A DNA stretch of 64,000 nucleotides from Dokdonia sp. PRO95 (GTDB lineage Bacteria > Bacteroidota > Bacteroidia > Flavobacteriales > Flavobacteriaceae): NCBI RefSeq assembly GCF_000355805.1, contig NZ_CM001837.1, positions 2,841,868 through 2,905,867 of the forward strand, written 5' to 3'. The translations under genes and the position numbers were made by a program. The notes under the pieces were generated by a model, which saw nothing but the letters and a program-made list of their open reading frames with translations, did no database searches and was not told where the DNA came from. This document shows, one piece after another, positions 1-64,000 of this stretch (positions are counted from its first letter, which is position 1; each line of letters begins with the position of its first letter).

Positions 1-1
1 C

Positions 2-370
2 ACCTTTGGATTTTGTTTTGAAAACCAATTTGTGAGTGCGTATGACTCATTTTTACTTCAAGAACCATCTGATCACTCTGTGCAAGCGCTTGTTGATACC
101 GTAATTTTGAGTGTTTCTTATAAAGATTTACAAGAAATTTACGAGAAAACAGCTATCGGTAATCTTATAGGAAGACTTACTGCCGAAAATCTTTTTATCA
201 CAAAGTCAAAAAGACTACAATCACTACTAGACCAAACTGCAGAAGAGCGTTATTTGAGCATCTTTAAAGAACGCCCTCAGTTACTTAAGGAAATTCCTCT
301 GAAATATATAAGCTCTTACATAGGCGTGACACCACAGGCTCTAAGCCGCATACGCAAACGTATTAGTTAA
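2..370 (+). CDS. Crp/Fnr-family transcriptional regulator, 5'-truncated by the window edge
   Basis: The reading frame is open from base 2 and the gene clearly begins before the window. The internal GTG at 32 is not the true start, because the residues before it (TFGFCFENQFV) continue the protein. What remains is the end of a cyclic-nucleotide-binding-like beta roll, the long dimerisation helix, and a C-terminal helix-turn-helix ending IGVTPQALSRIRKRIS, which is the usual ending of short Bacteroidota Crp/Fnr regulators. The ligand and target genes cannot be read from this fragment. It ends with TAA at 368-370 and is followed 50 bases later by the desaturase gene, which has its own promoter, so the two are probably not one transcript. 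Confidence 0.85.
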   Translation, partial: TFGFCFENQFVSAYDSFLLQEPSDHSVQALVDTVILSVSYKDLQEIYEKTAIGNLIGRLTAENLFITKSKRLQSLLDQTAEERYLSIFKERPQLLKEIPLKYISSYIGVTPQALSRIRKRIS

Positions 371-380
371 TACAGGTTCA

Positions 381-411
381 TTGTCTGGCATTATTTGTGA
401 AAGTACCTTTG
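381..411 (+). promoter_or_regulatory. Bacteroidota-type promoter for the desaturase gene
   Basis: A TTG at 381-383 is followed by a 20-base spacer and TACCTTTG at 404-411. This fits the known Bacteroidota consensus TTG-N17-23-TAnnTTTG. The ATG at 421 lies only 10 bases after the -7 element, so the leader would be very short. Confidence 0.55.
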
Positions 412-420
412 TAAAAAAAA

Positions 421-1176
421 ATGCTTATAATATTCTTTATAGTAATCCTCTGGTATAGCGGGTTATTTTTTCAGTCATTCTTTCTCCATAGATATGCAGC
501 TCACCAGACATTTACAATGTCTAAAACCACAGAAAAGATCACATTTATATTAACTTGGCTTTTCCAAGGACCTAGTTATTTAAGTGCTTACGGTTATGGC
601 ATCATGCACCGCATGCACCACGCTTATACAGATACAGAAAAGGATCCTCACTCCCCTTCTTACGATGCAAATCTATTTGCAATGATGTGGAAGACTAAGA
701 CTATTTATCAAGACATAAATAACGATCGTATTGAGGTAGACCCTAAGTTTAAGAAAAACGTACCACAATGGAAGAGCTTTGATACTTTTGCAAGTTCGCG
801 TCTATCAAGATTACTTTGGGTAGGTCTATATATCGCTTTCTTTGCGGTGTTTGCAACAGCATGGTGGCAATGGTTATTACTACCTATTGCTTTTGCTATG
901 GCACCTATACATGGAGTGATTATCAACTGGTTTGGTCACATACTAGGATATACAAACTTCAAGACTAAGGACACTTCTAAAAATTTATTTCGCTTTGACT
1001 TCCTGATGATGGGAGAAGCATATCATAACAACCACCACAAATTTGCGGCTAGACCTAACTTTGGAGGTGTACACTGGTATGAGATTGATGTTACTTATGT
1101 AATTATGAAAGTATTACATCGCACAGGAGTAATAAAAATGAAACCTATCACGATAGACGTGCACTCGCACCATTAA
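421..1176 (+). CDS. Acyl-CoA (fatty acid) desaturase, membrane di-iron enzyme
   Basis: This protein of 251 residues is a membrane-bound fatty acid desaturase, probably of the delta-9 stearoyl-CoA type, which inserts a cis double bond into saturated acyl chains and adjusts membrane fluidity. All three histidine boxes are present: HRYAAH at residues 23-28, HRMHH at 63-67 and HNNHH at 202-206. Hydrophobic segments lie before the first box and between the second and third boxes. It is shorter than many desaturases but similar to the compact Bacteroidota forms. A promoter lies just upstream. Its last four bases (1173-1176) overlap the convergent end of the msrA-like gene, so no separate terminator fits between the two. 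Confidence 0.9.
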   Translation: MLIIFFIVILWYSGLFFQSFFLHRYAAHQTFTMSKTTEKITFILTWLFQGPSYLSAYGYGIMHRMHHAYTDTEKDPHSPSYDANLFAMMWKTKTIYQDINNDRIEVDPKFKKNVPQWKSFDTFASSRLSRLLWVGLYIAFFAVFATAWWQWLLLPIAFAMAPIHGVIINWFGHILGYTNFKTKDTSKNLFRFDFLMMGEAYHNNHHKFAARPNFGGVHWYEIDVTYVIMKVLHRTGVIKMKPITIDVHSHH

Positions 1177-1673
1177 AAATTGACCATTCTGTGAGCAAAC
1201 GTATTCTTAAGTTCCCCCAGCTTAGGTGATATGTAACGCTCACAGAAGGGTTTATTTGGGTTTTTCTTATAGTAATTTGTAATCTCTTCTCTTGAAGGAT
1301 TAAAGTCTTTAAAAGGCATTACGGCAGTAATTATTTTCTCTTTGCTGCTTTTTTGTAAGGTGTTTAATACCGCTTTCGCGAAAGCGTTATCCTCCTCATT
1401 ATAAACATACACCGCAGATCGATAGGTATCTCGCATGCTGTGCATTTTTCTACTCTTATGCGTGAGAAGGTGAATTTCAATTAATACCTCCAGAGGTATA
1501 ACGCTCCTATCATAATGCACAATAACAGCTTCAGAAAAGGAAGCGTGTATTCCCTCTGAAGCAATATATCCTTGCTCTACAGTCAGAACTCCACGTAATG
1601 ATTGGAAAACCGCCTCTGTACACCAGTGACAGCCACCTCCAAATCCTATTGTATATATTTCTTTATCTTTCAA
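1173..1673 (-). CDS. Peptide-methionine (S)-S-oxide reductase family protein (MsrA-like, divergent)
   Basis: This 166-residue protein resembles MsrA, which reduces methionine-S-sulfoxide in damaged proteins. The catalytic motif is GCHWCTE (C15), where most MsrA proteins have GCFWG. A downstream YYKKNPNKPFC...SPKL stretch matches the usual C-terminal region, but the conserved YHQ part just before it is replaced, so activity is not certain. The only standard start is TTG at 1673, touching the TAA of mqo, which suggests translational coupling with the upstream oxidoreductase. A copy of the palindrome (1371-1386) lies inside the gene and encodes AFAKA. It could act on free or protein-bound substrates; that cannot be told from the sequence. 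Confidence 0.75.
   Translation of the reverse strand: MKDKEIYTIGFGGGCHWCTEAVFQSLRGVLTVEQGYIASEGIHASFSEAVIVHYDRSVIPLEVLIEIHLLTHKSRKMHSMRDTYRSAVYVYNEEDNAFAKAVLNTLQKSSKEKIITAVMPFKDFNPSREEITNYYKKNPNKPFCERYISPKLGELKNTFAHRMVNF
1371..1386. repeat. Dispersed palindrome CGCTTTCGCGAAAGCG, copy 1 (perfect)
   Basis: A perfect 16-base palindrome inside the msrA-like gene, read there as NAFAKAV. It belongs to the family of 18 exact-core copies in this window. Confidence 0.95.
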
Positions 1674-3161
1674 TTAGTCTAGGTTCAATAAAGCAGACGT
1701 TCGTTTTAACTCTTGATTAAAATGCTCCTTGGTTATCTCCTGCTTGTAGCTAGGTACAATCTCGCTTAATCGTTGTTTACCTTCAGCTGTTTCCATAATC
1801 TCTGGGAAGGCTTTTTCTAGTACGTCTAGCATAATTCTAGGCGCAGTAGACGCTCCTGGTGAGGCACCAAGTAAACAAGTGATTTTCCCATCAGATCCGC
1901 TTACGATTTGAGTACCAAATTCAAGTTTTCCGCCTTCAAACTCATCACGTTTTATAGTCTGTACACGCTGTCCAGCTACTTCTATGCGCCAGTCTTCATT
2001 CTTGGCATCTTTTATAAAAGTGCGTAAGTCTTTCATGCGGTCGTCAAAGTTCATGGTAATCTGACCTATCAAGTATTTAGTCAAATCTAGATTGTGCCAG
2101 AAAGCACCAAGCATAGAAGGTATATTTTTAAACGTCACACTATCAAGTAAGTCAAAATTAGACCCTTGTTTTAAAAACTTAGGACTAAAACCAGCAAAAG
2201 GACCAAACATTAATTGTCGCTCCCCATCTACGTATCTAGTATCTAGATGCGGCATACTCATAGGTGGTGCGCCCTCGCCTGCCTTGCTATACACTTTTGC
2301 ATAATGCTGATCTATGATTTCCTTGTTTTTGCAAACAAGCCACTCTCCACTTACAGGGAAACCTCCAAAACCATCTTTCTCTTCTATTTCAACAGTTTCT
2401 AGCAGTAGCAAAGCACCACCACCAGCACCTATAAATATATGATCTGCCTCTATAGATTGCTTAGTTCCTGTTTTTAAATCTTTTGTAATTGCCGTCCAAT
2501 TACCATTTTCAAGCGGATCGAGATCCTTTACTTCTTTATGGAAATGAACAGGAGTATCAAATTCTGTTTCTAGAATCTCATATAATCGCTTTGTAAGAAC
2601 GCCAAAGTTAACTTCTGTCCCTCGATCTATGCGCGATCCTGCCATTACCTCATCTTCTGTGCGCTCTCTCATGATAAGCGGAAACCACTCCTTCATTTTT
2701 GACACATTGCGAGTAAACTCAATAGTATCAAACATAAAGTGATCTTTAAACGCCTCATAACGCTTCTCTAGATAATCTGCGTTCTTTTCTCCAGTCACCC
2801 AACTATGATGTGGTATAGGCTTTAAAAATGCCTGAGGATCCTCTATTAGACCTTCTTCTACGAGATGCGCCCAGAACTGTTTTGTGATTTCAAACTGTTC
2901 GCATATTTTAATTGCCTTATCAATAGAAACAGAACCATCACTTTCTTCCGGGCAGTAATTGAGTTCGCAAAGAGCAGAATGACCCGTTCCTGCATTATTC
3001 CAAGCAGCCGAACTTTCTTGAGCTACATCTCCTAGTCGTTCTAGAATTAAGATGCTCAACTCTGGTTTTAGCATCTTGGCCAGTAATGCCAGATTTGCAC
3101 TCATAATTCCTCCGCCTACACAAATGAGGTCGTAATGTTGTTTTGGGATAGCTCCAGTCAT
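1674..3161 (-). CDS. mqo: Malate:quinone oxidoreductase
   Basis: This 495-residue FAD enzyme oxidises malate to oxaloacetate and passes electrons to the quinone pool at the cytoplasmic membrane. It serves the TCA cycle in place of, or beside, soluble malate dehydrogenase. The N-terminal dinucleotide fold (YDLICVGGGIMSANLALLA) and the family blocks SSAAWNNAGTGHSALCELNY, GSRIDRGTEVNFG and GASPGASTAP are all present, and the length is typical. The ATG at 3161 gives the expected start. It is followed without a gap by the msrA-like gene, so the two are probably cotranscribed. The 607-base gene-free stretch upstream presumably carries the promoter. Confidence 0.95.
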   Translation of the reverse strand: MTGAIPKQHYDLICVGGGIMSANLALLAKMLKPELSILILERLGDVAQESSAAWNNAGTGHSALCELNYCPEESDGSVSIDKAIKICEQFEITKQFWAHLVEEGLIEDPQAFLKPIPHHSWVTGEKNADYLEKRYEAFKDHFMFDTIEFTRNVSKMKEWFPLIMRERTEDEVMAGSRIDRGTEVNFGVLTKRLYEILETEFDTPVHFHKEVKDLDPLENGNWTAITKDLKTGTKQSIEADHIFIGAGGGALLLLETVEIEEKDGFGGFPVSGEWLVCKNKEIIDQHYAKVYSKAGEGAPPMSMPHLDTRYVDGERQLMFGPFAGFSPKFLKQGSNFDLLDSVTFKNIPSMLGAFWHNLDLTKYLIGQITMNFDDRMKDLRTFIKDAKNEDWRIEVAGQRVQTIKRDEFEGGKLEFGTQIVSGSDGKITCLLGASPGASTAPRIMLDVLEKAFPEIMETAEGKQRLSEIVPSYKQEITKEHFNQELKRTSALLNLD

Positions 3162-3260
3162 AGTAAATTTTTACACTCTAAAGATATTAATAAGCTCGTT
3201 GAGTTTGAGTAAAACATCAGAAAAGAATGAGTCGGTAAAGATTGTAAATGATAACAATTA

Positions 3261-3276
3261 CGCTTTCGCGAAAGCT
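3261..3276. repeat. Dispersed palindrome, copy 2 (CGCTTTCGCGAAAGCT)
   Basis: An intergenic copy about 100 bases upstream of the mqo start. The core is exact, and only the last base breaks the 16-base symmetry. The left arm extends to ATTA. Confidence 0.95.
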
Positions 3277-3706
3277 TAAAATGGCAACACAACAATCTTA
3301 TAGATATGATGAATTGCGACTTTTAGTCTTGTCTAAAAATTAAGTTATTACAGCAATCAAAATCCTCAAAATGACTACTCTTTTAACTATACACATATCA
3401 TCACAAATTAACTTAAAATCTCTTATACTAATCTTAAATAGCTATTCTTTATGATTAAACTATAACTTTAAAAATACTATATAACTAATTGATTTTAATA
3501 ATTTTAATATTATTTTAAACTCTATATAGACAACATCTATAGTTGGCAATTACTGATGATTCATTTACCATTGATTTGCTAAACAAAAGTCTTAAACAAG
3601 CATTATTTATTGAGTCTGAGGATTCAAAAATTAAGTGCAATTTGCTCGCTATTCTGCTTTATAATTTTCTGAAACTTACTAGTTCTACATCCAGAATGTA
3701 TGGCAC

Positions 3707-3740
3707 AAAAAAGAGGCGATGATTATAAAATCATCGCCTC
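3707..3740 (-). terminator. Rho-independent terminator after the FAD oxidoreductase gene
   Basis: A perfect 12-base-pair stem GAGGCGATGATT (3713-3724) with a 4-base loop pairs with 3729-3740. On the minus strand it is followed by six T residues (the A run at 3707-3712). It lies 28 bases beyond the stop of the gene ending at 3769. Confidence 0.9.
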
Positions 3741-3768
3741 TTTCAGGTATTAATTTAGGTTCCTAAAA

Positions 3769-5022
3769 TTACTTTAGAAGACCTTCTATTTTTTCGATTA
3801 CACCTTCTGCTGCTCTCTCCCCAGAAACCATTGCAGCATTTAACGAACCATTTAATAAATGATCTCCAGCGAGAAAAATGTTATTAGTAAGCTGCGTTTC
3901 TGATGGTGCACAATTGTTACGGAGATTGCTAAGCTTAGGTAGTGCTTTTCTTATTTCATATGATTTGAGAAAAGTAGCTCCTTTTATACCACAATATGTA
4001 CTAAGCTCTGAAGATACCATTGCGCTAAGCGCTTCTATACTCAGATCATTATCATCTACTACAGTAACAGATAATAGACTCTTTGAGCCACTTGTGGCTG
4101 TCTCTAGAGTATTGTGATAGAATATGTTATTAATTCTTGTATTCTCATCTGCCACCAGACCAATGAGAGGTTTTCCGTCTTTAGGAGCATCTGCTTCAAA
4201 GTATAGGTTTACACATGATTTCCAAGGAGTCTCTTGACCTCTCAGGTTAGGAACTATATGACTTGCTTCTGTTGCAATGATGATGTAGTCACTCTCTAGA
4301 ACCTCGCCATTTTCTAATTTGATTGTTTGTCCAGACACCTCCTTAACAGCGGTATCTAGTCTAATCTTAGTAGTCGCTAGCTGCTCTTGTAATTGATTTG
4401 GTATAGCTCCTATTCCAGCTTTTGGCAATGTTGCCATACCAGTACCAAACATCTTGTAAACGAATTCAAACATCCTACTAGATGTTTCTAGTGAAGATTC
4501 TAAAAATATCCCACTAAAGAACGGCTTAAAGAAATCTGTTATCATCGTTTTACTAAAGCCTTTATCTTGCAAATACTTTAAAGTCGTTGTTTCTTCTTCC
4601 TCAAAAATAGCCTCTAGCGATTTATTCTTGAGACTTTTATTAAGCTTTAAGATTTTAACCTTATCCCCTAGTGTGCCTATAGATGAGCTCATAGTCGGTA
4701 TAAGCATTTTGAGACTACGTGTAGGATCTCCTATAGATTGCGAGTTTCTATTTTTATAAATAGTAGCACCAGGTAAAAAGGATTGTAATTCAAGTTTTTT
4801 GTAATCGAGATACTCTTTGGCTTTCGGGTAGCTTTCTAGAAGCACTTGAAAACCATGATCTAGCTGGTACCCCTTTACAATATCAGTTTTTACACGTCCT
4901 CCTATCCTATCAGTAGCTTCAAGAATTACAGGTGCGTAGCCTTTTTTCTCTAAGTTAATAGCTGCAACAAGGCCGCTTATTCCAGCGCCTATGATGTAAA
5001 TCTTCTGGTCAGTTTGATTCAT
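3769..5022 (-). CDS. NAD(P)/FAD-dependent oxidoreductase, amine oxidase / phytoene desaturase-like
   Basis: This 417-residue flavoprotein has an N-terminal Rossmann motif IYIIGAGISGLVAA (glycines 12, 14 and 17), followed by the acidic/GG pair ILEATDRIGGRVKT and a C-terminal FAD motif LAGDHLLNGSLNAAMVSGERAA. This is the flavin amine oxidase / protoporphyrinogen oxidase / carotenoid desaturase superfamily. No family-specific feature fixes the substrate, and no carotenoid genes lie nearby, so I assign only the superfamily. It is transcribed after tamL, but the 135-base gap includes a palindrome copy and a candidate -7 element at 5027-5034, so it may be a separate unit. It ends at a strong terminator. 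Confidence 0.85.
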   Translation of the reverse strand: MNQTDQKIYIIGAGISGLVAAINLEKKGYAPVILEATDRIGGRVKTDIVKGYQLDHGFQVLLESYPKAKEYLDYKKLELQSFLPGATIYKNRNSQSIGDPTRSLKMLIPTMSSSIGTLGDKVKILKLNKSLKNKSLEAIFEEEETTTLKYLQDKGFSKTMITDFFKPFFSGIFLESSLETSSRMFEFVYKMFGTGMATLPKAGIGAIPNQLQEQLATTKIRLDTAVKEVSGQTIKLENGEVLESDYIIIATEASHIVPNLRGQETPWKSCVNLYFEADAPKDGKPLIGLVADENTRINNIFYHNTLETATSGSKSLLSVTVVDDNDLSIEALSAMVSSELSTYCGIKGATFLKSYEIRKALPKLSNLRNNCAPSETQLTNNIFLAGDHLLNGSLNAAMVSGERAAEGVIEKIEGLLK

Positions 5023-5026
5023 AACT

Positions 5027-5034
5027 CAAAAATA
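5027..5034 (-). promoter_or_regulatory. Candidate -7 element (TATTTTTG) for the FAD oxidoreductase gene
   Basis: The minus strand reads TATTTTTG, a perfect TAnnTTTG match, immediately before the ATG at 5022. It would give an almost leaderless mRNA. No TTG is seen at the -33 position, so this is tentative. Confidence 0.3.
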
Positions 5035-5133
5035 AGGTAAGTATATATTGTTTGGTCTGTTGGTTTAATAATTCTTGTACTATAAAAATCCCCTAGCTCT
5101 AGTGTGATTTCTTACTGATAAGGGTTTGTTTTA

Positions 5134-5149
5134 CATTTTCGCGAAAGCG
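5134..5149. repeat. Dispersed palindrome, copy 3 (CATTTTCGCGAAAGCG)
   Basis: An intergenic copy between tamL (stop at 5158) and the FAD oxidoreductase gene. The 10-base core is exact and the right arm complete, but the left arm has decayed. Confidence 0.9.
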
Positions 5150-5157
5150 AGATTGTT

Positions 5158-7428
5158 TTAAAACGGATATCCAATAGCAAAGTTAAAAATTGGTTCGTCA
5201 AATTTGAAATCCCATCGCTCGCCCTCTGGTAATGATGGATCGTGAAAAGGCGCTGCGAGATCAAAACGGATCACAAAGCCCTGTACATCTACTCTAAGCC
5301 CAAAACCACCGCCTATTCCAAGTTCATTAATAAAATCTGAGGTGAACTTATCTTTACCCTCAAGATCTTCATTTTCTGTGCTATTCCAAATATTTCCAGC
5401 ATCTACAAAAAAGGCACCCTTGAGGTAATTGAAAATTGGGAAACGATACTCTGCATTTGCCTCTAGCCTGATGTTTCCTATTTGATCAAAGAAGTTTCCG
5501 CCAGATTGGTTTCCAGAAGATGTTCCAGGACCTAAAGAGCGTATTCTAAAAGCACGCACACTATATGGTCCACCAGAATAGTATTGCTTTACAAATGGTA
5601 ATATCTCTGAGTTTCCGTACGCATACCCATATCCTGCAAAGAGTCTCGTCGCGATTTTCTGCTCATTTGCCATATTAAAATGATACCTAAAATCTACATC
5701 TAGCTTTGCAAACTGCGCATATTCTAGTCCTATAAATGTCTTATTTTGAGTGTCTGCATCATCTTTACCTAGCAAACTAACGGCGTTACCTGCAAGCTCA
5801 AAATTAGAATTGAAAAAGATTTGATGTGTTTTTTGCGTATCTACCATCCCATTATAGGTAAAACTGTAATTGAGTCCCGCAATAAACTGCTGATCAAAAC
5901 TCTGTCTTAATAAGGGATTTTCGGTGAGTATATCTTCAAATTCTGTCGTGGTATTAGAGAGTCTCGTATAACTCACAGAAATAGGATTAATACGGTGTGT
6001 GACATATTTATTTGCATCCCACACATAGCCAAACCCTACATTACCAGATAATAAGGTGTATAATTTAGAACGACTCAAATAATCCACGCCGAGTGCTGCA
6101 ACCGTTTTTGGAATATTATACTCAAAAAAATCTGTTGAAATATCAATAGGAAATATCACTCTTGGGAATACGAGTTCGCTGGCCAGACCTAACTCTATAC
6201 TACTTAATGACTCACCTCCTCCTAGTTGTACTTCGTATCCTGCAGATCCTGTGATATTAAGAATCTCTCCGCCGTTAAAAAGATTTCTGTTGCTATAGGT
6301 TAAAGCCAATCCAGGTCCAGCAAAGTTGTTTGATTTGGTCACTGCTTGCACTTCAGCTCGTATGGCTCTTTTATTTAATGGCGACAAGTAAATATTTGCC
6401 TCAAGAATACCCAAGCTATCTGTGCGCAAGCTATCAATCTCGTCATACTGGATATTTACAAATTTATAAGCTCCTATAGTAGATAGTCGTCGCGCAGTGT
6501 TACGGGAGACATCTGGATGATACAATTGCCCTTCTTCAAGTTGTACAAATGGCGCAAGGTATTTAGGTTTAAAATAAAGCTCTTCTTGAATAAAATTAAG
6601 ACTATCAAAGCGAACCACATCAGATTGTAACGAGTCTTTGAGCGCATAATTAGGATACACATTTACCTTGTTTATCTTGTAAGGTACAATGACCTTATTA
6701 GGCACATCCTTCTTAATCTTCAAGAACATATCAAAACGTTTATTGCTGTATTGATTGGTATCTATCTCAAATATTAAAAACGAAGGATTGAAGTTGTAAT
6801 ATCCTTTTCTTTTAAGGAGGTAATCAATGCGATCTCGCTCAAGTTTAAGGTTAGACAAGTCATATCTCATGCCTTTTTCAAGCGGTGAGGAAGCCACCGT
6901 GCTTATCATTTCCCTATAAATGGGCGGTGATAATGTATCGAGTTGATACGTCTCCATGCGGTATGGCGTAGGGACTTTTAAATCATATATGATGGAGGCT
7001 CTTTTTTTTGTCTCGCTTTCGCGAAAGCGTGAACTCACCGTACTATAGAAAAATCCGCGGTTTTCTAGTCTGTTACGTAGTAATGATTCTACTTCAAACT
7101 CCTCTACATCAGATTGATAAACAGGCTCCTCTCCTATCTTTTTATTAAGCCATTTATTGATTACTCCTGGTTTTTCACGCTGTGCTTTGTAATAAACACT
7201 TAAATAAGGATAACCGCCTAAGATTTTAGAATTAGGTGTAGGTCGTAAGACGCCTTCAAGCTCTGTTTGTAGCGAGCTTTGATTTGTGATGGTGCTATCT
7301 GGCGTTATGATAATTTCAGCGCCAGTATATAAACGTTCTCCCTCTGGAATGTACTTTTCAACACTACAAGATGCGCAAAAAGTAATCAAAACTAGAGCTG
7401 AAAAATATGTAGATAATCGGTATTGCAC
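5158..7428 (-). CDS. tamL: TamL: lipoprotein-type TamA/BamA-family outer-membrane assembly protein
   Basis: This 756-residue member of the Omp85 (BamA/TamA) superfamily forms the outer-membrane half of the translocation and assembly module. The N-terminus is a lipoprotein signal with lipobox CASC (C21), which marks the Bacteroidota TamL variant. An N-terminal periplasmic POTRA-like region follows, then a C-terminal 16-strand-type barrel from roughly residue 390. The barrel carries YSGGPYSVRAFRIRSLGPG and ends in an aromatic residue (FNFAIGYPF). The start is GTG at 7428, only three bases after the tamB stop, so the two are surely one operon. A palindrome copy (7014-7029) lies in the periplasmic part and is read as RFRES. 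Confidence 0.9.
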   Translation of the reverse strand: MQYRLSTYFSALVLITFCASCSVEKYIPEGERLYTGAEIIITPDSTITNQSSLQTELEGVLRPTPNSKILGGYPYLSVYYKAQREKPGVINKWLNKKIGEEPVYQSDVEEFEVESLLRNRLENRGFFYSTVSSRFRESETKKRASIIYDLKVPTPYRMETYQLDTLSPPIYREMISTVASSPLEKGMRYDLSNLKLERDRIDYLLKRKGYYNFNPSFLIFEIDTNQYSNKRFDMFLKIKKDVPNKVIVPYKINKVNVYPNYALKDSLQSDVVRFDSLNFIQEELYFKPKYLAPFVQLEEGQLYHPDVSRNTARRLSTIGAYKFVNIQYDEIDSLRTDSLGILEANIYLSPLNKRAIRAEVQAVTKSNNFAGPGLALTYSNRNLFNGGEILNITGSAGYEVQLGGGESLSSIELGLASELVFPRVIFPIDISTDFFEYNIPKTVAALGVDYLSRSKLYTLLSGNVGFGYVWDANKYVTHRINPISVSYTRLSNTTTEFEDILTENPLLRQSFDQQFIAGLNYSFTYNGMVDTQKTHQIFFNSNFELAGNAVSLLGKDDADTQNKTFIGLEYAQFAKLDVDFRYHFNMANEQKIATRLFAGYGYAYGNSEILPFVKQYYSGGPYSVRAFRIRSLGPGTSSGNQSGGNFFDQIGNIRLEANAEYRFPIFNYLKGAFFVDAGNIWNSTENEDLEGKDKFTSDFINELGIGGGFGLRVDVQGFVIRFDLAAPFHDPSLPEGERWDFKFDEPIFNFAIGYPF
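7014..7029. repeat. Dispersed palindrome, copy 4 (perfect), inside tamL
   Basis: A perfect 16-base palindrome. In the tamL frame it is read as RFRES, the only exact copy that uses this third frame. Confidence 0.95.
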
Positions 7429-7431
7429 GTG

Positions 7432-10400
7432 CTAGTTGTTTTTATTGTTTTCAATAGTTTCCTCAGGTGGAGTCGCTTCTTTCTTAGCTTTTTCCTCTTC
7501 TACAAGCTGCTGCTGTTTCTTTCTTAAAATAGCATCCCACAGCTGACTAAATTTATTGAACTCTTGCTGGAATATAAGTGAAATACCACTTACAATCGTT
7601 TGTCCATCTATTACATTCTCAAACTCACTACGACGAAAACCTTTAAGACGGTATTGACCATCCTCTGTAAGCTCATATTCAAGACTCACATTCCCTATAA
7701 GCGGATTGCTCTCGCCAGAGGCACTCTGACCAGCTACATCAACACTACTGCCCACGCGTACTGTAAGCTTATCCCCAAAAAACTTACGTTGTGCTGCAAT
7801 ATCTAGTTGTGTGCGCTCTTGCGGTGTGGTTCCTTGATAATCTGTAAAACTATCTAATCCGAAATCAAGTTGAAATCCTGTTTTACCTAATAACTTATCT
7901 GAAAAAATATTAAGCTGGTCCGATAAAGCGTCATTTAAGTTATCTCTTGCAATACTTGCAAAACCACCGCGACTTCCATCAGAATTGGAATCTGGATAAA
8001 ATCTATTTAATACCAGCAATGAGAATACCTGACGGTTGAGCTCTCCTTCTTGCTGGTTTACTTGCTGCACACGGCTATAAACTTGGCCACCTATGGCGCC
8101 TTGTTCGTCTTCTGGTAAATCAAGCGCAAAATTAATTTTTGGACTCAGAAGTTCGCCATCTATATTTAAATATACTAAGAACGGTAGCTGCTGTCTGTAT
8201 TTACTAATTTGAGCAGGATCTGCTCCTGCATTTGCGCTTGCCATTAAAGGTGATGCAGAAGCCTCAACTTCATATACAGCACGTACATCAAGTTTTGCAT
8301 CAAATGGATCACCAGACCAGCTTACTCTACTACCAGGATCTAATTTAAATGTGCGGTTCACTAGATTGTAAAGATTCATTTCATACTGACCACTGGTTAC
8401 GTCGTACACACCCGTGAGCGTCATTCTACCATTAGGTTGTAATGTAAAATTAAAATCTCCTTCTCCTTGTACTTTGAGATTATCACCTGTTTCTTTATCT
8501 ATAAGAACAGTTACTAGCGCTTCTTTGTTTACCTTAAAAAGTCCTTTAAAATCAAAACCTGTAATTGTACCGGTCTCCTCTTCTGTTCTTGTAAGTATGG
8601 CATCTGGATTTTCACGATTTACAAAAACAACAATTCCGTCACTAGATTCTATATTTGCTGCCGCCGTAGGCATCACATAAGTAACATCAGTAGCACCTCC
8701 TACTGTCGCGTCTACTGTAACAATTGGAATTTGTAAATCCCCCTTGATACTTGCTTTTGCATCAAAAACAGCCGTACCATAAATGAAGTCATTATCTTCT
8801 GGCTTAGCATTTAAAGCCTGAAAATCTTTTGCGTTAATTGTTAAATCAAAAGTTGGATTAATAAAACTCTCCGTACCAATGAGCCCAGAGACTACAAGTG
8901 TGTTTTGTTTTTCATCTAATACTGTAAAATTAGACATCGAGATTCCATCGTTATCTAAGGAGATTGTTTCGTTCTTTAAAGAAAAAGGAGCATTGAGCTT
9001 TGATACTATAAATCCACCATTCTTAAACCTCAAAAATCCTTGATATTCTAAGCTTGCAAGTGCCCCATTTAATTTAAAATTACCCTCAAGACTTCCTGAG
9101 CCATCTTTGAGTTCACCAAGAGAAAAGCCATCTATAGCTTCCATTTTAATCTCATTAATATCGAGATCCATATTAATCAATGCGCCATCTACGTCTGCTA
9201 CATAATCACCAGTCAGATCAAGGTCTACACTTCCACCTTGCACTCCCAGGTTGAAGTCATAACGATCTCCATTGAGTGACCTACCTGTAAGCTCTGCTGT
9301 GCCTAAGTTTTCTCCTAATAAACCTAGCTCTTGCACATATAAGTCTGCCAAAAAACCTAAATCTCCAAAAGGCTCTTCTAACACCAAATCTCCGTTAAGA
9401 TTTCCAGTAGCTAGTTGCTCATTCGGATTGAGATAAGCTAGAAATTCGCTAATCTTAAAATTCCTAAAGTCTATTGCGATATGGTCTTTCTCAATGGTAG
9501 GAAGCTTATCTGTAATCTCTACTGATTGGGTATTTCGCTTAAAGCGAAAATCGTTAAAGGATAATTTTTTATCTGTGATGAGGACTTCATTAGTAACTGG
9601 GATTCCCCATTGTTTTTTATTAAAAATCAAACTATCTCTCAATACATGAAAACGGAGATTCTCTCTACTTCCAGTAATTTCAGATTGAACTTGTATAAGC
9701 TTCTCTCCTCCCGCATAGGCAAGAAAATCTAATGCTAGCTCATTATTGGTCTGATTACCGCTTATCTCTGTACGCTGAATTGCAAGTGGTCCAGCTTTAA
9801 TTCCTTTAAAGCCTAGATTGAAATTAAAATCATCCTTATCTGTATTCATTACAAAAGCAAGACTATCAATCTCATTACCTCCATAATTAATATGTGGTGC
9901 TTTAATAGAAGCATTTAAGACACGCTCTGCTTGCGCAAAGTCTAGATCAATGGATACCGTGTCAAGATCTTTCATGTTTACTAAAAACACTTCATTAAGC
10001 AAAGGCGACTGTCTAATTTTTCCTTTAAGAATAAGATTTACAGGATTCACCAGTGTATCTGCAACAGCCACATCTCTATAGAAATAGCTATAAATGTGAT
10101 CTTGAAGTGCTGTTGTTATGCGTGCTGGATCTGCATTTGATTTTAAATCAAGATTCATGATTTTATTATCAAAAGTAACTGAGGTACTATCTGGGCGAAC
10201 TCTCGCAGTACCATCTAGATTCCCGATAAGGTATGAGCGGTCATCGTAAACAATAATACCATCATCCATCGTAGCAGCTACATCATAACTCGTTGCATTA
10301 CCTTTAAAATTTCCTTTTAGTTTAAAACCTGTGCGCACATCTCTTTGCATGAGACCAAGCGCTTGAAGATCTGCTCCTATAATGTCAAGATCTATTGAGG

Positions 10401-12471
10401 CTTCAGGAGCTATAGAATCTAACACTACTAAGCCGTCTAACGTCATATTAAGATTTTCATCTTTATAAGTAGATTCAAATGCTCCTTTACCATTTGTGAC
10501 TTGACCTTTAAGGTTAAGATCCTTAATGGCATACTTATTATATTGGAAAGTATTTACAGTTGCATCTACACTAGCATCGAGTGTATTTATGGTGCTCCCT
10601 GATCCACTAGTTTTAACAGATAAGGTGAGTGCTCCTAATTGGTCATTCCCCAATAATTCTCCCATCGCATATTCCTGCACAGCAAGATCTGCCTCAAATG
10701 CAATTCTGTTACTATTTTTAAATCTACCAGCTATGGTTGCTGCACCTTGGCTTGTAGTCATTGTTGCGTTCGCTATAATATCCTCAATACTACCTTTTGC
10801 ACTCCCTACTAGTTTAAACTTCTCAGGTAAATTAATTGAAAGCGAGTCTGTGCTTGTAAACTTTGAAATATCTCGCTTGGTTGTTTGTGCTTGTAATTTT
10901 GGTAAGTTCACGTAGAGTTTATCTACATCATTAAGATTACTAAGAGAACCACTTGCTGAAATCGCTGTTTCATTACCCCAATTCACGCGTAATGATGGAA
11001 CATCAAGTGAAGCCAACGATCCTGTTGCACTTACAGATCCAGTTATTAATTGCTTGCTTAATGCGCTTGCATATTGATTGTTTGCTAAGTCTTTCTGAAA
11101 TCGATAAGCATCCTTAACATTAAATTTAACGCTTGGTATTGAGACATTTAGAGTTACCTTTTCAGGTTGCGATGTTAATGATTCAAACGAAGGGTAATTC
11201 ATTGATATATTACCATCTAAAGCACTATTATTTAACTGAAGCTTTAAATCATTGATAGCTAGATTTTGCTCAGAAACGATAAAATCTGTTGCCAAAGATT
11301 TGAGATGAATACCACTAAATTCATAACCCGAAAGATGATCGATAGTACTACCCGCTTTAAAATCTTTTAGAAATGTATTTGATGCGTCAAAGGCAATATC
11401 TTCAAGAATAACAGCATTGGGATTGAATGTACCTTTAGAAGGAGTTGCTCCATCTACTGTATAGGCAATATCTGTATTTTTTATTAGCGCATCGTTTATT
11501 TCAATACTGTAAGCCGGAAAAATGGAACTCGCTACCGTTTCATTATCTGTTGCAGATGCAACAGTGGTCATATCAATACCCAACTTGCTATCTGCAATAT
11601 TGATTGTATTTACATCTATGGTAAACGTATTAAAATCTGCCTTTGGGATTTCGGTATATAATTCTTGGAAGTCGAAATCAAAATCAATTCCTGCCTCTGT
11701 ACCAGTATAATTACCGCTAACGTTGTTAAGCGTTAACTCGTCAAACGCTAGAAATGGCAGCGGAATTTCTTCTGCATTAGGATCTGAAGGGATTGGGACT
11801 TGGTAAATATTAAAGCGTCCATTTTCAATCAAGCCACTAGTAGCAGTAAATTTTATTGCTTCTAGGTCTACTACATCCACCTCTACTTCAAGAACATCAA
11901 ATACATAACTACTTGTAATTCCGGTTACGGCATCATTGTAAGTGATGTCAAAATCCTTTAGGGAAATATCTCCTATAATTATATCAAGCGGCTTTGTCGT
12001 AGTGGTATCTATCACTGCAGTTGATGGGCTAGCAAATGCTTCTGTAATAAAGTCAAAGTTGAACCCAGAGATACTGTCCTCTCTAATAATATTTGCACGA
12101 ACGCCTTCCCATTGTGCATCCTCTATCCCTATTCCAGAACCCTGAATTATAGGAAGAAATGGGATATTTGCCTCTAATGATCTGCTGTAAACCAGTGTAT
12201 CACCTTTCTTATCTTCTATATAAAGTCCTTCGACCGCAATATCACCGTCAAAAGTGATAAACAACCTTTCTAGTTCAACTTTGGTATTTGTTTTTTCAGA
12301 TAAATAGGTAACTGCTTTTGAAGCTATAATATTCTGTCCCCACTCACTGCGAATGAATAAAATAATTAAGAATAAAATAAGAAGTATGGTCAGTAAGATT
12401 CGACCAATAATGCGCAGCCATCGATACTTTCTCTTAGGCTTTTTTTGGATAGACTGTTGTTCTTCTGACAA
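7432..12471 (-). CDS. tamB: TamB: translocation/assembly module protein (DUF490 / AsmA-like)
   Basis: This 1679-residue protein spans the periplasm as a long beta-taco and works with the Omp85 partner encoded immediately downstream, in outer-membrane protein insertion or lipid transfer. A basic N-terminus is followed by a single transmembrane anchor (about residues 20-42, IIGRILLTILLILFLIILF). Most of the protein is repetitive beta structure. The C-terminal TamB (DUF490) domain begins near residue 1280, with LTGVYDVTSGQYEM and RVSWSGDPFDAKLDV. The last 30 residues are charged. The start is TTG at 12471, since no ATG or GTG lies in frame before the anchor. It is the longest gene in the window and contains no exact palindrome copy. 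Confidence 0.92.
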   Translation of the reverse strand: MSEEQQSIQKKPKRKYRWLRIIGRILLTILLILFLIILFIRSEWGQNIIASKAVTYLSEKTNTKVELERLFITFDGDIAVEGLYIEDKKGDTLVYSRSLEANIPFLPIIQGSGIGIEDAQWEGVRANIIREDSISGFNFDFITEAFASPSTAVIDTTTTKPLDIIIGDISLKDFDITYNDAVTGITSSYVFDVLEVEVDVVDLEAIKFTATSGLIENGRFNIYQVPIPSDPNAEEIPLPFLAFDELTLNNVSGNYTGTEAGIDFDFDFQELYTEIPKADFNTFTIDVNTINIADSKLGIDMTTVASATDNETVASSIFPAYSIEINDALIKNTDIAYTVDGATPSKGTFNPNAVILEDIAFDASNTFLKDFKAGSTIDHLSGYEFSGIHLKSLATDFIVSEQNLAINDLKLQLNNSALDGNISMNYPSFESLTSQPEKVTLNVSIPSVKFNVKDAYRFQKDLANNQYASALSKQLITGSVSATGSLASLDVPSLRVNWGNETAISASGSLSNLNDVDKLYVNLPKLQAQTTKRDISKFTSTDSLSINLPEKFKLVGSAKGSIEDIIANATMTTSQGAATIAGRFKNSNRIAFEADLAVQEYAMGELLGNDQLGALTLSVKTSGSGSTINTLDASVDATVNTFQYNKYAIKDLNLKGQVTNGKGAFESTYKDENLNMTLDGLVVLDSIAPEASIDLDIIGADLQALGLMQRDVRTGFKLKGNFKGNATSYDVAATMDDGIIVYDDRSYLIGNLDGTARVRPDSTSVTFDNKIMNLDLKSNADPARITTALQDHIYSYFYRDVAVADTLVNPVNLILKGKIRQSPLLNEVFLVNMKDLDTVSIDLDFAQAERVLNASIKAPHINYGGNEIDSLAFVMNTDKDDFNFNLGFKGIKAGPLAIQRTEISGNQTNNELALDFLAYAGGEKLIQVQSEITGSRENLRFHVLRDSLIFNKKQWGIPVTNEVLITDKKLSFNDFRFKRNTQSVEITDKLPTIEKDHIAIDFRNFKISEFLAYLNPNEQLATGNLNGDLVLEEPFGDLGFLADLYVQELGLLGENLGTAELTGRSLNGDRYDFNLGVQGGSVDLDLTGDYVADVDGALINMDLDINEIKMEAIDGFSLGELKDGSGSLEGNFKLNGALASLEYQGFLRFKNGGFIVSKLNAPFSLKNETISLDNDGISMSNFTVLDEKQNTLVVSGLIGTESFINPTFDLTINAKDFQALNAKPEDNDFIYGTAVFDAKASIKGDLQIPIVTVDATVGGATDVTYVMPTAAANIESSDGIVVFVNRENPDAILTRTEEETGTITGFDFKGLFKVNKEALVTVLIDKETGDNLKVQGEGDFNFTLQPNGRMTLTGVYDVTSGQYEMNLYNLVNRTFKLDPGSRVSWSGDPFDAKLDVRAVYEVEASASPLMASANAGADPAQISKYRQQLPFLVYLNIDGELLSPKINFALDLPEDEQGAIGGQVYSRVQQVNQQEGELNRQVFSLLVLNRFYPDSNSDGSRGGFASIARDNLNDALSDQLNIFSDKLLGKTGFQLDFGLDSFTDYQGTTPQERTQLDIAAQRKFFGDKLTVRVGSSVDVAGQSASGESNPLIGNVSLEYELTEDGQYRLKGFRRSEFENVIDGQTIVSGISLIFQQEFNKFSQLWDAILRKKQQQLVEEEKAKKEATPPEETIENNKNN

Positions 12472-12599
12472 TGAAAATAGAGGGTTTGATAAGCTTTAAC
12501 AAATTAACGCCCATATTCGCTTTTAACATAATTTGACGATGTAATCTTCTGTTAAATAGTATCGAACTACTATTAAAATTTTAACATTGTTGTGAGTTA

Positions 12600-12615
12600 C
12601 GCTTTCGCGAAAGCG
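12600..12615. repeat. Dispersed palindrome, copy 5 (perfect, with extended arms)
   Basis: Intergenic, between the fasciclin gene and tamB. The symmetry extends beyond the 16-mer, with GTTA on the left and TAAT on the right, so this is one of the best copies for defining the full motif. Confidence 0.95.
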
Positions 12616-12689
12616 TAATTAGAGATTGACATGTGATAATCTAAGTATAAACGAACGACTTCTGGATTGGAGAAAAGCTACTAGTACTG

Positions 12690-13313
12690 CTAGTCAGCTA
12701 GTAAGACATTATCTATTATAAATATAGAGCCATTAGATGGGCTTATATCTGATGTTATAATTCTTGCACTATGGCCAGTATTATCGTTGAGAATAATAGC
12801 TGACTTATCTAACTCGGCCTGTATACTGCTTCCATTTTGAGTGGTCAACTCTAGTGAGCCTCCACTATTTATAATTTCTGAAGTTAGTTTTTCGGTAGTC
12901 CACTTATTCTTTACAAGGTGATACTTGAGTGCGGTTTTTGCCTCTGCCTTATTATAATTATCAGACTCGTTATCGAGAATGTCGAGGTTCTTATCTTCAA
13001 ACGCTTCATTTATGGGAGCAAATACAGTAAAGACTCCTTTATTTACTAAGCATTCATCAATGTCTAATTCCCTAATTTGTAATTCAAATTCTGAAAGTTC
13101 TTCTTTCTCATTAATTTTTGACACCAAGCCATGAACCTTATTATCTTCGATGGTAATCTGTTCTTTCAAAGCTTTTTCTGATAATTTCTTTTGAAAAATC
13201 TCACGTTTCGCTTCTTCTCTTATTTGTTGATTTCTTTGTTTATTATCACAAGAAGATAGCGCCATGAGTGCGGCAACGCATCCTCCTAACAGTATCGATT
13301 TGTTTAAAAACAT
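12690..13313 (-). CDS. Fasciclin-domain lipoprotein
   Basis: This 207-residue predicted lipoprotein has a signal peptide ending in the lipobox ALSSC (C22), followed by a charged helix to about residue 55. A single fasciclin (FAS1) domain then runs to the C-terminus. The FAS1 signatures are FTVFAPINEAF, ALKYHLVKNKWTTEKL and the closing DISPSNGSIFIIDNVLL. FAS1 domains usually mediate adhesion or protein contacts at the cell surface; the ligand here is unknown. It lies upstream of tamB on the same strand with a 218-base gap holding a palindrome copy, so cotranscription with tamB-tamL is possible but unproven. Confidence 0.85.
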   Translation of the reverse strand: MFLNKSILLGGCVAALMALSSCDNKQRNQQIREEAKREIFQKKLSEKALKEQITIEDNKVHGLVSKINEKEELSEFELQIRELDIDECLVNKGVFTVFAPINEAFEDKNLDILDNESDNYNKAEAKTALKYHLVKNKWTTEKLTSEIINSGGSLELTTQNGSSIQAELDKSAIILNDNTGHSARIITSDISPSNGSIFIIDNVLLAD

Positions 13314-13404
13314 GGTAATTTCTCTTTTTTACAAATATCATAAGGAGACTAAAGAATGACCGCTAAGTAATCGTTAAAACTGAAAGAAAAGACGTTAAAA
13401 ACAT

Positions 13405-13433
13405 AAAAAGCGAGCCATTATAGCTCGCTTTTT
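13405..13433 (-). terminator. Rho-independent terminator after the alcohol dehydrogenase gene
   Basis: An 11-base-pair stem AAAAAGCGAGC (13405-13415), a 7-base loop, then GCTCGCTTTTT (13423-13433). It lies 27 bases past the stop at 13461. The A/T arms would let it work in both directions, but only minus-strand genes flank it. Confidence 0.88.
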
Positions 13434-13460
13434 ATAACTTTTCAATAAATAAGACACCGA

Positions 13461-14504
13461 TTATAGGGTATCCATATCAATAACAAAACGATATTTTACA
13501 TCGTTATTTTGTACTCGCTCATAGGCTTCATTGATGTTTTTCATATCAATCATTTCTATATCACTTACAATGTTGTGCTTACCGCAAAAATCAAGCATTT
13601 CTTGAGTCTCTTTAATTCCTCCTATAAGAGAACCTGCAACACTTTTACGTCCCATAATAAGATTACCGCCATGAACATCTGGTAATGGTTCTATAGCTCC
13701 TACCATACACATAGTACCATCTACACCTAGAAGTGATAAATATGGATTAATATCATGGCTTACAGGTACCGTGTTTAATATAAAATCAAATGTTCCGTGT
13801 TGCTCTTCCATCGCATCTTCATCCTTAGAGATAAGAACACTATCAGCACCTAGACGTTTTGCATCATCTGCCTTTCCTTTTGAAGTAGTGATCATTACTG
13901 TTTCTGCCCCCATTGCATGAGAAAACTTAATTCCCATGTGGCCTAGACCACCTAGACCTACAATTCCTACTTTCATTCCTTCCTTGATACCCCAGTGGTG
14001 TAATGGTGAGAACGTAGTGATACCTGCGCACAATAAAGGTGCAACGGCTTTTAAATCTAGATTACTTGGTATGTTAAGTACAAAGTTCTGATCTACAGTT
14101 ACTTCTTGAGAGTACCCTCCAAAAGTGTGCCCATCTGTATGCTTGTCTTTACTGTTGTAAGTCCATGTCGCGCCTTCTTTACAGAATTGCTCAAGGTCAC
14201 TTTTACATGAAGAACATTCTTGACATGAATCAACGAGGCAGCCTACTCCTACAACGTCTCCTTTTTTAAACCCAGTTACTTCAGATCCTACTTCTATTAC
14301 TTCTCCTACTATTTCATGACCTGGAACTACAGGATACATTGCTGGTCCCCAATCACTTCTTACTGTATGTATATCGCTGTGACAAACTCCACAATATGTG
14401 ATTTTTATCTTTACATCTGTAGCGAGTGTATCACGACGCTTTATCGTCATTTCTTTTAAATCGGCATCTTTATCTTGGGCACCGTATGCTTTTACTTCTG
14501 TCAT
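13461..14504 (-). CDS. Zinc-containing NAD(P)-dependent alcohol dehydrogenase (cinnamyl-alcohol-dehydrogenase-like)
   Basis: This 347-residue medium-chain dehydrogenase interconverts alcohols and aldehydes. The catalytic zinc site begins CGVCHSDIH (C41), followed by VPGHEIVGEV. The structural zinc cysteines are in CQECSSCKSDLEQFC, and the cofactor fold is GIVGLGGLGHMGIKFSHAMG. This is the YahK/AdhA/CAD-like group, which is usually NADPH-dependent and accepts aromatic or aliphatic aldehydes; the physiological substrate cannot be deduced. The gene follows brkB on the same strand after 48 bases holding a palindrome copy, and ends at a strong terminator. Confidence 0.9.
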   Translation of the reverse strand: MTEVKAYGAQDKDADLKEMTIKRRDTLATDVKIKITYCGVCHSDIHTVRSDWGPAMYPVVPGHEIVGEVIEVGSEVTGFKKGDVVGVGCLVDSCQECSSCKSDLEQFCKEGATWTYNSKDKHTDGHTFGGYSQEVTVDQNFVLNIPSNLDLKAVAPLLCAGITTFSPLHHWGIKEGMKVGIVGLGGLGHMGIKFSHAMGAETVMITTSKGKADDAKRLGADSVLISKDEDAMEEQHGTFDFILNTVPVSHDINPYLSLLGVDGTMCMVGAIEPLPDVHGGNLIMGRKSVAGSLIGGIKETQEMLDFCGKHNIVSDIEMIDMKNINEAYERVQNNDVKYRFVIDMDTL

Positions 14505-14533
14505 ATTTGGTTATTTAGTTTATTGTTATGTCT

Positions 14534-14549
14534 AGTTTTCGCGAAAGCG
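14534..14549. repeat. Dispersed palindrome, copy 6 (AGTTTTCGCGAAAGCG)
   Basis: It fills most of the 48-base gap between the brkB stop (14553) and the alcohol dehydrogenase start (14504). The core is exact, the left arm is degraded, and the right arm extends with TAAC. Confidence 0.93.
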
Positions 14550-14552
14550 TAA

Positions 14553-15509
14553 CTATTCTTCTTTCTTTTTAAAATGTTGAAATCTTCTGAAACCTACTCC
14601 TGTTTTTAACTGGCGAGCTTTATTATAGTAGGCGTCTGCATAGACTCTCGTAAAATTTGCTCCAAAGAATAAAATCAGGCTGCTATAAGAAACCCAGAGC
14701 ATGATGAGGATTATAGATCCTGCTGCTCCATATGTAGAACCAGGCTCCATAGTATTAAAGTAGTAGGCCATTGCAACTTCTCCTAGTATAAATAGAATGG
14801 TTGTAAGACCAGCGCCTACTCGTACTGCTTTCCACCTAATATAAACACTGGGCAAGAACTTAAATAATGCAGCAAATAACGTGTAAATCACTATGAGCGA
14901 AATGGATATGTCGATTATAAAAATAAATTCTATTAAAGAAGCTGGTAAGAATTCTGCAAGTCTATTTGAAAAAGCACTAAGTAGTGAAGTGGCTATAAAA
15001 CTGATGAGAAGCAGGAAACCAATAATCAAAATAAATCCAAAACCCTTTGCTCTACTTTTTATAATATTAAAAATCCCATCTTGCTCATTGAGATTTACTC
15101 CCCATATAGTGTCTAGTGCCTGCTGTAATTGAAAAAAAACACCCGTTGCACCATATAATAGTACTAATATACCCACCGTAGCTGTAAAAAAACCAGTTTC
15201 TTCATCTCCTCGGTCTACCATCATGAGTCGTATAGACTCGGCTGTTTCTTGTCCTAAAACTTTAGTGATTTCAGCAAGTAGCTCTCCTTGAACAATGTCT
15301 CTGCCCCAGACTGCACCTACAATGTTTAAAATAATAACAACAAGTGCAGGTAGTGATAAAATGGCATAATATGCAACAATAGCACTTAGCTTAAATGGCT
15401 CTGATGCCATCCAGTTTTTATAAGTGTCAACCGTAAGGCGAGGCACATCCTTTATTTTAAAAGAATGCCTGCCTTGGTCTGCCGTCATATAGTTGTCTAT
15501 TTCTTCCAT
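14553..15509 (-). CDS. YihY / BrkB-family inner-membrane protein
   Basis: This 318-residue integral membrane protein belongs to the YihY/BrkB (formerly 'virulence factor BrkB') family. The family has six to seven hydrophobic segments and an unknown or debated function. Recognisable parts are SAIVAYYAILSLPALVVIIL, LYGATGVFFQLQQALDTIWGV and the closing LWVSYSSLILFFGANFTRVY. I chose the ATG at 15509 (MEEIDNY). A TTG six codons earlier (15527) would put a strong terminator hairpin inside the coding sequence. It lies between the Old Yellow Enzyme gene and the dehydrogenase, all on the minus strand. Confidence 0.85.
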   Translation of the reverse strand: MEEIDNYMTADQGRHSFKIKDVPRLTVDTYKNWMASEPFKLSAIVAYYAILSLPALVVIILNIVGAVWGRDIVQGELLAEITKVLGQETAESIRLMMVDRGDEETGFFTATVGILVLLYGATGVFFQLQQALDTIWGVNLNEQDGIFNIIKSRAKGFGFILIIGFLLLISFIATSLLSAFSNRLAEFLPASLIEFIFIIDISISLIVIYTLFAALFKFLPSVYIRWKAVRVGAGLTTILFILGEVAMAYYFNTMEPGSTYGAAGSIILIMLWVSYSSLILFFGANFTRVYADAYYNKARQLKTGVGFRRFQHFKKKEE

Positions 15510-15533
15510 AAAAAAACCCTTTTGCAAGGGTTT
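15510..15533 (-). terminator. Terminator after the Old Yellow Enzyme gene, abutting the brkB start codon
   Basis: An 8-base-pair stem AAACCCTT (15514-15521), a 4-base loop TTGC, then AAGGGTTT (15526-15533). On the minus strand a run of seven T residues follows, ending directly at the brkB ATG (15507-15509). It leaves no room for a separate brkB promoter after it. Confidence 0.75.
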
Positions 15534-15538
15534 AAAAG

Positions 15539-16648
15539 TTATGAGTTCTCTTTTTGCTCTTCGAGTGTTGGGTAATCAATGTAACCTTCTTTACCAAGTG
15601 TGTAAAATGTATCTGGATTAGGGTCATTGAGAGAAGCATTTTCTTCAAAACGCTTTACTAAATCTGGGTTTGCTATAAAATTACGTCCAAAAGCGACTAA
15701 ATCTCCTTTATTATCCATTAAGTCTTGATTTGCCTTTGCAGCATCATAACCACCACTTAGAATAAGCAAACCGCTAAAACGGTCGCGTATATTTTTCTGG
15801 ATATCTGCCGGTAAGCCAGGTGCACCCATAGACTCGTGGTTTACGAGATGTATATAAACTGGCGCAAGCTCTTCTAATTTTGCAGACAGGTAATCAAATG
15901 TTTCTTTCTGACTATCAAAAGGCCCAAGGTCATTCATTGCTCCATTAGGAGAAAGTCTGATTCCCACTTTTTCTTTCCCTATTGCCGCTATAACACGTTC
16001 TGTAACCTCAAGTGTAAAGCGGCATCTATTCTCTACAGATCCTCCGTAATGATCATCTCTCTTATTTGTTCCAGTATTTAAAAACTGATCTAGTAAGTAC
16101 CCATTTGCACTATGTACTTCTACACCGTCAAAACCTGCTTCAATAGCATTTTTTGCCGCAGTAACATATTCTTCTATGGTATTTTCTATATCTTCAACAG
16201 TCATCGCTGTAGGCTCTGGGATAGATAATTCACCTTTACCATCTACATACATCTTCGTTTCCTCTGGTCTAATAGCAGATGGTGCAAAAATAACTGCCTC
16301 CTCAGACATATTATCTGGATGTGATATACGTCCAGAGTGCATAAGTTGCATAAATATCTTTCCATCATTTTTGTGTACAGCAGCTGCTACTGGCGTCCAT
16401 GCTTTTACTTGCTCACGACTATAAATACCAGGTATACGAGGATATCCTACACCATTAAGTGATGGCGATGTTCCTTCTGTAATAATAAGTCCTGCTCCTG
16501 CACGCTCACCGTAGTATTGAATCATTATATCTGTCGGGATATGTCCCGCAGTAGACCTTGATCTCGTAAGAGGAGCCATTACTACTTTATTTTTTAATGA
16601 AAAATGTTCAGTTTTTAATGGGCTTAAGAGTTCTTTATAATCTTTCAT
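15539..16648 (-). CDS. Old Yellow Enzyme family alkene reductase (NADH:flavin oxidoreductase)
   Basis: This FMN enzyme of about 369 residues reduces activated C=C bonds such as enones, or nitro-compounds, using NAD(P)H. Diagnostic blocks include KNKVVMAPLTRSRS at the N-terminus, GLIITEGTSPSLNGVGYPRIPGI, MQLMHSGRISHPDN, and DGVEVHSANGYLLDQFLN with the conserved His-Asn pair that binds substrate. The C-terminus has LVAFGRNFIANPDLVKR. I start at the ATG at 16648, because the alternative TTG at 16666 falls within a perfect -7 promoter element (16664-16671). The gene ends at a hairpin touching the next start. Its neighbours suggest a general redox or detoxification group but no defined pathway. 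Confidence 0.88.
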   Translation of the reverse strand: MKDYKELLSPLKTEHFSLKNKVVMAPLTRSRSTAGHIPTDIMIQYYGERAGAGLIITEGTSPSLNGVGYPRIPGIYSREQVKAWTPVAAAVHKNDGKIFMQLMHSGRISHPDNMSEEAVIFAPSAIRPEETKMYVDGKGELSIPEPTAMTVEDIENTIEEYVTAAKNAIEAGFDGVEVHSANGYLLDQFLNTGTNKRDDHYGGSVENRCRFTLEVTERVIAAIGKEKVGIRLSPNGAMNDLGPFDSQKETFDYLSAKLEELAPVYIHLVNHESMGAPGLPADIQKNIRDRFSGLLILSGGYDAAKANQDLMDNKGDLVAFGRNFIANPDLVKRFEENASLNDPNPDTFYTLGKEGYIDYPTLEEQKENS

Positions 16649-16663
16649 GTACCTTTTTATTTG

Positions 16664-16671
16664 CAAAGCTA
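16664..16671 (-). promoter_or_regulatory. -7 element (TAGCTTTG) for the Old Yellow Enzyme gene
   Basis: The minus strand reads TAGCTTTG, a perfect TAnnTTTG match, 15 bases before the ATG at 16648. No TTG occurs at the expected -33 distance. That area instead carries an imperfect GC-rich palindrome (GCTTTCGCTCATAGCGG). Confidence 0.45.
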
Positions 16672-16733
16672 GCGCATGCTTTCGCTCATAGCGGTTAAGG
16701 CGTTGTTAAAACAGTGTTTTCATTTTCATAAGG

Positions 16734-16751
16734 TTTTCACTTTCGTGAAAA
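16734..16751. repeat. Inverted repeat TTTTCAC-TTTC-GTGAAAA
   Basis: A perfect 7-base-pair inverted repeat with a 4-base centre. It contains a one-mismatch form of the dispersed palindrome core (TTTCGTGAAA). It lies in the divergent region between the Old Yellow Enzyme and EF-hand genes and could be an operator or a decayed palindrome copy. Confidence 0.5.
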
Positions 16752-16776
16752 ATTAAAATCATAGCCTTCAATCTAT

Positions 16777-16806
16777 TTGATGCCAGTAAGTGAAGTTGTA
16801 TTTTTA
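16777..16806 (+). promoter_or_regulatory. Candidate promoter of the EF-hand gene, with flanking repeats
   Basis: TTG at 16777-16779, a 19-base spacer and TATTTTTA at 16799-16806 make a near-consensus promoter. AAGTGAA occurs on both sides of the -7 element (16788-16794 and 16813-16819). An inverted TTCACTT follows at 16831-16837, a layout that suggests an operator. Confidence 0.45.
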
Positions 16807-16854
16807 GACCCTAAGTGAATACAGTAATAGTTCACTTTCACAAAAATCTAGCAC

Positions 16855-17124
16855 ATGGCAACTAAAGACATGATTCTCAAGAAACTTCAAATTTTAATCA
16901 CACAAGAATTTGATAGTCCCGAGCAGGCTTTTGCTTTTTTTGATGAAGATGGTAATGGTACTTTATCCAAAGATGAAATCAAAGAACTTTTGAAAAAAGC
17001 AGAAATAAGTGGTTTTATAAGATCTATGGTTGCATCTGCACTCATAGATGGATACAGTAAGGATGGTAATGATAATGTAAGCTGGGAAGAGTTTAAAAAA
17101 GCACTTGACGAAATCAAACACTGA
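16855..17124 (+). CDS. Small EF-hand domain protein
   Basis: This 89-residue protein without a signal peptide carries two EF-hand motifs. The first loop is canonical, DEDGNGTLSKDE at residues 30-41, with Asp/Asp/Asn/Thr and the bidentate Glu at positions 1, 3, 5, 7 and 12. The second (about residues 68-79, SKDGNDNVSWEE) is degenerate, with Ser at position 1 and Asp in place of the loop glycine, so it may bind calcium weakly or not at all. No partner is identifiable from context. The gene is alone on the plus strand, divergent from the Old Yellow Enzyme gene, with its own promoter and a repeat-rich upstream region. Confidence 0.75.
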   Translation: MATKDMILKKLQILITQEFDSPEQAFAFFDEDGNGTLSKDEIKELLKKAEISGFIRSMVASALIDGYSKDGNDNVSWEEFKKALDEIKH

Positions 17125-17133
17125 TTTTCCTCT

Positions 17134-17164
17134 AATAGCATTCACACTTTTTGAATAGCATTCA
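17134..17164. repeat. Direct repeat AATAGCATTCA, two copies 20 bases apart
   Basis: AATAGCATTCA occurs at 17134-17144 and 17154-17164. The 20-base period places both copies on the same face of the helix. They lie upstream of the DnaQ/GIY-YIG gene and suggest a regulator-binding site. Confidence 0.6.
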
Positions 17165-17180
17165 TAATATTTTCCATTTT

Positions 17181-17222
17181 TTAGGAATTATTCCTAATAT
17201 TTCAAAATAAAGAGTAACTTTG
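17181..17222 (+). promoter_or_regulatory. Candidate promoter and operator of the DnaQ/GIY-YIG gene
   Basis: The perfect inverted repeat TTAGGAAT-T-ATTCCTAA (17181-17197) lies where the -33 region would be. TAACTTTG at 17215-17222 is a perfect -7 element, 10 bases before the ATG at 17233. No TTG is present at -33, so transcription may depend on a factor bound to the repeat. Confidence 0.5.
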
Positions 17223-17232
17223 TAACTCATTT

Positions 17233-18633
17233 ATGAATGAGACAGAGCCTACATATCATTGTGTTATAGACGTAGAAACTACGGGAAAAGGAATTAACGG
17301 CAATCGCATTACAGAAATTTGTGCGGTACGCCTTAAAGATGGTGAGGTAGTAGATAAATTTACTTCACTAGTAAACCCAGAACAATACATCCCGCCATTT
17401 ATTACCAATCTTACAGGGATAGATGATGCTATGGTGGCAGATGCACCACTGTTTAATGAAATCGCAGATCGCATTATTGAGATATCCTCTGGAGCCATAT
17501 TTGTAGCACATAATGTCACTTTTGATTTTAATGTATTACGTAGTGAGTTCAAGCGACTCGGTCATTCATTTACTCGAAAGAAACTGTGTACGGTGAGACT
17601 TTCGCGAAAGCTTATACCTAGCCTCTTCAGCTACTCGTTAGGCAATCTGTGCGCCTCTATAGGAGTTCCTCTTAACAATCGTCACAGAGCCGAAGGAGAT
17701 ACAGATGCTACCGTTATTCTTTTTAAAAAATTACTAGTAATGGATGAAGATGGAAAAGTAATGAGTTCCTTCCTCAATGTTCGGTCAAAAGAAGCAACGC
17801 TCCCACCACATTTACCATCGCGCATTATTCAAGAGTTACCAGAAACTGCTGGAATATACTTATTTAAAGATCGTGCGGGTAAAGTGATTTATGTGGGCAA
17901 GGCAATTAATATTAAAAAGAGAGTCCTCTCGCATTTTTACGACAAGAAAAACAAGGAATACTTATTAGGTCAAGAAACCTATCAAATAGATTATGAAGTT
18001 ACTGGTAATGAACTTTGTGCACTATTATTAGAATCTGAATATATCCAGCAATATTATCCAAAGTTTAATAGAGCGCAAAAAATACCTGCTAGTACCTACT
18101 CTATTATGTCCTATGAGAATAGAAAAGGTATCATACAGCTCGCGGTAGCCAAGACAAAATATCGTCATACTGCTACTCAAAAAGTGTACACAAGGGCAAA
18201 AGCGACAGAGCGACTCATGGAGCTGTGTGAGATGTTTGAGTTATGTCCTCGTTTTTGCGGACTTCAAGCAACTTTTGATGAATGCTCGCACTACAGTTTA
18301 AAAAATTGCAAAGGTATTTGTAGTGATAATGAATCTGTGTCTGATTATAATCTCCGAGTTCGAGCGGCATTAGAATCCTTTGATGCAGAAAATGAGAGTT
18401 ACATTATTAAAGAAGATGGTCGTACAGATGATGAAACAGCTTTTATATATATAGAGAAAGGTGTTTATAGAGGTTTTGGTTTTGTTCCTGAGACGGAGCA
18501 GGTGCGTCATTTTGATGAAGTAGCCTCACATTTATTACCTAAAAAAAGTACGTATCATACAGACATGATATTGAGAAGTTATTTACGTAGACATAAAAAC
18601 CCGCTTATTGTATCACTTGCTATTTCTGCTTAA
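17233..18633 (+). CDS. DnaQ-type 3'-5' exonuclease fused to a GIY-YIG (UvrC/Cho-like) nuclease
   Basis: This 466-residue protein combines two nuclease domains. Residues 8-175 form a DEDDh exonuclease as in DNA polymerase III epsilon: DVETTG is motif ExoI, HNVTFDFNVLRSEF is ExoII and HRAEGDTDATV carries the ExoIII His/Asp. Residues 198-285 form a GIY-YIG domain (LPETAGIYLFKDRAGKVIYV, then GKAINIKKRV) like that of UvrC and Cho, followed by a Cys-containing segment (FCGLQ...CSHYSLKNCKGIC). The fusion is known in several bacterial groups and probably takes part in DNA repair, though its role is poorly defined. A palindrome copy encodes LSRKL in the exonuclease part. The next small gene starts two bases after the stop. 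Confidence 0.88.
   Translation: MNETEPTYHCVIDVETTGKGINGNRITEICAVRLKDGEVVDKFTSLVNPEQYIPPFITNLTGIDDAMVADAPLFNEIADRIIEISSGAIFVAHNVTFDFNVLRSEFKRLGHSFTRKKLCTVRLSRKLIPSLFSYSLGNLCASIGVPLNNRHRAEGDTDATVILFKKLLVMDEDGKVMSSFLNVRSKEATLPPHLPSRIIQELPETAGIYLFKDRAGKVIYVGKAINIKKRVLSHFYDKKNKEYLLGQETYQIDYEVTGNELCALLLESEYIQQYYPKFNRAQKIPASTYSIMSYENRKGIIQLAVAKTKYRHTATQKVYTRAKATERLMELCEMFELCPRFCGLQATFDECSHYSLKNCKGICSDNESVSDYNLRVRAALESFDAENESYIIKEDGRTDDETAFIYIEKGVYRGFGFVPETEQVRHFDEVASHLLPKKSTYHTDMILRSYLRRHKNPLIVSLAISA
17597..17612. repeat. Dispersed palindrome, copy 7 (GACTTTCGCGAAAGCT)
   Basis: The exact 10-base core lies at 17600-17609 within the exonuclease domain of the DnaQ/GIY-YIG gene, read as LSRKL. The outer positions deviate from the consensus. 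Confidence 0.9.
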
Positions 18634-18635
18634 TT

Positions 18636-18920
18636 ATGGACACAGCCTTAGATTTTAAAACCTATTACCTTGAAATACCTGAACTATTAGTAAGTCATTA
18701 TCCTGATCTTAATTTTCAAAACCATTGCTATCTACGCATTGCGCTAGATAATGTCATAGGTACAAAGTGGGATACTCAGATTGCTAAGCCAGCATATAAG
18801 CATCTTACTATAGATCAAAGAAAACTGGTCATATCTTATCTCTCATCTTATGTGAAAGATAAAAACCTACTTTTATCACATAATATGATTTCTCTAGCAT
18901 ACCGCGGGAAATTAGCATAG
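18636..18920 (+). CDS. Conserved small protein of unknown function
   Basis: This 94-residue protein is not one I can assign. It begins two bases after the stop of the DnaQ/GIY-YIG gene (TAATTATG), so the two are almost certainly cotranscribed and possibly translationally coupled. It is predicted soluble with no signal peptide or membrane segment, and it contains His, Cys and Tyr residues (NHCYLRIALDNVIGTKWD) followed by two probable helices. The tight linkage suggests a role with the nuclease, but this is inference only. It ends 125 bases before rlmF, which has its own candidate promoter. Confidence 0.65.
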   Translation: MDTALDFKTYYLEIPELLVSHYPDLNFQNHCYLRIALDNVIGTKWDTQIAKPAYKHLTIDQRKLVISYLSSYVKDKNLLLSHNMISLAYRGKLA

Positions 18921-18984
18921 ATATTTATCTCTTAAAGATTTAAATAAAAAGAGTACCTTTTCTTATTAAGGAAAGTATAATTGG

Positions 18985-18992
18985 TAATTTTG
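18985..18992 (+). promoter_or_regulatory. Candidate -7 element (TAATTTTG) upstream of rlmF
   Basis: A perfect TAnnTTTG match 54 bases before the first ATG of rlmF. No clear TTG at -33. Confidence 0.35.
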
Positions 18993-19045
18993 CACCATTA
19001 ATCACAGTATATGATATCGAGATATATAGTGGTTTATAAAAGGCC

Positions 19046-19930
19046 ATGATAACATATAATCACGGTACTACTAATTATCTTTCTATGCACCCAAATAACA
19101 AAAATATAGGTCCTTATCTCTTTAAACAGCTTAGAAAAGCAAATAAAGAGCTTGCTCCTTATGTTCTAGAAACAGACCGTGGTATTCAAACAATAGATTT
19201 TACAAATCCTAAAGCAGTATTAGAACTTAATCGTGCTATTTTATTAAATGACTATTCATTAAACTGGTATGAGATTCCTGAAGGATATTTATGTCCAGCA
19301 GTCCCAGGACGTGTAGATTATCTCCATTATCTCAATGATTTTTTAGGCAAGGAAGACGCACATGGACTTGATATAGGTACTGGTGCAAATTTTGTGTATC
19401 CACTTCTAGCAGGATCTGTTTTTAAATGGAAAATGAAAGGAGTTGATATTGATGCAAAAGCAATTAGAAATGCAAATGCTATTCTTGAAAAAAACACACA
19501 CCTCAAAGGTTTTTTAACAGCTACCTATCAACAGGATCGTGCTAATATCTTTAAAGGAGCAATTTTACCTGACGAGCATTACGATTTTACAATGTGTAAT
19601 CCTCCTTTTTACAGCTCTGAAAAAGACGCTTTTAAAGCGACCAAGGAAAAATCAAAAGGGCTTAAACTCAAAGAAGTTGAGCGTAACTTTGCGGGACAAT
19701 CTAATGAGCTATGGTGTAATGGTGGAGAAGCACTATTTATTAAGCGCATGGTCAAGGAAAGTGTAAATTTTAAATCCCAAGTAGGTTGGTTTACAACTTT
19801 AGTTTCAAAGAGTGAGCACCTTCCTAAGATTAAAAAGCAACTTGAGAAGCTTAAAGCAGAGCATAGAACTGTTGATATGTCTCAGGGTAATAAGAAGTCA
19901 AGATTTCTAGCTTGGAGATTTAAAGAATAA
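19046..19930 (+). CDS. rlmF: 23S rRNA (adenine(1618)-N6)-methyltransferase RlmF
   Basis: This SAM-dependent enzyme of about 294 residues methylates N6 of A1618 in 23S rRNA. Family blocks are visible: HPNNKNIGPYLFKQLRKAN near the N-terminus, NWYEIPEGYLCPAVPGRVDY, the SAM loop LDIGTGANFVYP, and the catalytic N6-adenine motif NPPF (CNPPFYSSEKDAF). The first ATG (19046) adds 13 residues before HPNNKN. The ATG at 19085 (MHPNNKN) would also fit, since E. coli RlmF has only a short extension there. A promoter-like element lies upstream. The next gene, another rRNA modification enzyme, follows after 60 bases on the same strand. Confidence 0.9.
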   Translation: MITYNHGTTNYLSMHPNNKNIGPYLFKQLRKANKELAPYVLETDRGIQTIDFTNPKAVLELNRAILLNDYSLNWYEIPEGYLCPAVPGRVDYLHYLNDFLGKEDAHGLDIGTGANFVYPLLAGSVFKWKMKGVDIDAKAIRNANAILEKNTHLKGFLTATYQQDRANIFKGAILPDEHYDFTMCNPPFYSSEKDAFKATKEKSKGLKLKEVERNFAGQSNELWCNGGEALFIKRMVKESVNFKSQVGWFTTLVSKSEHLPKIKKQLEKLKAEHRTVDMSQGNKKSRFLAWRFKE

Positions 19931-19990
19931 TATTAAACAATACACTTCTTAACAATCAACTCAATTTCTTTTCTCTTCCTTTAATTAGAT

Positions 19991-20566
19991 ATGAGCCATA
20001 CTCACTTCAAATTATTTAAACCCTATGGTTTTATTAGTCAGTTGCTTAGTAATGATGAGCGCCAGGCTAGGAAAAAGAGATTTTTGAGTGAGCTTTATGA
20101 CTTTCCTAAGGGCACAATGGCTATAGGTCGTCTTGATGAAAAATCTGAGGGATTATTACTCATGACAACAGATGGTAAACTCTCAGATACCATTAATCGA
20201 TCAGGTATTGAAAAGGAATATTATGTTCAAGTAGATGGCGATATTACAGACCAAGCGATTGAAGAAATGGCTGCTGGAGTAGAAATAGGTTTTGATGGCA
20301 AGAAATACCTTACTAAACCATCAAAAGTAAGGAGACTTGCAGGAACTCCTAACCTTCCGGAACGTTCAAAAAAGATAAGGGATGCTCGTCATGGTCCGGC
20401 TCCATGGATATCTGTCACTATTACAGAGGGAAAATTTAGACAAGTACGTAAGATGACGAGTGCTGTAGGATTTCCTACACTCAGACTTGTTAGAATAAGA
20501 ATAGGCTCACAAACCCTAATGGGTCTGGAGCCTAAACAAGTTATTGAGGTAAAAGAATTACTTTAA
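19991..20566 (+). CDS. Pseudouridine synthase, RsuA/RluE family without an S4 domain
   Basis: This 191-residue enzyme isomerises a uridine in ribosomal RNA to pseudouridine. The catalytic motif is MAIGRLDEKSEGLLLMTTDG with Asp49 as nucleophile. KEYYVQVDG and the C-terminal EGKFRQVRKMTSAVGFPTLRLVRIRIG are also family signatures. There is no N-terminal S4 domain and the length matches RluE (23S rRNA U2457), but specificity within the RsuA family cannot be fixed by eye. It lies after rlmF and overlaps the convergent cold-shock gene by four bases (20563-20566). Confidence 0.88.
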   Translation: MSHTHFKLFKPYGFISQLLSNDERQARKKRFLSELYDFPKGTMAIGRLDEKSEGLLLMTTDGKLSDTINRSGIEKEYYVQVDGDITDQAIEEMAAGVEIGFDGKKYLTKPSKVRRLAGTPNLPERSKKIRDARHGPAPWISVTITEGKFRQVRKMTSAVGFPTLRLVRIRIGSQTLMGLEPKQVIEVKELL

Positions 20567-21009
20567 GAAACTTTACTCACGCGTACTGCGTTCATTCCCT
20601 TCTGTCCTCTTTCTATTTCATAAGACACTTTATTGCCTTCTTTAAGTTCACCATCACGTACTTCAGAAATGTGTACAAAGTACTTCTCTGGAGTATCGGC
20701 ATCTTTGATAAATCCAAAACCTTTTGAAGAGTCAAAGAATTCTACAAAACCAGTTCTAATAGGATCTGGCTCATCGCCTTCTTCCTTTTTAGGAATACCT
20801 AAAACAATATCCTCTACATCTACTTCTTCTTTAAGCGATGGATCTGGTGGCGTATCCACTAGTTGCCCTAAGTGGTTTACGTATACAAATTCGTTTAATT
20901 TTTCTCCGCTCTCTTTACGCGCAGCTTTTTTCTTGCGTTTGTCTTCAGCTTTTTTTAGCCTTTTCTTTTCTCGTTCTTTTTTACCAAAGGTTTCTTGTGG
21001 TCTAGCCAT
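20563..21009 (-). CDS. Cold-shock-domain protein with a basic N-terminal extension
   Basis: This 148-residue protein has a C-terminal cold-shock (S1-like OB) domain at about residues 85-148. It contains RNP1 (KGFGFI) and an RNP2-like YFVHIS, the aromatic surfaces that bind single-stranded RNA or DNA. The first 40 residues are an extremely basic, probably helical segment (GKKEREKKRLKKAEDKRKKK), followed by an acidic linker. Ordinary Csp proteins have about 70 residues, so the extension is the unusual part; it resembles an RNA- or ribosome-contacting tail. The gene converges on the pseudouridine synthase gene with a 4-base overlap. The start is the ATG at 21009. Confidence 0.85.
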   Translation of the reverse strand: MARPQETFGKKEREKKRLKKAEDKRKKKAARKESGEKLNEFVYVNHLGQLVDTPPDPSLKEEVDVEDIVLGIPKKEEGDEPDPIRTGFVEFFDSSKGFGFIKDADTPEKYFVHISEVRDGELKEGNKVSYEIERGQKGMNAVRVSKVS

Positions 21010-21318
21010 TAACTCTTTTATCGTATTAAATGAAGTCGCTACAAGAATATCTCGTAACGCTCACGTTTACGCAGTTTAAAATACCATTAAGTCTGTAAAA
21101 GAATTTTGAACTGTGCAATCTACCTTTTGATAAGGTATGCGTGAATATTTGTAAAGATACAAAAAATAAAGTGATTTTTTTGCTTTCGCGAAAGCGTAAT
21201 AACTTATCCACCCCACTACTTCTTGCTTTTAACACCTTTTGTTATCCTTTTCTTATCAATGGGTTAAAGGTCATTTTATTACTTGATTCTGTTCTTAACT
21301 TTATAAAAAACAATAGAT
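21010..21318. other. Gene-free divergent region
   Basis: 309 bases between the cold-shock gene (minus) and the small hydrophilic protein gene (plus). It carries one palindrome copy (21181-21196). I see no reliable promoter and no credible gene; short frames here on both strands have no family features. Confidence 0.55.
21181..21196. repeat. Dispersed palindrome, copy 8 (TGCTTTCGCGAAAGCG)
   Basis: An intergenic copy in a divergent promoter region. Only the first base departs from the consensus, and the right side extends with TAAT. Confidence 0.95.
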
Positions 21319-21642
21319 ATGAAAACACAAGCAAATACAAATAACAGGCTTAAGGAAAATCAAAAAGACACATCATACAACTCTGATATTACGAGTGAAG
21401 ACCTTAAAGTATTAGGACAAGACATCGAAAATAATATCCGTCTGGACGGTGGTGATGATGTGGCGTTAACTAATAGAGTAGAAAAAGTTGACTTTTCTGG
21501 GAAAGACCTTGACGTTCCTGGACGCACCGCGGCTAGCAAGAAAACTACAAACCGTATAAAAGATGAAGAAAATATGTTATATAGTCAAGGAGGAGAGTCT
21601 AATGAAAACCTTGAAGAACAAAGTAATCAATACATTAAGTAA
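21319..21642 (+). CDS. Small hydrophilic, probably disordered protein of unknown function
   Basis: This 107-residue protein is not one I recognise. It has no signal peptide, membrane segment or cysteine. It is rich in Asn, Asp, Lys, Glu and Ser and looks largely unstructured, with one somewhat ordered middle part (DLKVLGQDIENNIRLDGGDD). The gene is a single transcription unit with a strong terminator 18 bases past the stop, which supports it being real. The composition recalls small stress-induced hydrophilic proteins, but no motif supports that. Confidence 0.65.
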   Translation: MKTQANTNNRLKENQKDTSYNSDITSEDLKVLGQDIENNIRLDGGDDVALTNRVEKVDFSGKDLDVPGRTAASKKTTNRIKDEENMLYSQGGESNENLEEQSNQYIK

Positions 21643-21660
21643 CGATTTGCACTTAACGAT

Positions 21661-21686
21661 AAAAAGCGACCAAATGGTCGCTTTTT
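21661..21686 (+). terminator. Rho-independent terminator after the small hydrophilic protein gene
   Basis: A perfect 11-base-pair stem AAAAAGCGACC (21661-21671), loop AAAT, then GGTCGCTTTTT (21676-21686). Confidence 0.9.
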
Positions 21687-21729
21687 ATTTATCTGGAAGT
21701 TAACTTTACCAATAGCATATATTTATTAA

Positions 21730-22080
21730 ATGACAATAGCACATACAATACTTATCGGTTTAATAGGCTTTTCATTCCTTTATTATGGTGTGAGTTGTTT
21801 GTCATCTAATTTCATGACTGCCGAATTTGAGCGTTTTGGGCTATCAACCCTTCAAAGAAAAATTACTGGCGTAGCACAAATTATAGGTGGCTTAGGTGTT
21901 TTATTAGGATTTTTCTATAAGCCGCTTCAAGTTGCGGCTCTTATAGGAATCTCATTACTTATGTTATTAGGTTGGGGTGTACGGCTTAAAATAAAAGATA
22001 CGTTTATAGCCGCTTTACCATCTTTTATATTTTTTGTGCTTAATGCTTACCTAGCATACTATCTAACATTTATTAGATAA
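21730..22080 (+). CDS. DoxX-like small membrane protein (plus-strand paralogue)
   Basis: This 116-residue protein has four hydrophobic segments and the DoxX-like pattern FERFGLSTLQRKITGVAQII, then GGLGVLLGF and a closing ALPSFIFFVLNAYLAYYL. DoxX-family proteins are small four-helix membrane proteins of mostly unknown role, some of them linked to redox or respiration. Its last eight bases overlap the convergent end of a second DoxX-like gene. The two proteins share the order of conserved features, so they look like diverged paralogues facing each other. Confidence 0.75.
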   Translation: MTIAHTILIGLIGFSFLYYGVSCLSSNFMTAEFERFGLSTLQRKITGVAQIIGGLGVLLGFFYKPLQVAALIGISLLMLLGWGVRLKIKDTFIAALPSFIFFVLNAYLAYYLTFIR

Positions 22081-22435
22081 GAATAATAAATACCGAAAGT
22101 GCTAAAAATAGAAATGCAGGGAAAGATTTCTTCAACGCATCGCCCACTTTTAAATGCATTGCAATCGCGCCTACCATCATTACAGCAATACCCAATGCAC
22201 TATAAAATTCCAAACTAGGTACCACAATAGATACAAGTAGTCCTACTGCAAGTAAACACTTAATTGTTCCTACGGCTTTCATTGTAGTTTCTGATAAACC
22301 ATAATGAGCAAACTCTTCTTTTAATGAGTTTGCATCTCCCCCTCTCCAAGGTGAAGATTGTCCTTTACGTAATAGCCATACATTAAGAATGCTTAAGCCA
22401 ACGATACATTTTAAAACAATCGATAAATACTCCAT
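22073..22435 (-). CDS. DoxX-like small membrane protein (minus-strand paralogue)
   Basis: This 120-residue protein has four predicted membrane helices. EEFAHYGLSETTMKAVGTIKCLL and SFPAFLFLALSVFIILI correspond to FERFGLSTLQRK and ALPSFIFFVLNAYL of the convergent neighbour, with the same helix spacing. The extra hydrophilic loop after helix 1 (RKGQSSPWRGGDAN) is not shared. No catalytic motif is visible and the function is unknown. The ATG at 22435 follows an AT-rich region. The 3' ends of the two genes overlap by eight bases (22073-22080), so transcription of one could affect the other. Confidence 0.72.
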   Translation of the reverse strand: MEYLSIVLKCIVGLSILNVWLLRKGQSSPWRGGDANSLKEEFAHYGLSETTMKAVGTIKCLLAVGLLVSIVVPSLEFYSALGIAVMMVGAIAMHLKVGDALKKSFPAFLFLALSVFIILI

Positions 22436-22568
22436 TTTCTTTTTTTATTTAAAATTAAGATTTTAAGGCAGGTAATGCATACGTTTCATTTAAAATATTA
22501 ATTTATCTCTTATAATTTACCATTAGATTAAGATTTAAGACCTTTACTTAACAAAATTTAAGTAAAAC

Positions 22569-22946
22569 ATGAGCCAAACTAAATCGGTACCTCTCAATGT
22601 ATTAGAAACGCCATTAATAGCTTGTTGTTATGACCCTATGACAGGATTTTTTAGAGATGGATATTGCAGGACTGCTGCTGTAGATCAAGGAACCCACGTA
22701 GTCTGCGCTATTATGACTAAGGATTTCCTTGCATACACAAAATCTAAAGGGAATGACCTCTCCACCCCTATTCCACAATGGAATTTTCCAGGACTCAAAC
22801 CTGGTGACGGATGGTGTTTGTGTATTTTAAGATGGCTAGAAGCAGAAAAAGCTGGGGTCGCACCAATTATAAAATTGGCAGCCACAGATCAAAAAGCATT
22901 AGAATATACTACTATTGATATGCTTAAAAAATATGCCTACGATTAA
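22569..22946 (+). CDS. DUF2237 family protein
   Basis: This 125-residue soluble protein matches the DUF2237 family. It has an N-terminal NVLETPLIACCYDPMTGFFR, then DGYCRTAAVDQGTHVVCAIM, and the central GDGWCLCILRWLEAEKAGVAP. Conserved cysteines (CC, YC, VC, WCLC) stand out, and metal or redox chemistry has been suggested for such arrangements, but the family function is unknown to me. It is a single gene between the DoxX pair and the convergent ABC transporter. Only a short 6-base-pair hairpin without a T run follows it. Confidence 0.85.
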   Translation: MSQTKSVPLNVLETPLIACCYDPMTGFFRDGYCRTAAVDQGTHVVCAIMTKDFLAYTKSKGNDLSTPIPQWNFPGLKPGDGWCLCILRWLEAEKAGVAPIIKLAATDQKALEYTTIDMLKKYAYD

Positions 22947-23016
22947 GAACAAATAGTTCTTGCATATTACTTATACTGTAAGTGAATTGTTTATCTAATA
23001 GCTATTTGAAAAATCA

Positions 23017-24768
23017 CTAAATCTTCGCTTGATAGGTGTATAGGTCAAAATACCTTCCTTCTCCCTCAATAAGTTCATCATGGGTACCTTGCTCCGCAAT
23101 ACGACCATCTTCTATGACTAGGATTTGATCTGCTTTCTTAATAGTACTAAGTCTGTGGGCAATAACGATAGTTGTCCTATCTTTTACAAGCTGTGATAAT
23201 GACTTTTGAATAAGCGCTTCGCTTTCCGTGTCTAGATTTGAGGTTGCTTCATCTAGTATAATGACTTTAGGAGCGGCAAGTATTGCTCTAGCAATGGCAA
23301 TGCGCTGTCGTTGCCCTCCAGATAGCTTTACACCTCGCTCACCTATAAGTGTATCAAGTCCATCTTCAAAACGATCTGTAAATTCATTTACATAACCCGC
23401 CTCTACCGCTTCTTGTAGTCGCTCCTCTGAGGCATTAGGTCTAGGGAACATTATATTATCCCGTATGGTTCCCTCAAAAAGAAATTCATCTTGCAATACA
23501 ACCCCTAAGTGCTTTCTAAAGCTAGGTAGTTTTACTCGTGATAAGTCTTGCCCGCCTACAGATACCACTCCTTGTTGAGGATTTAAAAATGTTGCAGATA
23601 ATCCAGCAATAGTAGATTTTCCAGAACCAGAACTACCTACAAGTGCTACGGTTGTTCCGGCTTTTGCTTCAAAGGAAATATTATGTATCACTTCTTTACC
23701 TTGTTCATAAGAGAAGGATACATTTTCAAATTTTATATTTCCTTTAAAATTTTCTAGTTCTATATCCCGATTCCCTATTTCATCCTCAGGAGTCATATTC
23801 ATTAACTCCTCTGTACGATCTAATCCTGCTAGCGCCTCTGTAAGTTGGCTCCCTATATTACTCATTTGTACGATAGGTGCAATCATAAAACCTAGCAAGA
23901 GTGTAAAAAACAGAAACTCTCCCGTAGTCATCTCCCCTTGTATCATAAAATAGCCACCTATACCCATAATTCCCACAGATGCTAAACCAAGTAAAAAAGT
24001 AGAACTACTTGACATCACCGCTGTGGCAGTAAGACTTTTCTTGACGTTTTGGAATAATCTATCTACACCTTCTTCAAAGGATTTATTTTCTTGTTCTTCT
24101 GCTCCAAATCCCTTGATTACTCGCACACCAGATAGCGTCTCGGTAAGTCTTCCTTTTACTTCGGCATTAATTTTACCTCTATTTCTAAAAATAGGACGGA
24201 TATATTTGAAAGCACGTAAGGCAACATAACCAAAAACGGCTACTGGCAAAAACACAAACAGAGTCATTAAGGCGTTAATTTGTATCAATAGCACTAGTGA
24301 TATAACTGCTGTTATAGTTCCTCCCACTAGTTGTACTAATCCTGTCCCTATAAGATTGCGCACTCCTTCTACATCACTCATGATGCGTGACACAAGCGCT
24401 CCTGATTTTGTGTTATCAAAAAAGCTAATAGGTAGTGACAGTACTTTTTTCTGTACTTGAGCTCTAAGTTCTGAGATGAGATATTGTGCTTGTACACTTA
24501 ATATGCGTGTCAATAAAAATGATGTGATGGCTTGTATAAGAAGCGCAAATCCTACCATCCATAGCAAATCATACAAGGCAGCCATGTCTTTATTCGGGAT
24601 AATGTCATCTAGTAAAGCTTTTGATTTCCATGGCAATACAAGGCTAGCGAGACGACCTATTACGATAAGAATGAGTCCAATAAATACTAGCTTTCGTCGT
24701 GGCCAGATAATGGTTTTAAATGCAGATGTTATAGTTACTTTACTCTTTTTACTTTGTTCTTTTGACAT
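23017..24768 (-). CDS. ABC transporter, fused permease and ATPase (MsbA-like exporter)
   Basis: This 583-residue half-transporter probably works as a homodimer in the inner membrane and exports a lipid or hydrophobic compound. An N-terminal six-helix ABC exporter domain (residues about 15-310, with QKKVLSLPISFFDNTKSGAL typical of type IV exporters) is followed by the nucleotide-binding domain from about residue 340. That domain has Walker A GSSGSGKST, Q-loop VLQDEFLFEGTIRDN, signature LSGGQRQRIAIARAI, Walker B VIILDEATSNLD and the H-loop IAHRLST. All catalytic residues are present. Substrate specificity cannot be deduced, and there are no lipid A genes nearby. A -7 element and a palindrome lie just upstream of the ATG at 24768. 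Confidence 0.93.
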   Translation of the reverse strand: MSKEQSKKSKVTITSAFKTIIWPRRKLVFIGLILIVIGRLASLVLPWKSKALLDDIIPNKDMAALYDLLWMVGFALLIQAITSFLLTRILSVQAQYLISELRAQVQKKVLSLPISFFDNTKSGALVSRIMSDVEGVRNLIGTGLVQLVGGTITAVISLVLLIQINALMTLFVFLPVAVFGYVALRAFKYIRPIFRNRGKINAEVKGRLTETLSGVRVIKGFGAEEQENKSFEEGVDRLFQNVKKSLTATAVMSSSSTFLLGLASVGIMGIGGYFMIQGEMTTGEFLFFTLLLGFMIAPIVQMSNIGSQLTEALAGLDRTEELMNMTPEDEIGNRDIELENFKGNIKFENVSFSYEQGKEVIHNISFEAKAGTTVALVGSSGSGKSTIAGLSATFLNPQQGVVSVGGQDLSRVKLPSFRKHLGVVLQDEFLFEGTIRDNIMFPRPNASEERLQEAVEAGYVNEFTDRFEDGLDTLIGERGVKLSGGQRQRIAIARAILAAPKVIILDEATSNLDTESEALIQKSLSQLVKDRTTIVIAHRLSTIKKADQILVIEDGRIAEQGTHDELIEGEGRYFDLYTYQAKI

Positions 24769-24772
24769 AGTA

Positions 24773-24780
24773 CAAAACTA
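24773..24780 (-). promoter_or_regulatory. -7 element (TAGTTTTG) of the ABC transporter gene
   Basis: The minus strand reads TAGTTTTG, a perfect TAnnTTTG match just before the ATG at 24768. The perfect palindrome at 24791-24806 occupies the place where the -33 element should lie. Confidence 0.45.
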
Positions 24781-24790
24781 GTTATAATTG

Positions 24791-24806
24791 CGCTTTCGCG
24801 AAAGCG
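24791..24806. repeat. Dispersed palindrome, copy 9 (perfect), in the ABC transporter promoter
   Basis: A perfect 16-mer followed by TAAC, beginning 10 bases upstream of a -7 element. Here the site overlaps the -33 region, so a protein bound to it would touch RNA polymerase. Confidence 0.95.
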
Positions 24807-24852
24807 TAACTAACCACCGTCATTATATTTGAAAGCTGTAACTATGGGGTAA

Positions 24853-25305
24853 TTATCTTATGCTTGTAGCATCATAAACGATAACTTTTTCCCACAGATG
24901 AGCACACTCCTCGATAAACTTTTTATGAGCAGCCTCATCTTGATACGCTTGCTGATCCTTTGCCGAATCAAAACTTAATACCAAATTATAAGTAAAGCTA
25001 TCATCTACAACCTCTCGGGTAGCCACAGGAGGCGTACCTATAAATTGTGTTTTGGCATATAACGAACTGTCCAAAAAAGTGCGCAGAGATTTTTCAAATA
25101 ACTGTTTGTCCTCTTCGTTAGTGGGGTCTTTAAACCAAAAATAGACGATGTGGGCATAATTTTCATTAAACGCTGTATGGCTATCTTTTGAACTAATGAG
25201 ATTATTTTCGACTGCGGTAGTACTCTCAGTAGATTCTTTTTGACCACAAGAGTTTATGAAAATGCTGAAAATGAAAAGAATAATAAGGTGTAATTGTATT
25301 TTCAT
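24853..25305 (-). CDS. Lipoprotein with a stress-responsive dimeric A/B barrel (Dabb) domain
   Basis: This 150-residue protein starts with a lipoprotein signal (lipobox INSC, C20) and a short polar linker. Residues about 50-148 form a ferredoxin-like Dabb domain: HIVYFWFKDPTNEEDKQLFEKSL, then YNLVLSFDSAKDQQAYQDEAAHKKFIEE. Dabb proteins dimerise into small barrels and often bind hydrophobic molecules; their function is usually unknown. Attachment to the membrane is the unusual part here. The ATG at 25305 diverges from rpoD, and the ABC transporter lies downstream on the same strand. Confidence 0.85.
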   Translation of the reverse strand: MKIQLHLIILFIFSIFINSCGQKESTESTTAVENNLISSKDSHTAFNENYAHIVYFWFKDPTNEEDKQLFEKSLRTFLDSSLYAKTQFIGTPPVATREVVDDSFTYNLVLSFDSAKDQQAYQDEAAHKKFIEECAHLWEKVIVYDATSIR

Positions 25306-25338
25306 GCGCTATAATTATGAGTTAAATGTAACAAATCT

Positions 25339-25346
25339 TACCTTTG
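25339..25346 (+). promoter_or_regulatory. Candidate -7 element (TACCTTTG) upstream of rpoD
   Basis: A perfect TAnnTTTG element about 200 bases before the rpoD ATG. If used, rpoD would have a leader of about 190 bases, which may be regulatory. No TTG is seen at -33. Confidence 0.35.
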
Positions 25347-25544
25347 TACGTTATATATACTCAATAATAGAGTTTATACTTTATTTTAACCTTATCATAT
25401 CTTAAAATTATCATAACATAATTTTTACTAATTTCAGTTTTACTGGGCTTAGCGTATGTTTTTTAACAGTTTTAGTTAAATACTTGCTTTTATGAATCAT
25501 TTAGGTTATAATGAGGTAATACTCACTTAATACAAAGATAATAC

Positions 25545-26411
25545 ATGAGACAACTCAAAATCACCAAGCAGGTTACTAATAGAGAGACGAAATCCCTGAA
25601 TAACTACCTTCAGGATGTGAGCAAGATTGATTTAATTACTGCCGAAGAAGAGGTTGAGTTAGCACAACGTATTCAAAAAGGAGATGAAAGAGCACTAGAC
25701 GCTCTTACAAGAGCAAATCTTCGTTTTGTAATATCTGTAGCAAAACAATATCAAAATCAAGGTTTATCCCTTTCTGATTTAATTAATGAAGGAAACGTAG
25801 GTCTAGTAAAAGCAGCAAAACGCTTTGATGAAACTAGAGGTTTTAAATTTATATCATATGCAGTATGGTGGATTAGACAATCTATCTTACAAGCTATTGC
25901 AGAGCATGCCCGTACAGTACGTCTACCTCTCAATAAAATAGGTGAGATAAGCAAGATTAACAAGGCAATGGTTTACTTACAACAAGTACACGAACGTAAG
26001 CCTACCTCTGGAGAAATAGCAAAGTATCTTGATATTTCTGAAGAAAAAGTAAAGATCTCACTTAAAAACGTAAGTCGTAGTTTAAGTATGGATGCTCCTT
26101 TTGCCGAAGGTGAAAATGACAACAACTTATATGACGTTTTAAGTTCTAGCGAGTCACCTCGTCCAGATAGAGAGCTTATGCAGGAGTCTTTGAGCATCGA
26201 GATTAACAGAGCACTTGATACACTTACAGAGAAAGAAGCAGAGGTTGTACGTTTAAACTACGGTTTAGGTAATCAACCGGCTATGACACTTCAAGAAATA
26301 GGAGATATTTTCGATTTAAGTCGTGAGCGTGTACGCCAGATTAGAGAAAAAGCTATCAAAAGATTGCGTCATACTTCTAAAAGTAAAATCTTAATGAAGT
26401 ATTTAGGATAA
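25545..26411 (+). CDS. rpoD: Primary RNA polymerase sigma factor (RpoD/SigA)
   Basis: This 288-residue sigma-70 factor is the Bacteroidota housekeeping type, which lacks region 1.1 and the long non-conserved insert. Region 1.2 begins KSLNNYLQDVSKIDLITAEE. Region 2 has NLRFVISVAKQYQNQGLSLS, DLINEGNVGLVKAAKRFD and FISYAVWWIRQSILQAI (2.3-2.4). Region 3 has RTVRLPLNKIGEI. Region 4.2 is LQEIGDIFDLSRERVRQIRE. It directs transcription from the TTG/TAnnTTTG promoters noted elsewhere in the window. The gene is a single unit ending in a strong terminator 25 bases past the stop, with a long AT-rich upstream region shared with the divergent lipoprotein gene. Confidence 0.97.
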   Translation: MRQLKITKQVTNRETKSLNNYLQDVSKIDLITAEEEVELAQRIQKGDERALDALTRANLRFVISVAKQYQNQGLSLSDLINEGNVGLVKAAKRFDETRGFKFISYAVWWIRQSILQAIAEHARTVRLPLNKIGEISKINKAMVYLQQVHERKPTSGEIAKYLDISEEKVKISLKNVSRSLSMDAPFAEGENDNNLYDVLSSSESPRPDRELMQESLSIEINRALDTLTEKEAEVVRLNYGLGNQPAMTLQEIGDIFDLSRERVRQIREKAIKRLRHTSKSKILMKYLG

Positions 26412-26754
26412 TCTCCTTTACTTTATTACAACATAAAAAAAGCCCGTTTTTACGGGCTTTTTTAGGTTAAGTAGGTTAGACATCAGTGCTAGCTTTGGGG
26501 TCTAGACACTAAAAAATCTTTGTTAATCAATATATGAATTGGGGATTCTAATTGACCATCTTTTAATGATGATTCAAATATAAAACCCTTAATTCAATCC
26601 TACAAGCTATTTGTGTATTTAATCGTTATTAAATGCATTTTATCGATATTAGTAATGTTTACATGTTAATATCTGCCAATTAGGACTACAGATTGTTATC
26701 TGGATTAAACCTTTAAGTACATTAGAAGTCTTATAGTTAGTTAAAACGTATCAC
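26412..26754. other. Gene-free stretch between rpoD and the ECF sigma gene
   Basis: About 340 AT-rich bases. It holds the rpoD terminator (26436-26463) and presumably the ECF sigma promoter. I see no repeat family, RNA gene or convincing promoter element. Confidence 0.5.
26436..26463 (+). terminator. Rho-independent terminator of rpoD
   Basis: An 11-base-pair stem AAAAAAGCCCG (26436-26446), a 6-base loop, then CGGGCTTTTTT (26453-26463). Confidence 0.92.
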
Positions 26755-27291
26755 ATAGAAGAGCAAGACCTCATACTCGCATTACAGCAAGATCCCAATA
26801 ATGGATCATTTGCCATGTTACTTGATAAATATCAAAAGCCATTGTATTGGCACATACGAGGTATTGTAAAAAATCATGAAGATGCAGATGATGTGCTGCA
26901 AAACGTCTTTATTAAAGTATATAAGGGTATTAAAAACTTCAAAGAAGATAGTAAGCTCTATACCTGGTTATATAGAATAGCAACCAATGAATCGCTAACG
27001 TTTATTAAGAAACGTGCTCGACATTTACAAATTTCAAATGAAGAGCTTCAAACGCGTATGGTAGAAAGTCTAGAGAGTGATGTCTATTTTAATGGTGACG
27101 ATATACAGCTAGCATTAGAAAAGGCAATAGCCCAATTACCAGAGAAACAGCAGCTCGTATTCCAGATGAAGTACCATCAAGATATGAAATATGAAGATAT
27201 GAGTGAGATACTTGGTACTTCTGTAGGAGCTCTTAAAAGCTCTTACCATATTGCCACAAAAAAAGTAACCGCCATATTGCAAGCAGATTAA
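26755..27291 (+). CDS. ECF-type RNA polymerase sigma factor (start codon uncertain)
   Basis: This extracytoplasmic-function sigma factor has region 2 (ILALQQDPNNGSFAMLLDKY, QKPLYWHIRGIVKNHEDADD, VLQNVFIKVY, LYTWLYRIATNE) and region 4 (LPEKQQLVFQMKYHQDMKYE, DMSEILGTSVGALKSSYHIA). The first standard start is the ATG at 26815, but that would remove the conserved beginning of region 2. The frame is open upstream to a TAG at 26734-26736, and that stretch reads as authentic sigma sequence (IEEQDLILALQQDPNNGSF). I place the start near the ATA at 26755. No ATG, GTG or TTG exists in the window 26737-26814. It is followed by a membrane protein and a Spy-like protein, forming a sigma / anti-sigma-like module. 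Confidence 0.8.
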   Translation: MEEQDLILALQQDPNNGSFAMLLDKYQKPLYWHIRGIVKNHEDADDVLQNVFIKVYKGIKNFKEDSKLYTWLYRIATNESLTFIKKRARHLQISNEELQTRMVESLESDVYFNGDDIQLALEKAIAQLPEKQQLVFQMKYHQDMKYEDMSEILGTSVGALKSSYHIATKKVTAILQAD

Positions 27292-27327
27292 ACCTTTTAA
27301 CTTTTTAAGAGTCTTATTTATAGAACT

Positions 27328-27855
27328 GTGAAAGAAACAAACAACATACCGTCTAAAAGAGGTTTTAAAGTTCCTCAGGATTATTTTGACACGAGTCGTG
27401 ATCAAATTCTTGATGATATAACTTTAAAAGCTACATTATCTAGCTCTAGTAATGAGCGCTATGATACTCCTGATGGATATTTTGAGAACTCTAAAAATGA
27501 GATTCTTGCTACGCTTTCGCGAAAGCTTGAAGAAGACAATATACCAGCTCAAGAAACTGGCACTAAAGTAATAACTCTAAAAAGCTATTACTATTCCATG
27601 GCAGGGATTGCAGCTGCCCTCCTACTCCTAGTTAGCATTGTATGGTCACAACTAGACACAACTGCCGGAATTGAGAGTATTGCTATTGCAGAATATCTTG
27701 ATAGCGAAGCAAGTGATCTTGAACAAATAGAATTTGCAGATTGGTTATCTGATGAAGACATAGATGCACTTCAAAATGATATTGCCTTAGACGAATCAAT
27801 TATTATAGACTATCTAGATGATCGCACAGATAGCTACCACTTTTATTTAGATTAA
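27328..27855 (+). CDS. Probable anti-sigma-like membrane protein with a duplicated cytoplasmic motif
   Basis: This 175-residue protein has no named domain that I recognise. It begins with GTG 36 bases after the ECF sigma gene. The N-terminal half contains a twice-repeated motif, GFKVPQDYFDTSRDQIL at residues 12-28 and RYDTPDGYFENSKNEIL at about 46-62. One transmembrane helix follows (about 90-112, YYYSMAGIAAALLLLVSIVW), then an acidic C-terminal part outside the membrane. Position, topology and size fit a sigma-sequestering membrane protein, which is inference from context. The next gene, for a Spy-like periplasmic protein, starts three bases after the stop. A palindrome copy encodes TLSRKL just after the second repeat. 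Confidence 0.7.
   Translation: MKETNNIPSKRGFKVPQDYFDTSRDQILDDITLKATLSSSSNERYDTPDGYFENSKNEILATLSRKLEEDNIPAQETGTKVITLKSYYYSMAGIAAALLLLVSIVWSQLDTTAGIESIAIAEYLDSEASDLEQIEFADWLSDEDIDALQNDIALDESIIIDYLDDRTDSYHFYLD
27512..27527. repeat. Dispersed palindrome, copy 10 (CGCTTTCGCGAAAGCT)
   Basis: Inside the anti-sigma-like gene, read as TLSRKLE. The core is exact and the last base deviates. Confidence 0.93.
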
Positions 27856-27858
27856 ATT

Positions 27859-28326
27859 ATGAGACTACTTATAACATTTATAATTACGATAATGATCACT
27901 GCGACTGCAGTAGGTCAAAAAGAAGATAGAAATGCAAAAAAAGAGAGAATACAAGCGCTTAAGGTTGCATATATAACCGAAAAACTAGCATTAACTCCAG
28001 ATCAAGCACAGGTGTTTTGGCCTATTTATAATACTTACGGAGAACGTATGTCTGAGATTTATAATAGAGAACGAAAAGTTCTTAAAGAAACCAGAGATCT
28101 GTTTGAAACAATGGACGAGAATACTGCAAAAAATACACTTGATAACATTCAGTCTTTTGAGCAGCAAAAACTTGACGCTAGAAAAACACTGTTTTTGAAT
28201 TTGCAAAACAAGCTTTCTTATAAAAAGACACTCATCCTTCTTAAAGCCGAAGGAGATTTTAGACGAGATTTATTGCATAAACTTCGTGGTGACAAAAATG
28301 CAAAGCGCGATCACAGAGAGCCGTAA
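27859..28326 (+). CDS. Spy/CpxP-like periplasmic protein, sensor of the ECF sigma module
   Basis: This 155-residue protein has a cleavable signal peptide (MRLLITFIITIMITATAVGQ) and a mostly helical, highly charged mature part. Its YITEKLALTPDQAQVFWPIY is characteristic of Bacteroidota proteins related to Spy/CpxP periplasmic chaperones or 'sensor of ECF-type sigma factor'. It lies three bases after the anti-sigma-like gene and ends 10 bases before the convergent lipoprotein gene. It probably detects envelope protein stress and feeds back on the sigma factor. That role is inferred from family and gene order. Confidence 0.78.
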   Translation: MRLLITFIITIMITATAVGQKEDRNAKKERIQALKVAYITEKLALTPDQAQVFWPIYNTYGERMSEIYNRERKVLKETRDLFETMDENTAKNTLDNIQSFEQQKLDARKTLFLNLQNKLSYKKTLILLKAEGDFRRDLLHKLRGDKNAKRDHREP

Positions 28327-28336
28327 CAAAAGCTTA

Positions 28337-29449
28337 TTATCTTTTAAAATTAAGCCTGGCTAATGCATTTTTACCTCCCGCATAAGCTGTAGAATCATTT
28401 GCAAATCTTACCGTTAAAAATGGCGCATCAGATAGTTGCTTCCATGAAGCACCTGAGTCGCTTGAGTAAGAAATACCTGTAAATCCAGCTGCAATAATTT
28501 CTTTCCCATTTGAATTCGGAACATACTGCACGCAACTTTTATAACCGTTATTTTCACCAGATGCTGTTATCACCCAGGATTTACCACCGTCGCTAGTAGT
28601 TGCAATATTATCTACGTTGTCCTCAGGTGTAGTATAATCACCTCCATATATAATACCTGTTTTATTGTCATAAAAATCCATGGTATAAGCACCTTGAGTA
28701 TCTTTTCCTTGTGCTACAGGAAGGTTATATATGCTCCATGAAAATCCTTTGTTTGCAGAGTAATACATTCTAGAAGTACCACCACCTGTAATTATCCACG
28801 TTTCATCTCTTATCGTTTTAATATTAGTATTACTTGCGGCAAAAGCTCCTTCTTTTTCTAATTGATTAGGCAGGGACCCACAATCCAGTTTACCCCAGCT
28901 AGTGCCACCATCTCTAGTAATGATAACGGATAAACAACCGTTTACAGAATCCCCTATTGCGATTCCTTCCTCCTCATTCCAAAAGGTCATAGCATCATAA
29001 AAAACTCCCTCTTCTTGTTCAGTATAAACAAGGGATACTTGGTTAGTAGTTCTATCATAGCGGTATAGAAGTGCTGGATTTTCTATAGATAATATAAAAA
29101 ATGCTTTGCTTGTACTAGCAATACTCCTAAAAGCAGGGTTTTTACCTAAGAAATCTATTCTCCCTTTATTTGTAACTTTAAATTGAGAGGCCATCGCTGC
29201 ATCGGTAGATTTGGTTTGATCCAGATTCATCTCATAAATACCGTAGTGACCATTACTACCCGCATACATGACGGCATCATTAGCAACTTCTATTGCTCGT
29301 ATGCTCGTACTATCCTGATGTAAAAATTCGATATCCACTTTCGTGAAAACGTTAGCACCCTCAATTACAGCAGTTTGATTATTATTATTTACATCCTTAC
29401 AAGATGTTACAATTAGAAATAAAAGAAAAAAAGTATATAAAATTCGCAT
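28337..29449 (-). CDS. Lipoprotein with BNR/Asp-box (beta-propeller) repeats
   Basis: This predicted lipoprotein of about 370 residues has lipobox IVTSC (C17, counting from the ATG at 29449). A TTG two codons earlier at 29455 is also possible. The mature part has repeated Asp-box motifs typical of sialidase/YCF48-like beta-propellers: TRDGGTSW, SANKGFSW, TSDGGKSW and SSDSGASW, with about 60-90 residues between them. Proteins of this type in Bacteroidota are often labelled 'oxidoreductase' without evidence, and no catalytic residues of a sialidase are evident. I regard it as a surface or periplasmic propeller of unknown ligand. A decayed palindrome (29336-29351) lies near the N-terminus. Confidence 0.8.
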   Translation of the reverse strand: MRILYTFFLLFLIVTSCKDVNNNNQTAVIEGANVFTKVDIEFLHQDSTSIRAIEVANDAVMYAGSNGHYGIYEMNLDQTKSTDAAMASQFKVTNKGRIDFLGKNPAFRSIASTSKAFFILSIENPALLYRYDRTTNQVSLVYTEQEEGVFYDAMTFWNEEEGIAIGDSVNGCLSVIITRDGGTSWGKLDCGSLPNQLEKEGAFAASNTNIKTIRDETWIITGGGTSRMYYSANKGFSWSIYNLPVAQGKDTQGAYTMDFYDNKTGIIYGGDYTTPEDNVDNIATTSDGGKSWVITASGENNGYKSCVQYVPNSNGKEIIAAGFTGISYSSDSGASWKQLSDAPFLTVRFANDSTAYAGGKNALARLNFKR

Positions 29450-29518
29450 TGTCAAAATTTTAGTAAAAATAGCACTATTCCCTAAAGAACCAATACCTTT
29501 ACACCCTCAAAATATAGT

Positions 29519-30730
29519 ATGAAATTACACAGAAATTTAGTCTTTGCAGCTGTTGATGCATTAGGAATGATATTTAATGATGGAGAACAAGCTGATAAGG
29601 TATTAAGAAAGGTTCTTAAGTTTGATAAAAGATGGGGTTCTCGTGACCGAGGTTTTATTGCGGAGACTGTTTACGACATTGTGCGCTGGCAACGCTTATA
29701 CTCAGAGATTGCAGAAGTAAAAGCACCGTACAGCAGACCTAATTTATTTAGATTATTTGCAGTTTGGGCTACATTAAGAGGTATTGAAGTTCCAGACTGG
29801 AAACAAATGGAACCTATACCTACTCGTAGAATTAAAGGACGTTTTGACGAACTTTCAAAAATTAGAAAATTCAAGGAATCTATTCCAGATTGGATGGATG
29901 AGATGGGTGAGAAAGCTCTTGGTAAAAAGTGGGCTGCAGAGCTTGCTGCTTTAAATACACAGGCACAAGTAGTATTACGAGCAAATACATTAAAAACCAC
30001 TCCAAAGGACTTAAGAAACACCCTTGCAGATCAAGATATAGACACTCGATTATTAGATGGCTATCCTGATGCTGTGGAGCTTGTAGAACGTAAAAATGTA
30101 TTTACTACAGAAGCTTTTAAAAGTGGTTTCTTTGAAGTGCAAGACGCTTCATCACAAAAAGTAGCACGCATGCTTGATGTAAAACCAGGAATGCGCGTTG
30201 TAGATACCTGTGCAGGTGCTGGAGGAAAAACATTACATCTTGCAGCCCTAATGGAAAATAAAGGGCAGATTATCGCTATGGATATCTACGAAGGTAAACT
30301 TAAGGAACTTAAAAGAAGATCTAAGCGAGCTGGAGCTCACAACATAGAGACAAGAGAAATTACATCAACTAAGGTATTTAAAAAATTATATAACACCGCA
30401 GACCGCGTATTAATTGATGCTCCATGTACTGGGCTAGGAACTATTAAGCGTAATCCAGATTTGAAATGGAAATTACAGCCAGAGTTTATAGATAAGGTGG
30501 TGCAAAGGCAAGCAGAATTACTAGATAGCTATAGTAAAATTGTTAAAGACGGCGGTAAAATGCTATATGCTACTTGTTCTATTTTGCCTAGAGAAAACCA
30601 AGAACAAGTACAAGCATTTCTAGCTACAGAACAAGGCCAGAAGTTTCAACTAGATAAGGAAGAAACTGTAAGCCCGGCAAAAAATGGTTACGACGGATTT
30701 TATATGGCTTTGCTTTCGCGAAAGCAATAA
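29519..30730 (+). CDS. RNA (cytosine-5)-methyltransferase, RsmB/NOL1-NOP2-sun family
   Basis: This 403-residue SAM-dependent enzyme forms m5C in RNA, most likely 16S rRNA. The N-terminal half resembles the NusB-like domain of RsmB (VLRKVLKFDKRWGSRDRGFI). The catalytic half has the SAM loop VVDTCAGAGGKTLHLAALME, the active-site pair DAPCTGLG and YATCSILPRENQ, with a Cys in each, and the substrate loop NPDLKWK. The gene ends inside a palindrome copy, so the last residues LLSRKQ and the approach to the stop are encoded by the repeat. A 21-base-pair hairpin lies downstream. The RNA target is not certain. Confidence 0.9.
   Translation: MKLHRNLVFAAVDALGMIFNDGEQADKVLRKVLKFDKRWGSRDRGFIAETVYDIVRWQRLYSEIAEVKAPYSRPNLFRLFAVWATLRGIEVPDWKQMEPIPTRRIKGRFDELSKIRKFKESIPDWMDEMGEKALGKKWAAELAALNTQAQVVLRANTLKTTPKDLRNTLADQDIDTRLLDGYPDAVELVERKNVFTTEAFKSGFFEVQDASSQKVARMLDVKPGMRVVDTCAGAGGKTLHLAALMENKGQIIAMDIYEGKLKELKRRSKRAGAHNIETREITSTKVFKKLYNTADRVLIDAPCTGLGTIKRNPDLKWKLQPEFIDKVVQRQAELLDSYSKIVKDGGKMLYATCSILPRENQEQVQAFLATEQGQKFQLDKEETVSPAKNGYDGFYMALLSRKQ
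30711..30726. repeat. Dispersed palindrome, copy 11 (TGCTTTCGCGAAAGCA), at a gene end
   Basis: A fully symmetric 16-mer in its own right (T/A outer pair), encoding the C-terminal LSRKQ of the methyltransferase just before its stop codon. Confidence 0.94.
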
Positions 30731-30781
30731 AACCACCCAATCACTTCTCATTAAACATATAAAATGTTTTGAGATTATACT

Positions 30782-30827
30782 TAAAGAAAGAGCCTTGTTA
30801 TCGTGTGATAACAAGGCTCTTTCTTTA
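30782..30827. terminator. Bidirectional terminator with a perfect 21-base-pair stem
   Basis: The arm at 30782-30802 pairs perfectly with 30807-30827 around the loop GTGT. A-rich and T-rich outer ends allow termination on both strands. It lies between the convergent m5C methyltransferase and T9SS cargo genes. Confidence 0.9.
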
Positions 30828-30857
30828 TTAGTATGTTCGAACTGTACAATTTTAAAT

Positions 30858-33854
30858 CTACTGCACTATAATCTTCTTAGTTTTAGTAAAGCGGCCTGTT
30901 TGATCATTTACTGTGACTATATAAACTCCTGCCGAAAGATTAGCTAAATTCAATAACACTCTAAAGCCATCATTACCTCTAGCTATCGACTTATACGTTA
31001 ACTGTTGCCCTAACAGATTTGAAACACCCACATATACCTTACCATCGTAATCTGTTGGCAATTGCACATCAAATTGATTGTCTTCTAAGGATGTGACAAC
31101 TAAGTCTGTAGTTCCTTGTAAAAAATCATCGATGCTTAATGTATCATCTATAATAACTGTATAATCCTGCACTTCACCAAAACGGAAATCAGAACACGGA
31201 TTATTAATATCACCTGGCTCTGCACCATCAATAGCTTTGGCACGTAAAATATGGCTGCCTATAGGTGCATCTAATGGAATTACCAGATCAAAACTATCCA
31301 AAGTATTTGCTCCTGGAAAAGGAACTCCTTGAATTAATTGCTCAGACTCTTCAAAAATGAAGTTATCATTAAAATCAATCCATACCGAGAGTACTTCGAT
31401 ACCTGCTCCTGCATCATAGTTATGGCGAGCTTGAAGCACATATTCATTTTGACCAGCTACATTACTTAAAGTTGTTTCTAAGTCCGTACGATCTGCATAA
31501 CCTTGAGGACCGTTTGAAGGTTCTGTATTACATCCATCACCGCCATCATCTACATTAATGGTGTTTAATATAAATTGCTTAATCCCGTCTGCTTGACAAC
31601 CAGCACCATTAGGTTCGGTGGCACGAGGCATACAAGAGTTAGTTACTTCTGTTGTTGCTACGTCATTTGCTGGGTCTTGATCTCCCAAACTATTTGTTCT
31701 TGCTTCTAACTGATAGGTGGTAAATACTGTAATATCTGCTTGAACTGCAAATGAGAATTCTTCTATTGCTCCAGTAGCAATGGAACCCGTAAATGTTTCT
31801 ACTATAGGAGTTCCTCCGTCTACAGTATACTGTACTTCAAATCCTGACTGCTCGTTTGCTCCAAAATTTTTAATACGAATAACTACTGTTTCTTCAGACA
31901 GCCCTCCAGCTGACTCTGGAGCCGTAATACTTAAAACACCTAAGTCATTCTCAAATAAATGAGCTACTGTTTTCATAGCGTCATTATTTACAGGTGCTTG
32001 ATCAGTTGCTAGACTTGTTTCTGTAACAATATTGTATGATTCTCCTTGAGTAGATAAATCTACGGTTGCTGTAAACTCGTATTCCATATTAGAATTGGCA
32101 GCTATTGGCCCAGCGATAACCTCATTTGCTACCACTACCCCATCTATTGATAATGAGATAGGGATATCTACCTGGGCATCTGTCCCAAAGTTTCTAACTG
32201 TTACTTGTACAGTTTCCGTAGTTGTGAGAATACCATCTACCGGAGAGTCAATAGCAATTACCCCTACATCATTAGTAAATCCATCTGATAATCTAAAGGA
32301 AGCTATCTGCGTATCCCAGAAATTAGTTGCAGAGAAATATTCGGCAGTATGCCAAAAGGAAAAATCATTTGGATCCATTGTTAAATGTGAGTAATCACCA
32401 AACCGATTAGAAAAAGTCTGTATACCAGAACCCTGGATAATAACTTCTTCTCCTAGTGTCATCTCTCCAGCGGCATCACCATCAAAACGCCCTGTATAAT
32501 TTATACCGATAAAATCATTAATGCTTCCTATATTAAATGCAAGTCCTATATTTCCTTGAGCATCCATTGCACCACTTCCCATAAAACGACTTTGACCATC
32601 ATCTGGGGCATAAGTACCTTGCTGGAAGACACTCCAAGGCTCAGTATCGCTGTTACGTAATTCTGTCCAGCGTATTCCTGATCTATCATTTCCATCTACA
32701 TCAACATTAAAGGAGATAAGCCACGAGTTATGATCTTCAAAACTCCTATAGTTTGCGGCATATGAAATAACACCTCCTATCATATCTATTTTTCTAGAAG
32801 TTCCTGGCTGCGCAAGATCGCCCTCTCCAAATTCTCCAAACACAGAATCAAAAGGAGCAACTGGTATTTCTAATGGCATTGATACGGTTGACTTTCCAGG
32901 TTCATCAAAATCCACATCTAACTCCCATACCTTCAAGTGATCTTCTGTAATAGCACCGCCCCAGCCATCGTCTTGTAAATACACAATATAACCTGGTGTA
33001 TCTTCTGGAAATGAAAACCCAGTTAGGTTTGCTGGTTCTGGACTAAAAACAGTATTCGGGTTACGCACTATACCTGGAAGATTAAAACCTACTAGAGTAA
33101 CATTTTCCTCTCCAGCGAGCATCGCTGCTCTATCTAATGCGTAGGTCGTGTTTCCTTGGTTTTTGTTTGCAGTTAAATAGTACGCATCTGGCCAGACCGC
33201 ATAATGTGGATAATCTGGAAAAGCATCTAATTGAAATTGATATAAGAAATAAGCTCCTGTAGGATCTGGAGTCTCAGATACTCCTATTACTAGAATATTA
33301 TTTAAACTAGCAATGTTAGATGTTTGAAACTGACTTACAAAAAAACGATCTGCTAGTTGATCATACATAACAATGGGATCACCTTCATTTTGTCCATTAC
33401 CTAGAAAATCACCTAATGATACTGGGCCTAAGAGCTGAGTTCCTTGCTTATCAAAAATATTTATAACGCTATTTATACCTTGTACATAGTGATCAGGCCC
33501 TACTGCTCCAGAAGGATCTGGCGGAGTAAAATTAGATTGACTCGAATTTCCACCCCCAAAATTTGCTTCTGTTTCAAGCATTCTAAACTGTCCAGAGGTA
33601 AATTGCGCAATTGGATCTGCACCTAGTGGTAGTGCCTGGTCATTTACTTTTCGATTTCCTCGTAAGTTATTAGGAACAATTGTAATCTCTGAGACTCCCT
33701 TAAATCTATTTGCAATAATTACAGGCTGATCTCTAAGCGGAGCAGTTTTACCTACAAATTTTCCCTTAGTAATCTCTGAAGGTGGTAATAGCTCCTGTGC
33801 AGTGAGATATATTGAAAAAGTGAATAGTAACAGGAAAAGTAGTTTTCTCTTCAT
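30858..33854 (-). CDS. Large secreted protein with CARDB-like repeats, GEVEDY-like domain and T9SS sorting domain
   Basis: This 998-residue exported protein has a signal peptide (MKRKLLFLLLFTFSIYLTAQ). A large N-terminal region follows (about 30-515), containing QSNFTPPDPSGAVGPDHYVQ. Next come two CARDB-like beta repeats (about 525-635, FTNDVGVIAIDSPVDG; about 635-740, ENDLGVLSITAPESAGG). A GEVEDY-type domain ends with FGEVQDYTVII near residue 905. The last 85 residues are a type A Por secretion sorting domain (SLEDNQFDVQLP, VYVGVSNLLGQQL, LSAGVYIVTV, TKKIIVQ). It is therefore expected to cross the outer membrane by the type IX secretion system and be released or anchored on the surface. No catalytic motif is visible; adhesion or substrate binding is the likeliest role. 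Confidence 0.85.
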   Translation of the reverse strand: MKRKLLFLLLFTFSIYLTAQELLPPSEITKGKFVGKTAPLRDQPVIIANRFKGVSEITIVPNNLRGNRKVNDQALPLGADPIAQFTSGQFRMLETEANFGGGNSSQSNFTPPDPSGAVGPDHYVQGINSVINIFDKQGTQLLGPVSLGDFLGNGQNEGDPIVMYDQLADRFFVSQFQTSNIASLNNILVIGVSETPDPTGAYFLYQFQLDAFPDYPHYAVWPDAYYLTANKNQGNTTYALDRAAMLAGEENVTLVGFNLPGIVRNPNTVFSPEPANLTGFSFPEDTPGYIVYLQDDGWGGAITEDHLKVWELDVDFDEPGKSTVSMPLEIPVAPFDSVFGEFGEGDLAQPGTSRKIDMIGGVISYAANYRSFEDHNSWLISFNVDVDGNDRSGIRWTELRNSDTEPWSVFQQGTYAPDDGQSRFMGSGAMDAQGNIGLAFNIGSINDFIGINYTGRFDGDAAGEMTLGEEVIIQGSGIQTFSNRFGDYSHLTMDPNDFSFWHTAEYFSATNFWDTQIASFRLSDGFTNDVGVIAIDSPVDGILTTTETVQVTVRNFGTDAQVDIPISLSIDGVVVANEVIAGPIAANSNMEYEFTATVDLSTQGESYNIVTETSLATDQAPVNNDAMKTVAHLFENDLGVLSITAPESAGGLSEETVVIRIKNFGANEQSGFEVQYTVDGGTPIVETFTGSIATGAIEEFSFAVQADITVFTTYQLEARTNSLGDQDPANDVATTEVTNSCMPRATEPNGAGCQADGIKQFILNTINVDDGGDGCNTEPSNGPQGYADRTDLETTLSNVAGQNEYVLQARHNYDAGAGIEVLSVWIDFNDNFIFEESEQLIQGVPFPGANTLDSFDLVIPLDAPIGSHILRAKAIDGAEPGDINNPCSDFRFGEVQDYTVIIDDTLSIDDFLQGTTDLVVTSLEDNQFDVQLPTDYDGKVYVGVSNLLGQQLTYKSIARGNDGFRVLLNLANLSAGVYIVTVNDQTGRFTKTKKIIVQ

Positions 33855-34028
33855 AATTTGGGGATTTTATGTTCTTTTTACTAAAGATAACATATTTTGA
33901 GACCTTTATCTTTATAAATGGTTAACAACTCGTTAAAAGAACAGGTTAAAGAGATATTATCCTACCTATAATATAAATAAATATTGTAGTAAATTTACGT
34001 CCTTAAACAACGCAACAAAACCAATCGG

Positions 34029-37000
34029 ATGATCCACTTCTTTGGAAACCCTCAAGGCACTGTTTACGCAGTACAAAGTACACAAGCATTTACACAGGAC
34101 GATACCGCTAAGCTCGTATGGCTTTTTGGCAACTCTCAAAAAATTGAAGCGTCTCATATTGACGCTTTTTTTATTGGACCTAGAGCAGCCATGATTACCC
34201 CATGGAGTACAAATGCTGTAGAGATTACCCAAAACATGGGAATCTCAAATATTATAAGGATAGAAGAGTTTCACGCTTTCGCGAAAGCGGACTCCTCAAC
34301 ACAGCAAGTCCAAACTAACCCTTTCCCATCTATAGAAGATGCTACAGGCGTAATTACAGAAAGCACTCCTGATTATGATCCTATGATCTCTCAAGAGTAC
34401 GCTGCATTAAATCAAGATATTTTTACGGTTAACGTTACTCCAGAATCTATTTTATCTATAGAGGATATTGCGGCATATAATGAGCAAGAAGGGTTATCGT
34501 TAAGTGATGAAGAGGTTGCTTACCTAAATGGTGTAGCTGCCAAAATAGGAAGACCACTTACAGATTCTGAAGTATTTGGTTTTAGCCAAGTAAACTCGGA
34601 GCACTGCCGTCACAAAATCTTTAATGGAACCTTTGTGATTGATGGTGAAGAGATGCCTTCTTCATTATTCAAATTGATTAAAGAAACATCAAAAGCACAT
34701 CCTAATACGATTGTATCTGCATATAAAGATAATGTTGCCTTTATAGAAGGACCACGTGTAACTCAATTTGCTCCTAATACAGCAGATAAACCTGATTTCT
34801 ATTCCGAAAAAGACTTTGACTCTGTTATTTCTATAAAAGCAGAAACTCACAACTTCCCAACTACCGTAGAGCCTTTTAACGGAGCTGCTACAGGTTCTGG
34901 TGGGGAAATACGCGATAGACTTGCTGGTGGTAAAGGATCACTTCCACTTGCTGGAACTGCAGTGTATATGACTCCTTATTCTAGACTTGAAAAAGAACGT
35001 CCTTGGGAACATGGAATGGACGCACGTAAATGGCTTTATCAAAACCCGATAGACCTACTTATTAAAGCTTCAAATGGAGCTTCAGACTTTGGAAACAAGT
35101 TTGGACAGCCTTTAATTGTTGGGTCTGTACTTACTTTTGAGCATCACGAAGACGGTCAGCGTCTAGGGTACGACAAAGTAATTATGCAAGCTGGGGGTAT
35201 TGGTTACGGTAAACGTGAGCAAGCACTTAAAGACACTCCACAAGATGGTGACAAAATTGTAATCTTAGGTGGTGAGAATTATAGAATAGGTATGGGTGGC
35301 GCTGCAGTGTCAAGTGCAGATACGGGAGCTTTTGACTCTGGAATCGAGCTTAACGCGGTACAACGTTCTAATCCAGAGATGCAAAAACGTGCTGCAAATG
35401 CAGTACGTGGTATGGTTGAGAGTGATGTAAACCCAATCGTATCTATACACGATCACGGTGCGGGAGGACATCTTAACTGTCTTTCTGAACTTGTAGAAGA
35501 TACTGGTGGTCTTATCGATCTTGACAAGTTACCTGTAGGAGACCCTACCCTATCTGCAAAGGAAATTATAGGAAACGAGTCGCAAGAACGTATGGGACTT
35601 GTTATAGGAGAGAAAGACATAGATATGCTACAACGCATTGCAGATCGTGAGCGCTCACCTATGTATGAAGTAGGCGACGTTACAAATGATCATCGTTTTA
35701 CATTTAAAAGTAAAACAACAGGCTTAAGCCCTATGGACTTGCACCTAGATGATATGTTTGGGAGCTCTCCAAAAACAATAATGACTGACAAGACGGTCGC
35801 TCGTGATTATAAAAATCCAGAATATCAACTTGAGCATTTCCACGATTATCTAGAACAGGTATTGCAACTAGAAGCTGTGGCTTGTAAAGACTGGCTTACT
35901 AACAAAGTAGATCGCTGTGTAGGTGGTCGCGTTGCAAAACAACAATGTGTCGGCCCATTACAAATACCACTTAACAATGTGGGTGTGATGGCACTTGATT
36001 TTAAAAGTACAGAAGGTATTGCTACTTCTATAGGACACTCACCAGTTTCTGGTCTTATTAATCCCGTAGCAGGAAGTAAAAACAGTATTGCAGAGGCACT
36101 TACAAACATAGTATGGGCTCCTCTTAAAGATGGTTTACAGTCTGTAAGCCTTTCGGCAAACTGGATGTGGCCTTGTAAAAATGAAGGAGAAGATGCTCGT
36201 TTGTATAAGGCTGTAGAAGCAATATCTGCAATGGCAATCAACCTTGGGATAAATGTTCCGACAGGTAAGGATAGTCTCTCAATGAAACAAAAATATCCAG
36301 ATGGTGATGTAATTGCCCCTGGTACTGTGGTTATTTCGGCAGCTGGAAATTGTAATGACATTAATAAGGTAGTAGAACCTGTACTTCAAAAAGATGGAGG
36401 TGCTATTTATTATATTAACATGTCTGGAGATACACATAAACTAGGAGGGTCTAGTTTTGCACAAGTATGTCATGCTATTGGTAATGAAGCGCCAAGTGTT
36501 GTGAGTGATACCGCTTTCGCGAAAGCGTTTAACACCATACAACAGCTCATAAAAGACAATAAAATCCAAGCTGGCCATGATATCGCTAGTGGCGGACTTA
36601 TCACTACCCTACTTGAACTTTGTTTTGCAGATGTAAACTTAGGTGCAAACCTAGACCTGACTGCACTTGGAGAACAAGATCTTATCAAATTACTTTTTTC
36701 TGAAAATGCAGGATTAGTTTTCCAAGCAGACCCATCTGTTGAAAATGTACTTGCTGATAACGGCGTTCCTTTCTTTCAAATAGGAACGGTAACAAGCACT
36801 GCAGAGCTTACAATCAAAAATAGTGGTGTAGAATTGGGACTTAACATTGCATCGCTACGTGACACTTGGTTTAAGACTTCTTATTTGCTAGATAATAAGC
36901 AAACAGCAAATGGTCTTGCAAAAGACCGTTTTGACAATTATAAAGTACAACCATTACAATATACATTCCCTGCACACTTTACAGGAAAGAAACCAGCATT

Positions 37001-37766
37001 AGACACTAGTAAAGCTAGACCTAAAGCAGCAATCTTACGTGAAAAAGGAAGTAACTCTGAGCGCGAGATGGCAAATGCGATGTACCTCGCAGGTTTTGAT
37101 GTAAAAGATGTGCACATGACAGATTTAATATCTGGACGTGAAACACTAGAAGATATTCAGTTTCTTGGAGCTGTAGGAGGATTTTCTAACAGCGATGTAT
37201 TAGGTTCTGCCAAAGGATGGGCTGGTGCCATAAAGTATAATGAGAAAGCAAATAAGGCGATTAAAAACTTCTTTGCACGTGAAGACACACTCTCTGTGGG
37301 GATCTGTAATGGTGCTCAATTGTTCTTAGAACTTGATCTTATAAATCCAGACCACGAGAAGTTGGCTAAACTTAAACATAACAACAGCCGCAAGCACGAG
37401 AGTAATTTTACTTCTGTAAAGATAGAAGAAAATAACAGTGTGATGCTTTCTACGCTTGCTGGAACTACGCTAGGCGTATGGATATCGCATGGTGAAGGTA
37501 GATTTGATTTACCTATGGGAGCAAGTGCTTATGATATCGTAGCGACTTATGGGTATGAAGGATATCCTGCAAACCCTAACGGATCTGACTTTAATACAGC
37601 GATGATTTGTGATACTACAGGTCGTCACCTTGCAACGATGCCACATATTGAGCGTTCTACATTCCCATGGAACTGGGCGCACTACCCTGCTGGAAGCAAT
37701 GACGAAGTGAGTCCATGGGTTGAAGCTTTTGTTAACGCAAGAATTTGGGTTGAGAAAAACTCATAA
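34029..37766 (+). CDS. purL: Phosphoribosylformylglycinamidine synthase (FGAM synthetase), single-chain
   Basis: This 1245-residue enzyme converts FGAR, glutamine and ATP to FGAM in the fourth step of purine synthesis. It is the large single-chain form. The N-terminal and linker domains contain FSQVNSEHCRHKIFNG. Two AIR-synthetase-like halves follow (SIKAETHNFPTTVEPFNGAA; GGRVAKQQCVGPLQIP; NVPTGKDSLSMKQKYPDG). The C-terminal class I glutaminase has VGICNGAQLFLELDLI with its nucleophilic Cys and MPHIERSTFPWNW. It is unusual in carrying two exact palindrome copies, both read as AFAKA (34274-34289 in the linker and 36512-36527 in the second half). It is a single gene with a strong terminator. 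Confidence 0.97.
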   Translation: MIHFFGNPQGTVYAVQSTQAFTQDDTAKLVWLFGNSQKIEASHIDAFFIGPRAAMITPWSTNAVEITQNMGISNIIRIEEFHAFAKADSSTQQVQTNPFPSIEDATGVITESTPDYDPMISQEYAALNQDIFTVNVTPESILSIEDIAAYNEQEGLSLSDEEVAYLNGVAAKIGRPLTDSEVFGFSQVNSEHCRHKIFNGTFVIDGEEMPSSLFKLIKETSKAHPNTIVSAYKDNVAFIEGPRVTQFAPNTADKPDFYSEKDFDSVISIKAETHNFPTTVEPFNGAATGSGGEIRDRLAGGKGSLPLAGTAVYMTPYSRLEKERPWEHGMDARKWLYQNPIDLLIKASNGASDFGNKFGQPLIVGSVLTFEHHEDGQRLGYDKVIMQAGGIGYGKREQALKDTPQDGDKIVILGGENYRIGMGGAAVSSADTGAFDSGIELNAVQRSNPEMQKRAANAVRGMVESDVNPIVSIHDHGAGGHLNCLSELVEDTGGLIDLDKLPVGDPTLSAKEIIGNESQERMGLVIGEKDIDMLQRIADRERSPMYEVGDVTNDHRFTFKSKTTGLSPMDLHLDDMFGSSPKTIMTDKTVARDYKNPEYQLEHFHDYLEQVLQLEAVACKDWLTNKVDRCVGGRVAKQQCVGPLQIPLNNVGVMALDFKSTEGIATSIGHSPVSGLINPVAGSKNSIAEALTNIVWAPLKDGLQSVSLSANWMWPCKNEGEDARLYKAVEAISAMAINLGINVPTGKDSLSMKQKYPDGDVIAPGTVVISAAGNCNDINKVVEPVLQKDGGAIYYINMSGDTHKLGGSSFAQVCHAIGNEAPSVVSDTAFAKAFNTIQQLIKDNKIQAGHDIASGGLITTLLELCFADVNLGANLDLTALGEQDLIKLLFSENAGLVFQADPSVENVLADNGVPFFQIGTVTSTAELTIKNSGVELGLNIASLRDTWFKTSYLLDNKQTANGLAKDRFDNYKVQPLQYTFPAHFTGKKPALDTSKARPKAAILREKGSNSEREMANAMYLAGFDVKDVHMTDLISGRETLEDIQFLGAVGGFSNSDVLGSAKGWAGAIKYNEKANKAIKNFFAREDTLSVGICNGAQLFLELDLINPDHEKLAKLKHNNSRKHESNFTSVKIEENNSVMLSTLAGTTLGVWISHGEGRFDLPMGASAYDIVATYGYEGYPANPNGSDFNTAMICDTTGRHLATMPHIERSTFPWNWAHYPAGSNDEVSPWVEAFVNARIWVEKNS
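34274..34289. repeat. Dispersed palindrome, copy 12 (perfect), in purL
   Basis: A perfect 16-mer read as HAFAKAD in the N-terminal part of PurL. Confidence 0.95.
36512..36527. repeat. Dispersed palindrome, copy 13 (perfect), second copy in purL
   Basis: A perfect 16-mer read as TAFAKAF. It is the only case here of two exact copies in one gene, 2238 bases apart. Confidence 0.95.
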
Positions 37767-37788
37767 TACCATATACTTTTAATTACAG

Positions 37789-37824
37789 AATGCCTCACTT
37801 TTCACTAAGTGAGGCATTTTTTTT
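37789..37824 (+). terminator. Rho-independent terminator of purL
   Basis: A 12-base-pair stem AATGCCTCACTT (37789-37800), a 6-base loop, then AAGTGAGGCATT (37807-37818) and a T run to 37824. Confidence 0.93.
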
Positions 37825-38053
37825 GCGTTCATGATTGAAATAGTGAGAGTCTAATCTGTCTTTGCAGAAATGAGTTTTTAAAGAAATTCATGATTTTTTA
37901 GAATCATGTTTGACAAAATTTAAAAATTAAAGCTTATCTTTTTTTACTTTAATACGCGTCATTTTGACCTAAATAAAGCCAAAAACCATATTTTTTAAAA
38001 AATTGTTAAAAACTTACTTTAATCGCATCTTAAAGAAAATCAAAGGGATATAT

Positions 38054-38061
38054 TACTTTTG
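38054..38061 (+). promoter_or_regulatory. Candidate -7 element (TACTTTTG) of the acyl-CoA synthetase gene
   Basis: A perfect TAnnTTTG match 84 bases before the ATG at 38146, with no clear -33 TTG. Confidence 0.35.
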
Positions 38062-38145
38062 TTAAATATCCTATCTCATTTTATGAATTTCTCAATAAAA
38101 ACCGTGCAATTTTTCCTATTTTGTAACACTATTTAAAAGCTATCT

Positions 38146-39915
38146 ATGGAAATTACCAGACTTTTTGATTTTCCTTATTATCAACTGGAAAAATTTAATC
38201 TCTCAGACGCACTCAACACTAAAAAGAATGGTGTTTGGGTTGCTACATCTACTCAAGAATATATCGATCAAGCAAATGCAATAAGTCGCGGACTATTACG
38301 ACTAGGTGTGAAGTCTAATGATAAAATTGCTGTCATTTCTATGACAAATCGTACAGAGTGGAATATTTGTGATATCGGAATTTTACAACTAGGAGCTCAA
38401 AACGTACCAATTTATCCTACCATTTCAGAAGAGGATTATGCTTATGTACTCAATCACTCTGAGTCTAAGTATGTATTTGTATCGTGTAATGAGGTGCGTG
38501 ATAAAGTATTGGCAATTAAAGACAAAGTACCTTCTCTTATTGAGGTATACTCTTTTGACGAAATTAATGACTGTAAAAATTGGTCTGAGGTTTTAGAATT
38601 AGGAAAAGACACTTCTAATCAGTCTGAGGTAGATGCGCTTAAAGCTGCCGTAACAACTAAGGATCTCGCAACGCTTATATATACTTCAGGTACAACTGGA
38701 CGTCCTAAGGGAGTAATGCTTTCTCACGAAAACATCGTGAGTAATGCACTCGCTAGTGCATATCGCCTGCCCCTTGCCGAGACAGGTACTAGGGCCTTGA
38801 GTTTTTTACCTGTTTGTCATATCTATGAACGTATGTTGATGTATTTATATCAATATAAAGGTGTATCCATTTTCTTTGCAGAATCTTTGGAGACTATTAG
38901 TGATAACTTAAAGGAGGTAAAACCTCAAGTTATGACAGCAGTACCTAGACTACTTGAAAAGGTTTATGATAAGATTATTGCAAAAGGTGCAGCTCTTACT
39001 GGAATTAAGAAGAAGTTATTTTTCTGGGCTGTAGAGGTTGGACTTAAATATGAACCATATGGTCAGAATGGCTGGTGGTATGAAAAACAACTTGCCCTTG
39101 CTCGTAAACTTATATTTTCAAAGTGGAAAGAAGGTTTAGGTGGAAACCTTGACCTTATTGCTTCTGGAAGCGCTGCATTACAGCCAAGACTAGCGAGAAT
39201 TTTTAATGCTGCCGAAATGGGAATCATGGAAGGTTATGGACTTACGGAGACCTCTCCTGTATGTTCTGTAAACGATATGCGTGATGGTGGTTTTAGAATA
39301 GGAACCGTAGGTAAATTACTACCAGGCGTTGAAGTTAAAATCGCAGAGGATGGTGAAGTTCTTGTAAAAGGGCCTAACGTTATGATAGGTTATTATAAAG
39401 ATGAAGCAAAAACTGCCGAAGTATTAAATAACGGCTATTTCCATACTGGTGATATAGGACACATTGATGAGGATGGATTCTTAAAAATCACAGATCGTAA
39501 AAAAGAGATGTTTAAAACCTCCGGAGGTAAATACGTCGCTCCTCAACTTCTAGAAAATAGATTTAAACAATCACGATTTATAGAGCAAATCATGGTGATA
39601 GGAGAAGGCCAAAAAATGCCTGCTGCTTTAATCCAGCCTAATTTTGAATTTTTAGAAGAATGGGCAAAGATGAAAAACATAAGCTATTCTAACTTAGATG
39701 AGCTTCTTGCATCAGAGCGTGTTCAAGATCGCTACCAGCAGGAAGTAAACGAGGCAAATGAGACATTTGCTAAGTGGGAAAAAATTAAAACCTTCCGTCT
39801 TACGCATGATGCTTGGACAGTAGAAGGTGGTCACCTCACTCCTACCATGAAGCTTAAACGTAAAATCATTAGAGAGAATTACATTCACCTCTATAATGAC
39901 ATTTACGACTTATAA
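38146..39915 (+). CDS. Long-chain fatty acid-CoA ligase (AMP-forming)
   Basis: This 589-residue enzyme activates long-chain fatty acids to acyl-CoA through an acyl-adenylate. The adenylate-forming signature LIYTSGTTGRPKGVMLSHEN is complete. The motif EGYGLTETSPVCSVN and the hinge/catalytic region YFHTGDIGHIDEDGFLKITD are followed by RKKEMFKTSGGKYVAPQLLE, with the usual C-terminal Lys region. The 'FAD long-chain' type is also suggested by FLPVCHIYERMLMY. It is a monocistronic gene with its own candidate promoter and a strong terminator. It feeds fatty acids to beta-oxidation or lipid synthesis; which one is not evident from the context. Confidence 0.92.
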   Translation: MEITRLFDFPYYQLEKFNLSDALNTKKNGVWVATSTQEYIDQANAISRGLLRLGVKSNDKIAVISMTNRTEWNICDIGILQLGAQNVPIYPTISEEDYAYVLNHSESKYVFVSCNEVRDKVLAIKDKVPSLIEVYSFDEINDCKNWSEVLELGKDTSNQSEVDALKAAVTTKDLATLIYTSGTTGRPKGVMLSHENIVSNALASAYRLPLAETGTRALSFLPVCHIYERMLMYLYQYKGVSIFFAESLETISDNLKEVKPQVMTAVPRLLEKVYDKIIAKGAALTGIKKKLFFWAVEVGLKYEPYGQNGWWYEKQLALARKLIFSKWKEGLGGNLDLIASGSAALQPRLARIFNAAEMGIMEGYGLTETSPVCSVNDMRDGGFRIGTVGKLLPGVEVKIAEDGEVLVKGPNVMIGYYKDEAKTAEVLNNGYFHTGDIGHIDEDGFLKITDRKKEMFKTSGGKYVAPQLLENRFKQSRFIEQIMVIGEGQKMPAALIQPNFEFLEEWAKMKNISYSNLDELLASERVQDRYQQEVNEANETFAKWEKIKTFRLTHDAWTVEGGHLTPTMKLKRKIIRENYIHLYNDIYDL

Positions 39916-39920
39916 TATTT

Positions 39921-39950
39921 AAAAAGGTTGCGCATTGCGCAACCTTTTTT
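39921..39950 (+). terminator. Rho-independent terminator of the acyl-CoA synthetase gene
   Basis: A 13-base-pair stem AAAAAGGTTGCGC (39921-39933), loop ATT, then GCGCAACCTTTTT, with T residues to 39950. The strong GC core starts six bases after the stop. Confidence 0.93.
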
Positions 39951-39989
39951 GATTGGAGTAGTATCTAGTTAAAAAAAATCTATCCGTTT

Positions 39990-40424
39990 ATGCCTTTATA
40001 TTCGATAGCACTAGTTATATCACAGTTGAGCTTAATTATCCTCATCATGTGGAATGGCAAACTTGTACATTGGGATATACCCTCTTTAAGTATTCAATTT
40101 TTAGGCATATTTGTCGCATTATGGGGCGTTTTTAGTATAAGGATTGGTAATTTCAATATTCAACCAGAGGTTAAAGCAGAGAATCTTGTCACTAAAGGGA
40201 TTTTCAGCGTTTTGAGAAATCCTATGTACACAGGAATCATCTTACTATTTTTACCTACGATACTTAAAGCACATAGTGCACTTATGTGGATTTACTATGC
40301 ATTATTAGTAACCGTGCTCATCCTCAAAATATATAGGGAAGAAATCTTCTTACAAGAAAAATTTGGTGAGGTGTATTCATTATATAAGGCGCGCACGTGG
40401 AGAATACTGCCATACATATTTTAA
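39990..40424 (+). CDS. Small membrane methyltransferase of the isoprenylcysteine carboxyl methyltransferase / PEMT type
   Basis: This 144-residue integral membrane protein has about four hydrophobic helices and the ICMT/PEMT-family C-terminal signature. The parts are GIFSVLRNPMYTGIILLF, REEIFLQEKFGEVYSLYKAR and TWRILPYIF. The RNPMY and EE...KFG-Y pieces form the SAM-binding region in this superfamily. Bacterial members methylate lipids or small molecules, and the substrate here is unknown. It follows the acyl-CoA synthetase gene but is separated from it by a strong terminator. A palindrome copy lies 40 bases past its stop. Confidence 0.8.
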   Translation: MPLYSIALVISQLSLIILIMWNGKLVHWDIPSLSIQFLGIFVALWGVFSIRIGNFNIQPEVKAENLVTKGIFSVLRNPMYTGIILLFLPTILKAHSALMWIYYALLVTVLILKIYREEIFLQEKFGEVYSLYKARTWRILPYIF

Positions 40425-40463
40425 TATACAGTGTAGTTTAAAATAGATTTTGTGGGTTATTTA

Positions 40464-40479
40464 TGCTTTCGCGAAAGCG
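40464..40479. repeat. Dispersed palindrome, copy 14 (TGCTTTCGCGAAAGCG)
   Basis: Intergenic, between the ICMT-like gene and uvrA. Only the first base is off consensus, and the right arm extends with TAAC. Confidence 0.95.
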
Positions 40480-40584
40480 TAACAACAGCAACTATCAATA
40501 TCCTTAATATTAACAATCTCTTATAGTGTTACTCGCTTTCTATTTAGGGCGCAAAGCGGTAAATTTGTTGCTTTGTAAAAATGT

Positions 40585-43416
40585 ATGATAGATCACGAAG
40601 AACGTATTGAAGTTTACGGTGCTCGCGCCCACAATCTGAAGAATATAGATGTGATGATACCGAGAGAAAAACTCGTGGTTATTACAGGATTATCTGGAAG
40701 TGGAAAGAGTTCCCTAGCATTTGACACCATCTATGCAGAGGGACAACGTCGTTACATAGAAACGTTTTCTGCATATGCTAGACAATTTCTAGGTGGATTA
40801 GAACGTCCAGATGTTGATCAAATATTAGGACTTTCTCCAGTTATTGCTATCGAACAAAAAACCACTAGTAAAAGTCCGCGATCTACCGTGGGAACCATCA
40901 CAGAAATTTACGATTTTTTACGTCTCCTTTATGCAAGAGCGGCAGATGCTTACTCTTACAATACTGGAGAAAAGATGGTGAGTTATAACGATGAGCAAAT
41001 CCAACAGCTCATTACTGAAAGCTTTGAAGGAAAAAGGATTAATATCCTCGCACCTACCATACGCTCACGTAAAGGGCATTATAGAGAATTATTTGAGCAA
41101 ATTGCAAAACAAGGTTTTTTAAAAGTACGTGTAGATGGTGAAGTAAAGGATATCGTAAAAGGACTTAAAGTAGATCGTTACAAAGTGCATGATATTGAGA
41201 TAGTTGTAGATCGCTTAGTTGTTAAAAAAAGTGATGAAGATGATAAACGCTTGCGCGAAAGCATAAATACCGCAATGTATCACGGTGATGATGTGTTAAT
41301 GGTGCTTGATCAAGACACGCAGGAGGTACGATATTTTAGCCGAAACTTGATGTGTCCTTCTACGGGTATATCATACCCTAATCCAGAGCCTAACAACTTT
41401 TCATTTAACTCACCTAAGGGCGCTTGTCCTAACTGTAATGGTATAGGTGAATTATATAAAGTTAATCCTAAAAAGATTGTTCCAGACCCAACTCTATCTA
41501 TTAATGCTGGCGGTCTAGATCCACATGGACCTAAAAAGAACAACTGGATATTTAAACAATTACAACTCATTGCAGAGAGGTTTGACTTTAAACTTACAGA
41601 CCCAATTGAGAAAATCTCAAAAGAAGCCATGGAATTTATATTCTATGGAGGAAACGAGAAATTCTCTGTTTCTTCAAAGCAATTAGGGGTTACTAGAGAT
41701 TATAAAATAGACTTTGAAGGTGTAGCAAATTTTATAGAAAACACCTATAAGGATAGTGAGTCTACATCTCTCGTAAGATGGGCAAAGGGCTACATGGATA
41801 AAGTAGCTTGTCCTGTTTGTGAAGGTTCAAGACTACGTAAAGAATCGCTCTACTTTAAGGTTGATAATCGTAGTATTGCAGATCTTGCTTCTATGGATAT
41901 ACTGGAGCTACAAGAGTGGTTTAGAACAGTAGAAAAACGATTATCTAGTAAACAACTACAGATTGCATCTGAGATAATTAAAGAAATTAATTCAAGGATT
42001 CAATTCCTTGTAGATGTAGGTCTTACCTATCTCAACTTAAATAGAAGCTCTAAGTCTTTATCTGGTGGAGAAGCACAACGTATCAGACTCGCTACACAGA
42101 TAGGATCGCAACTTGTAGGTGTTTTATATATATTAGATGAGCCTAGCATTGGGTTACATCAACGTGATAATGAAAAACTTATTAATTCGCTTATTTCTCT
42201 ACGTGATATAGGGAATTCTGTCATCGTTGTAGAGCATGATAAAGATATGATTGAGCGTGCAGATCACGTGATTGATATAGGACCACGAGCGGGACGTTTT
42301 GGAGGAGAAATTATAAGTGAGGGAACTCCAGATGATTTACTTAATCACCATACACTCACTGCACAATATCTAAATGGAGAGAGAGAAATTACCATACCCA
42401 AAAAACGACGTAAAGGAAATGGTAAGTTTATCGAGCTTAAAGGAGCTACAGGAAACAATCTTAAAAATGTATCCATTAAAATTCCTTTAGGTAAAATGAT
42501 TGCCGTTACGGGAGTTTCTGGAAGTGGTAAGTCTACATTGATTAATGAGACACTCTACCCTATCATGAATGCTCATTATTTTAATGGTGTAAAGATACCT
42601 ATGCCCTATAAGAGCATTAAGGGACTAGACGAATGCGATAAAGTCATTGATATTAATCAAACACCCATAGGCCGTACACCAAGGTCTAACCCTGCAACAT
42701 ACACCAAGGCCTTTGACGAGATTAGAAGTCTTTTTGCTAAAACTCCTGAAGCCCTTATACGAGGTTATAAACCTGGACGTTTTAGCTTCAACGTTACCGG
42801 TGGTCGCTGCGAGACTTGTAAAGGTGGTGGTTTGAGAGTGATTGAGATGAATTTCTTACCAGACGTTTATGTAGAATGTGAGACCTGTCAAGGAAAACGC
42901 TTTAATAGAGAAACTTTAGAAATTCGCTATAAAGGAAAGTCAATTGCAGACGTACTTGAGATGACGATGACCGAGGCGACAGAATTTTTTGAACCTATTC
43001 CTAAAATATATCGCAAACTCAAAACAATAAAAGACGTAGGATTAGGGTATATTACACTAGGACAACAGAGCACTACCCTCTCTGGAGGTGAAGCGCAGCG
43101 TATCAAACTAGCGTCTGAGCTGAGCAAGAGAGATACTGGAAATACCTTTTATATACTTGATGAACCTACCACAGGTCTTCATTTTGAAGATATTAAGGTA
43201 TTAATGGACGTTCTTAATCGACTTGTAGACAAAGGGAATACTATTCTCATTATTGAGCATAATCTTGACGTGGTTAAAATGGCAGATCACATTATAGATA
43301 TAGGATACGAAGGAGGAAAAGGCGGTGGCGAGGTAGTTGCCATAGGCACCCCAGAACAAATAATTAAAAAAAACAAAGGATATACAGCACAGTTCCTAAA
43401 GAAGGAAATGGCATAG
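40585..43416 (+). CDS. uvrA: UvrABC excinuclease subunit A
   Basis: This 943-residue ATPase finds bulky DNA lesions as a dimer and loads UvrB in nucleotide excision repair. It has two ABC modules. The first has Walker A GLSGSGKSS, signature LSGGEAQRIRLATQIG and Walker B LYILDEPSIGLH. The second has GVSGSGKST, LSGGEAQRIKLASELS and FYILDEPTTGLH. Zinc-binding Cys clusters are visible in CPNCNGIGEL, CPVCEGSRLR and CETCKGGG...CETCQGKR. The length is typical. A one-mismatch palindrome (41248-41263) is read RLRES. TAAATTTG at 40560-40567 is a possible -7 element. The LOG-family gene follows after 47 bases. Confidence 0.97.
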   Translation: MIDHEERIEVYGARAHNLKNIDVMIPREKLVVITGLSGSGKSSLAFDTIYAEGQRRYIETFSAYARQFLGGLERPDVDQILGLSPVIAIEQKTTSKSPRSTVGTITEIYDFLRLLYARAADAYSYNTGEKMVSYNDEQIQQLITESFEGKRINILAPTIRSRKGHYRELFEQIAKQGFLKVRVDGEVKDIVKGLKVDRYKVHDIEIVVDRLVVKKSDEDDKRLRESINTAMYHGDDVLMVLDQDTQEVRYFSRNLMCPSTGISYPNPEPNNFSFNSPKGACPNCNGIGELYKVNPKKIVPDPTLSINAGGLDPHGPKKNNWIFKQLQLIAERFDFKLTDPIEKISKEAMEFIFYGGNEKFSVSSKQLGVTRDYKIDFEGVANFIENTYKDSESTSLVRWAKGYMDKVACPVCEGSRLRKESLYFKVDNRSIADLASMDILELQEWFRTVEKRLSSKQLQIASEIIKEINSRIQFLVDVGLTYLNLNRSSKSLSGGEAQRIRLATQIGSQLVGVLYILDEPSIGLHQRDNEKLINSLISLRDIGNSVIVVEHDKDMIERADHVIDIGPRAGRFGGEIISEGTPDDLLNHHTLTAQYLNGEREITIPKKRRKGNGKFIELKGATGNNLKNVSIKIPLGKMIAVTGVSGSGKSTLINETLYPIMNAHYFNGVKIPMPYKSIKGLDECDKVIDINQTPIGRTPRSNPATYTKAFDEIRSLFAKTPEALIRGYKPGRFSFNVTGGRCETCKGGGLRVIEMNFLPDVYVECETCQGKRFNRETLEIRYKGKSIADVLEMTMTEATEFFEPIPKIYRKLKTIKDVGLGYITLGQQSTTLSGGEAQRIKLASELSKRDTGNTFYILDEPTTGLHFEDIKVLMDVLNRLVDKGNTILIIEHNLDVVKMADHIIDIGYEGGKGGGEVVAIGTPEQIIKKNKGYTAQFLKKEMA

Positions 43417-43417
43417 G

Positions 43418-43439
43418 ACCATATGTACAATATGGTTTT
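43418..43439 (+). terminator. Weak hairpin between uvrA and the LOG-family gene
   Basis: A 7-base-pair stem ACCATAT (43418-43424), loop GTACA, then ATATGGT (43430-43436) and TTT. It may only partly terminate. Confidence 0.35.
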
Positions 43440-43463
43440 AAATTAACAACACTAAACATAATT

Positions 43464-44153
43464 ATGAGCAACGAAAATAGACCTAAAGGCTGGAACGAGA
43501 AAAAAACAAATGATTCTTGGGCTATCTTTAAGATAATGGGAGAATTTGTAAATGGATTTGAAAAAATGAGCCGTATAGGTCCATGTGTATCCATTTTTGG
43601 TAGTGCGAGAACAAAACCAGACAATAAGTATTATAAACTAGCTACCGAAGTTGCCGAAAAAATTGCAGATAACGGTTATGGCGTTATTACTGGTGGTGGT
43701 CCAGGTATCATGGAAGCGGGTAACCGCGGAGCACACCTTGCTGGAGGGACATCTGTAGGACTTAACATTGAACTTCCTTTTGAGCAACACGACAATCCGT
43801 ATATCGATAGTGATAAAAGTTTAGACTTTGATTACTTCTTCGTACGTAAAGTAATGTTTGTAAAGTACTCACAGGGATTTGTAGTAATGCCGGGAGGTTT
43901 TGGTACGCTTGATGAACTTTTTGAGGCAATCACACTTATTCAAACGCACAAAATTCAGAAGTTTCCTATTATTCTAGTAGGTACAGAATTTTGGGGAGGA
44001 CTTATGGATTGGGTAAAGACCACTTTACTTGATAGTTTCCAGAACATAAGCGCTGGAGATATGGATCTTATACACCTTGTAGATACTTCAGATGAGGTAA
44101 TTGAGGTGCTTAATAACTTCTATGATGAATACCAATTGAGTCCTAATTTCTAA
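43464..44153 (+). CDS. LOG-family (TIGR00730) Rossmann-fold protein, probable nucleoside-5'-monophosphate phosphoribohydrolase
   Basis: This 229-residue protein of the lysine-decarboxylase-like/LOG family carries the defining motif PGGFGTLDE, with GVITGGGPGIMEAGNRGA upstream. Characterised LOG enzymes hydrolyse the N-glycosidic bond of cytokinin or purine nucleotides. The older label 'lysine decarboxylase' is not supported for this group. It begins 47 bases after uvrA, separated by only a weak hairpin, so partial cotranscription is possible. A perfect palindrome copy starts nine bases after its stop codon. Confidence 0.85.
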   Translation: MSNENRPKGWNEKKTNDSWAIFKIMGEFVNGFEKMSRIGPCVSIFGSARTKPDNKYYKLATEVAEKIADNGYGVITGGGPGIMEAGNRGAHLAGGTSVGLNIELPFEQHDNPYIDSDKSLDFDYFFVRKVMFVKYSQGFVVMPGGFGTLDELFEAITLIQTHKIQKFPIILVGTEFWGGLMDWVKTTLLDSFQNISAGDMDLIHLVDTSDEVIEVLNNFYDEYQLSPNF

Positions 44154-44161
44154 AGGTGTTA

Positions 44162-44177
44162 CGCTTTCGCGAAAGCG
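44162..44177. repeat. Dispersed palindrome, copy 15 (perfect, extended left arm)
   Basis: Intergenic, nine bases after the LOG gene stop. The left arm extends to GTTA. No T run follows, so it is not an obvious terminator despite its position. Confidence 0.95.
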
Positions 44178-44246
44178 TGAAAACTACATATAACAGTAAA
44201 ACAAAAACAGCTTTTTCTATTACAAATTAACACATCCCTTTTCTAG

Positions 44247-47090
44247 TTGAGACAAACCCTAAAATCTCTGTATGCTTTTATCTCATTGCTTCTCTTAAGT
44301 GTAGGAGCCACGAGCCAGCATACAATGGAAATTAATGCACAATTGATTCCAGATGAACGGTCTATACATCTCAATCATACTATCACAATTACAAATACGT
44401 CTAGTGATATATGGACAGATATATACTTAACAGATTGGGCTCATAGTTTTTCTAGTAAAACCACACCACTGGCAAAGAGGTTTTCTGATTCTTTTGATAA
44501 GAAATTTCATCTTGCACCTGATAGTGATCGTGGTTTTACTAAAATGACTTCTATTTCGAGTCAAGAAACAATACTTCAATTTACAAGACCCAAAAGACAT
44601 CCTGATATTATCAAGGTCTTATTACGTGAACCACTATTACCAGGTGATTCTATAAGAATGACACTTGATTATACAGTGGTACTTCCAGATGTAAAATTTA
44701 CAGACTACGGGATTGCTAGAAATGGTGATTACAACTTGAGATATTGGTTTGTTACACCGGCCGTATATAATAATGGCTGGGAGTACTATAGCAATAAGAA
44801 TCTTAATGATCGCTATTTTCCTCAAACAGACATCCGTTTACAATTTTCTATTCCCAAAGGATATGAATTAGTCACAGATCTTGAGCAAAATGATATTTCA
44901 AGCTCTCAGTACCCGGGTGAAAAACTTACGGTGCTCACAGGGAAGAGTAGAACAGATGCTAAGATTTTCTTGCTTCAAAACTCTGACTATGAAGAGGTTC
45001 AAACAGACTATGTAAATATTGTATCAAATCTACATGATTACAGAATCCCCGCCCCCTTAAGAGCGCTAATATCTGACCGAATTGCAGGTTTTCTAAATAA
45101 AGATTTAGGCCCATATCCTTTTGATAAAATTCTTGTAACAGATCTTGATTATAAAGAACAACCAGTATATGGACTTAATCAACTACCTAGCTTCATAAGC
45201 CCGTTTCCTGATGGGTTTCAATATGAAATTAAGCTTCTCAAGACTACGATTAACAATTATGTAAACAACACACTTCTAGTTAACCCAAGAACAGACAGGT
45301 GGCTCATAGATGGTATTAAAGTCTACATATTACAAAACTACATGGACACTTATTATCCTGACCTTAAGGTTGTAGGTTCCTTAGAAAAATACTGGCTTGT
45401 GCGACAGTTCTATGCATCAGAGCTTGAATTTAATGATCAGTTTAATATATTATCTACTCATATTTCTAGATTAAATCTTGACCAGCCACTGGACACTCCG
45501 TATGATGAGCTTATCAAGTACAATAAGAATATAGGGACTTCATACAAAAGTGGCGTAGGGCTTAATTACCTCAATGATTACATAGGAGATAATAGACTTG
45601 ATGAGATTATTAAGAATTTTTACCTAAAATATAAGTCTCAACCACTCACATCATCACAGTTTGAAAAAGAAGTCAATGCTCAAATTAACAAGGATGTAGA
45701 TTGGTTTTTTAAAGACTACATAACTTCTAATAAAAGGATAGATTACGCTTTAAAAAACTCTAAAGTTAAAGGTGACTCTATTTATGTAGATGTAAAAAAG
45801 AAAGAGCGTCGCTCCTCTCCTATCTCTGTTTATAGCTTCAAAAATGATAGTCTAACAAGCAAGCGCTGGGTTTCAGGTACTCAAAAAACAGAAACACTTG
45901 TTTACTCAAATGAAGAAGCAGATAGATTTGTTTTAAACTATGAAAACATTATTCCAGAAAATAATCTGAGAAACAACTATGAGAAACCTCGAGCATTTTT
46001 AGGTATAGACAAGCCTCTACAGCTCAAATTTCTACAAGATTTTGAAAATCCGGCAAAAAATCAGTTGTTTGTAATGCCTGTAGCTGAGTTTAATATATAT
46101 GATGGGTTTATTCCTGGTATTACTCTTTATAATAAAACATTGCTAACCAAAGCACTTAATTATAAGATTGAACCACAAATAGGTTTAAAATCGAAAAAAC
46201 TAATAGGTAGCGCATCCATATCTTATAGGCATGACTATCAAAATCAAGGGTTGTATGCATTGAGATATGGTATTTCGGGAAATCGATTTTCTTACGCCCC
46301 AGATTTATTATTTACAAGGGTTACTCCTTTCGTTAATTTATCTTTTAGAACTTCAAACCTTAGATCAGATAAGCGTCAGAGTGTATCTGCTCGTTTTGTG
46401 AGTGTACAAAGGCAAGAGGATCCACTTGTTGCATTACCTACCCCTAACTATGATGTACTTAACTTAAGATATAGAAGATCAAACCCTGGAATTATTCATA
46501 CATTAAATGTTGCGGGTGATGTACAATTGGCCAAAAACTTTGGAAAAGTATCTGGCAATATATTTTACAGAAGACTTTTTCTTAATAATAGACAGTTGAA
46601 TGTAAGATTATTTGGTGGTGTATTTACTTATAATAACACACAAGCAGATGGTGATTTTTTCAGTTTTGCGCTAGATAGACCAACAGATTATTTATTTGAT
46701 TACAATTATTATGGAAGATCTGAAGATAGCGGTCTATTCTCTCAACAAATCATTATAGCAGAAGGCGGTTTTAAGTCGCAGCTAGATGATGTGGCTCCTG
46801 TATTTGCAAATGACTGGATGTTTACCGCAAATGCCAGTACAACACTATGGAAATACTTTTATGCGTATGGAGATGTGGGAGTTGTTAAAAATAAGAAGGA
46901 AAACGGAAAGCTGGTGTACGACTCAGGAATACAGGTAAGCTTACTCGATGACTACTTTGAACTTTACTTTCCATTATATTCTAATTTGGGTTGGGAAATT
47001 GGCCAGCCTAACTATGATCAAAAAATTAGATTTCAACTACAAATAAGCTTTGATACCGTGATAAGACTTTTTTCACGAAAGTGGTATTAA
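44247..47090 (+). CDS. Outer-membrane protein with degenerate M1-aminopeptidase-like ectodomain and C-terminal beta-barrel
   Basis: This 947-residue protein begins with TTG and has a signal peptide (LYAFISLLLLSVGATSQ). Residues about 25-500 resemble the N-terminal beta and catalytic regions of M1 aminopeptidases (MEINAQLIPDERSIHLNHTI, then DRWLIDGIKVYILQNYMD). The zinc motif HExxH is absent: the segment where it should be reads YEIKLLKTTINNYVNNTLL (about residues 325-343), and the usual WLxEG is WLIDG. From about residue 600 the sequence alternates polar and aromatic strands, as in an outer-membrane barrel, and it ends RLFSRKWY. It is probably an inactive, surface- or periplasm-facing peptidase-like domain on a barrel; the function is unknown. 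Confidence 0.72.
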   Translation: MRQTLKSLYAFISLLLLSVGATSQHTMEINAQLIPDERSIHLNHTITITNTSSDIWTDIYLTDWAHSFSSKTTPLAKRFSDSFDKKFHLAPDSDRGFTKMTSISSQETILQFTRPKRHPDIIKVLLREPLLPGDSIRMTLDYTVVLPDVKFTDYGIARNGDYNLRYWFVTPAVYNNGWEYYSNKNLNDRYFPQTDIRLQFSIPKGYELVTDLEQNDISSSQYPGEKLTVLTGKSRTDAKIFLLQNSDYEEVQTDYVNIVSNLHDYRIPAPLRALISDRIAGFLNKDLGPYPFDKILVTDLDYKEQPVYGLNQLPSFISPFPDGFQYEIKLLKTTINNYVNNTLLVNPRTDRWLIDGIKVYILQNYMDTYYPDLKVVGSLEKYWLVRQFYASELEFNDQFNILSTHISRLNLDQPLDTPYDELIKYNKNIGTSYKSGVGLNYLNDYIGDNRLDEIIKNFYLKYKSQPLTSSQFEKEVNAQINKDVDWFFKDYITSNKRIDYALKNSKVKGDSIYVDVKKKERRSSPISVYSFKNDSLTSKRWVSGTQKTETLVYSNEEADRFVLNYENIIPENNLRNNYEKPRAFLGIDKPLQLKFLQDFENPAKNQLFVMPVAEFNIYDGFIPGITLYNKTLLTKALNYKIEPQIGLKSKKLIGSASISYRHDYQNQGLYALRYGISGNRFSYAPDLLFTRVTPFVNLSFRTSNLRSDKRQSVSARFVSVQRQEDPLVALPTPNYDVLNLRYRRSNPGIIHTLNVAGDVQLAKNFGKVSGNIFYRRLFLNNRQLNVRLFGGVFTYNNTQADGDFFSFALDRPTDYLFDYNYYGRSEDSGLFSQQIIIAEGGFKSQLDDVAPVFANDWMFTANASTTLWKYFYAYGDVGVVKNKKENGKLVYDSGIQVSLLDDYFELYFPLYSNLGWEIGQPNYDQKIRFQLQISFDTVIRLFSRKWY

Positions 47091-47221
47091 AGATTCTCAA
47101 AAACCACGGTTTACGTTGTCATATTCTTAATAGAATCACAAAATATTGCCTTTTATTGAAAATAGCTTCTATTAAATCAACTTATAATGCGAAAATTATA
47201 AGTATTTAACGCACTTACATA

Positions 47222-47252
47222 TTGCATTATGGGTATGTTTTGGCTATTTTTA
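47222..47252 (+). promoter_or_regulatory. Promoter of the 2-oxoacid dehydrogenase E1 gene
   Basis: TTG at 47222-47224, a 20-base spacer and TATTTTTA at 47245-47252 (last base A rather than G). It lies 20 bases before the ATG at 47273. Confidence 0.5.
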
Positions 47253-47272
47253 CAATCAAATCTTTTTAACAT

Positions 47273-49681
47273 ATGGCAATTACTTCTAATACCAAAGCAG
47301 CATTATCTTACGATGACTTTAAAGAATCTGTTCTTGAAGATTATCGAATCGCTGTTACTAGTAGAGAATGTAGTCTTTTAGGACGTAGAGAAGTCCTTAC
47401 AGGGAAGGCAAAATTTGGAATTTTTGGTGATGGAAAAGAACTACCACAGCTTGCCTGGGCACGTGCCTTTAAAAATGGTGACTTTAGATCTGGATATTAC
47501 AGAGACCAAACATTTATGATGGCTATAGACCACTTGTCTATAGAAGAGTTTTTTGCCGGTTTATATGCACATACTGATATAGCATTTGATCCTATGAGTG
47601 CTGGAAAGCAGATGGGTGGTCACTTTGCAACGCATAGTCTTGATAATGACGGTAACTGGAAAAACTTACTTGCTCAAAAGAATTCAAGCTCAGACATCTC
47701 TCCTACTGCTGGCCAAATGCCTAGACTATTAGGTCTTGCACAAGCCTCTAAAGTATATAGAAACGTTGCAGAAACTCAAAAAGAAAACTTCTCACACAAT
47801 GGTGATGAAGTTGCTTGGGGTACAATAGGTAATGCAAGTACAAGTGAAGGTTTATTCTTTGAAACTATTAATGCCGCAGGTGTACTTCAAGTACCTATGG
47901 TAATAAGTGTTTGGGACGATGAATACGGAATTTCTGTTCATGCTAGACATCAAACTACAAAGGAGAGTATATCTAAAATACTTGCTGGCTTCCAAAGAGA
48001 CGAAGAAGATAACGGGTACGAGATTATTAAAGTAAACGGATGGGATTATCCAGCTCTCGTAGATGCATATGAACGTGCTGGAAAAATTGCTCGTGAAGAG
48101 CACGTACCAGTTTTAGTTCATGTTGTTGAGCTTACACAACCTCAAGGACATTCTACTTCTGGATCTCATGAACGCTATAAAGACCAAGATAGATTACAAT
48201 GGGAGCGTGAAAATGACTGTAATGTACAATTCAGAAAATGGCTTATTGACCAAGGTCTAGCTACAGATGAGGAACTTACTGTTATAGATAAAGATCTTAA
48301 AAAGAAAGTGCGAGATGGCAAGAAAGCTGCTTGGGAAGCATTTTTAAGACCTATTAAAACTGAAAAGGAAAAAATCACATCAATACTTGAAGGACTTGTA
48401 AAAACCTCAAGTAATGGAAGTTTTATAAAACCACTGCTTGAAAAACTAGTAGAGAACAAGGAATCTCTTAAATGTGACCTGCTTAGTACTGCCCGTAAGG
48501 CTTTGCGCCTCACAATAGGAGAGCATTCTGATACTCATGCAGAACTTGCAGCATGGATTGATAATTATATAGCGACAATCCAACCTCAATACAGCGCACA
48601 CTTATATAATGAAAATGGAAATGGCGCGACTTCAATAGAAGGTGTTGCCCCTACTTACGGTGAAGAAAATCTTGTAGATGGCCGTGTGATTTTGAGAGAT
48701 AACTTTGATGCTATCTTTAGTAGATATCCTAATACACTTGTTTTTGGAGAAGATGCTGGAGCCATTGGTGACGTAAACCAAGGCTTAGAAGGAATGCAAG
48801 AGAAATATGGCGAGCACAGAGTTGCAGATGTAGGAATACGTGAAGCAACGATACTTGGTCAAGGAATAGGAATGGCTATGAGAGGCTTACGCCCTATCGC
48901 CGAAATTCAATACCTTGATTATATTTTATATGCTATCCAGATTATGAGTGATGATCTCGCATCATTGCGTTATAGAACTCATGGTAAGCAAAAAGCACCA
49001 CTTATTGTAAGAACTCGAGGACACCGCTTAGAAGGAATCTGGCACAGTGGATCACAAATGGGAGCAATCGTACACCTTTTGAGAGGTATGTACATTCTTA
49101 CCCCTCGTAACATGGTTAAGGCTGCTGGTTTTTATAACACACTATTAGAAAGTGATGAGCCTGCACTAGTTGTAGAATGCTTAAACGGTTACCGATTAAA
49201 AGAAAACTTGCCAACGAACATAGGAGAATTTAAGACTCCAATAGGGGTTGTCGAGACTGTAAAAGAAGGAACAGATATTACGGTCCTATCTTATGGAAGT
49301 ACATTGCGCATTGTAATGGAAGTTGCAAAAGAACTTTTAACCGTAGGTATCAATGTCGAAGTAATTGATGCCCAATCATTATTGCCATTTGACCTTAATC
49401 ACGATGTTGTCGAAAGTATTAAAAAGACAAATCGTTTTATAGTCATAGACGAAGATATGCCAGGTGGAGCTAGTGCTTACTTACTTAATGAGGTATTAAA
49501 TGAGCAAGATGCATACAAATATCTTGATAGTAAACCAGAGACGTTGACTGCTAAGGCTCATAGACCTGCTTACGGAACAGACGGAGATTACTTCTCTAAG
49601 CCATCGGCAGATGATATATTTGAGAAAATATACAGTATGATGAATGAAGTAAACCCTTCAAATTTTCCTACATTGAGATAG
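47273..49681 (+). CDS. Branched-chain 2-oxoacid dehydrogenase E1, alpha and beta subunits fused
   Basis: This 802-residue thiamine-diphosphate enzyme is the E1 component of a 2-oxoacid dehydrogenase complex, most likely for branched-chain 2-oxoacids. The N-terminal half is E1-alpha: QMGGHFATHSLDNDGNW, GTIGNASTSEGLFFETINAA, SVWDDEYGISVHARHQTT and LTQPQGHSTSGSHERYKD. The C-terminal half, from about residue 465, is E1-beta: VFGEDAGAIGDVNQGLEGMQ, RVADVGIREATILGQGIGMA, then MRGLRPIAEIQYLDYILYA. Most bacteria encode these as two genes, but the fused form is common in Bacteroidota. No E2 or E3 gene is nearby, so the complex is assembled from dispersed genes. It has its own promoter and terminator. 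Confidence 0.92.
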   Translation: MAITSNTKAALSYDDFKESVLEDYRIAVTSRECSLLGRREVLTGKAKFGIFGDGKELPQLAWARAFKNGDFRSGYYRDQTFMMAIDHLSIEEFFAGLYAHTDIAFDPMSAGKQMGGHFATHSLDNDGNWKNLLAQKNSSSDISPTAGQMPRLLGLAQASKVYRNVAETQKENFSHNGDEVAWGTIGNASTSEGLFFETINAAGVLQVPMVISVWDDEYGISVHARHQTTKESISKILAGFQRDEEDNGYEIIKVNGWDYPALVDAYERAGKIAREEHVPVLVHVVELTQPQGHSTSGSHERYKDQDRLQWERENDCNVQFRKWLIDQGLATDEELTVIDKDLKKKVRDGKKAAWEAFLRPIKTEKEKITSILEGLVKTSSNGSFIKPLLEKLVENKESLKCDLLSTARKALRLTIGEHSDTHAELAAWIDNYIATIQPQYSAHLYNENGNGATSIEGVAPTYGEENLVDGRVILRDNFDAIFSRYPNTLVFGEDAGAIGDVNQGLEGMQEKYGEHRVADVGIREATILGQGIGMAMRGLRPIAEIQYLDYILYAIQIMSDDLASLRYRTHGKQKAPLIVRTRGHRLEGIWHSGSQMGAIVHLLRGMYILTPRNMVKAAGFYNTLLESDEPALVVECLNGYRLKENLPTNIGEFKTPIGVVETVKEGTDITVLSYGSTLRIVMEVAKELLTVGINVEVIDAQSLLPFDLNHDVVESIKKTNRFIVIDEDMPGGASAYLLNEVLNEQDAYKYLDSKPETLTAKAHRPAYGTDGDYFSKPSADDIFEKIYSMMNEVNPSNFPTLR

Positions 49682-49701
49682 AACAACTCAGATTAAAATA
49701 T

Positions 49702-49737
49702 AAAACGAGATACATTAATTTGTATCTCGTTTTTTTT
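49702..49737 (+). terminator. Rho-independent terminator of the E1 gene
   Basis: A 13-base-pair stem AAAACGAGATACA (49702-49714), a 6-base loop, then TGTATCTCGTTTT and T residues to 49737. A one-mismatch palindrome copy (49737-49752) abuts the T run. Confidence 0.92.
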
Positions 49738-49752
49738 GCATTCGCGAAAGCG
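49737..49752. repeat. Dispersed palindrome, near copy (TGCATTCGCGAAAGCG)
   Basis: One mismatch in the core (ATTCGCGAAA). It lies between the E1 terminator and the convergent HD-protein gene, and is followed by TAAT as in exact copies. Confidence 0.75.
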
Positions 49753-49783
49753 TAATAACCCAACAAACTGAATTGATAATTAC

Positions 49784-51832
49784 CTACTCTGGATATTCAA
49801 TCCTGAGGTGATAAATGTTATTAAGCTTCTTTTTAAGTACTTTCTTAATCTGCTGAATTTCTTTGAACGTAATATTTGCGTTAAGAAACTGTCCTTCATC
49901 CATTTGTTTTTTAATAATCTTTTCGACAAATGCGTCAATAAGCGTTGATGTTGGATTTTTAAGACTCTTGGAAGCAGCCTCCACACTATCTGCCATCATC
50001 AGTATCGCAGTTTCTTTACTAAAAGGTAATGGTCCTGGATATTGAAAATCTGTAATTAATGTGTCTTCATTAATTTCCTTCTCTTTAAAGTAAAAATATT
50101 GCACCGTACTAGTACCGTGATGCGTGCGTATAAAATCTATAACTCTGTCAGGTAAATTATATTTACGAGCTAGTTCAATACCATTAATCACGTGATCTAT
50201 GATAATACGCGCGCTTTCTTTTGGTGATAAATCATCGTGACTATTAATTCCTGTAGCTTGGTTTTCTGTAAAATCTGTAGGGTTTTCTATTTTCCCAATA
50301 TCGTGATAAAGTGCCCCTACCCTAACTAGCATGGCATTTGCACCTATTTCATTTGCTGCTGCCTCAGATAGATTTGCAACATTAAGACTATGGTGAAAAG
50401 TACCTGGAGCTTCATCTGCAAGGCGCTTGAGAAGTTTTGAGTTAGTATCTGATAATTCTAATAATGAAACATCACTTACCAAGCCAAAAATCTTTTCATA
50501 AATATAGATGAGGGGCTGTACAAACAATGTTGCCAGGCCAGCGAGTAAAAACATTCCGAAGTCTTCCCACTGCAGTCCCTCCATTCCACCTTCACTTATA
50601 ATATTAAATGCAAAATATGCTAGAATATAAATGAGTGTAATTTGACCAATTGATATAAAAAGATTTGCTCTTTTGTATAGCTCGGGTATTGTTAAGATAG
50701 TCACGATACCCGCAATGACTTGTAAGAAAAAATATTCAAAACTATCTGGCACAATAAACCCTAGTAATAGTATTGCAATTACATGTGTAAAAAGTCCCAA
50801 TCGAGCGTCAAAAAAGGCTTTGATAATGAGTGGTAGTATACACATAGGGACAGCATATACATACTGAGGACTCCACTTTACAACTATCGTTGTAAGAAGC
50901 ACCATCACTAGAACATTGAAAAATATAAAGGTTACTTTAGTATTATTTAAAAATACAGAAAGTCTATAAGTTCGTATAAAAAGAAGCAACATTACGAGTG
51001 CTAGCAACACTAATAAAATGTATCCAAACAGCACCCAATTATAACGCGAATCACTTATGTTTTGCGACTCATATTTGGCTTTTAGAGATAGTAATTTTTG
51101 TAAATTATCTCCTTCTACGAGCTCACCTCTTGCAATCACAATACTTCCTTTAGGCACTATATTGCGTGTTTCTGAAATCTGACTAAGCTCAATGTCGAGA
51201 GTTTCTTTAGTGAGAACTTCATCTAGAGAAACATTTGCTTCTAGCCCATCAAAATATAGCTGAAGAAATTTATTAGAATACGCTGCGTAAGCGCCATTCT
51301 CAATAATAGACGTGAGATTATCTGTTACATTATTAAGCACAGAAATTTGGTTCAACCTCATTTCAAACACTTCATTTCCTTTTTTAATGAAGATGAGACG
51401 ACTAGAATCATAGACAGGTTTGTTTTTTATAACCCCAGTTTTGTAAACTCCTTTTAGCAAATTACTCCCATATCTTCTCAATTCTGCTTTTGGAAATTGG
51501 TAATCAATACTATCAGGAAATACCTTATCAAAATTTTCATCATAAGATGCTATGATGTTGTCTACAATGTCTTGATTATAATTAAAGTACACTGCAGATT
51601 GTGATTTTACTTGACTACGCTCTTCTTCAAGTTCTGTGGCACTTTTAAGAATGGCAAAATCTTCATCTGCATATAGATTTTCATATTGCCATGGAAAACC
51701 TTTTTGAATCTCATATTGGAATTTCCCGCTTTTTGGGAAAAAATAAACAATAAACCCTGCACAAATAAAGACAAGCAAGAGCTTGTAGATGAGATCTTGA
51801 TGTTTATAAAACTTTTGTGCGGTGCTGCTCAT
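49784..51832 (-). CDS. 7TM-HD family phosphohydrolase (PgpH-like, probable cyclic-di-AMP phosphodiesterase)
   Basis: This 682-residue membrane enzyme has one N-terminal helix, an extracytoplasmic 7TMR-HDED-like region (about 40-270), a seven-helix membrane part (about 275-460) and a cytoplasmic HD domain. The HD domain has FHHSLNVANLSEAAANEIGA, VGALYHDIGKIENP and the later RTHHGTSTVQYF, giving the full set of metal-binding His/Asp residues. This is the architecture of Listeria PgpH, which hydrolyses c-di-AMP. The same role here is inferred from the family, as no diadenylate cyclase gene is in the window. The gene converges with the E1 gene and is divergent from the thiolase gene. Confidence 0.9.
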   Translation of the reverse strand: MSSTAQKFYKHQDLIYKLLLVFICAGFIVYFFPKSGKFQYEIQKGFPWQYENLYADEDFAILKSATELEEERSQVKSQSAVYFNYNQDIVDNIIASYDENFDKVFPDSIDYQFPKAELRRYGSNLLKGVYKTGVIKNKPVYDSSRLIFIKKGNEVFEMRLNQISVLNNVTDNLTSIIENGAYAAYSNKFLQLYFDGLEANVSLDEVLTKETLDIELSQISETRNIVPKGSIVIARGELVEGDNLQKLLSLKAKYESQNISDSRYNWVLFGYILLVLLALVMLLLFIRTYRLSVFLNNTKVTFIFFNVLVMVLLTTIVVKWSPQYVYAVPMCILPLIIKAFFDARLGLFTHVIAILLLGFIVPDSFEYFFLQVIAGIVTILTIPELYKRANLFISIGQITLIYILAYFAFNIISEGGMEGLQWEDFGMFLLAGLATLFVQPLIYIYEKIFGLVSDVSLLELSDTNSKLLKRLADEAPGTFHHSLNVANLSEAAANEIGANAMLVRVGALYHDIGKIENPTDFTENQATGINSHDDLSPKESARIIIDHVINGIELARKYNLPDRVIDFIRTHHGTSTVQYFYFKEKEINEDTLITDFQYPGPLPFSKETAILMMADSVEAASKSLKNPTSTLIDAFVEKIIKKQMDEGQFLNANITFKEIQQIKKVLKKKLNNIYHLRIEYPE

Positions 51833-51971
51833 AGGGTTGTCTAGTATGAAGCTAAAATACTAAATTAATATCGCATGATATACCACTTAGACCGTCGCTA
51901 TAGATTCTAAAATCTTCAAATTTTCCTTACATTCGCAAGAGAAAATTTTAGTACTTCAAACACACAAATAT

Positions 51972-53153
51972 ATGAGTAAGAACGTTGTTATAGTTGCGGC
52001 TGCGCGCACACCGATAGGGAGTTTCATGGGAGCTTTATCCTCTGTTACTGCCAGTAAACTTGGATCAATCGCTATAAAAGGTGCTTTAGATAAAATTAAC
52101 CTTGACCCAGCACTTGTAAGTGAAGTTTACATGGGTAACGTGGTACAAGCTGGTGTAGGTCAAGCACCTGCAAGACAGGCTGCGATGGGAGCAGGAATTC
52201 CTATAACGGTACCTTGTACGACAGTAAATAAAGTATGTGCTTCAGGAATGAAAGCTGTAATGATGGCTGCTCAAGCCATTGCACTAGGAGATGCAGATAT
52301 TGTAGTTGCTGGTGGGATGGAAAATATGAGTCTTATTCCTCATTATGTTCAATTACGTAATGGACATAAATTTGGACCGCAAACTATGGTAGACGGCATG
52401 CAAAAAGACGGTCTTGTAGATGCTTATGATGGTAACGCGATGGGTGTATGTGCAGATGCATGTGCAACTGAATATAAATTCTCACGTGAAGATCAAGATG
52501 CTTATGCTATCCAATCTTATAAGCGTAGTGCTGCTGCTTGGGAAGCTGGAAAGTTTGATAATGAAGTAGTACCAGTACCAGTACCACAAAGACGTGGAGA
52601 TGATGTTATCGTATCTCGCGATGAAGAATTTACAAATGTAAAAATGGAAAAAATTCCTGCTTTACGTCCAGCGTTCTCAAAAGACGGAACCGTAACTGCT
52701 GCAAATGCATCTACTATAAATGATGGTGCTGGTGCTGTAATCGTAATGAGTGAAGAAAGAGCAAAAGAGCTCAACCTTACTCCTCTTTGTACTATAAAAA
52801 GTTATGCAGATGCTGCACATGAGCCAGAGTGGTTTACTACTGCACCATCAAAAGCATTACCTAAGGCACTAGCAAAAGCAGGTGTAGCTCAGAGCGATAT
52901 TGAGTTTTTTGAGTTTAATGAAGCATTCTCTGTAGTAGGTCTAGCAAATATGAAAATATTAGGCTTAACAGACGAAAATGTAAATGTAAATGGAGGAGCA
53001 GTATCTTTAGGACATCCATTAGGATGTAGCGGAGTGCGTATTCTTATTACACTTATGAATGTATTGAAGCAAAATGACGCAACACTAGGTGCTGCCGCAA
53101 TTTGTAACGGTGGTGGAGGTGCATCTGCTATGGTAATAGAAAATCATAAATAA
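51972..53153 (+). CDS. Acetyl-CoA C-acetyltransferase (thiolase)
   Basis: This 393-residue thiolase condenses two acetyl-CoA to acetoacetyl-CoA, or cleaves 3-ketoacyl-CoA. The active-site Cys is C89 in VNKVCASGMKA. The C-terminal catalytic blocks are FFEFNEAFSVVGLANMK, NVNGGAVSLGHPLGCSGVRI and the second Cys in AAICNGGGGASAMVIE. The length is typical of the biosynthetic AtoB/PhaA type, though degradative FadA-type activity cannot be excluded. The next gene, an NlpC/P60 peptidase, begins 15 bases after the stop and is probably cotranscribed, although no functional link is evident. Confidence 0.93.
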   Translation: MSKNVVIVAAARTPIGSFMGALSSVTASKLGSIAIKGALDKINLDPALVSEVYMGNVVQAGVGQAPARQAAMGAGIPITVPCTTVNKVCASGMKAVMMAAQAIALGDADIVVAGGMENMSLIPHYVQLRNGHKFGPQTMVDGMQKDGLVDAYDGNAMGVCADACATEYKFSREDQDAYAIQSYKRSAAAWEAGKFDNEVVPVPVPQRRGDDVIVSRDEEFTNVKMEKIPALRPAFSKDGTVTAANASTINDGAGAVIVMSEERAKELNLTPLCTIKSYADAAHEPEWFTTAPSKALPKALAKAGVAQSDIEFFEFNEAFSVVGLANMKILGLTDENVNVNGGAVSLGHPLGCSGVRILITLMNVLKQNDATLGAAAICNGGGGASAMVIENHK

Positions 53154-53168
53154 GAATAGTTATACCCT

Positions 53169-53918
53169 ATGCGATACGGTATTTGCCAGCTTAGTATAGT
53201 CCCTATGCGCGCCGAACCTTCAGATCCTAGCGAACTTGTAAACCAAGTTCTATATGGTGAACATTTTAAGGTTGTGGAGCAACGCAAGCAATGGAGCCGT
53301 ATTAAACTTTCTCATGACAAATATGAGGGATGGATTGATAATAAGCAATACATAGAGATTAGTGAAGAGGAGTACGCTTTCGCGAAAGCACAACAAGCAA
53401 CACTAACCACTGATCCTGTACAATTTATTACAACAGAACATAATCAACTACTCACGGTAGTATTAGGTTCTTCTGTTGAAAATATTGCGCTTCTTAAAGA
53501 TTCTTATGATGGTAATAGTCACACTGGAAAAACCTCCAGAACGCAGCTTGTGGAAACAGCACTACTCTATCTGAAAACTCCGTATTTATGGGGTGGTAGG
53601 ACAACCTTTGGTATAGATTGTAGTGGTTTTACTCAAATGGTATATCGACTTAATGGCTTCGTCCTAAAAAGAGATGCTTCACAGCAAGCAACACAAGGTG
53701 AGGCATTAAGTTTTATAGAGGAAAGTGAACCTGGTGATCTAGCCTTTTTTGACAATGCCGAGGGATTAATTACCCATGTAGGAATTATCATGGAAGATAA
53801 TTATATCATACATGCTCATGGAGAAGTGAGAATTGATCGATTAGATCATTCTGGTATTTATAATGTTCATAAGGGTATACACACTCACAAATTGAGAGTC
53901 ATTAAGAAAATTATCTAG
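53169..53918 (+). CDS. NlpC/P60 (C40) cell-wall peptidase with an SH3-like domain
   Basis: This 249-residue protein has an N-terminal SH3-like region (MRYGICQLSIVPMRAEPSDP, then VLYGEHFKVVEQRKQWSRIKL). A C-terminal NlpC/P60 domain follows, with the Cys-His-His triad: DCSGF (C151), GLITHVGIIM and IIHAHGEVRID. Such enzymes cut the gamma-D-glutamyl-diamino acid bond in peptidoglycan stem peptides. There is no obvious signal peptide, so it may act on recycled muropeptides in the cytoplasm or leave by another route. A palindrome copy (53375-53390) encodes AFAKA in the linker. It ends at a bidirectional terminator shared with the TPR gene. Confidence 0.9.
   Translation: MRYGICQLSIVPMRAEPSDPSELVNQVLYGEHFKVVEQRKQWSRIKLSHDKYEGWIDNKQYIEISEEEYAFAKAQQATLTTDPVQFITTEHNQLLTVVLGSSVENIALLKDSYDGNSHTGKTSRTQLVETALLYLKTPYLWGGRTTFGIDCSGFTQMVYRLNGFVLKRDASQQATQGEALSFIEESEPGDLAFFDNAEGLITHVGIIMEDNYIIHAHGEVRIDRLDHSGIYNVHKGIHTHKLRVIKKII
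53375..53390. repeat. Dispersed palindrome, copy 16 (CGCTTTCGCGAAAGCA)
   Basis: Inside the NlpC/P60 gene, in the linker between SH3 and catalytic domains, read as YAFAKAQ. Confidence 0.93.
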
Positions 53919-53941
53919 ATAAGATTAATACTATCTAACAA

Positions 53942-53971
53942 AAAAAAGCCACTCAAATGAGTGGCTTTTTT
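53942..53971. terminator. Bidirectional terminator between the NlpC/P60 and TPR genes
   Basis: A perfect 13-base-pair stem AAAAAAGCCACTC (53942-53954), loop AAAT, then GAGTGGCTTTTTT (53959-53971). A and T arms allow it to serve both convergent genes. Confidence 0.93.
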
Positions 53972-53992
53972 GTATTATAAAAGATGGAAGAC

Positions 53993-55249
53993 TTAGTTTC
54001 CTCCTTCTAGTTTTTCAATGTTTGCTTTCATTGCATCTGCCTTAGATGTTTCACCTAGTTGCTCATAGATTCCGTAAAGAGATCTTGCTACATCAAGGTA
54101 ATCAGGCTTTGCTGCTAATGCTTTTTCTAAGTAAGGAACAGCATTCTTGTAAACATCCTGACGTTTAAGTTTTAAAGCATCATACTTGTCATAGTCTGCT
54201 TTTGAAGTTCCTAAACTGTTCATCTCATCCACAATTGCACGCTCATCAGATAAGATAAGAACAGCAATGTTATTATAAGCTGCAGCATATGTAGGATCAA
54301 GCTCAACAGCCTTCATGTAATATTCCTTTGCCTTTTCCTTATTTCCTTGCTGATCAGAACTTACACCTAAGTTATATAGTAACTCTGGATTGTTTGGGTC
54401 TTTCTCAAGAACCTTAGCAATTACTTCTTGATACTTATCCATTTTCTTCATCTTAAGGTAGATATCTGCCTCAGAACGTAATAATAAGATGTCATCTGGA
54501 TTCTCTTTACGAGCATCTGCCATTGCAGCAAGTGCCTTTTCATTTTCATTCTTAGAGATATAGATAAGCGCAATATTTTTTGCTATTTCTGCACTTTTAG
54601 AATCTCCTAACTGCTCTTCTGGTTTTACGTGTGTTTTTGCAAGTACCTGAAGATCTCTTTCTTGTTTGCTTGGAAAATTTTCAACCTCGCTTGTCTCAAC
54701 ATTAGTTGCTACATAAGATACTTCTCTTCCTTGAAAACCTAAGTTTTTAAGTTGCTCATAATAACCTAATGCAGTATCATAATCTTTACCGTTGATTGCA
54801 TTTGATGCAGCAAAGTATAAGTAAACTGTATCTTTTTTACTTAGGTTGTATGCTTTTTCAAGTTTTGTTGCTGCGCTGGCATAATCTTGACCGTTTTGAT
54901 CTGCTACAGCACCATTGATATAAGCATTTGTAACATTTGCAAGACCTGCTTCTGCTTCTTTACTGTACTTAGTATCTCGTAAATCTCCAAAAGCCATTGC
55001 TGCTTTCTCAAGATCTGCTGGATCTTGATTATCTACTCCTAAATATGCTTGAGCCTTAAGAAGCATAAACTTCTCTTTTGTTTTCTCATCCATATTAGCT
55101 GTTAGAGCTTCGGCAGCTCCTAGTAGCGTTTTTGCCTGAGTATAGCTACCAGACTTAATTGCCTTCTCTATAGCTTTTACTTCCTTTTTCTGTGCAAATG
55201 CCATCGATGTTGCGGCAAGTGCTATTGCTAAAAATAGTTTACTTTTCAT
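53993..55249 (-). CDS. Exported tetratricopeptide-repeat protein
   Basis: This 418-residue protein has a cleavable signal peptide (MKSKLFLAIALAATSMAFAQ) and TPR-type helical repeats throughout. The clearest are near the C-terminal half: LLYNLGVSSDQQGNKEKAKE, then YYMKAVELDPTYAAAYNNIAV, and later YLEKALAAKPDYLDVARSLY. TPR arrays act as protein-binding scaffolds, and Bacteroidota encode many periplasmic ones of unknown partner. It is a single gene between gyrA (upstream on the same strand) and the convergent NlpC/P60 gene. A perfect -7 element (55278-55285) lies between it and gyrA, so it is probably a separate transcript. Confidence 0.85.
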   Translation of the reverse strand: MKSKLFLAIALAATSMAFAQKKEVKAIEKAIKSGSYTQAKTLLGAAEALTANMDEKTKEKFMLLKAQAYLGVDNQDPADLEKAAMAFGDLRDTKYSKEAEAGLANVTNAYINGAVADQNGQDYASAATKLEKAYNLSKKDTVYLYFAASNAINGKDYDTALGYYEQLKNLGFQGREVSYVATNVETSEVENFPSKQERDLQVLAKTHVKPEEQLGDSKSAEIAKNIALIYISKNENEKALAAMADARKENPDDILLLRSEADIYLKMKKMDKYQEVIAKVLEKDPNNPELLYNLGVSSDQQGNKEKAKEYYMKAVELDPTYAAAYNNIAVLILSDERAIVDEMNSLGTSKADYDKYDALKLKRQDVYKNAVPYLEKALAAKPDYLDVARSLYGIYEQLGETSKADAMKANIEKLEGGN

Positions 55250-55277
55250 TGTAATGGTTTAATTAATATAAGGGTTT

Positions 55278-55285
55278 CAAAATTA
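55278..55285 (-). promoter_or_regulatory. Candidate -7 element (TAATTTTG) of the TPR gene
   Basis: The minus strand reads TAATTTTG, 29 bases before the ATG at 55249 and downstream of the gyrA stop. The -33 position lacks TTG at the usual spacing. Confidence 0.4.
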
Positions 55286-55311
55286 CTCTTTTTTTCTCAA
55301 CCCTTATGTTT

Positions 55312-57858
55312 CTATTCTTCTTCTTCAGAAGAGTTTTCGTTTTGGGTTGTTTCTGAAGCAGTTGTCCCTCCTTCTACCGGAGTTCCATCTACTGTGTCAT
55401 CTTCATCATCTATATCGTCCTCATCACTTTTTACTTTCGCGACAGCGGCAATAGAATCGTTTCCTTTAAGGTTGATAAGTCGTACTCCTTGTGTTGCACG
55501 CCCCATAACTCTTAGTGAAGCTACTTCCATTCTTATAGCGATACCTGACTTATTGATAATCATAAGATCATCTGCATCAGTAACGTTTTTAATAGATACT
55601 AGTTCTCCAGTCTTTTCGGTAACAGAGATTGTTTTTACTCCTTTACCTCCACGGTTTGTAATTCTGTAATCTTCAAGACTACTACGCTTACCATACCCTT
55701 TTTCTGAAACAACTAGGATATTACTTTCTGTATCGTTTACAGACACCATTCCTACTACTTCATCTTCATCATTAGCAAGAGTTATGCCACGAACACCAGA
55801 GGCGTTTCTTCCCATAGGTCTTGTCTTACTTTCCTCAAAGCGTATTGCCTTACCAGATTTAAGCGCAAGCATCACTTGACTCTCTCCCGTTGTAAGCTTT
55901 GCAGATAGTAGCTCATCATTGTCCTTAATAGTAATCGCGTTGATACCATTAGTACGAGGACGTGAGTATTGCTCTAGCGCTGTTTTCTTTACTTGTCCTT
56001 TTTTGGTCGCCATAATGATGTAGTGATTATTTATATAATCTTCATCTTTAAGGTCTCCTGTACATACAAATGCTTTTACCTCGTCATCTTGCTCAATATT
56101 AATAAGGTTCTGGATAGCTCTACCTTTTGAAGTCTTACTTCCTTCTGGTATTTCAAATACACGCATCCAGAAACATTTACCCTTTTGTGTAAAGAATAGC
56201 ATATACTGGTGGTTAGTACCCACAAATAGATGCTCTAAGAAATCTTCATTACGAGTGGTAGATGCTTTTGTACCTACTCCTCCTCTATTTTGAGTTTTGT
56301 ATTCTGTAAGTGATGTACGTTTTATGTAACCAGCATTTGAGATAGTAATCACTACCTTTTTATCTGGAATAAGATCTGTGATGCTTACATCACCTCCTGC
56401 ATACTCTATAATAGAGCGACGCTCATCTCCATACTTATCTTTTATTTCTTGAAGCTCTTCTCTAATAATAGACATACGACGCTCCTTCTTTGCAAGGATA
56501 TCTTTTAAGTCTTCTATAGTCTTCATTATCTCTTCGTACTCACTACGTAGTTTGTCTTGCTCCAGACCTGTAAGCTGGCGTAAACGCATCTCTACGATAG
56601 CCTTTGCTTGAATCTCTGAGAGTTTAAAACGCTCTATTAAGTTTTGTCTCGCCTCATCACCATTTGCACTTGCGCGTATGATGGCAATTACTTCATCTAT
56701 ATTATCTGAAGCAATGATAAGACCTTCTAGTATGTGGGCACGAGCTTCTGCTTTTTTAAGCTCAAACTCTGTTCTTCTCACTACAACCTCGTGGCGGTGT
56801 TCAACAAAGTGGTGTATCATATCCTTAAGATTTAACATCTCAGGACGCCCGTTTACAAGAGCAATGTTATTTACACTAAATGATGATTGTAGTGCCGTGT
56901 ACTTATATAACTTGTTAAGTACGATATTTGGGATAGCATCACGTTTTATAACATAAACGATACGCATACCATTACGGTCTGACTCGTCACGTATTGCAGA
57001 TATACCCTCGATCTTCTTATCGTTGATCATATCGGCCGTTTTCTTAATCATATCAGCCTTATTGACTTGATATGGTATTTCGGTCACAATGATACACTCT
57101 CTACCTTTTACTTCTTCAAACTCTGCCTTTGCGCGCATTACAACACGACCACGCCCTGTTTTAAAAGCCTCACGTACTCCGTCATAACCATAAATCGTTC
57201 CTCCGGTAGGAAAATCTGGAGCCTTTACGTGCTCCATAAGTTCATCTATAGTAACGTCATTATTATCTATGTAAGCGTGTATACCGTCTACAACCTCAGA
57301 AAGGTTGTGTGGTGGCATATTAGTCGCCATACCCACAGCAATACCAGATGCACCATTTATAAGTAACCCTGGTACACGTGTAGGTAATACGGTAGGTTCT
57401 TTAAGTGTATCATCAAAGTTAAGTTGGTGATCTACTGTGTCTTTTTCAATATCTGCAAGCATATCTTCAGATATCTTGCGCATTCTAGCCTCGGTATAAC
57501 GCATTGCTGCTGGGCTATCACCATCTACAGACCCAAAGTTACCTTGACCATCTACAAGCATATAACGTAAACTCCACTCTTGAGCCATACGCACCATTGC
57601 ATCATATACAGAGGTGTCGCCGTGTGGGTGATACTTACCTAGTACCTCTCCTACTATTCTTGCAGATTTTTTGTGAGCACCACTCGCTCGTATTCCTAAC
57701 TCATGCATTCCGTAAAGAACACGACGGTGTACTGGTTTGAGACCATCACGTACGTCAGGTAGTGCACGTGATACGATAACTGACATCGAGTAATCGATGT
57801 AAGCAGATTTCATTTCATCTTCAATATTAATCGAGATCAGCTTTTCTCCTTCAGCCAT
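55312..57858 (-). CDS. gyrA: DNA gyrase subunit A
   Basis: This 848-residue type II topoisomerase subunit cuts and religates DNA during negative supercoiling. The catalytic Tyr is Y121 in [10 protein letters not shown]. The quinolone region reads [15 protein letters not shown], with Thr82, Ser83 and Asp86 at the positions of E. coli Ser83, Ala84 and Asp87. The C-terminal pinwheel follows, with a GyrA-box-like sequence in [14 protein letters not shown] (the Q..GG.G pattern of gyrase). A very acidic tail ([12 protein letters not shown]...NSSEEEE) ends the protein. A decayed palindrome (55432-55447) lies just before the tail. A perfect palindrome lies upstream, between gyrA and the divergent clpC. 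Confidence 0.97.
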
Positions 57859-57935
57859 ATATAAATTGATTAGATTTTATGTCAAATTTTTACTAGCTAG
57901 CAATGTAGTGATTTTGGAGGGTTTTTATGGGGGTA

Positions 57936-57951
57936 CGCTTTCGCGAAAGCG
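57936..57951. repeat. Dispersed palindrome, copy 17 (perfect), between gyrA and clpC
   Basis: A perfect 16-mer in the divergent promoter region, about 78 bases upstream of gyrA and 159 bases before the clpC ATG. Confidence 0.95.
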
Positions 57952-58109
57952 CACTTTTTATCAACAAATTTTAACAAAGTCTCTTAATAACTACCCAAAA
58001 GCCTTAAAGGCAAATTGTCAGGTATTTTTGGTAATTTGGACTAATGACTTTAAGCGGAATGATTTTTGAACCAGTTTGCTTAAATTTACCTAAGAAAGAG
58101 AAGATAGAT

Positions 58110-60662
58110 ATGGACGATAATTTTTCACCAAGAGTAAAAGATGTGATTGCTTATAGTAAAGAGGAGGCCTTAAGATTAGGTCATGACTTTATAGGTACAG
58201 AGCACTTACTTCTTGGTTTGTTAAGAGACGGAAGCGGTAAAGCAATCGATATTTTAGGAGCTTTAAATATAGACTTAGAGCACTTGAGACGCAAGGTTGA
58301 GATACTAAGCCCAGCAAACCCCAACTTGAACTTACAGAGTAATGATAAGAAGAACTTACATCTTACTCGCCAGGCAGAGCGAGCACTCAAGACCACATTC
58401 TTAGAAGCAAAGCTCTTTCAAAGTTCATCAATAAATACGGCTCATTTATTATTATGTGTTTTACGTAATGAAAATGATCCTACCACAAAACTGCTCAATC
58501 GACTTAAAGTAGATTATGACAGTGTAAAAGACCAATTTAAACTAATGATGGCAAACGAAAGCGATGAATATATAGAGCCTATTAAATCAGAATCATTTAG
58601 TGATGATGCCGATAATAGCGATGAAGGATCAAAAGAAAATCCTTTTAATAGCCCTACCACGCCTAAAGGAGGAAAGAAAAGTAAAACTCCGGTTCTAGAT
58701 AACTTTGGACGTGATCTTACTGCAATGGCAGACGAGGGTAAACTAGATCCTGTAGTAGGCCGTAGCAAGGAGATTGAGCGTGTATCTCAGATATTGAGTA
58801 GACGTAAGAAAAACAACCCTCTCCTTATTGGTGAGCCTGGAGTAGGTAAATCTGCCATAGCAGAAGGACTTGCTCTACGTATTGTACAACGTAAGGTATC
58901 TCGTATCCTTTTTGACAAGCGTGTGGTTACTCTTGATCTTGCTAGCCTTGTAGCTGGAACAAAATATAGAGGCCAGTTTGAAGAGCGTATGAAAGCTGTG
59001 ATGAACGAGCTTGAAAAGAATGATGATATTATCTTATTTATAGATGAGATACATACTATTGTAGGAGCTGGAGGAGCAACGGGATCTCTTGATGCTTCAA
59101 ATATGTTTAAACCTGCTCTCGCTCGAGGCGAAATACAATGTGTAGGTGCAACAACGCTTGATGAATTCCGCCAGCATATTGAGAAAGATGGTGCTTTAGA
59201 GCGACGTTTTCAAAAAGTAATTGTAGAACCTACGTCTGTAGAAGAAACAATTGAGATATTACAAAATATTAAAGGTAAGTATGAAGAGCACCATAATGTC
59301 TCATATACAGATGAGGCACTTGAAGCGTGTGTAAAACTTACTAATAGATATATGACCGATAGATTTCTTCCAGATAAGGCTATAGATGCTCTAGACGAAG
59401 CAGGATCTCGCGTGCATATTACTAATATTGATGTTCCTAAAAAGATTTTAGAATTAGAAAATAAGCTAGAAGAGGTAAGAGAACTCAAAACCTCTGTGGT
59501 AAAGAAGCAGAAATATGAAGAGGCTGCAAAGCTGCGCGATGATGAGAAAACCTTAGAAAAGGAACTTGCAATCGCTCAAGAGCGATGGGAAGAAGACGCA
59601 AAACTTCACAAAGAAGAAGTGTCTGAAGAAAATGTTGCAGATGTAGTAAGTATGATGACAGGAATCCCTGTTAACCGTATTGCACAAACAGAAAGCAACA
59701 AACTTGCAGAACTACCAGCAACAATAAAAGAAAACGTAATAGGTCAAGATGAGGCGGTTGCAAAGGTTGCAAAAGCAATACAACGTAACAGAGCTGGATT
59801 AAAAGATCCTAACAAACCTATTGGTTCATTTATATTCTTAGGTCAGACTGGTGTAGGAAAAACGCAACTTGCAAAGGTTCTTGCAAAAGAGCTTTTTGAT
59901 AATCAAGATGCACTCATCCGTATTGATATGAGTGAGTATATGGAGAAGTTTTCTATCTCAAGGCTTGTAGGAGCGCCTCCTGGATACGTAGGATACGAAG
60001 AAGGTGGTCAACTCACAGAAAAAGTAAGACGTAAGCCTTACTCTGTGGTTTTACTAGATGAGATAGAAAAAGCGCATCCAGATGTATTTAATATGTTACT
60101 GCAAGTGTTAGATGATGGTTTCTTAACAGATTCTCTAGGCCGTAAGATAGATTTTAGAAATACTATTATCATAATGACCTCAAATATCGGGGCAAGGAAG
60201 CTTAAAGACTTTGGTCAAGGTGTTGGATTTGGTACTGCTTCACGTAAAACGCAAGCAGATGATAATGCAAGAAGTATTATACAGAATGCCCTTAAAAAGG
60301 CATTTGCACCTGAGTTTTTAAATCGTGTTGATGACGTAGTAGTATTTAATGCATTAGAGCGTGAGGATATCCATAAGATTATCGATATCGAACTTGCAAA
60401 ACTATATACTAGAATTAAAGGTCTAGGATATGATTTAACACTTAGTGAAAAAGCAAAAGATTATATAAGTGATAAAGGTTTTGATAAGGAATATGGGGCA
60501 CGACCACTTAAAAGAGCTATTCAAAAATATATAGAAGATGCACTAGCCGAGGAGATAATTAATTCTCAATTAAAAGAAGGTGATGGCATATTTATGGATT
60601 TTGATGAGAAGAAAGACGAACTTATAATCGATATCAAAAAGGCAACCCCTACAGAGTCGTAG
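58110..60662 (+). CDS. clpC: ATP-dependent Clp protease ATPase subunit ClpC
   Basis: This 850-residue Hsp100 unfoldase feeds proteins to ClpP and dissolves aggregates. The N-domain starts [20 protein letters not shown]. The frame is open 22 codons further upstream, but that extension (from 58044) is not like ClpC, so I use the ATG at 58110. D1 has Walker [10 protein letters not shown] and Walker [15 protein letters not shown]-like coiled segment ([20 protein letters not shown]) follows at about residues 455-490, as in ClpC. D2 has GQTGVGKTQ and [16 protein letters not shown]. It is divergent from gyrA with its own terminator. Confidence 0.95.
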
Positions 60663-60687
60663 GTAACGCTAAGGGTTTATAATTATT

Positions 60688-60726
60688 TCCCCGAAAGGTC
60701 TAACTGACTTTTCGGGGATTTTTTAT
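60688..60726 (+). terminator. Rho-independent terminator of clpC
   Basis: A 13-base-pair stem (60688-60700 with 60706-60718, one G-T pair), 5-base loop TAACT, and a long T run to about 60726. Confidence 0.9.
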
Positions 60727-60821
60727 TTAAAATACTATGCACACATAGTTAATGTATTGGTAAATAGATGTTTGTATTTCTATTTATTAGTATATTCAAT
60801 GTTCAAGTCCCCTACAAACTT

Positions 60822-61208
60822 ATGACAGAACCAATAGAACACCACCTTAGCTTATCATTCGGAGAGTTAACTATCTATAATGATTATGTTTACACTGTAA
60901 TGAACGAAGGAATTACAGTACAGCCTAATTTTAATGATATTCTACTAGCAATTGCAGAGATATATTATAGCAATAAAGAGTTTGTATATATAACCCACAG
61001 AATAAACTCCTACTCTATTGATCCCATTATCTATCTAGAAACATCAAAAATTGAAAACCTTAAAGGGTTTATAGCTGTTTGTCCAAACAAAAGCCTTATA
61101 GAATCATTTAGAGTTGAAAAATTGTTTTTTAAAAAACCTTTTGCTGTGTATCAAACACTTGATGAAGCCTTAGATTATAAGGAGGTATTGCTTTCTGGTA
61201 AGCAATGA
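60822..61208 (+). CDS. Small conserved protein, STAS/SpoIIAA-like, first of a tandem pair
   Basis: The frame opens at 60768, but the first 18 residues look unlike the family, and the ATG at 60822 (MTEPIEHHLSLSFG) gives about 128 residues. The protein is soluble, with alternating strands and helices in the size range of STAS or SpoIIAA-like domains. The best block is FVYITHRINSYSIDPIIYLE. The following gene encodes a clear paralogue and overlaps by four bases. The STAS-like assignment is tentative and the function is unknown; such proteins may be small regulators or ligand binders. The upstream region after the clpC terminator has no clean promoter. Confidence 0.7.
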   Translation: MTEPIEHHLSLSFGELTIYNDYVYTVMNEGITVQPNFNDILLAIAEIYYSNKEFVYITHRINSYSIDPIIYLETSKIENLKGFIAVCPNKSLIESFRVEKLFFKKPFAVYQTLDEALDYKEVLLSGKQ

Positions 61209-61654
61209 TTTTTTTTTGCGACAAACACTTTTATCTTCTTAAAAAAAGAAGGAGTTTTGCAGCCAATTTAATCCCCTACACCCACTTGAAAAATATTAAA
61301 GAATTTGACTTTGGAAAAATCCAAATCGAACAGAATTTTGTCATTGGTACCATGAAAGAAGGTTCTCATGTTGATAGAGCATCTAACCAGTTACTATTAT
61401 CATTTTGCAAAGACTATTTTAATGATGAGCCTTTTGGTTATATCTCACACAGGCTCAATTCATACTCCGTAGATCCTACTGTGTATATGGATGCTGGAAG
61501 TCATCCCGGACTCAAAGCTATTGCTGTTGTATTTGATAATCCACTCATTAAATCTAATGTAGTACTAGAAAAACAATTTTTTAATCAACCCTTTGAGTCT
61601 TTCAATTCTGTTGATGAAGCAAAAAAATGGTTATCAGAGTTACTCATAAAATAA
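61205..61654 (+). CDS. Small conserved protein, STAS/SpoIIAA-like, second of a tandem pair
   Basis: This 149-residue paralogue of the preceding protein starts with the overlapping ATGA at 61205, suggesting translational coupling. FGYISHRLNSYSVDPTVYMD matches FVYITHRINSYSIDPIIYLE of its neighbour, and the flanking strands (FGKIQIEQNFVIGTMKEG against FGELTIYNDYVYTVMNEG) also align. The N-terminal 25 residues (MIFFCDKHFYLLKKRRSFAA) are probably not part of the domain, so an internal start is possible. Function unknown. A perfect 18-base-pair hairpin follows the gene. Confidence 0.7.
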   Translation: MIFFCDKHFYLLKKRRSFAANLIPYTHLKNIKEFDFGKIQIEQNFVIGTMKEGSHVDRASNQLLLSFCKDYFNDEPFGYISHRLNSYSVDPTVYMDAGSHPGLKAIAVVFDNPLIKSNVVLEKQFFNQPFESFNSVDEAKKWLSELLIK

Positions 61655-61740
61655 AATTTTACACGATGATATCATTGAGCGTTATAGTGAAGTAGCGTAC
61701 GTTTACAAACCATTAATAAAAACAATTTTTGAATTAAAAA

Positions 61741-61778
61741 ATAAAGCCTTCAATTTTATCTAAAATTGAAGGCTTTAT
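61741..61778. terminator. Bidirectional terminator between the tandem pair and the SDR gene
   Basis: A perfect 18-base-pair inverted repeat, 61741-61758 with 61761-61778, with a 2-base centre (in practice a longer loop). A/T-rich ends serve the convergent genes. Confidence 0.85.
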
Positions 61779-61795
61779 ATAATATTCTAATACTA

Positions 61796-62512
61796 CTATT
61801 TAGTAGGTGGCTTAGATGGTCGCACCTCTATTTTACTAGGTAAAGTTCTTGGATGCATTTTAAGTAGATCGACGGTAATTTGGCCAAGATCTTCTGGCTG
61901 TATACGCCAGTCAGTCCCTTCCTCTGGTGATCTACCTCCAAAATGGCTACTTACAGAGCCTGGCATTATGGTACTCACTTTTACATTATCTTGTCTAAGA
62001 TCTAACATAAGCGCTTGCGAAAAGCCTGTCAAACCAAATTTACTCGCATTATAAGCTGTTCCTTTTTCAAAGAAATTTGTTCCTGCAAGACTAGAAATTG
62101 TAAAAATATAACCTTCTGATTTTTTAAGCGCTTCAAGAGAGGCTTTTACTGAGTAGAAAACTCCCGTTAGGTTCGTATCAATGGTCTCATCCCATTGTTT
62201 TATAGACATATCTGCAATACTCTCAAAATGCCCTAGACCTGCATTTGCAATGAGCACATCAATTTTCCCAAATTTATCTAGTACAGCTTTTACGGCATTT
62301 TGCTGGCTTTCATAATTTCTTACATCTGCTGCAATACCGAGTATGTAATTATCATTTTCAGTTAGTTCATGAGCTGCTTCTTTGGCACCTTTCTCATCTC
62401 TTCCTGTGATTGCAACCTTCATTCCTTGATGCAACAAGGCTTCGGCTATACCTCGCCCTATACCCTTAGTTCCACCAGTTATTAATGCAACTTTATCTTT
62501 TAATGATTCCAT
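61796..62512 (-). CDS. Short-chain dehydrogenase/reductase (SDR)
   Basis: This 238-residue NAD(P)-dependent oxidoreductase of the classical SDR type has the cofactor motif TGGTKGIG (residues 12-19), VLIANAGLG, and the catalytic Ser/Tyr/Lys in ISSLAGTNFFEKGTAYNASK. The substrate is unknown. The ATG at 62512 (MESLKDKVALITGG) is the natural start. An in-frame extension to 62557 would begin with MLSRKR encoded by a palindrome copy and is unlike the family. It is divergent from the phytase-like lipoprotein gene. Confidence 0.9.
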   Translation of the reverse strand: MESLKDKVALITGGTKGIGRGIAEALLHQGMKVAITGRDEKGAKEAAHELTENDNYILGIAADVRNYESQQNAVKAVLDKFGKIDVLIANAGLGHFESIADMSIKQWDETIDTNLTGVFYSVKASLEALKKSEGYIFTISSLAGTNFFEKGTAYNASKFGLTGFSQALMLDLRQDNVKVSTIMPGSVSSHFGGRSPEEGTDWRIQPEDLGQITVDLLKMHPRTLPSKIEVRPSKPPTK

Positions 62513-62540
62513 GATTACGTGTTTTTTATAAAGATAATCA

Positions 62541-62556
62541 CGCTTTCGCGAAAGCA
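62541..62556. repeat. Dispersed palindrome, copy 18 (CGCTTTCGCGAAAGCA)
   Basis: Located 29 bases upstream of the SDR start codon, in the divergent region. The core is exact and the last base deviates. Confidence 0.93.
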
Positions 62557-62624
62557 AACAAGAAATTTTCTTAAACTAAATCTAAAAAAGTGACACCTTT
62601 GTAAATAACATAACTCGTTCTCAA

Positions 62625-63728
62625 ATGGCTTTTAAACAAATCTATTCGCTTCTTATCATAACCCTCTTACTCTCTTGTAAATCTTCAAGCCTTCTTCAAA
62701 GTAAAACGCAAGAAATAAGACAGCTCGACTTTGTAAATGAAGTGATTATTCCTGCCGATGCTATGTATGAAGATATAGCTGTGGGTGGCCTATCTAGTAT
62801 CGATTATATGGATGGTAAGTGGTATATCATAAGTGACGATAGAAAAAATCCGCGATTTTATATTGCAGATATTAAGATTGAAAATGGCAAGTTACAATTA
62901 CCTGTTTTCACCTCGATGGTAAATTTTAAGGATACCTTAGGTATTGCTTTTAAAAGTGGGCTAGCTGATCCAGAATCACTGCGGGTAACTCCTTCTAATG
63001 ACATTATATGGTCAAGTGAAGGAAATATAAGCAAGGGTATTAATCCTTTTATAAGAACATCTAGTATGGATGGAGCTTTTAAAAATGCTATTGCGATTCC
63101 TTCTAGATATCTTGTTCAAAACGATATTGCTAGTGGCCCACATAACAATGGAGTTTTTGAAGCGCTCTCTAGAAATTACGATAACAAAGGTTTCTGGGTA
63201 ACTACAGAATTACCACTCAAACAAGATGGTATTGTACCTACTGCAAGTGACGCAAACTCTCCCGTACGTATTGCATATATAGATCATGAGCGTAAAACGT
63301 TTAAAAAAGAGTATGCATACATGCTAGATAAAGTAGCTAGAGAAGGTAAGCTTGAAGTAAACGGCGTGACTGAAATTTTGTCATACAACGAACACTCCTT
63401 TCTAGTTCTTGAACGATCTTATGCATCGGGGCATGATGATGGTGGAAATGATGTTAAGATTTACCAAGTTTCAACGAAAAATGCAACAGATGTAAACGAC
63501 CTAAATAGTCTTTCTAATTCATCTTACACCCCTGCGACCAAGAAACTTTTATTAGATTTTAGTAGCGTGCGTAGTCAGCTCACAGATGGTATTGTAGATA
63601 ATATTGAAGGAATGACTTTTGGTCCTAATTTTGAAAATGGAAATAGATCACTAGTCGTTATCTCTGATAATAATTTTAACTCCTTTGGAAAACAACTTAG
63701 TCAGATAATACTATTTGAAATTAAATAA
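62625..63728 (+). CDS. Lipoprotein with an esterase-like activity of phytase (phytase-like propeller) domain
   Basis: This 367-residue predicted lipoprotein has lipobox LLLSC (C18). Most of the mature part matches the 'esterase-like activity of phytase' family, a beta-propeller-type domain: VGGLSSIDYMDGKWYIISDD, then GLADPESLRVTPSNDIIWSS, SRNYDNKGFWVTTE and the end VDNIEGMTFGPNF...LVVISDNNFN. The substrate and the esterase activity are not established. CACCTTTG at 62594-62601 is a one-mismatch -7 element. It is divergent from the SDR gene and followed by the DUF3817 gene. Confidence 0.85.
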   Translation: MAFKQIYSLLIITLLLSCKSSSLLQSKTQEIRQLDFVNEVIIPADAMYEDIAVGGLSSIDYMDGKWYIISDDRKNPRFYIADIKIENGKLQLPVFTSMVNFKDTLGIAFKSGLADPESLRVTPSNDIIWSSEGNISKGINPFIRTSSMDGAFKNAIAIPSRYLVQNDIASGPHNNGVFEALSRNYDNKGFWVTTELPLKQDGIVPTASDANSPVRIAYIDHERKTFKKEYAYMLDKVAREGKLEVNGVTEILSYNEHSFLVLERSYASGHDDGGNDVKIYQVSTKNATDVNDLNSLSNSSYTPATKKLLLDFSSVRSQLTDGIVDNIEGMTFGPNFENGNRSLVVISDNNFNSFGKQLSQIILFEIK

Positions 63729-63791
63729 AAGTTACTCTTTGATGAGTAGGCTTGTTGCTATTTTGCCCTTATTTTTGTTGAAAAATATACG

Positions 63792-64000
63792 ATGCTTAAG
63801 ACCTTTAGAATTCTCAGTGTATTAGAAGGAATATCATTTTTATTAATCCTTTTTATCACCATGCCATTAAAGTATATATTTGATAATGGAGCACCTAATA
63901 AAGTTATTGGTATGGCTCATGGATTTCTATTTCTTGCCTATGTAGTAATGGCAATTATGATGAAATCTTATATGAAATGGAACAATAAAACAGTAGGAAT
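63792..64000 (+). CDS. DUF3817 family membrane protein, truncated by the window end
   Basis: The frame opens at the ATG at 63792 and runs past the window edge, leaving 69 codons. The sequence has MLKTFRILSVLEGISFLLIL, FITMPLKYIFDNGAPNKVIG and then MAHGFLFLAYVVMAIMM. The EG-SFL...MPLKY and G-AHG-LF pattern is that of DUF3817 (YdzA-like), small three-helix membrane proteins of unknown function. A TATTTTTG at 63770-63777 could be its -7 element, but then the leader is very short. Confidence 0.8.
   Translation, partial: MLKTFRILSVLEGISFLLILFITMPLKYIFDNGAPNKVIGMAHGFLFLAYVVMAIMMKSYMKWNNKTVG

Follow-up and report, generated by a model that had tools for sequence, protein, structure and literature searches.

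The genome of Dokdonia sp. PRO95 (G000; a single contig of 3,305,093 bases) contains 577 exact copies of the 16-mer CGCTTTCGCGAAAGCG against none of its reversed control, and these copies are the core of a longer, two-fold symmetric element that is evenly spaced along the chromosome and conserved at the DNA level in a relative. We suggest, with a probability of somewhat less than 0.4, that this element is a site of about 50 bp bound by a putative dimeric protein common to Dokdonia and Nonlabens, with a role that would extend over the whole chromosome. The analysis started from a stretch of 64,000 nucleotides at 2,841,868–2,905,867 of the contig, hereafter called the window.

A scan of the window at up to three mismatches detected 22 sites, compared with 0.11 expected. 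Exact intergenic 16-mers lie at 12600–12615, 24791–24806 (TAAC after), 44162–44177 (GTTA before) and 57936–57951, with the copy at 12600 carrying GTTA before it (12596–12599) and TAAT after it (12616–12619); its full footprint, judging from the flank profiles described below, would cover 12583–12632, about 25 bases on each side of the centre. Exact copies in coding sequence were found at 1371–1386 and 7014–7029, and two more lie in purL (34274–34289 and 36512–36527). The sites with one mismatch are intergenic at 3261–3276 (ATTA before), 21181–21196 (TAAT after) and 40464–40479 (TAAC after), and coding at 27512–27527, 53375–53390 and 62541–62556. Two mismatches were observed in the intergenic sites 5134–5149 and 14534–14549 (TAAC after), in each of which one CGC half is replaced, in the coding sites 30711–30726 and 41248–41263, and at 49737–49752 between converging genes (TAAT after), with one of the two falling within the inner ten bases at 41248 and at 49737. 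Three mismatches occur in the coding sites 17597–17612, 29336–29351 and 55432–55447, and the latter two, each with one change in the inner ten bases, are doubtful members.

The copies were aligned from a sample of 60 stretches, each of 20 kb, taken from along the chromosome, together with the window, amounting to 1.264 of 3.305 Mb (38%) with 500 N letters, in which a simple codon-usage ORF caller mapped 1116 genes and 90% coding sequence. The inner 10-mer TTTCGCGAAA was found 385 times in this sample, compared with about 1.4 expected from base composition, and 383 of these cores have full 30-base flanks, 184 being intergenic and 199, about half, lying inside genes. Exact 16-mers with 20-base flanks numbered 210, comprising 97 intergenic copies, 112 coding copies and one at a gene edge that was left out of both classes. 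The centre TTTCGCGAAA is nearly invariant and is extended outward by CGC/GCG; among 87 16-mers with a single mismatch, the change falls on the outermost core base in 72 and within the inner ten bases in only seven.

The preliminary description had proposed that the core is extended by GTTA on the left and TAAC on the right to a full site of 24 bases, and the flanking tetranucleotides that it recorded at 12600, 24791, 40464, 21181, 49737, 44162 and 3261 are all present. The arms were confirmed, with corrections: the flanks remain informative with hundreds of copies aligned, and the arm positions carry information in the intergenic and genic copies aligned separately. The fixed form of the arms did not hold, as the exact 24-mer occurs only twice in the genome versus 577 exact 16-mers, and the consensus over both half-sites of the intergenic exact copies is (A/G)(T/G)TA. 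Reading outward from the core, the intergenic arm has A (0.84), T (0.84), T (0.62) or G (0.28), and A (0.43) or G (0.31). Among intergenic half-sites, 34 of 194 carry GTTA (17.5%, with a background of 0.56% between genes); among coding half-sites the figure is 5 of 224 (2.2%; background 0.36%), and TA stands on both sides in 47 of the 97 intergenic and 11 of the 112 coding copies. With the two half-sites of one copy taken as independent, here and in the flank tests below, the classes differ strongly at the two inner arm positions (p 2.5e-14 and 5.6e-8), not at the third (p 0.12) and weakly at the fourth (p 0.012). The suggestion that coding copies lack the arms is thus borne out at the inner positions, which are weaker in genes, but the arms are partly kept there.

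The element was also found to be longer than the 24 bases proposed, reaching to about 25 bases on either side of the centre. Positions were numbered from TTTCGCGAAA, with 0 for the base immediately to the left of the centre. On the 5′ side of the core, on both strands and in both classes, C accounts for only 0.04–0.10 of the bases at most positions between −11 and −22, and G and T are enriched where C is depleted (383 copies). The bias has p < 1e-6 at most positions, with the exceptions of intergenic −22 (2e-5) and coding −14 (0.25) and −20 (1.3e-3), and it fades out between about −25 and −30. The 3′ flank is A/C-rich on both strands, not T-rich, and no shared sequence is conserved past the biased flanks in the alignment of the sample copies.

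The two halves of the site vary independently; binding by a symmetric protein would produce this pattern, and a hairpin would not. Matching between the left and right arms within a copy, analyzed at 16 symmetric position pairs, showed no excess over shuffling, with the highest z reaching +0.9 in the 383 Dokdonia copies and +1.4 in 62 Nonlabens copies and several pairs being slightly negative, down to z −3.0; this test used 30 of the 37 named loci from the pattern scan given below, leaving out six from Dokdonia and one Flavobacteriaceae MAG, and excluded the sites that fit the search pattern itself. A hairpin or cruciform would give a clear excess of arm matching, and its absence therefore argues against a hairpin. 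Furthermore, 70 of the 383 cores are asymmetric, with the CGC half intact on one side and replaced on the other; the replaced half has a preference of its own, roughly TCANAT where TTACGC is expected. Among the 43 intergenic ones, 17 have a stop codon no more than 20 bases from the intact half and five have one that close to the replaced half. The window holds this type at 5134 and 14534. The earlier interpretation as a protein-binding palindrome is partly supported, in that the flank information, the weaker inner arms of coding copies and the independent halves agree with it, but the fixed 24-base consensus does not, and the binder is a putative one.

The cores are spaced more evenly than expected by chance. 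Only 27 of 324 neighbouring pairs in the G000 sample are less than 1 kb apart, against 101.1 under a null in which every stretch retains its own counts of coding and intergenic sites, and none of 1000 simulations was as low. The same repulsion was observed in G164, of the same genus (71 cores in 220 kb; CV 0.69), and in the Nonlabens-like genome G010 (30 cores in 160 kb; CV 0.44), with 0 of 4000 simulations in each. When the chromosome is divided into 11 bins, the cores show no departure from uniform density (p 0.90). Their density amounts to 1.45 per kb between genes versus 0.175 in genes, and 26% of stop-side distances place the core 10–20 bases past a stop codon, against 10% for placement within the same gaps.

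Conservation was analyzed by comparing G000 with 220 kb of G164 over HSPs of 300 bp or longer, an approach that can miss non-aligning places. With gaps counted as changes, 20 of 23 aligned G000 cores are unchanged, compared with 11,018 of 67,808 other 10-base windows (16.2%); the reverse direction also gave 20 of 23, leaving three of 23 cores without a partner each way. Of 11 coding cores in 55 pairs of orthologous genes, 10 show no change. Where a residue is identical in both proteins, the codon is the same in 53 of 58 cases within sites, compared with 8716 of 15,046 (58%) elsewhere. The purL site at 34274 lies within an approximately 12-codon stretch, HAFAKADSSTQQ, that is absent from most of the 30 homologues compared. 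The protein sequence of a conserved enzyme is apparently paying here for a DNA signal. The second purL site, at 36512, is read as AFAKA within a block that homologues align nearly without gaps; G010 has the core at the same place, and 29 genera without the motif genome-wide have other residues.

The range of the motif is patchy. Among 149 family members, taken as one per genus from a larger group, CTTTCGCGAAA is genome-wide in only two, G000 (922/912) and G010 (589/592), the others having at most 24, and we regard this range as patchy because the PurL of G010 is 69% identical to that of the window while many genera without the motif reach 74–81%. Within the genomes searched, the system is thus confined to two marine genera and absent from relatives with a closer PurL. 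All 18 genomes searched in the genus of the window, G000 included, contain exact 16-mers, ranging from 138 to 711 per genome. A scan of named genomes for GTTMCGC...GCGKAAC, a longer pattern that misses other dialects and in which records near G000 are possibly left out, returned 37 stretches, with 28 from Nonlabens, six from Dokdonia, two from 'Flavobacteria bacterium BBFL7' and one from a Flavobacteriaceae MAG. Loci of Nonlabens xylanidelens match G010 at 87–93%. The lineages differ in dialect: the base adjoining the core is C or T in Nonlabens where Dokdonia has A, and in Nonlabens a T recurs at −10, −13, −16 and −19, most strongly in G010 and more weakly in the others.

Exact copies were also obtained from 17 other family members, with 1 to 12 each, and in nine of those genera (16 stretches, L170–L185) they lie in gene clusters at matching positions. 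Seven proteins tested from the cluster of G076 comprise two P-type ATPases, of which one carries heavy-metal domains, together with an AcrB-family pump, an outer-membrane efflux protein, a CusB/HlyD-type protein and a multicopper oxidase; the seventh had no convincing match. In 183 comparisons of sites between hosts, made in both directions so that the same sites enter repeatedly, 112 were exact, 41 had one or two differences and 30 had at least four, with flanks 82% identical. We infer that a mobile copper-resistance island took up its sites in a motif-bearing host and that these are now partly decaying elsewhere, so the motif might serve as a fingerprint of the donor in horizontal transfer.

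In the reading that we favour, the site would consist of the TTTCGCGAAA centre, the CGC/GCG extensions, the (A/G)(T/G)TA arms and a G/T-rich, C-poor 5′ track on each strand, and it would be read as double-stranded DNA by a symmetric, presumably dimeric, DNA-binding protein. Selection would maintain roughly one site in every 3 kb along the entire chromosome, and a new site near an existing one would therefore bring nothing. The likeliest role would be in chromosome organisation or maintenance, for instance as a nucleoid-structuring or condensin-guiding site. About 1000 long sites, evenly placed and kept amid changing surroundings, suggest that something genome-wide depends on them. Counted against a binding site, the cores inside genes and the peptide inserted in PurL would also fit a molecular drive without benefit, and, whichever way the two genomes are compared, three of the 23 aligned cores lack a partner.

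Protein families were searched in 39 genomes, namely 11 Dokdonia, G010 and 27 genera without the genome-wide motif, and the searches covered the named families only. Noc and parS sites are 16-bp palindromes with TTTC...GAAA halves, and in this respect they resemble the present motif. Known Noc sites are absent from the terminus, a gap that the uniform Dokdonia cores do not share, and the motif further differs in its roughly 1000 chromosome-wide sites and in the spacing of its half-sites. A single ParB match was obtained in G010 and in nine of the 11 Dokdonia, the other two, G158 and G163, having two each; genomes without the motif also have one or two. A Noc-like paralogue therefore does not account for the motif, and no ParB paralogue tracking it was found over the 39 genomes.

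Among the alternatives, it is possible, though we hold it with real doubt, that the motif is a self-marking site of Bacteroidota that can be read from both directions and carries G/T loading tracks, serving either pilus-independent uptake or a two-way, Chi-like stop in repair; if true, such a site would be a class previously undescribed. A DNA-uptake sequence like the USS of Haemophilus or the DUS of Neisseria, multiplied by biased uptake and recombination (molecular drive), is rather unlikely, even though the likenesses are many: a similar copy number (about 1000 or more), genic and intergenic placement, even spacing, composition-biased flanks beside the core, lineage dialects and the presence of the motif in gene islands of other genera. 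For uptake sequences, even spacing is attributed to Karlin et al. and molecular drive is described (PMC1939737, PMC7811141), with the distribution on the chromosome called uneven in the introduction of one and relatively even in its discussion (PMC7811141). A preference for own DNA in transformation exists in the flavobacterium Riemerella columbina, with the signal left unidentified (PMC7965970). The motif is palindromic and two-sided, but the known uptake sequences, as described in PMC1939737, are not palindromes.

The pilus/type II ATPase family PF00437 also speaks against uptake of this kind. It was strong in five of the 11 Dokdonia (G152, G158, G161, G163 and G165) and present in nine of the 27 genera without the genome-wide motif, but had no match over the cut-off in the other six Dokdonia, G000 included, or in G010; those six carry 505–711 copies against 230–576 in the five with the family, and the sites are conserved between G000 and G164, both of which are without it. 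A pilus-driven uptake sequence was accordingly rejected, as the ATPase is missing where the motif is commonest. The ComEA-like HHH_3 family (PF12836) was found in 38 of 39 genomes and is therefore uninformative. The pattern as a whole matches uptake sequences best, yet G000 has no match to the pilus ATPase and the motif is symmetric, and we therefore keep to a bound site, with modest confidence.

Known Chi sites are short (5–8 bases) and directional, occur in about 1000 dispersed copies and have a G/T-rich strand. A palindromic, two-way counterpart, at which a break-repair nuclease arriving from either side would stop degrading and the G/T-rich 5′ track of each strand would become the first recombinase-coated stretch of the 3′ tail, seems unlikely to us. 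The number of dispersed copies and their regular spacing agree with this, the G/T-richness falls precisely on the strand that would form the 3′ tail from either direction, and the T at every third base in G010, weaker in other Nonlabens, is of the same tenor. However, the Dokdonia motif is long and palindromic, and its independent halves and asymmetric sites resemble a dimer on duplex DNA more closely.

It is less probable still that the motif is a HIP1-like, highly iterated palindrome that an orphan DNA methyltransferase, together with a coupled bias of mismatch repair, both creates and maintains, as in the model that PMC4390886 presents for the cyanobacterial palindrome GCGATCGC. The palindromic form, the enormous over-representation, the restriction to some genera and the C:G-rich centre all agree with such an origin, but HIP1 has 8 bp, whereas the Dokdonia motif has 16–24 bp plus biased flanks and carries about 50 bp of information. 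No methyltransferase tracks the motif in the three families searched over the 39 genomes: PF00145 had no match over the cut-off in six of the 11 Dokdonia, which weakens C5 methylation in particular, and the two N6/N4 families were likewise inconsistent, PF01555 being found in none of the 11 Dokdonia but in G010, and PF02086 in eight of the 11 (only just in G152) but not in G010. None of the three was over the cut-off in G154 and G156, which carry 505 and 556 copies. The usual suspects, that is a pilus ATPase in its own genome, a methyltransferase of these families and a ParB paralogue, are lacking. Identification of the binder would uncover a new system for chromosome organisation, uptake or repair.

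A transcription terminator, RNA hairpin or regulatory operator at gene ends is improbable; the higher intergenic density and the excess of cores just past stop codons would suit it, but the left and right arms show no compensation, the A/C-rich 3′ flank has no T-run, about half of the cores lie in genes and no Rfam match over the gathering score was obtained in the window. Copies of a small mobile element of the REP/MITE type are hardly credible, even with the purL site at 34274 sitting in a lineage-specific insertion, as the copies share nothing past the motif and its biased flanks, their spacing is too regular and the alignment of homologues around the second purL site is almost free of gaps.

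Among the full-text literature matches listed, judged by their titles and the beginnings of their abstracts, no earlier account of the motif was found; those matching the motif sequence itself contained the inner 10-mer only. Other over-represented palindromes were sought in 40 kb from each of 10 genera without the motif, and none was comparable. In the window itself, a second palindrome, AAGCGCTT, occurs seven times; the 1.264 Mb sample contains 42 copies against 14.3 expected from composition, and its excess genome-wide is therefore only mild.
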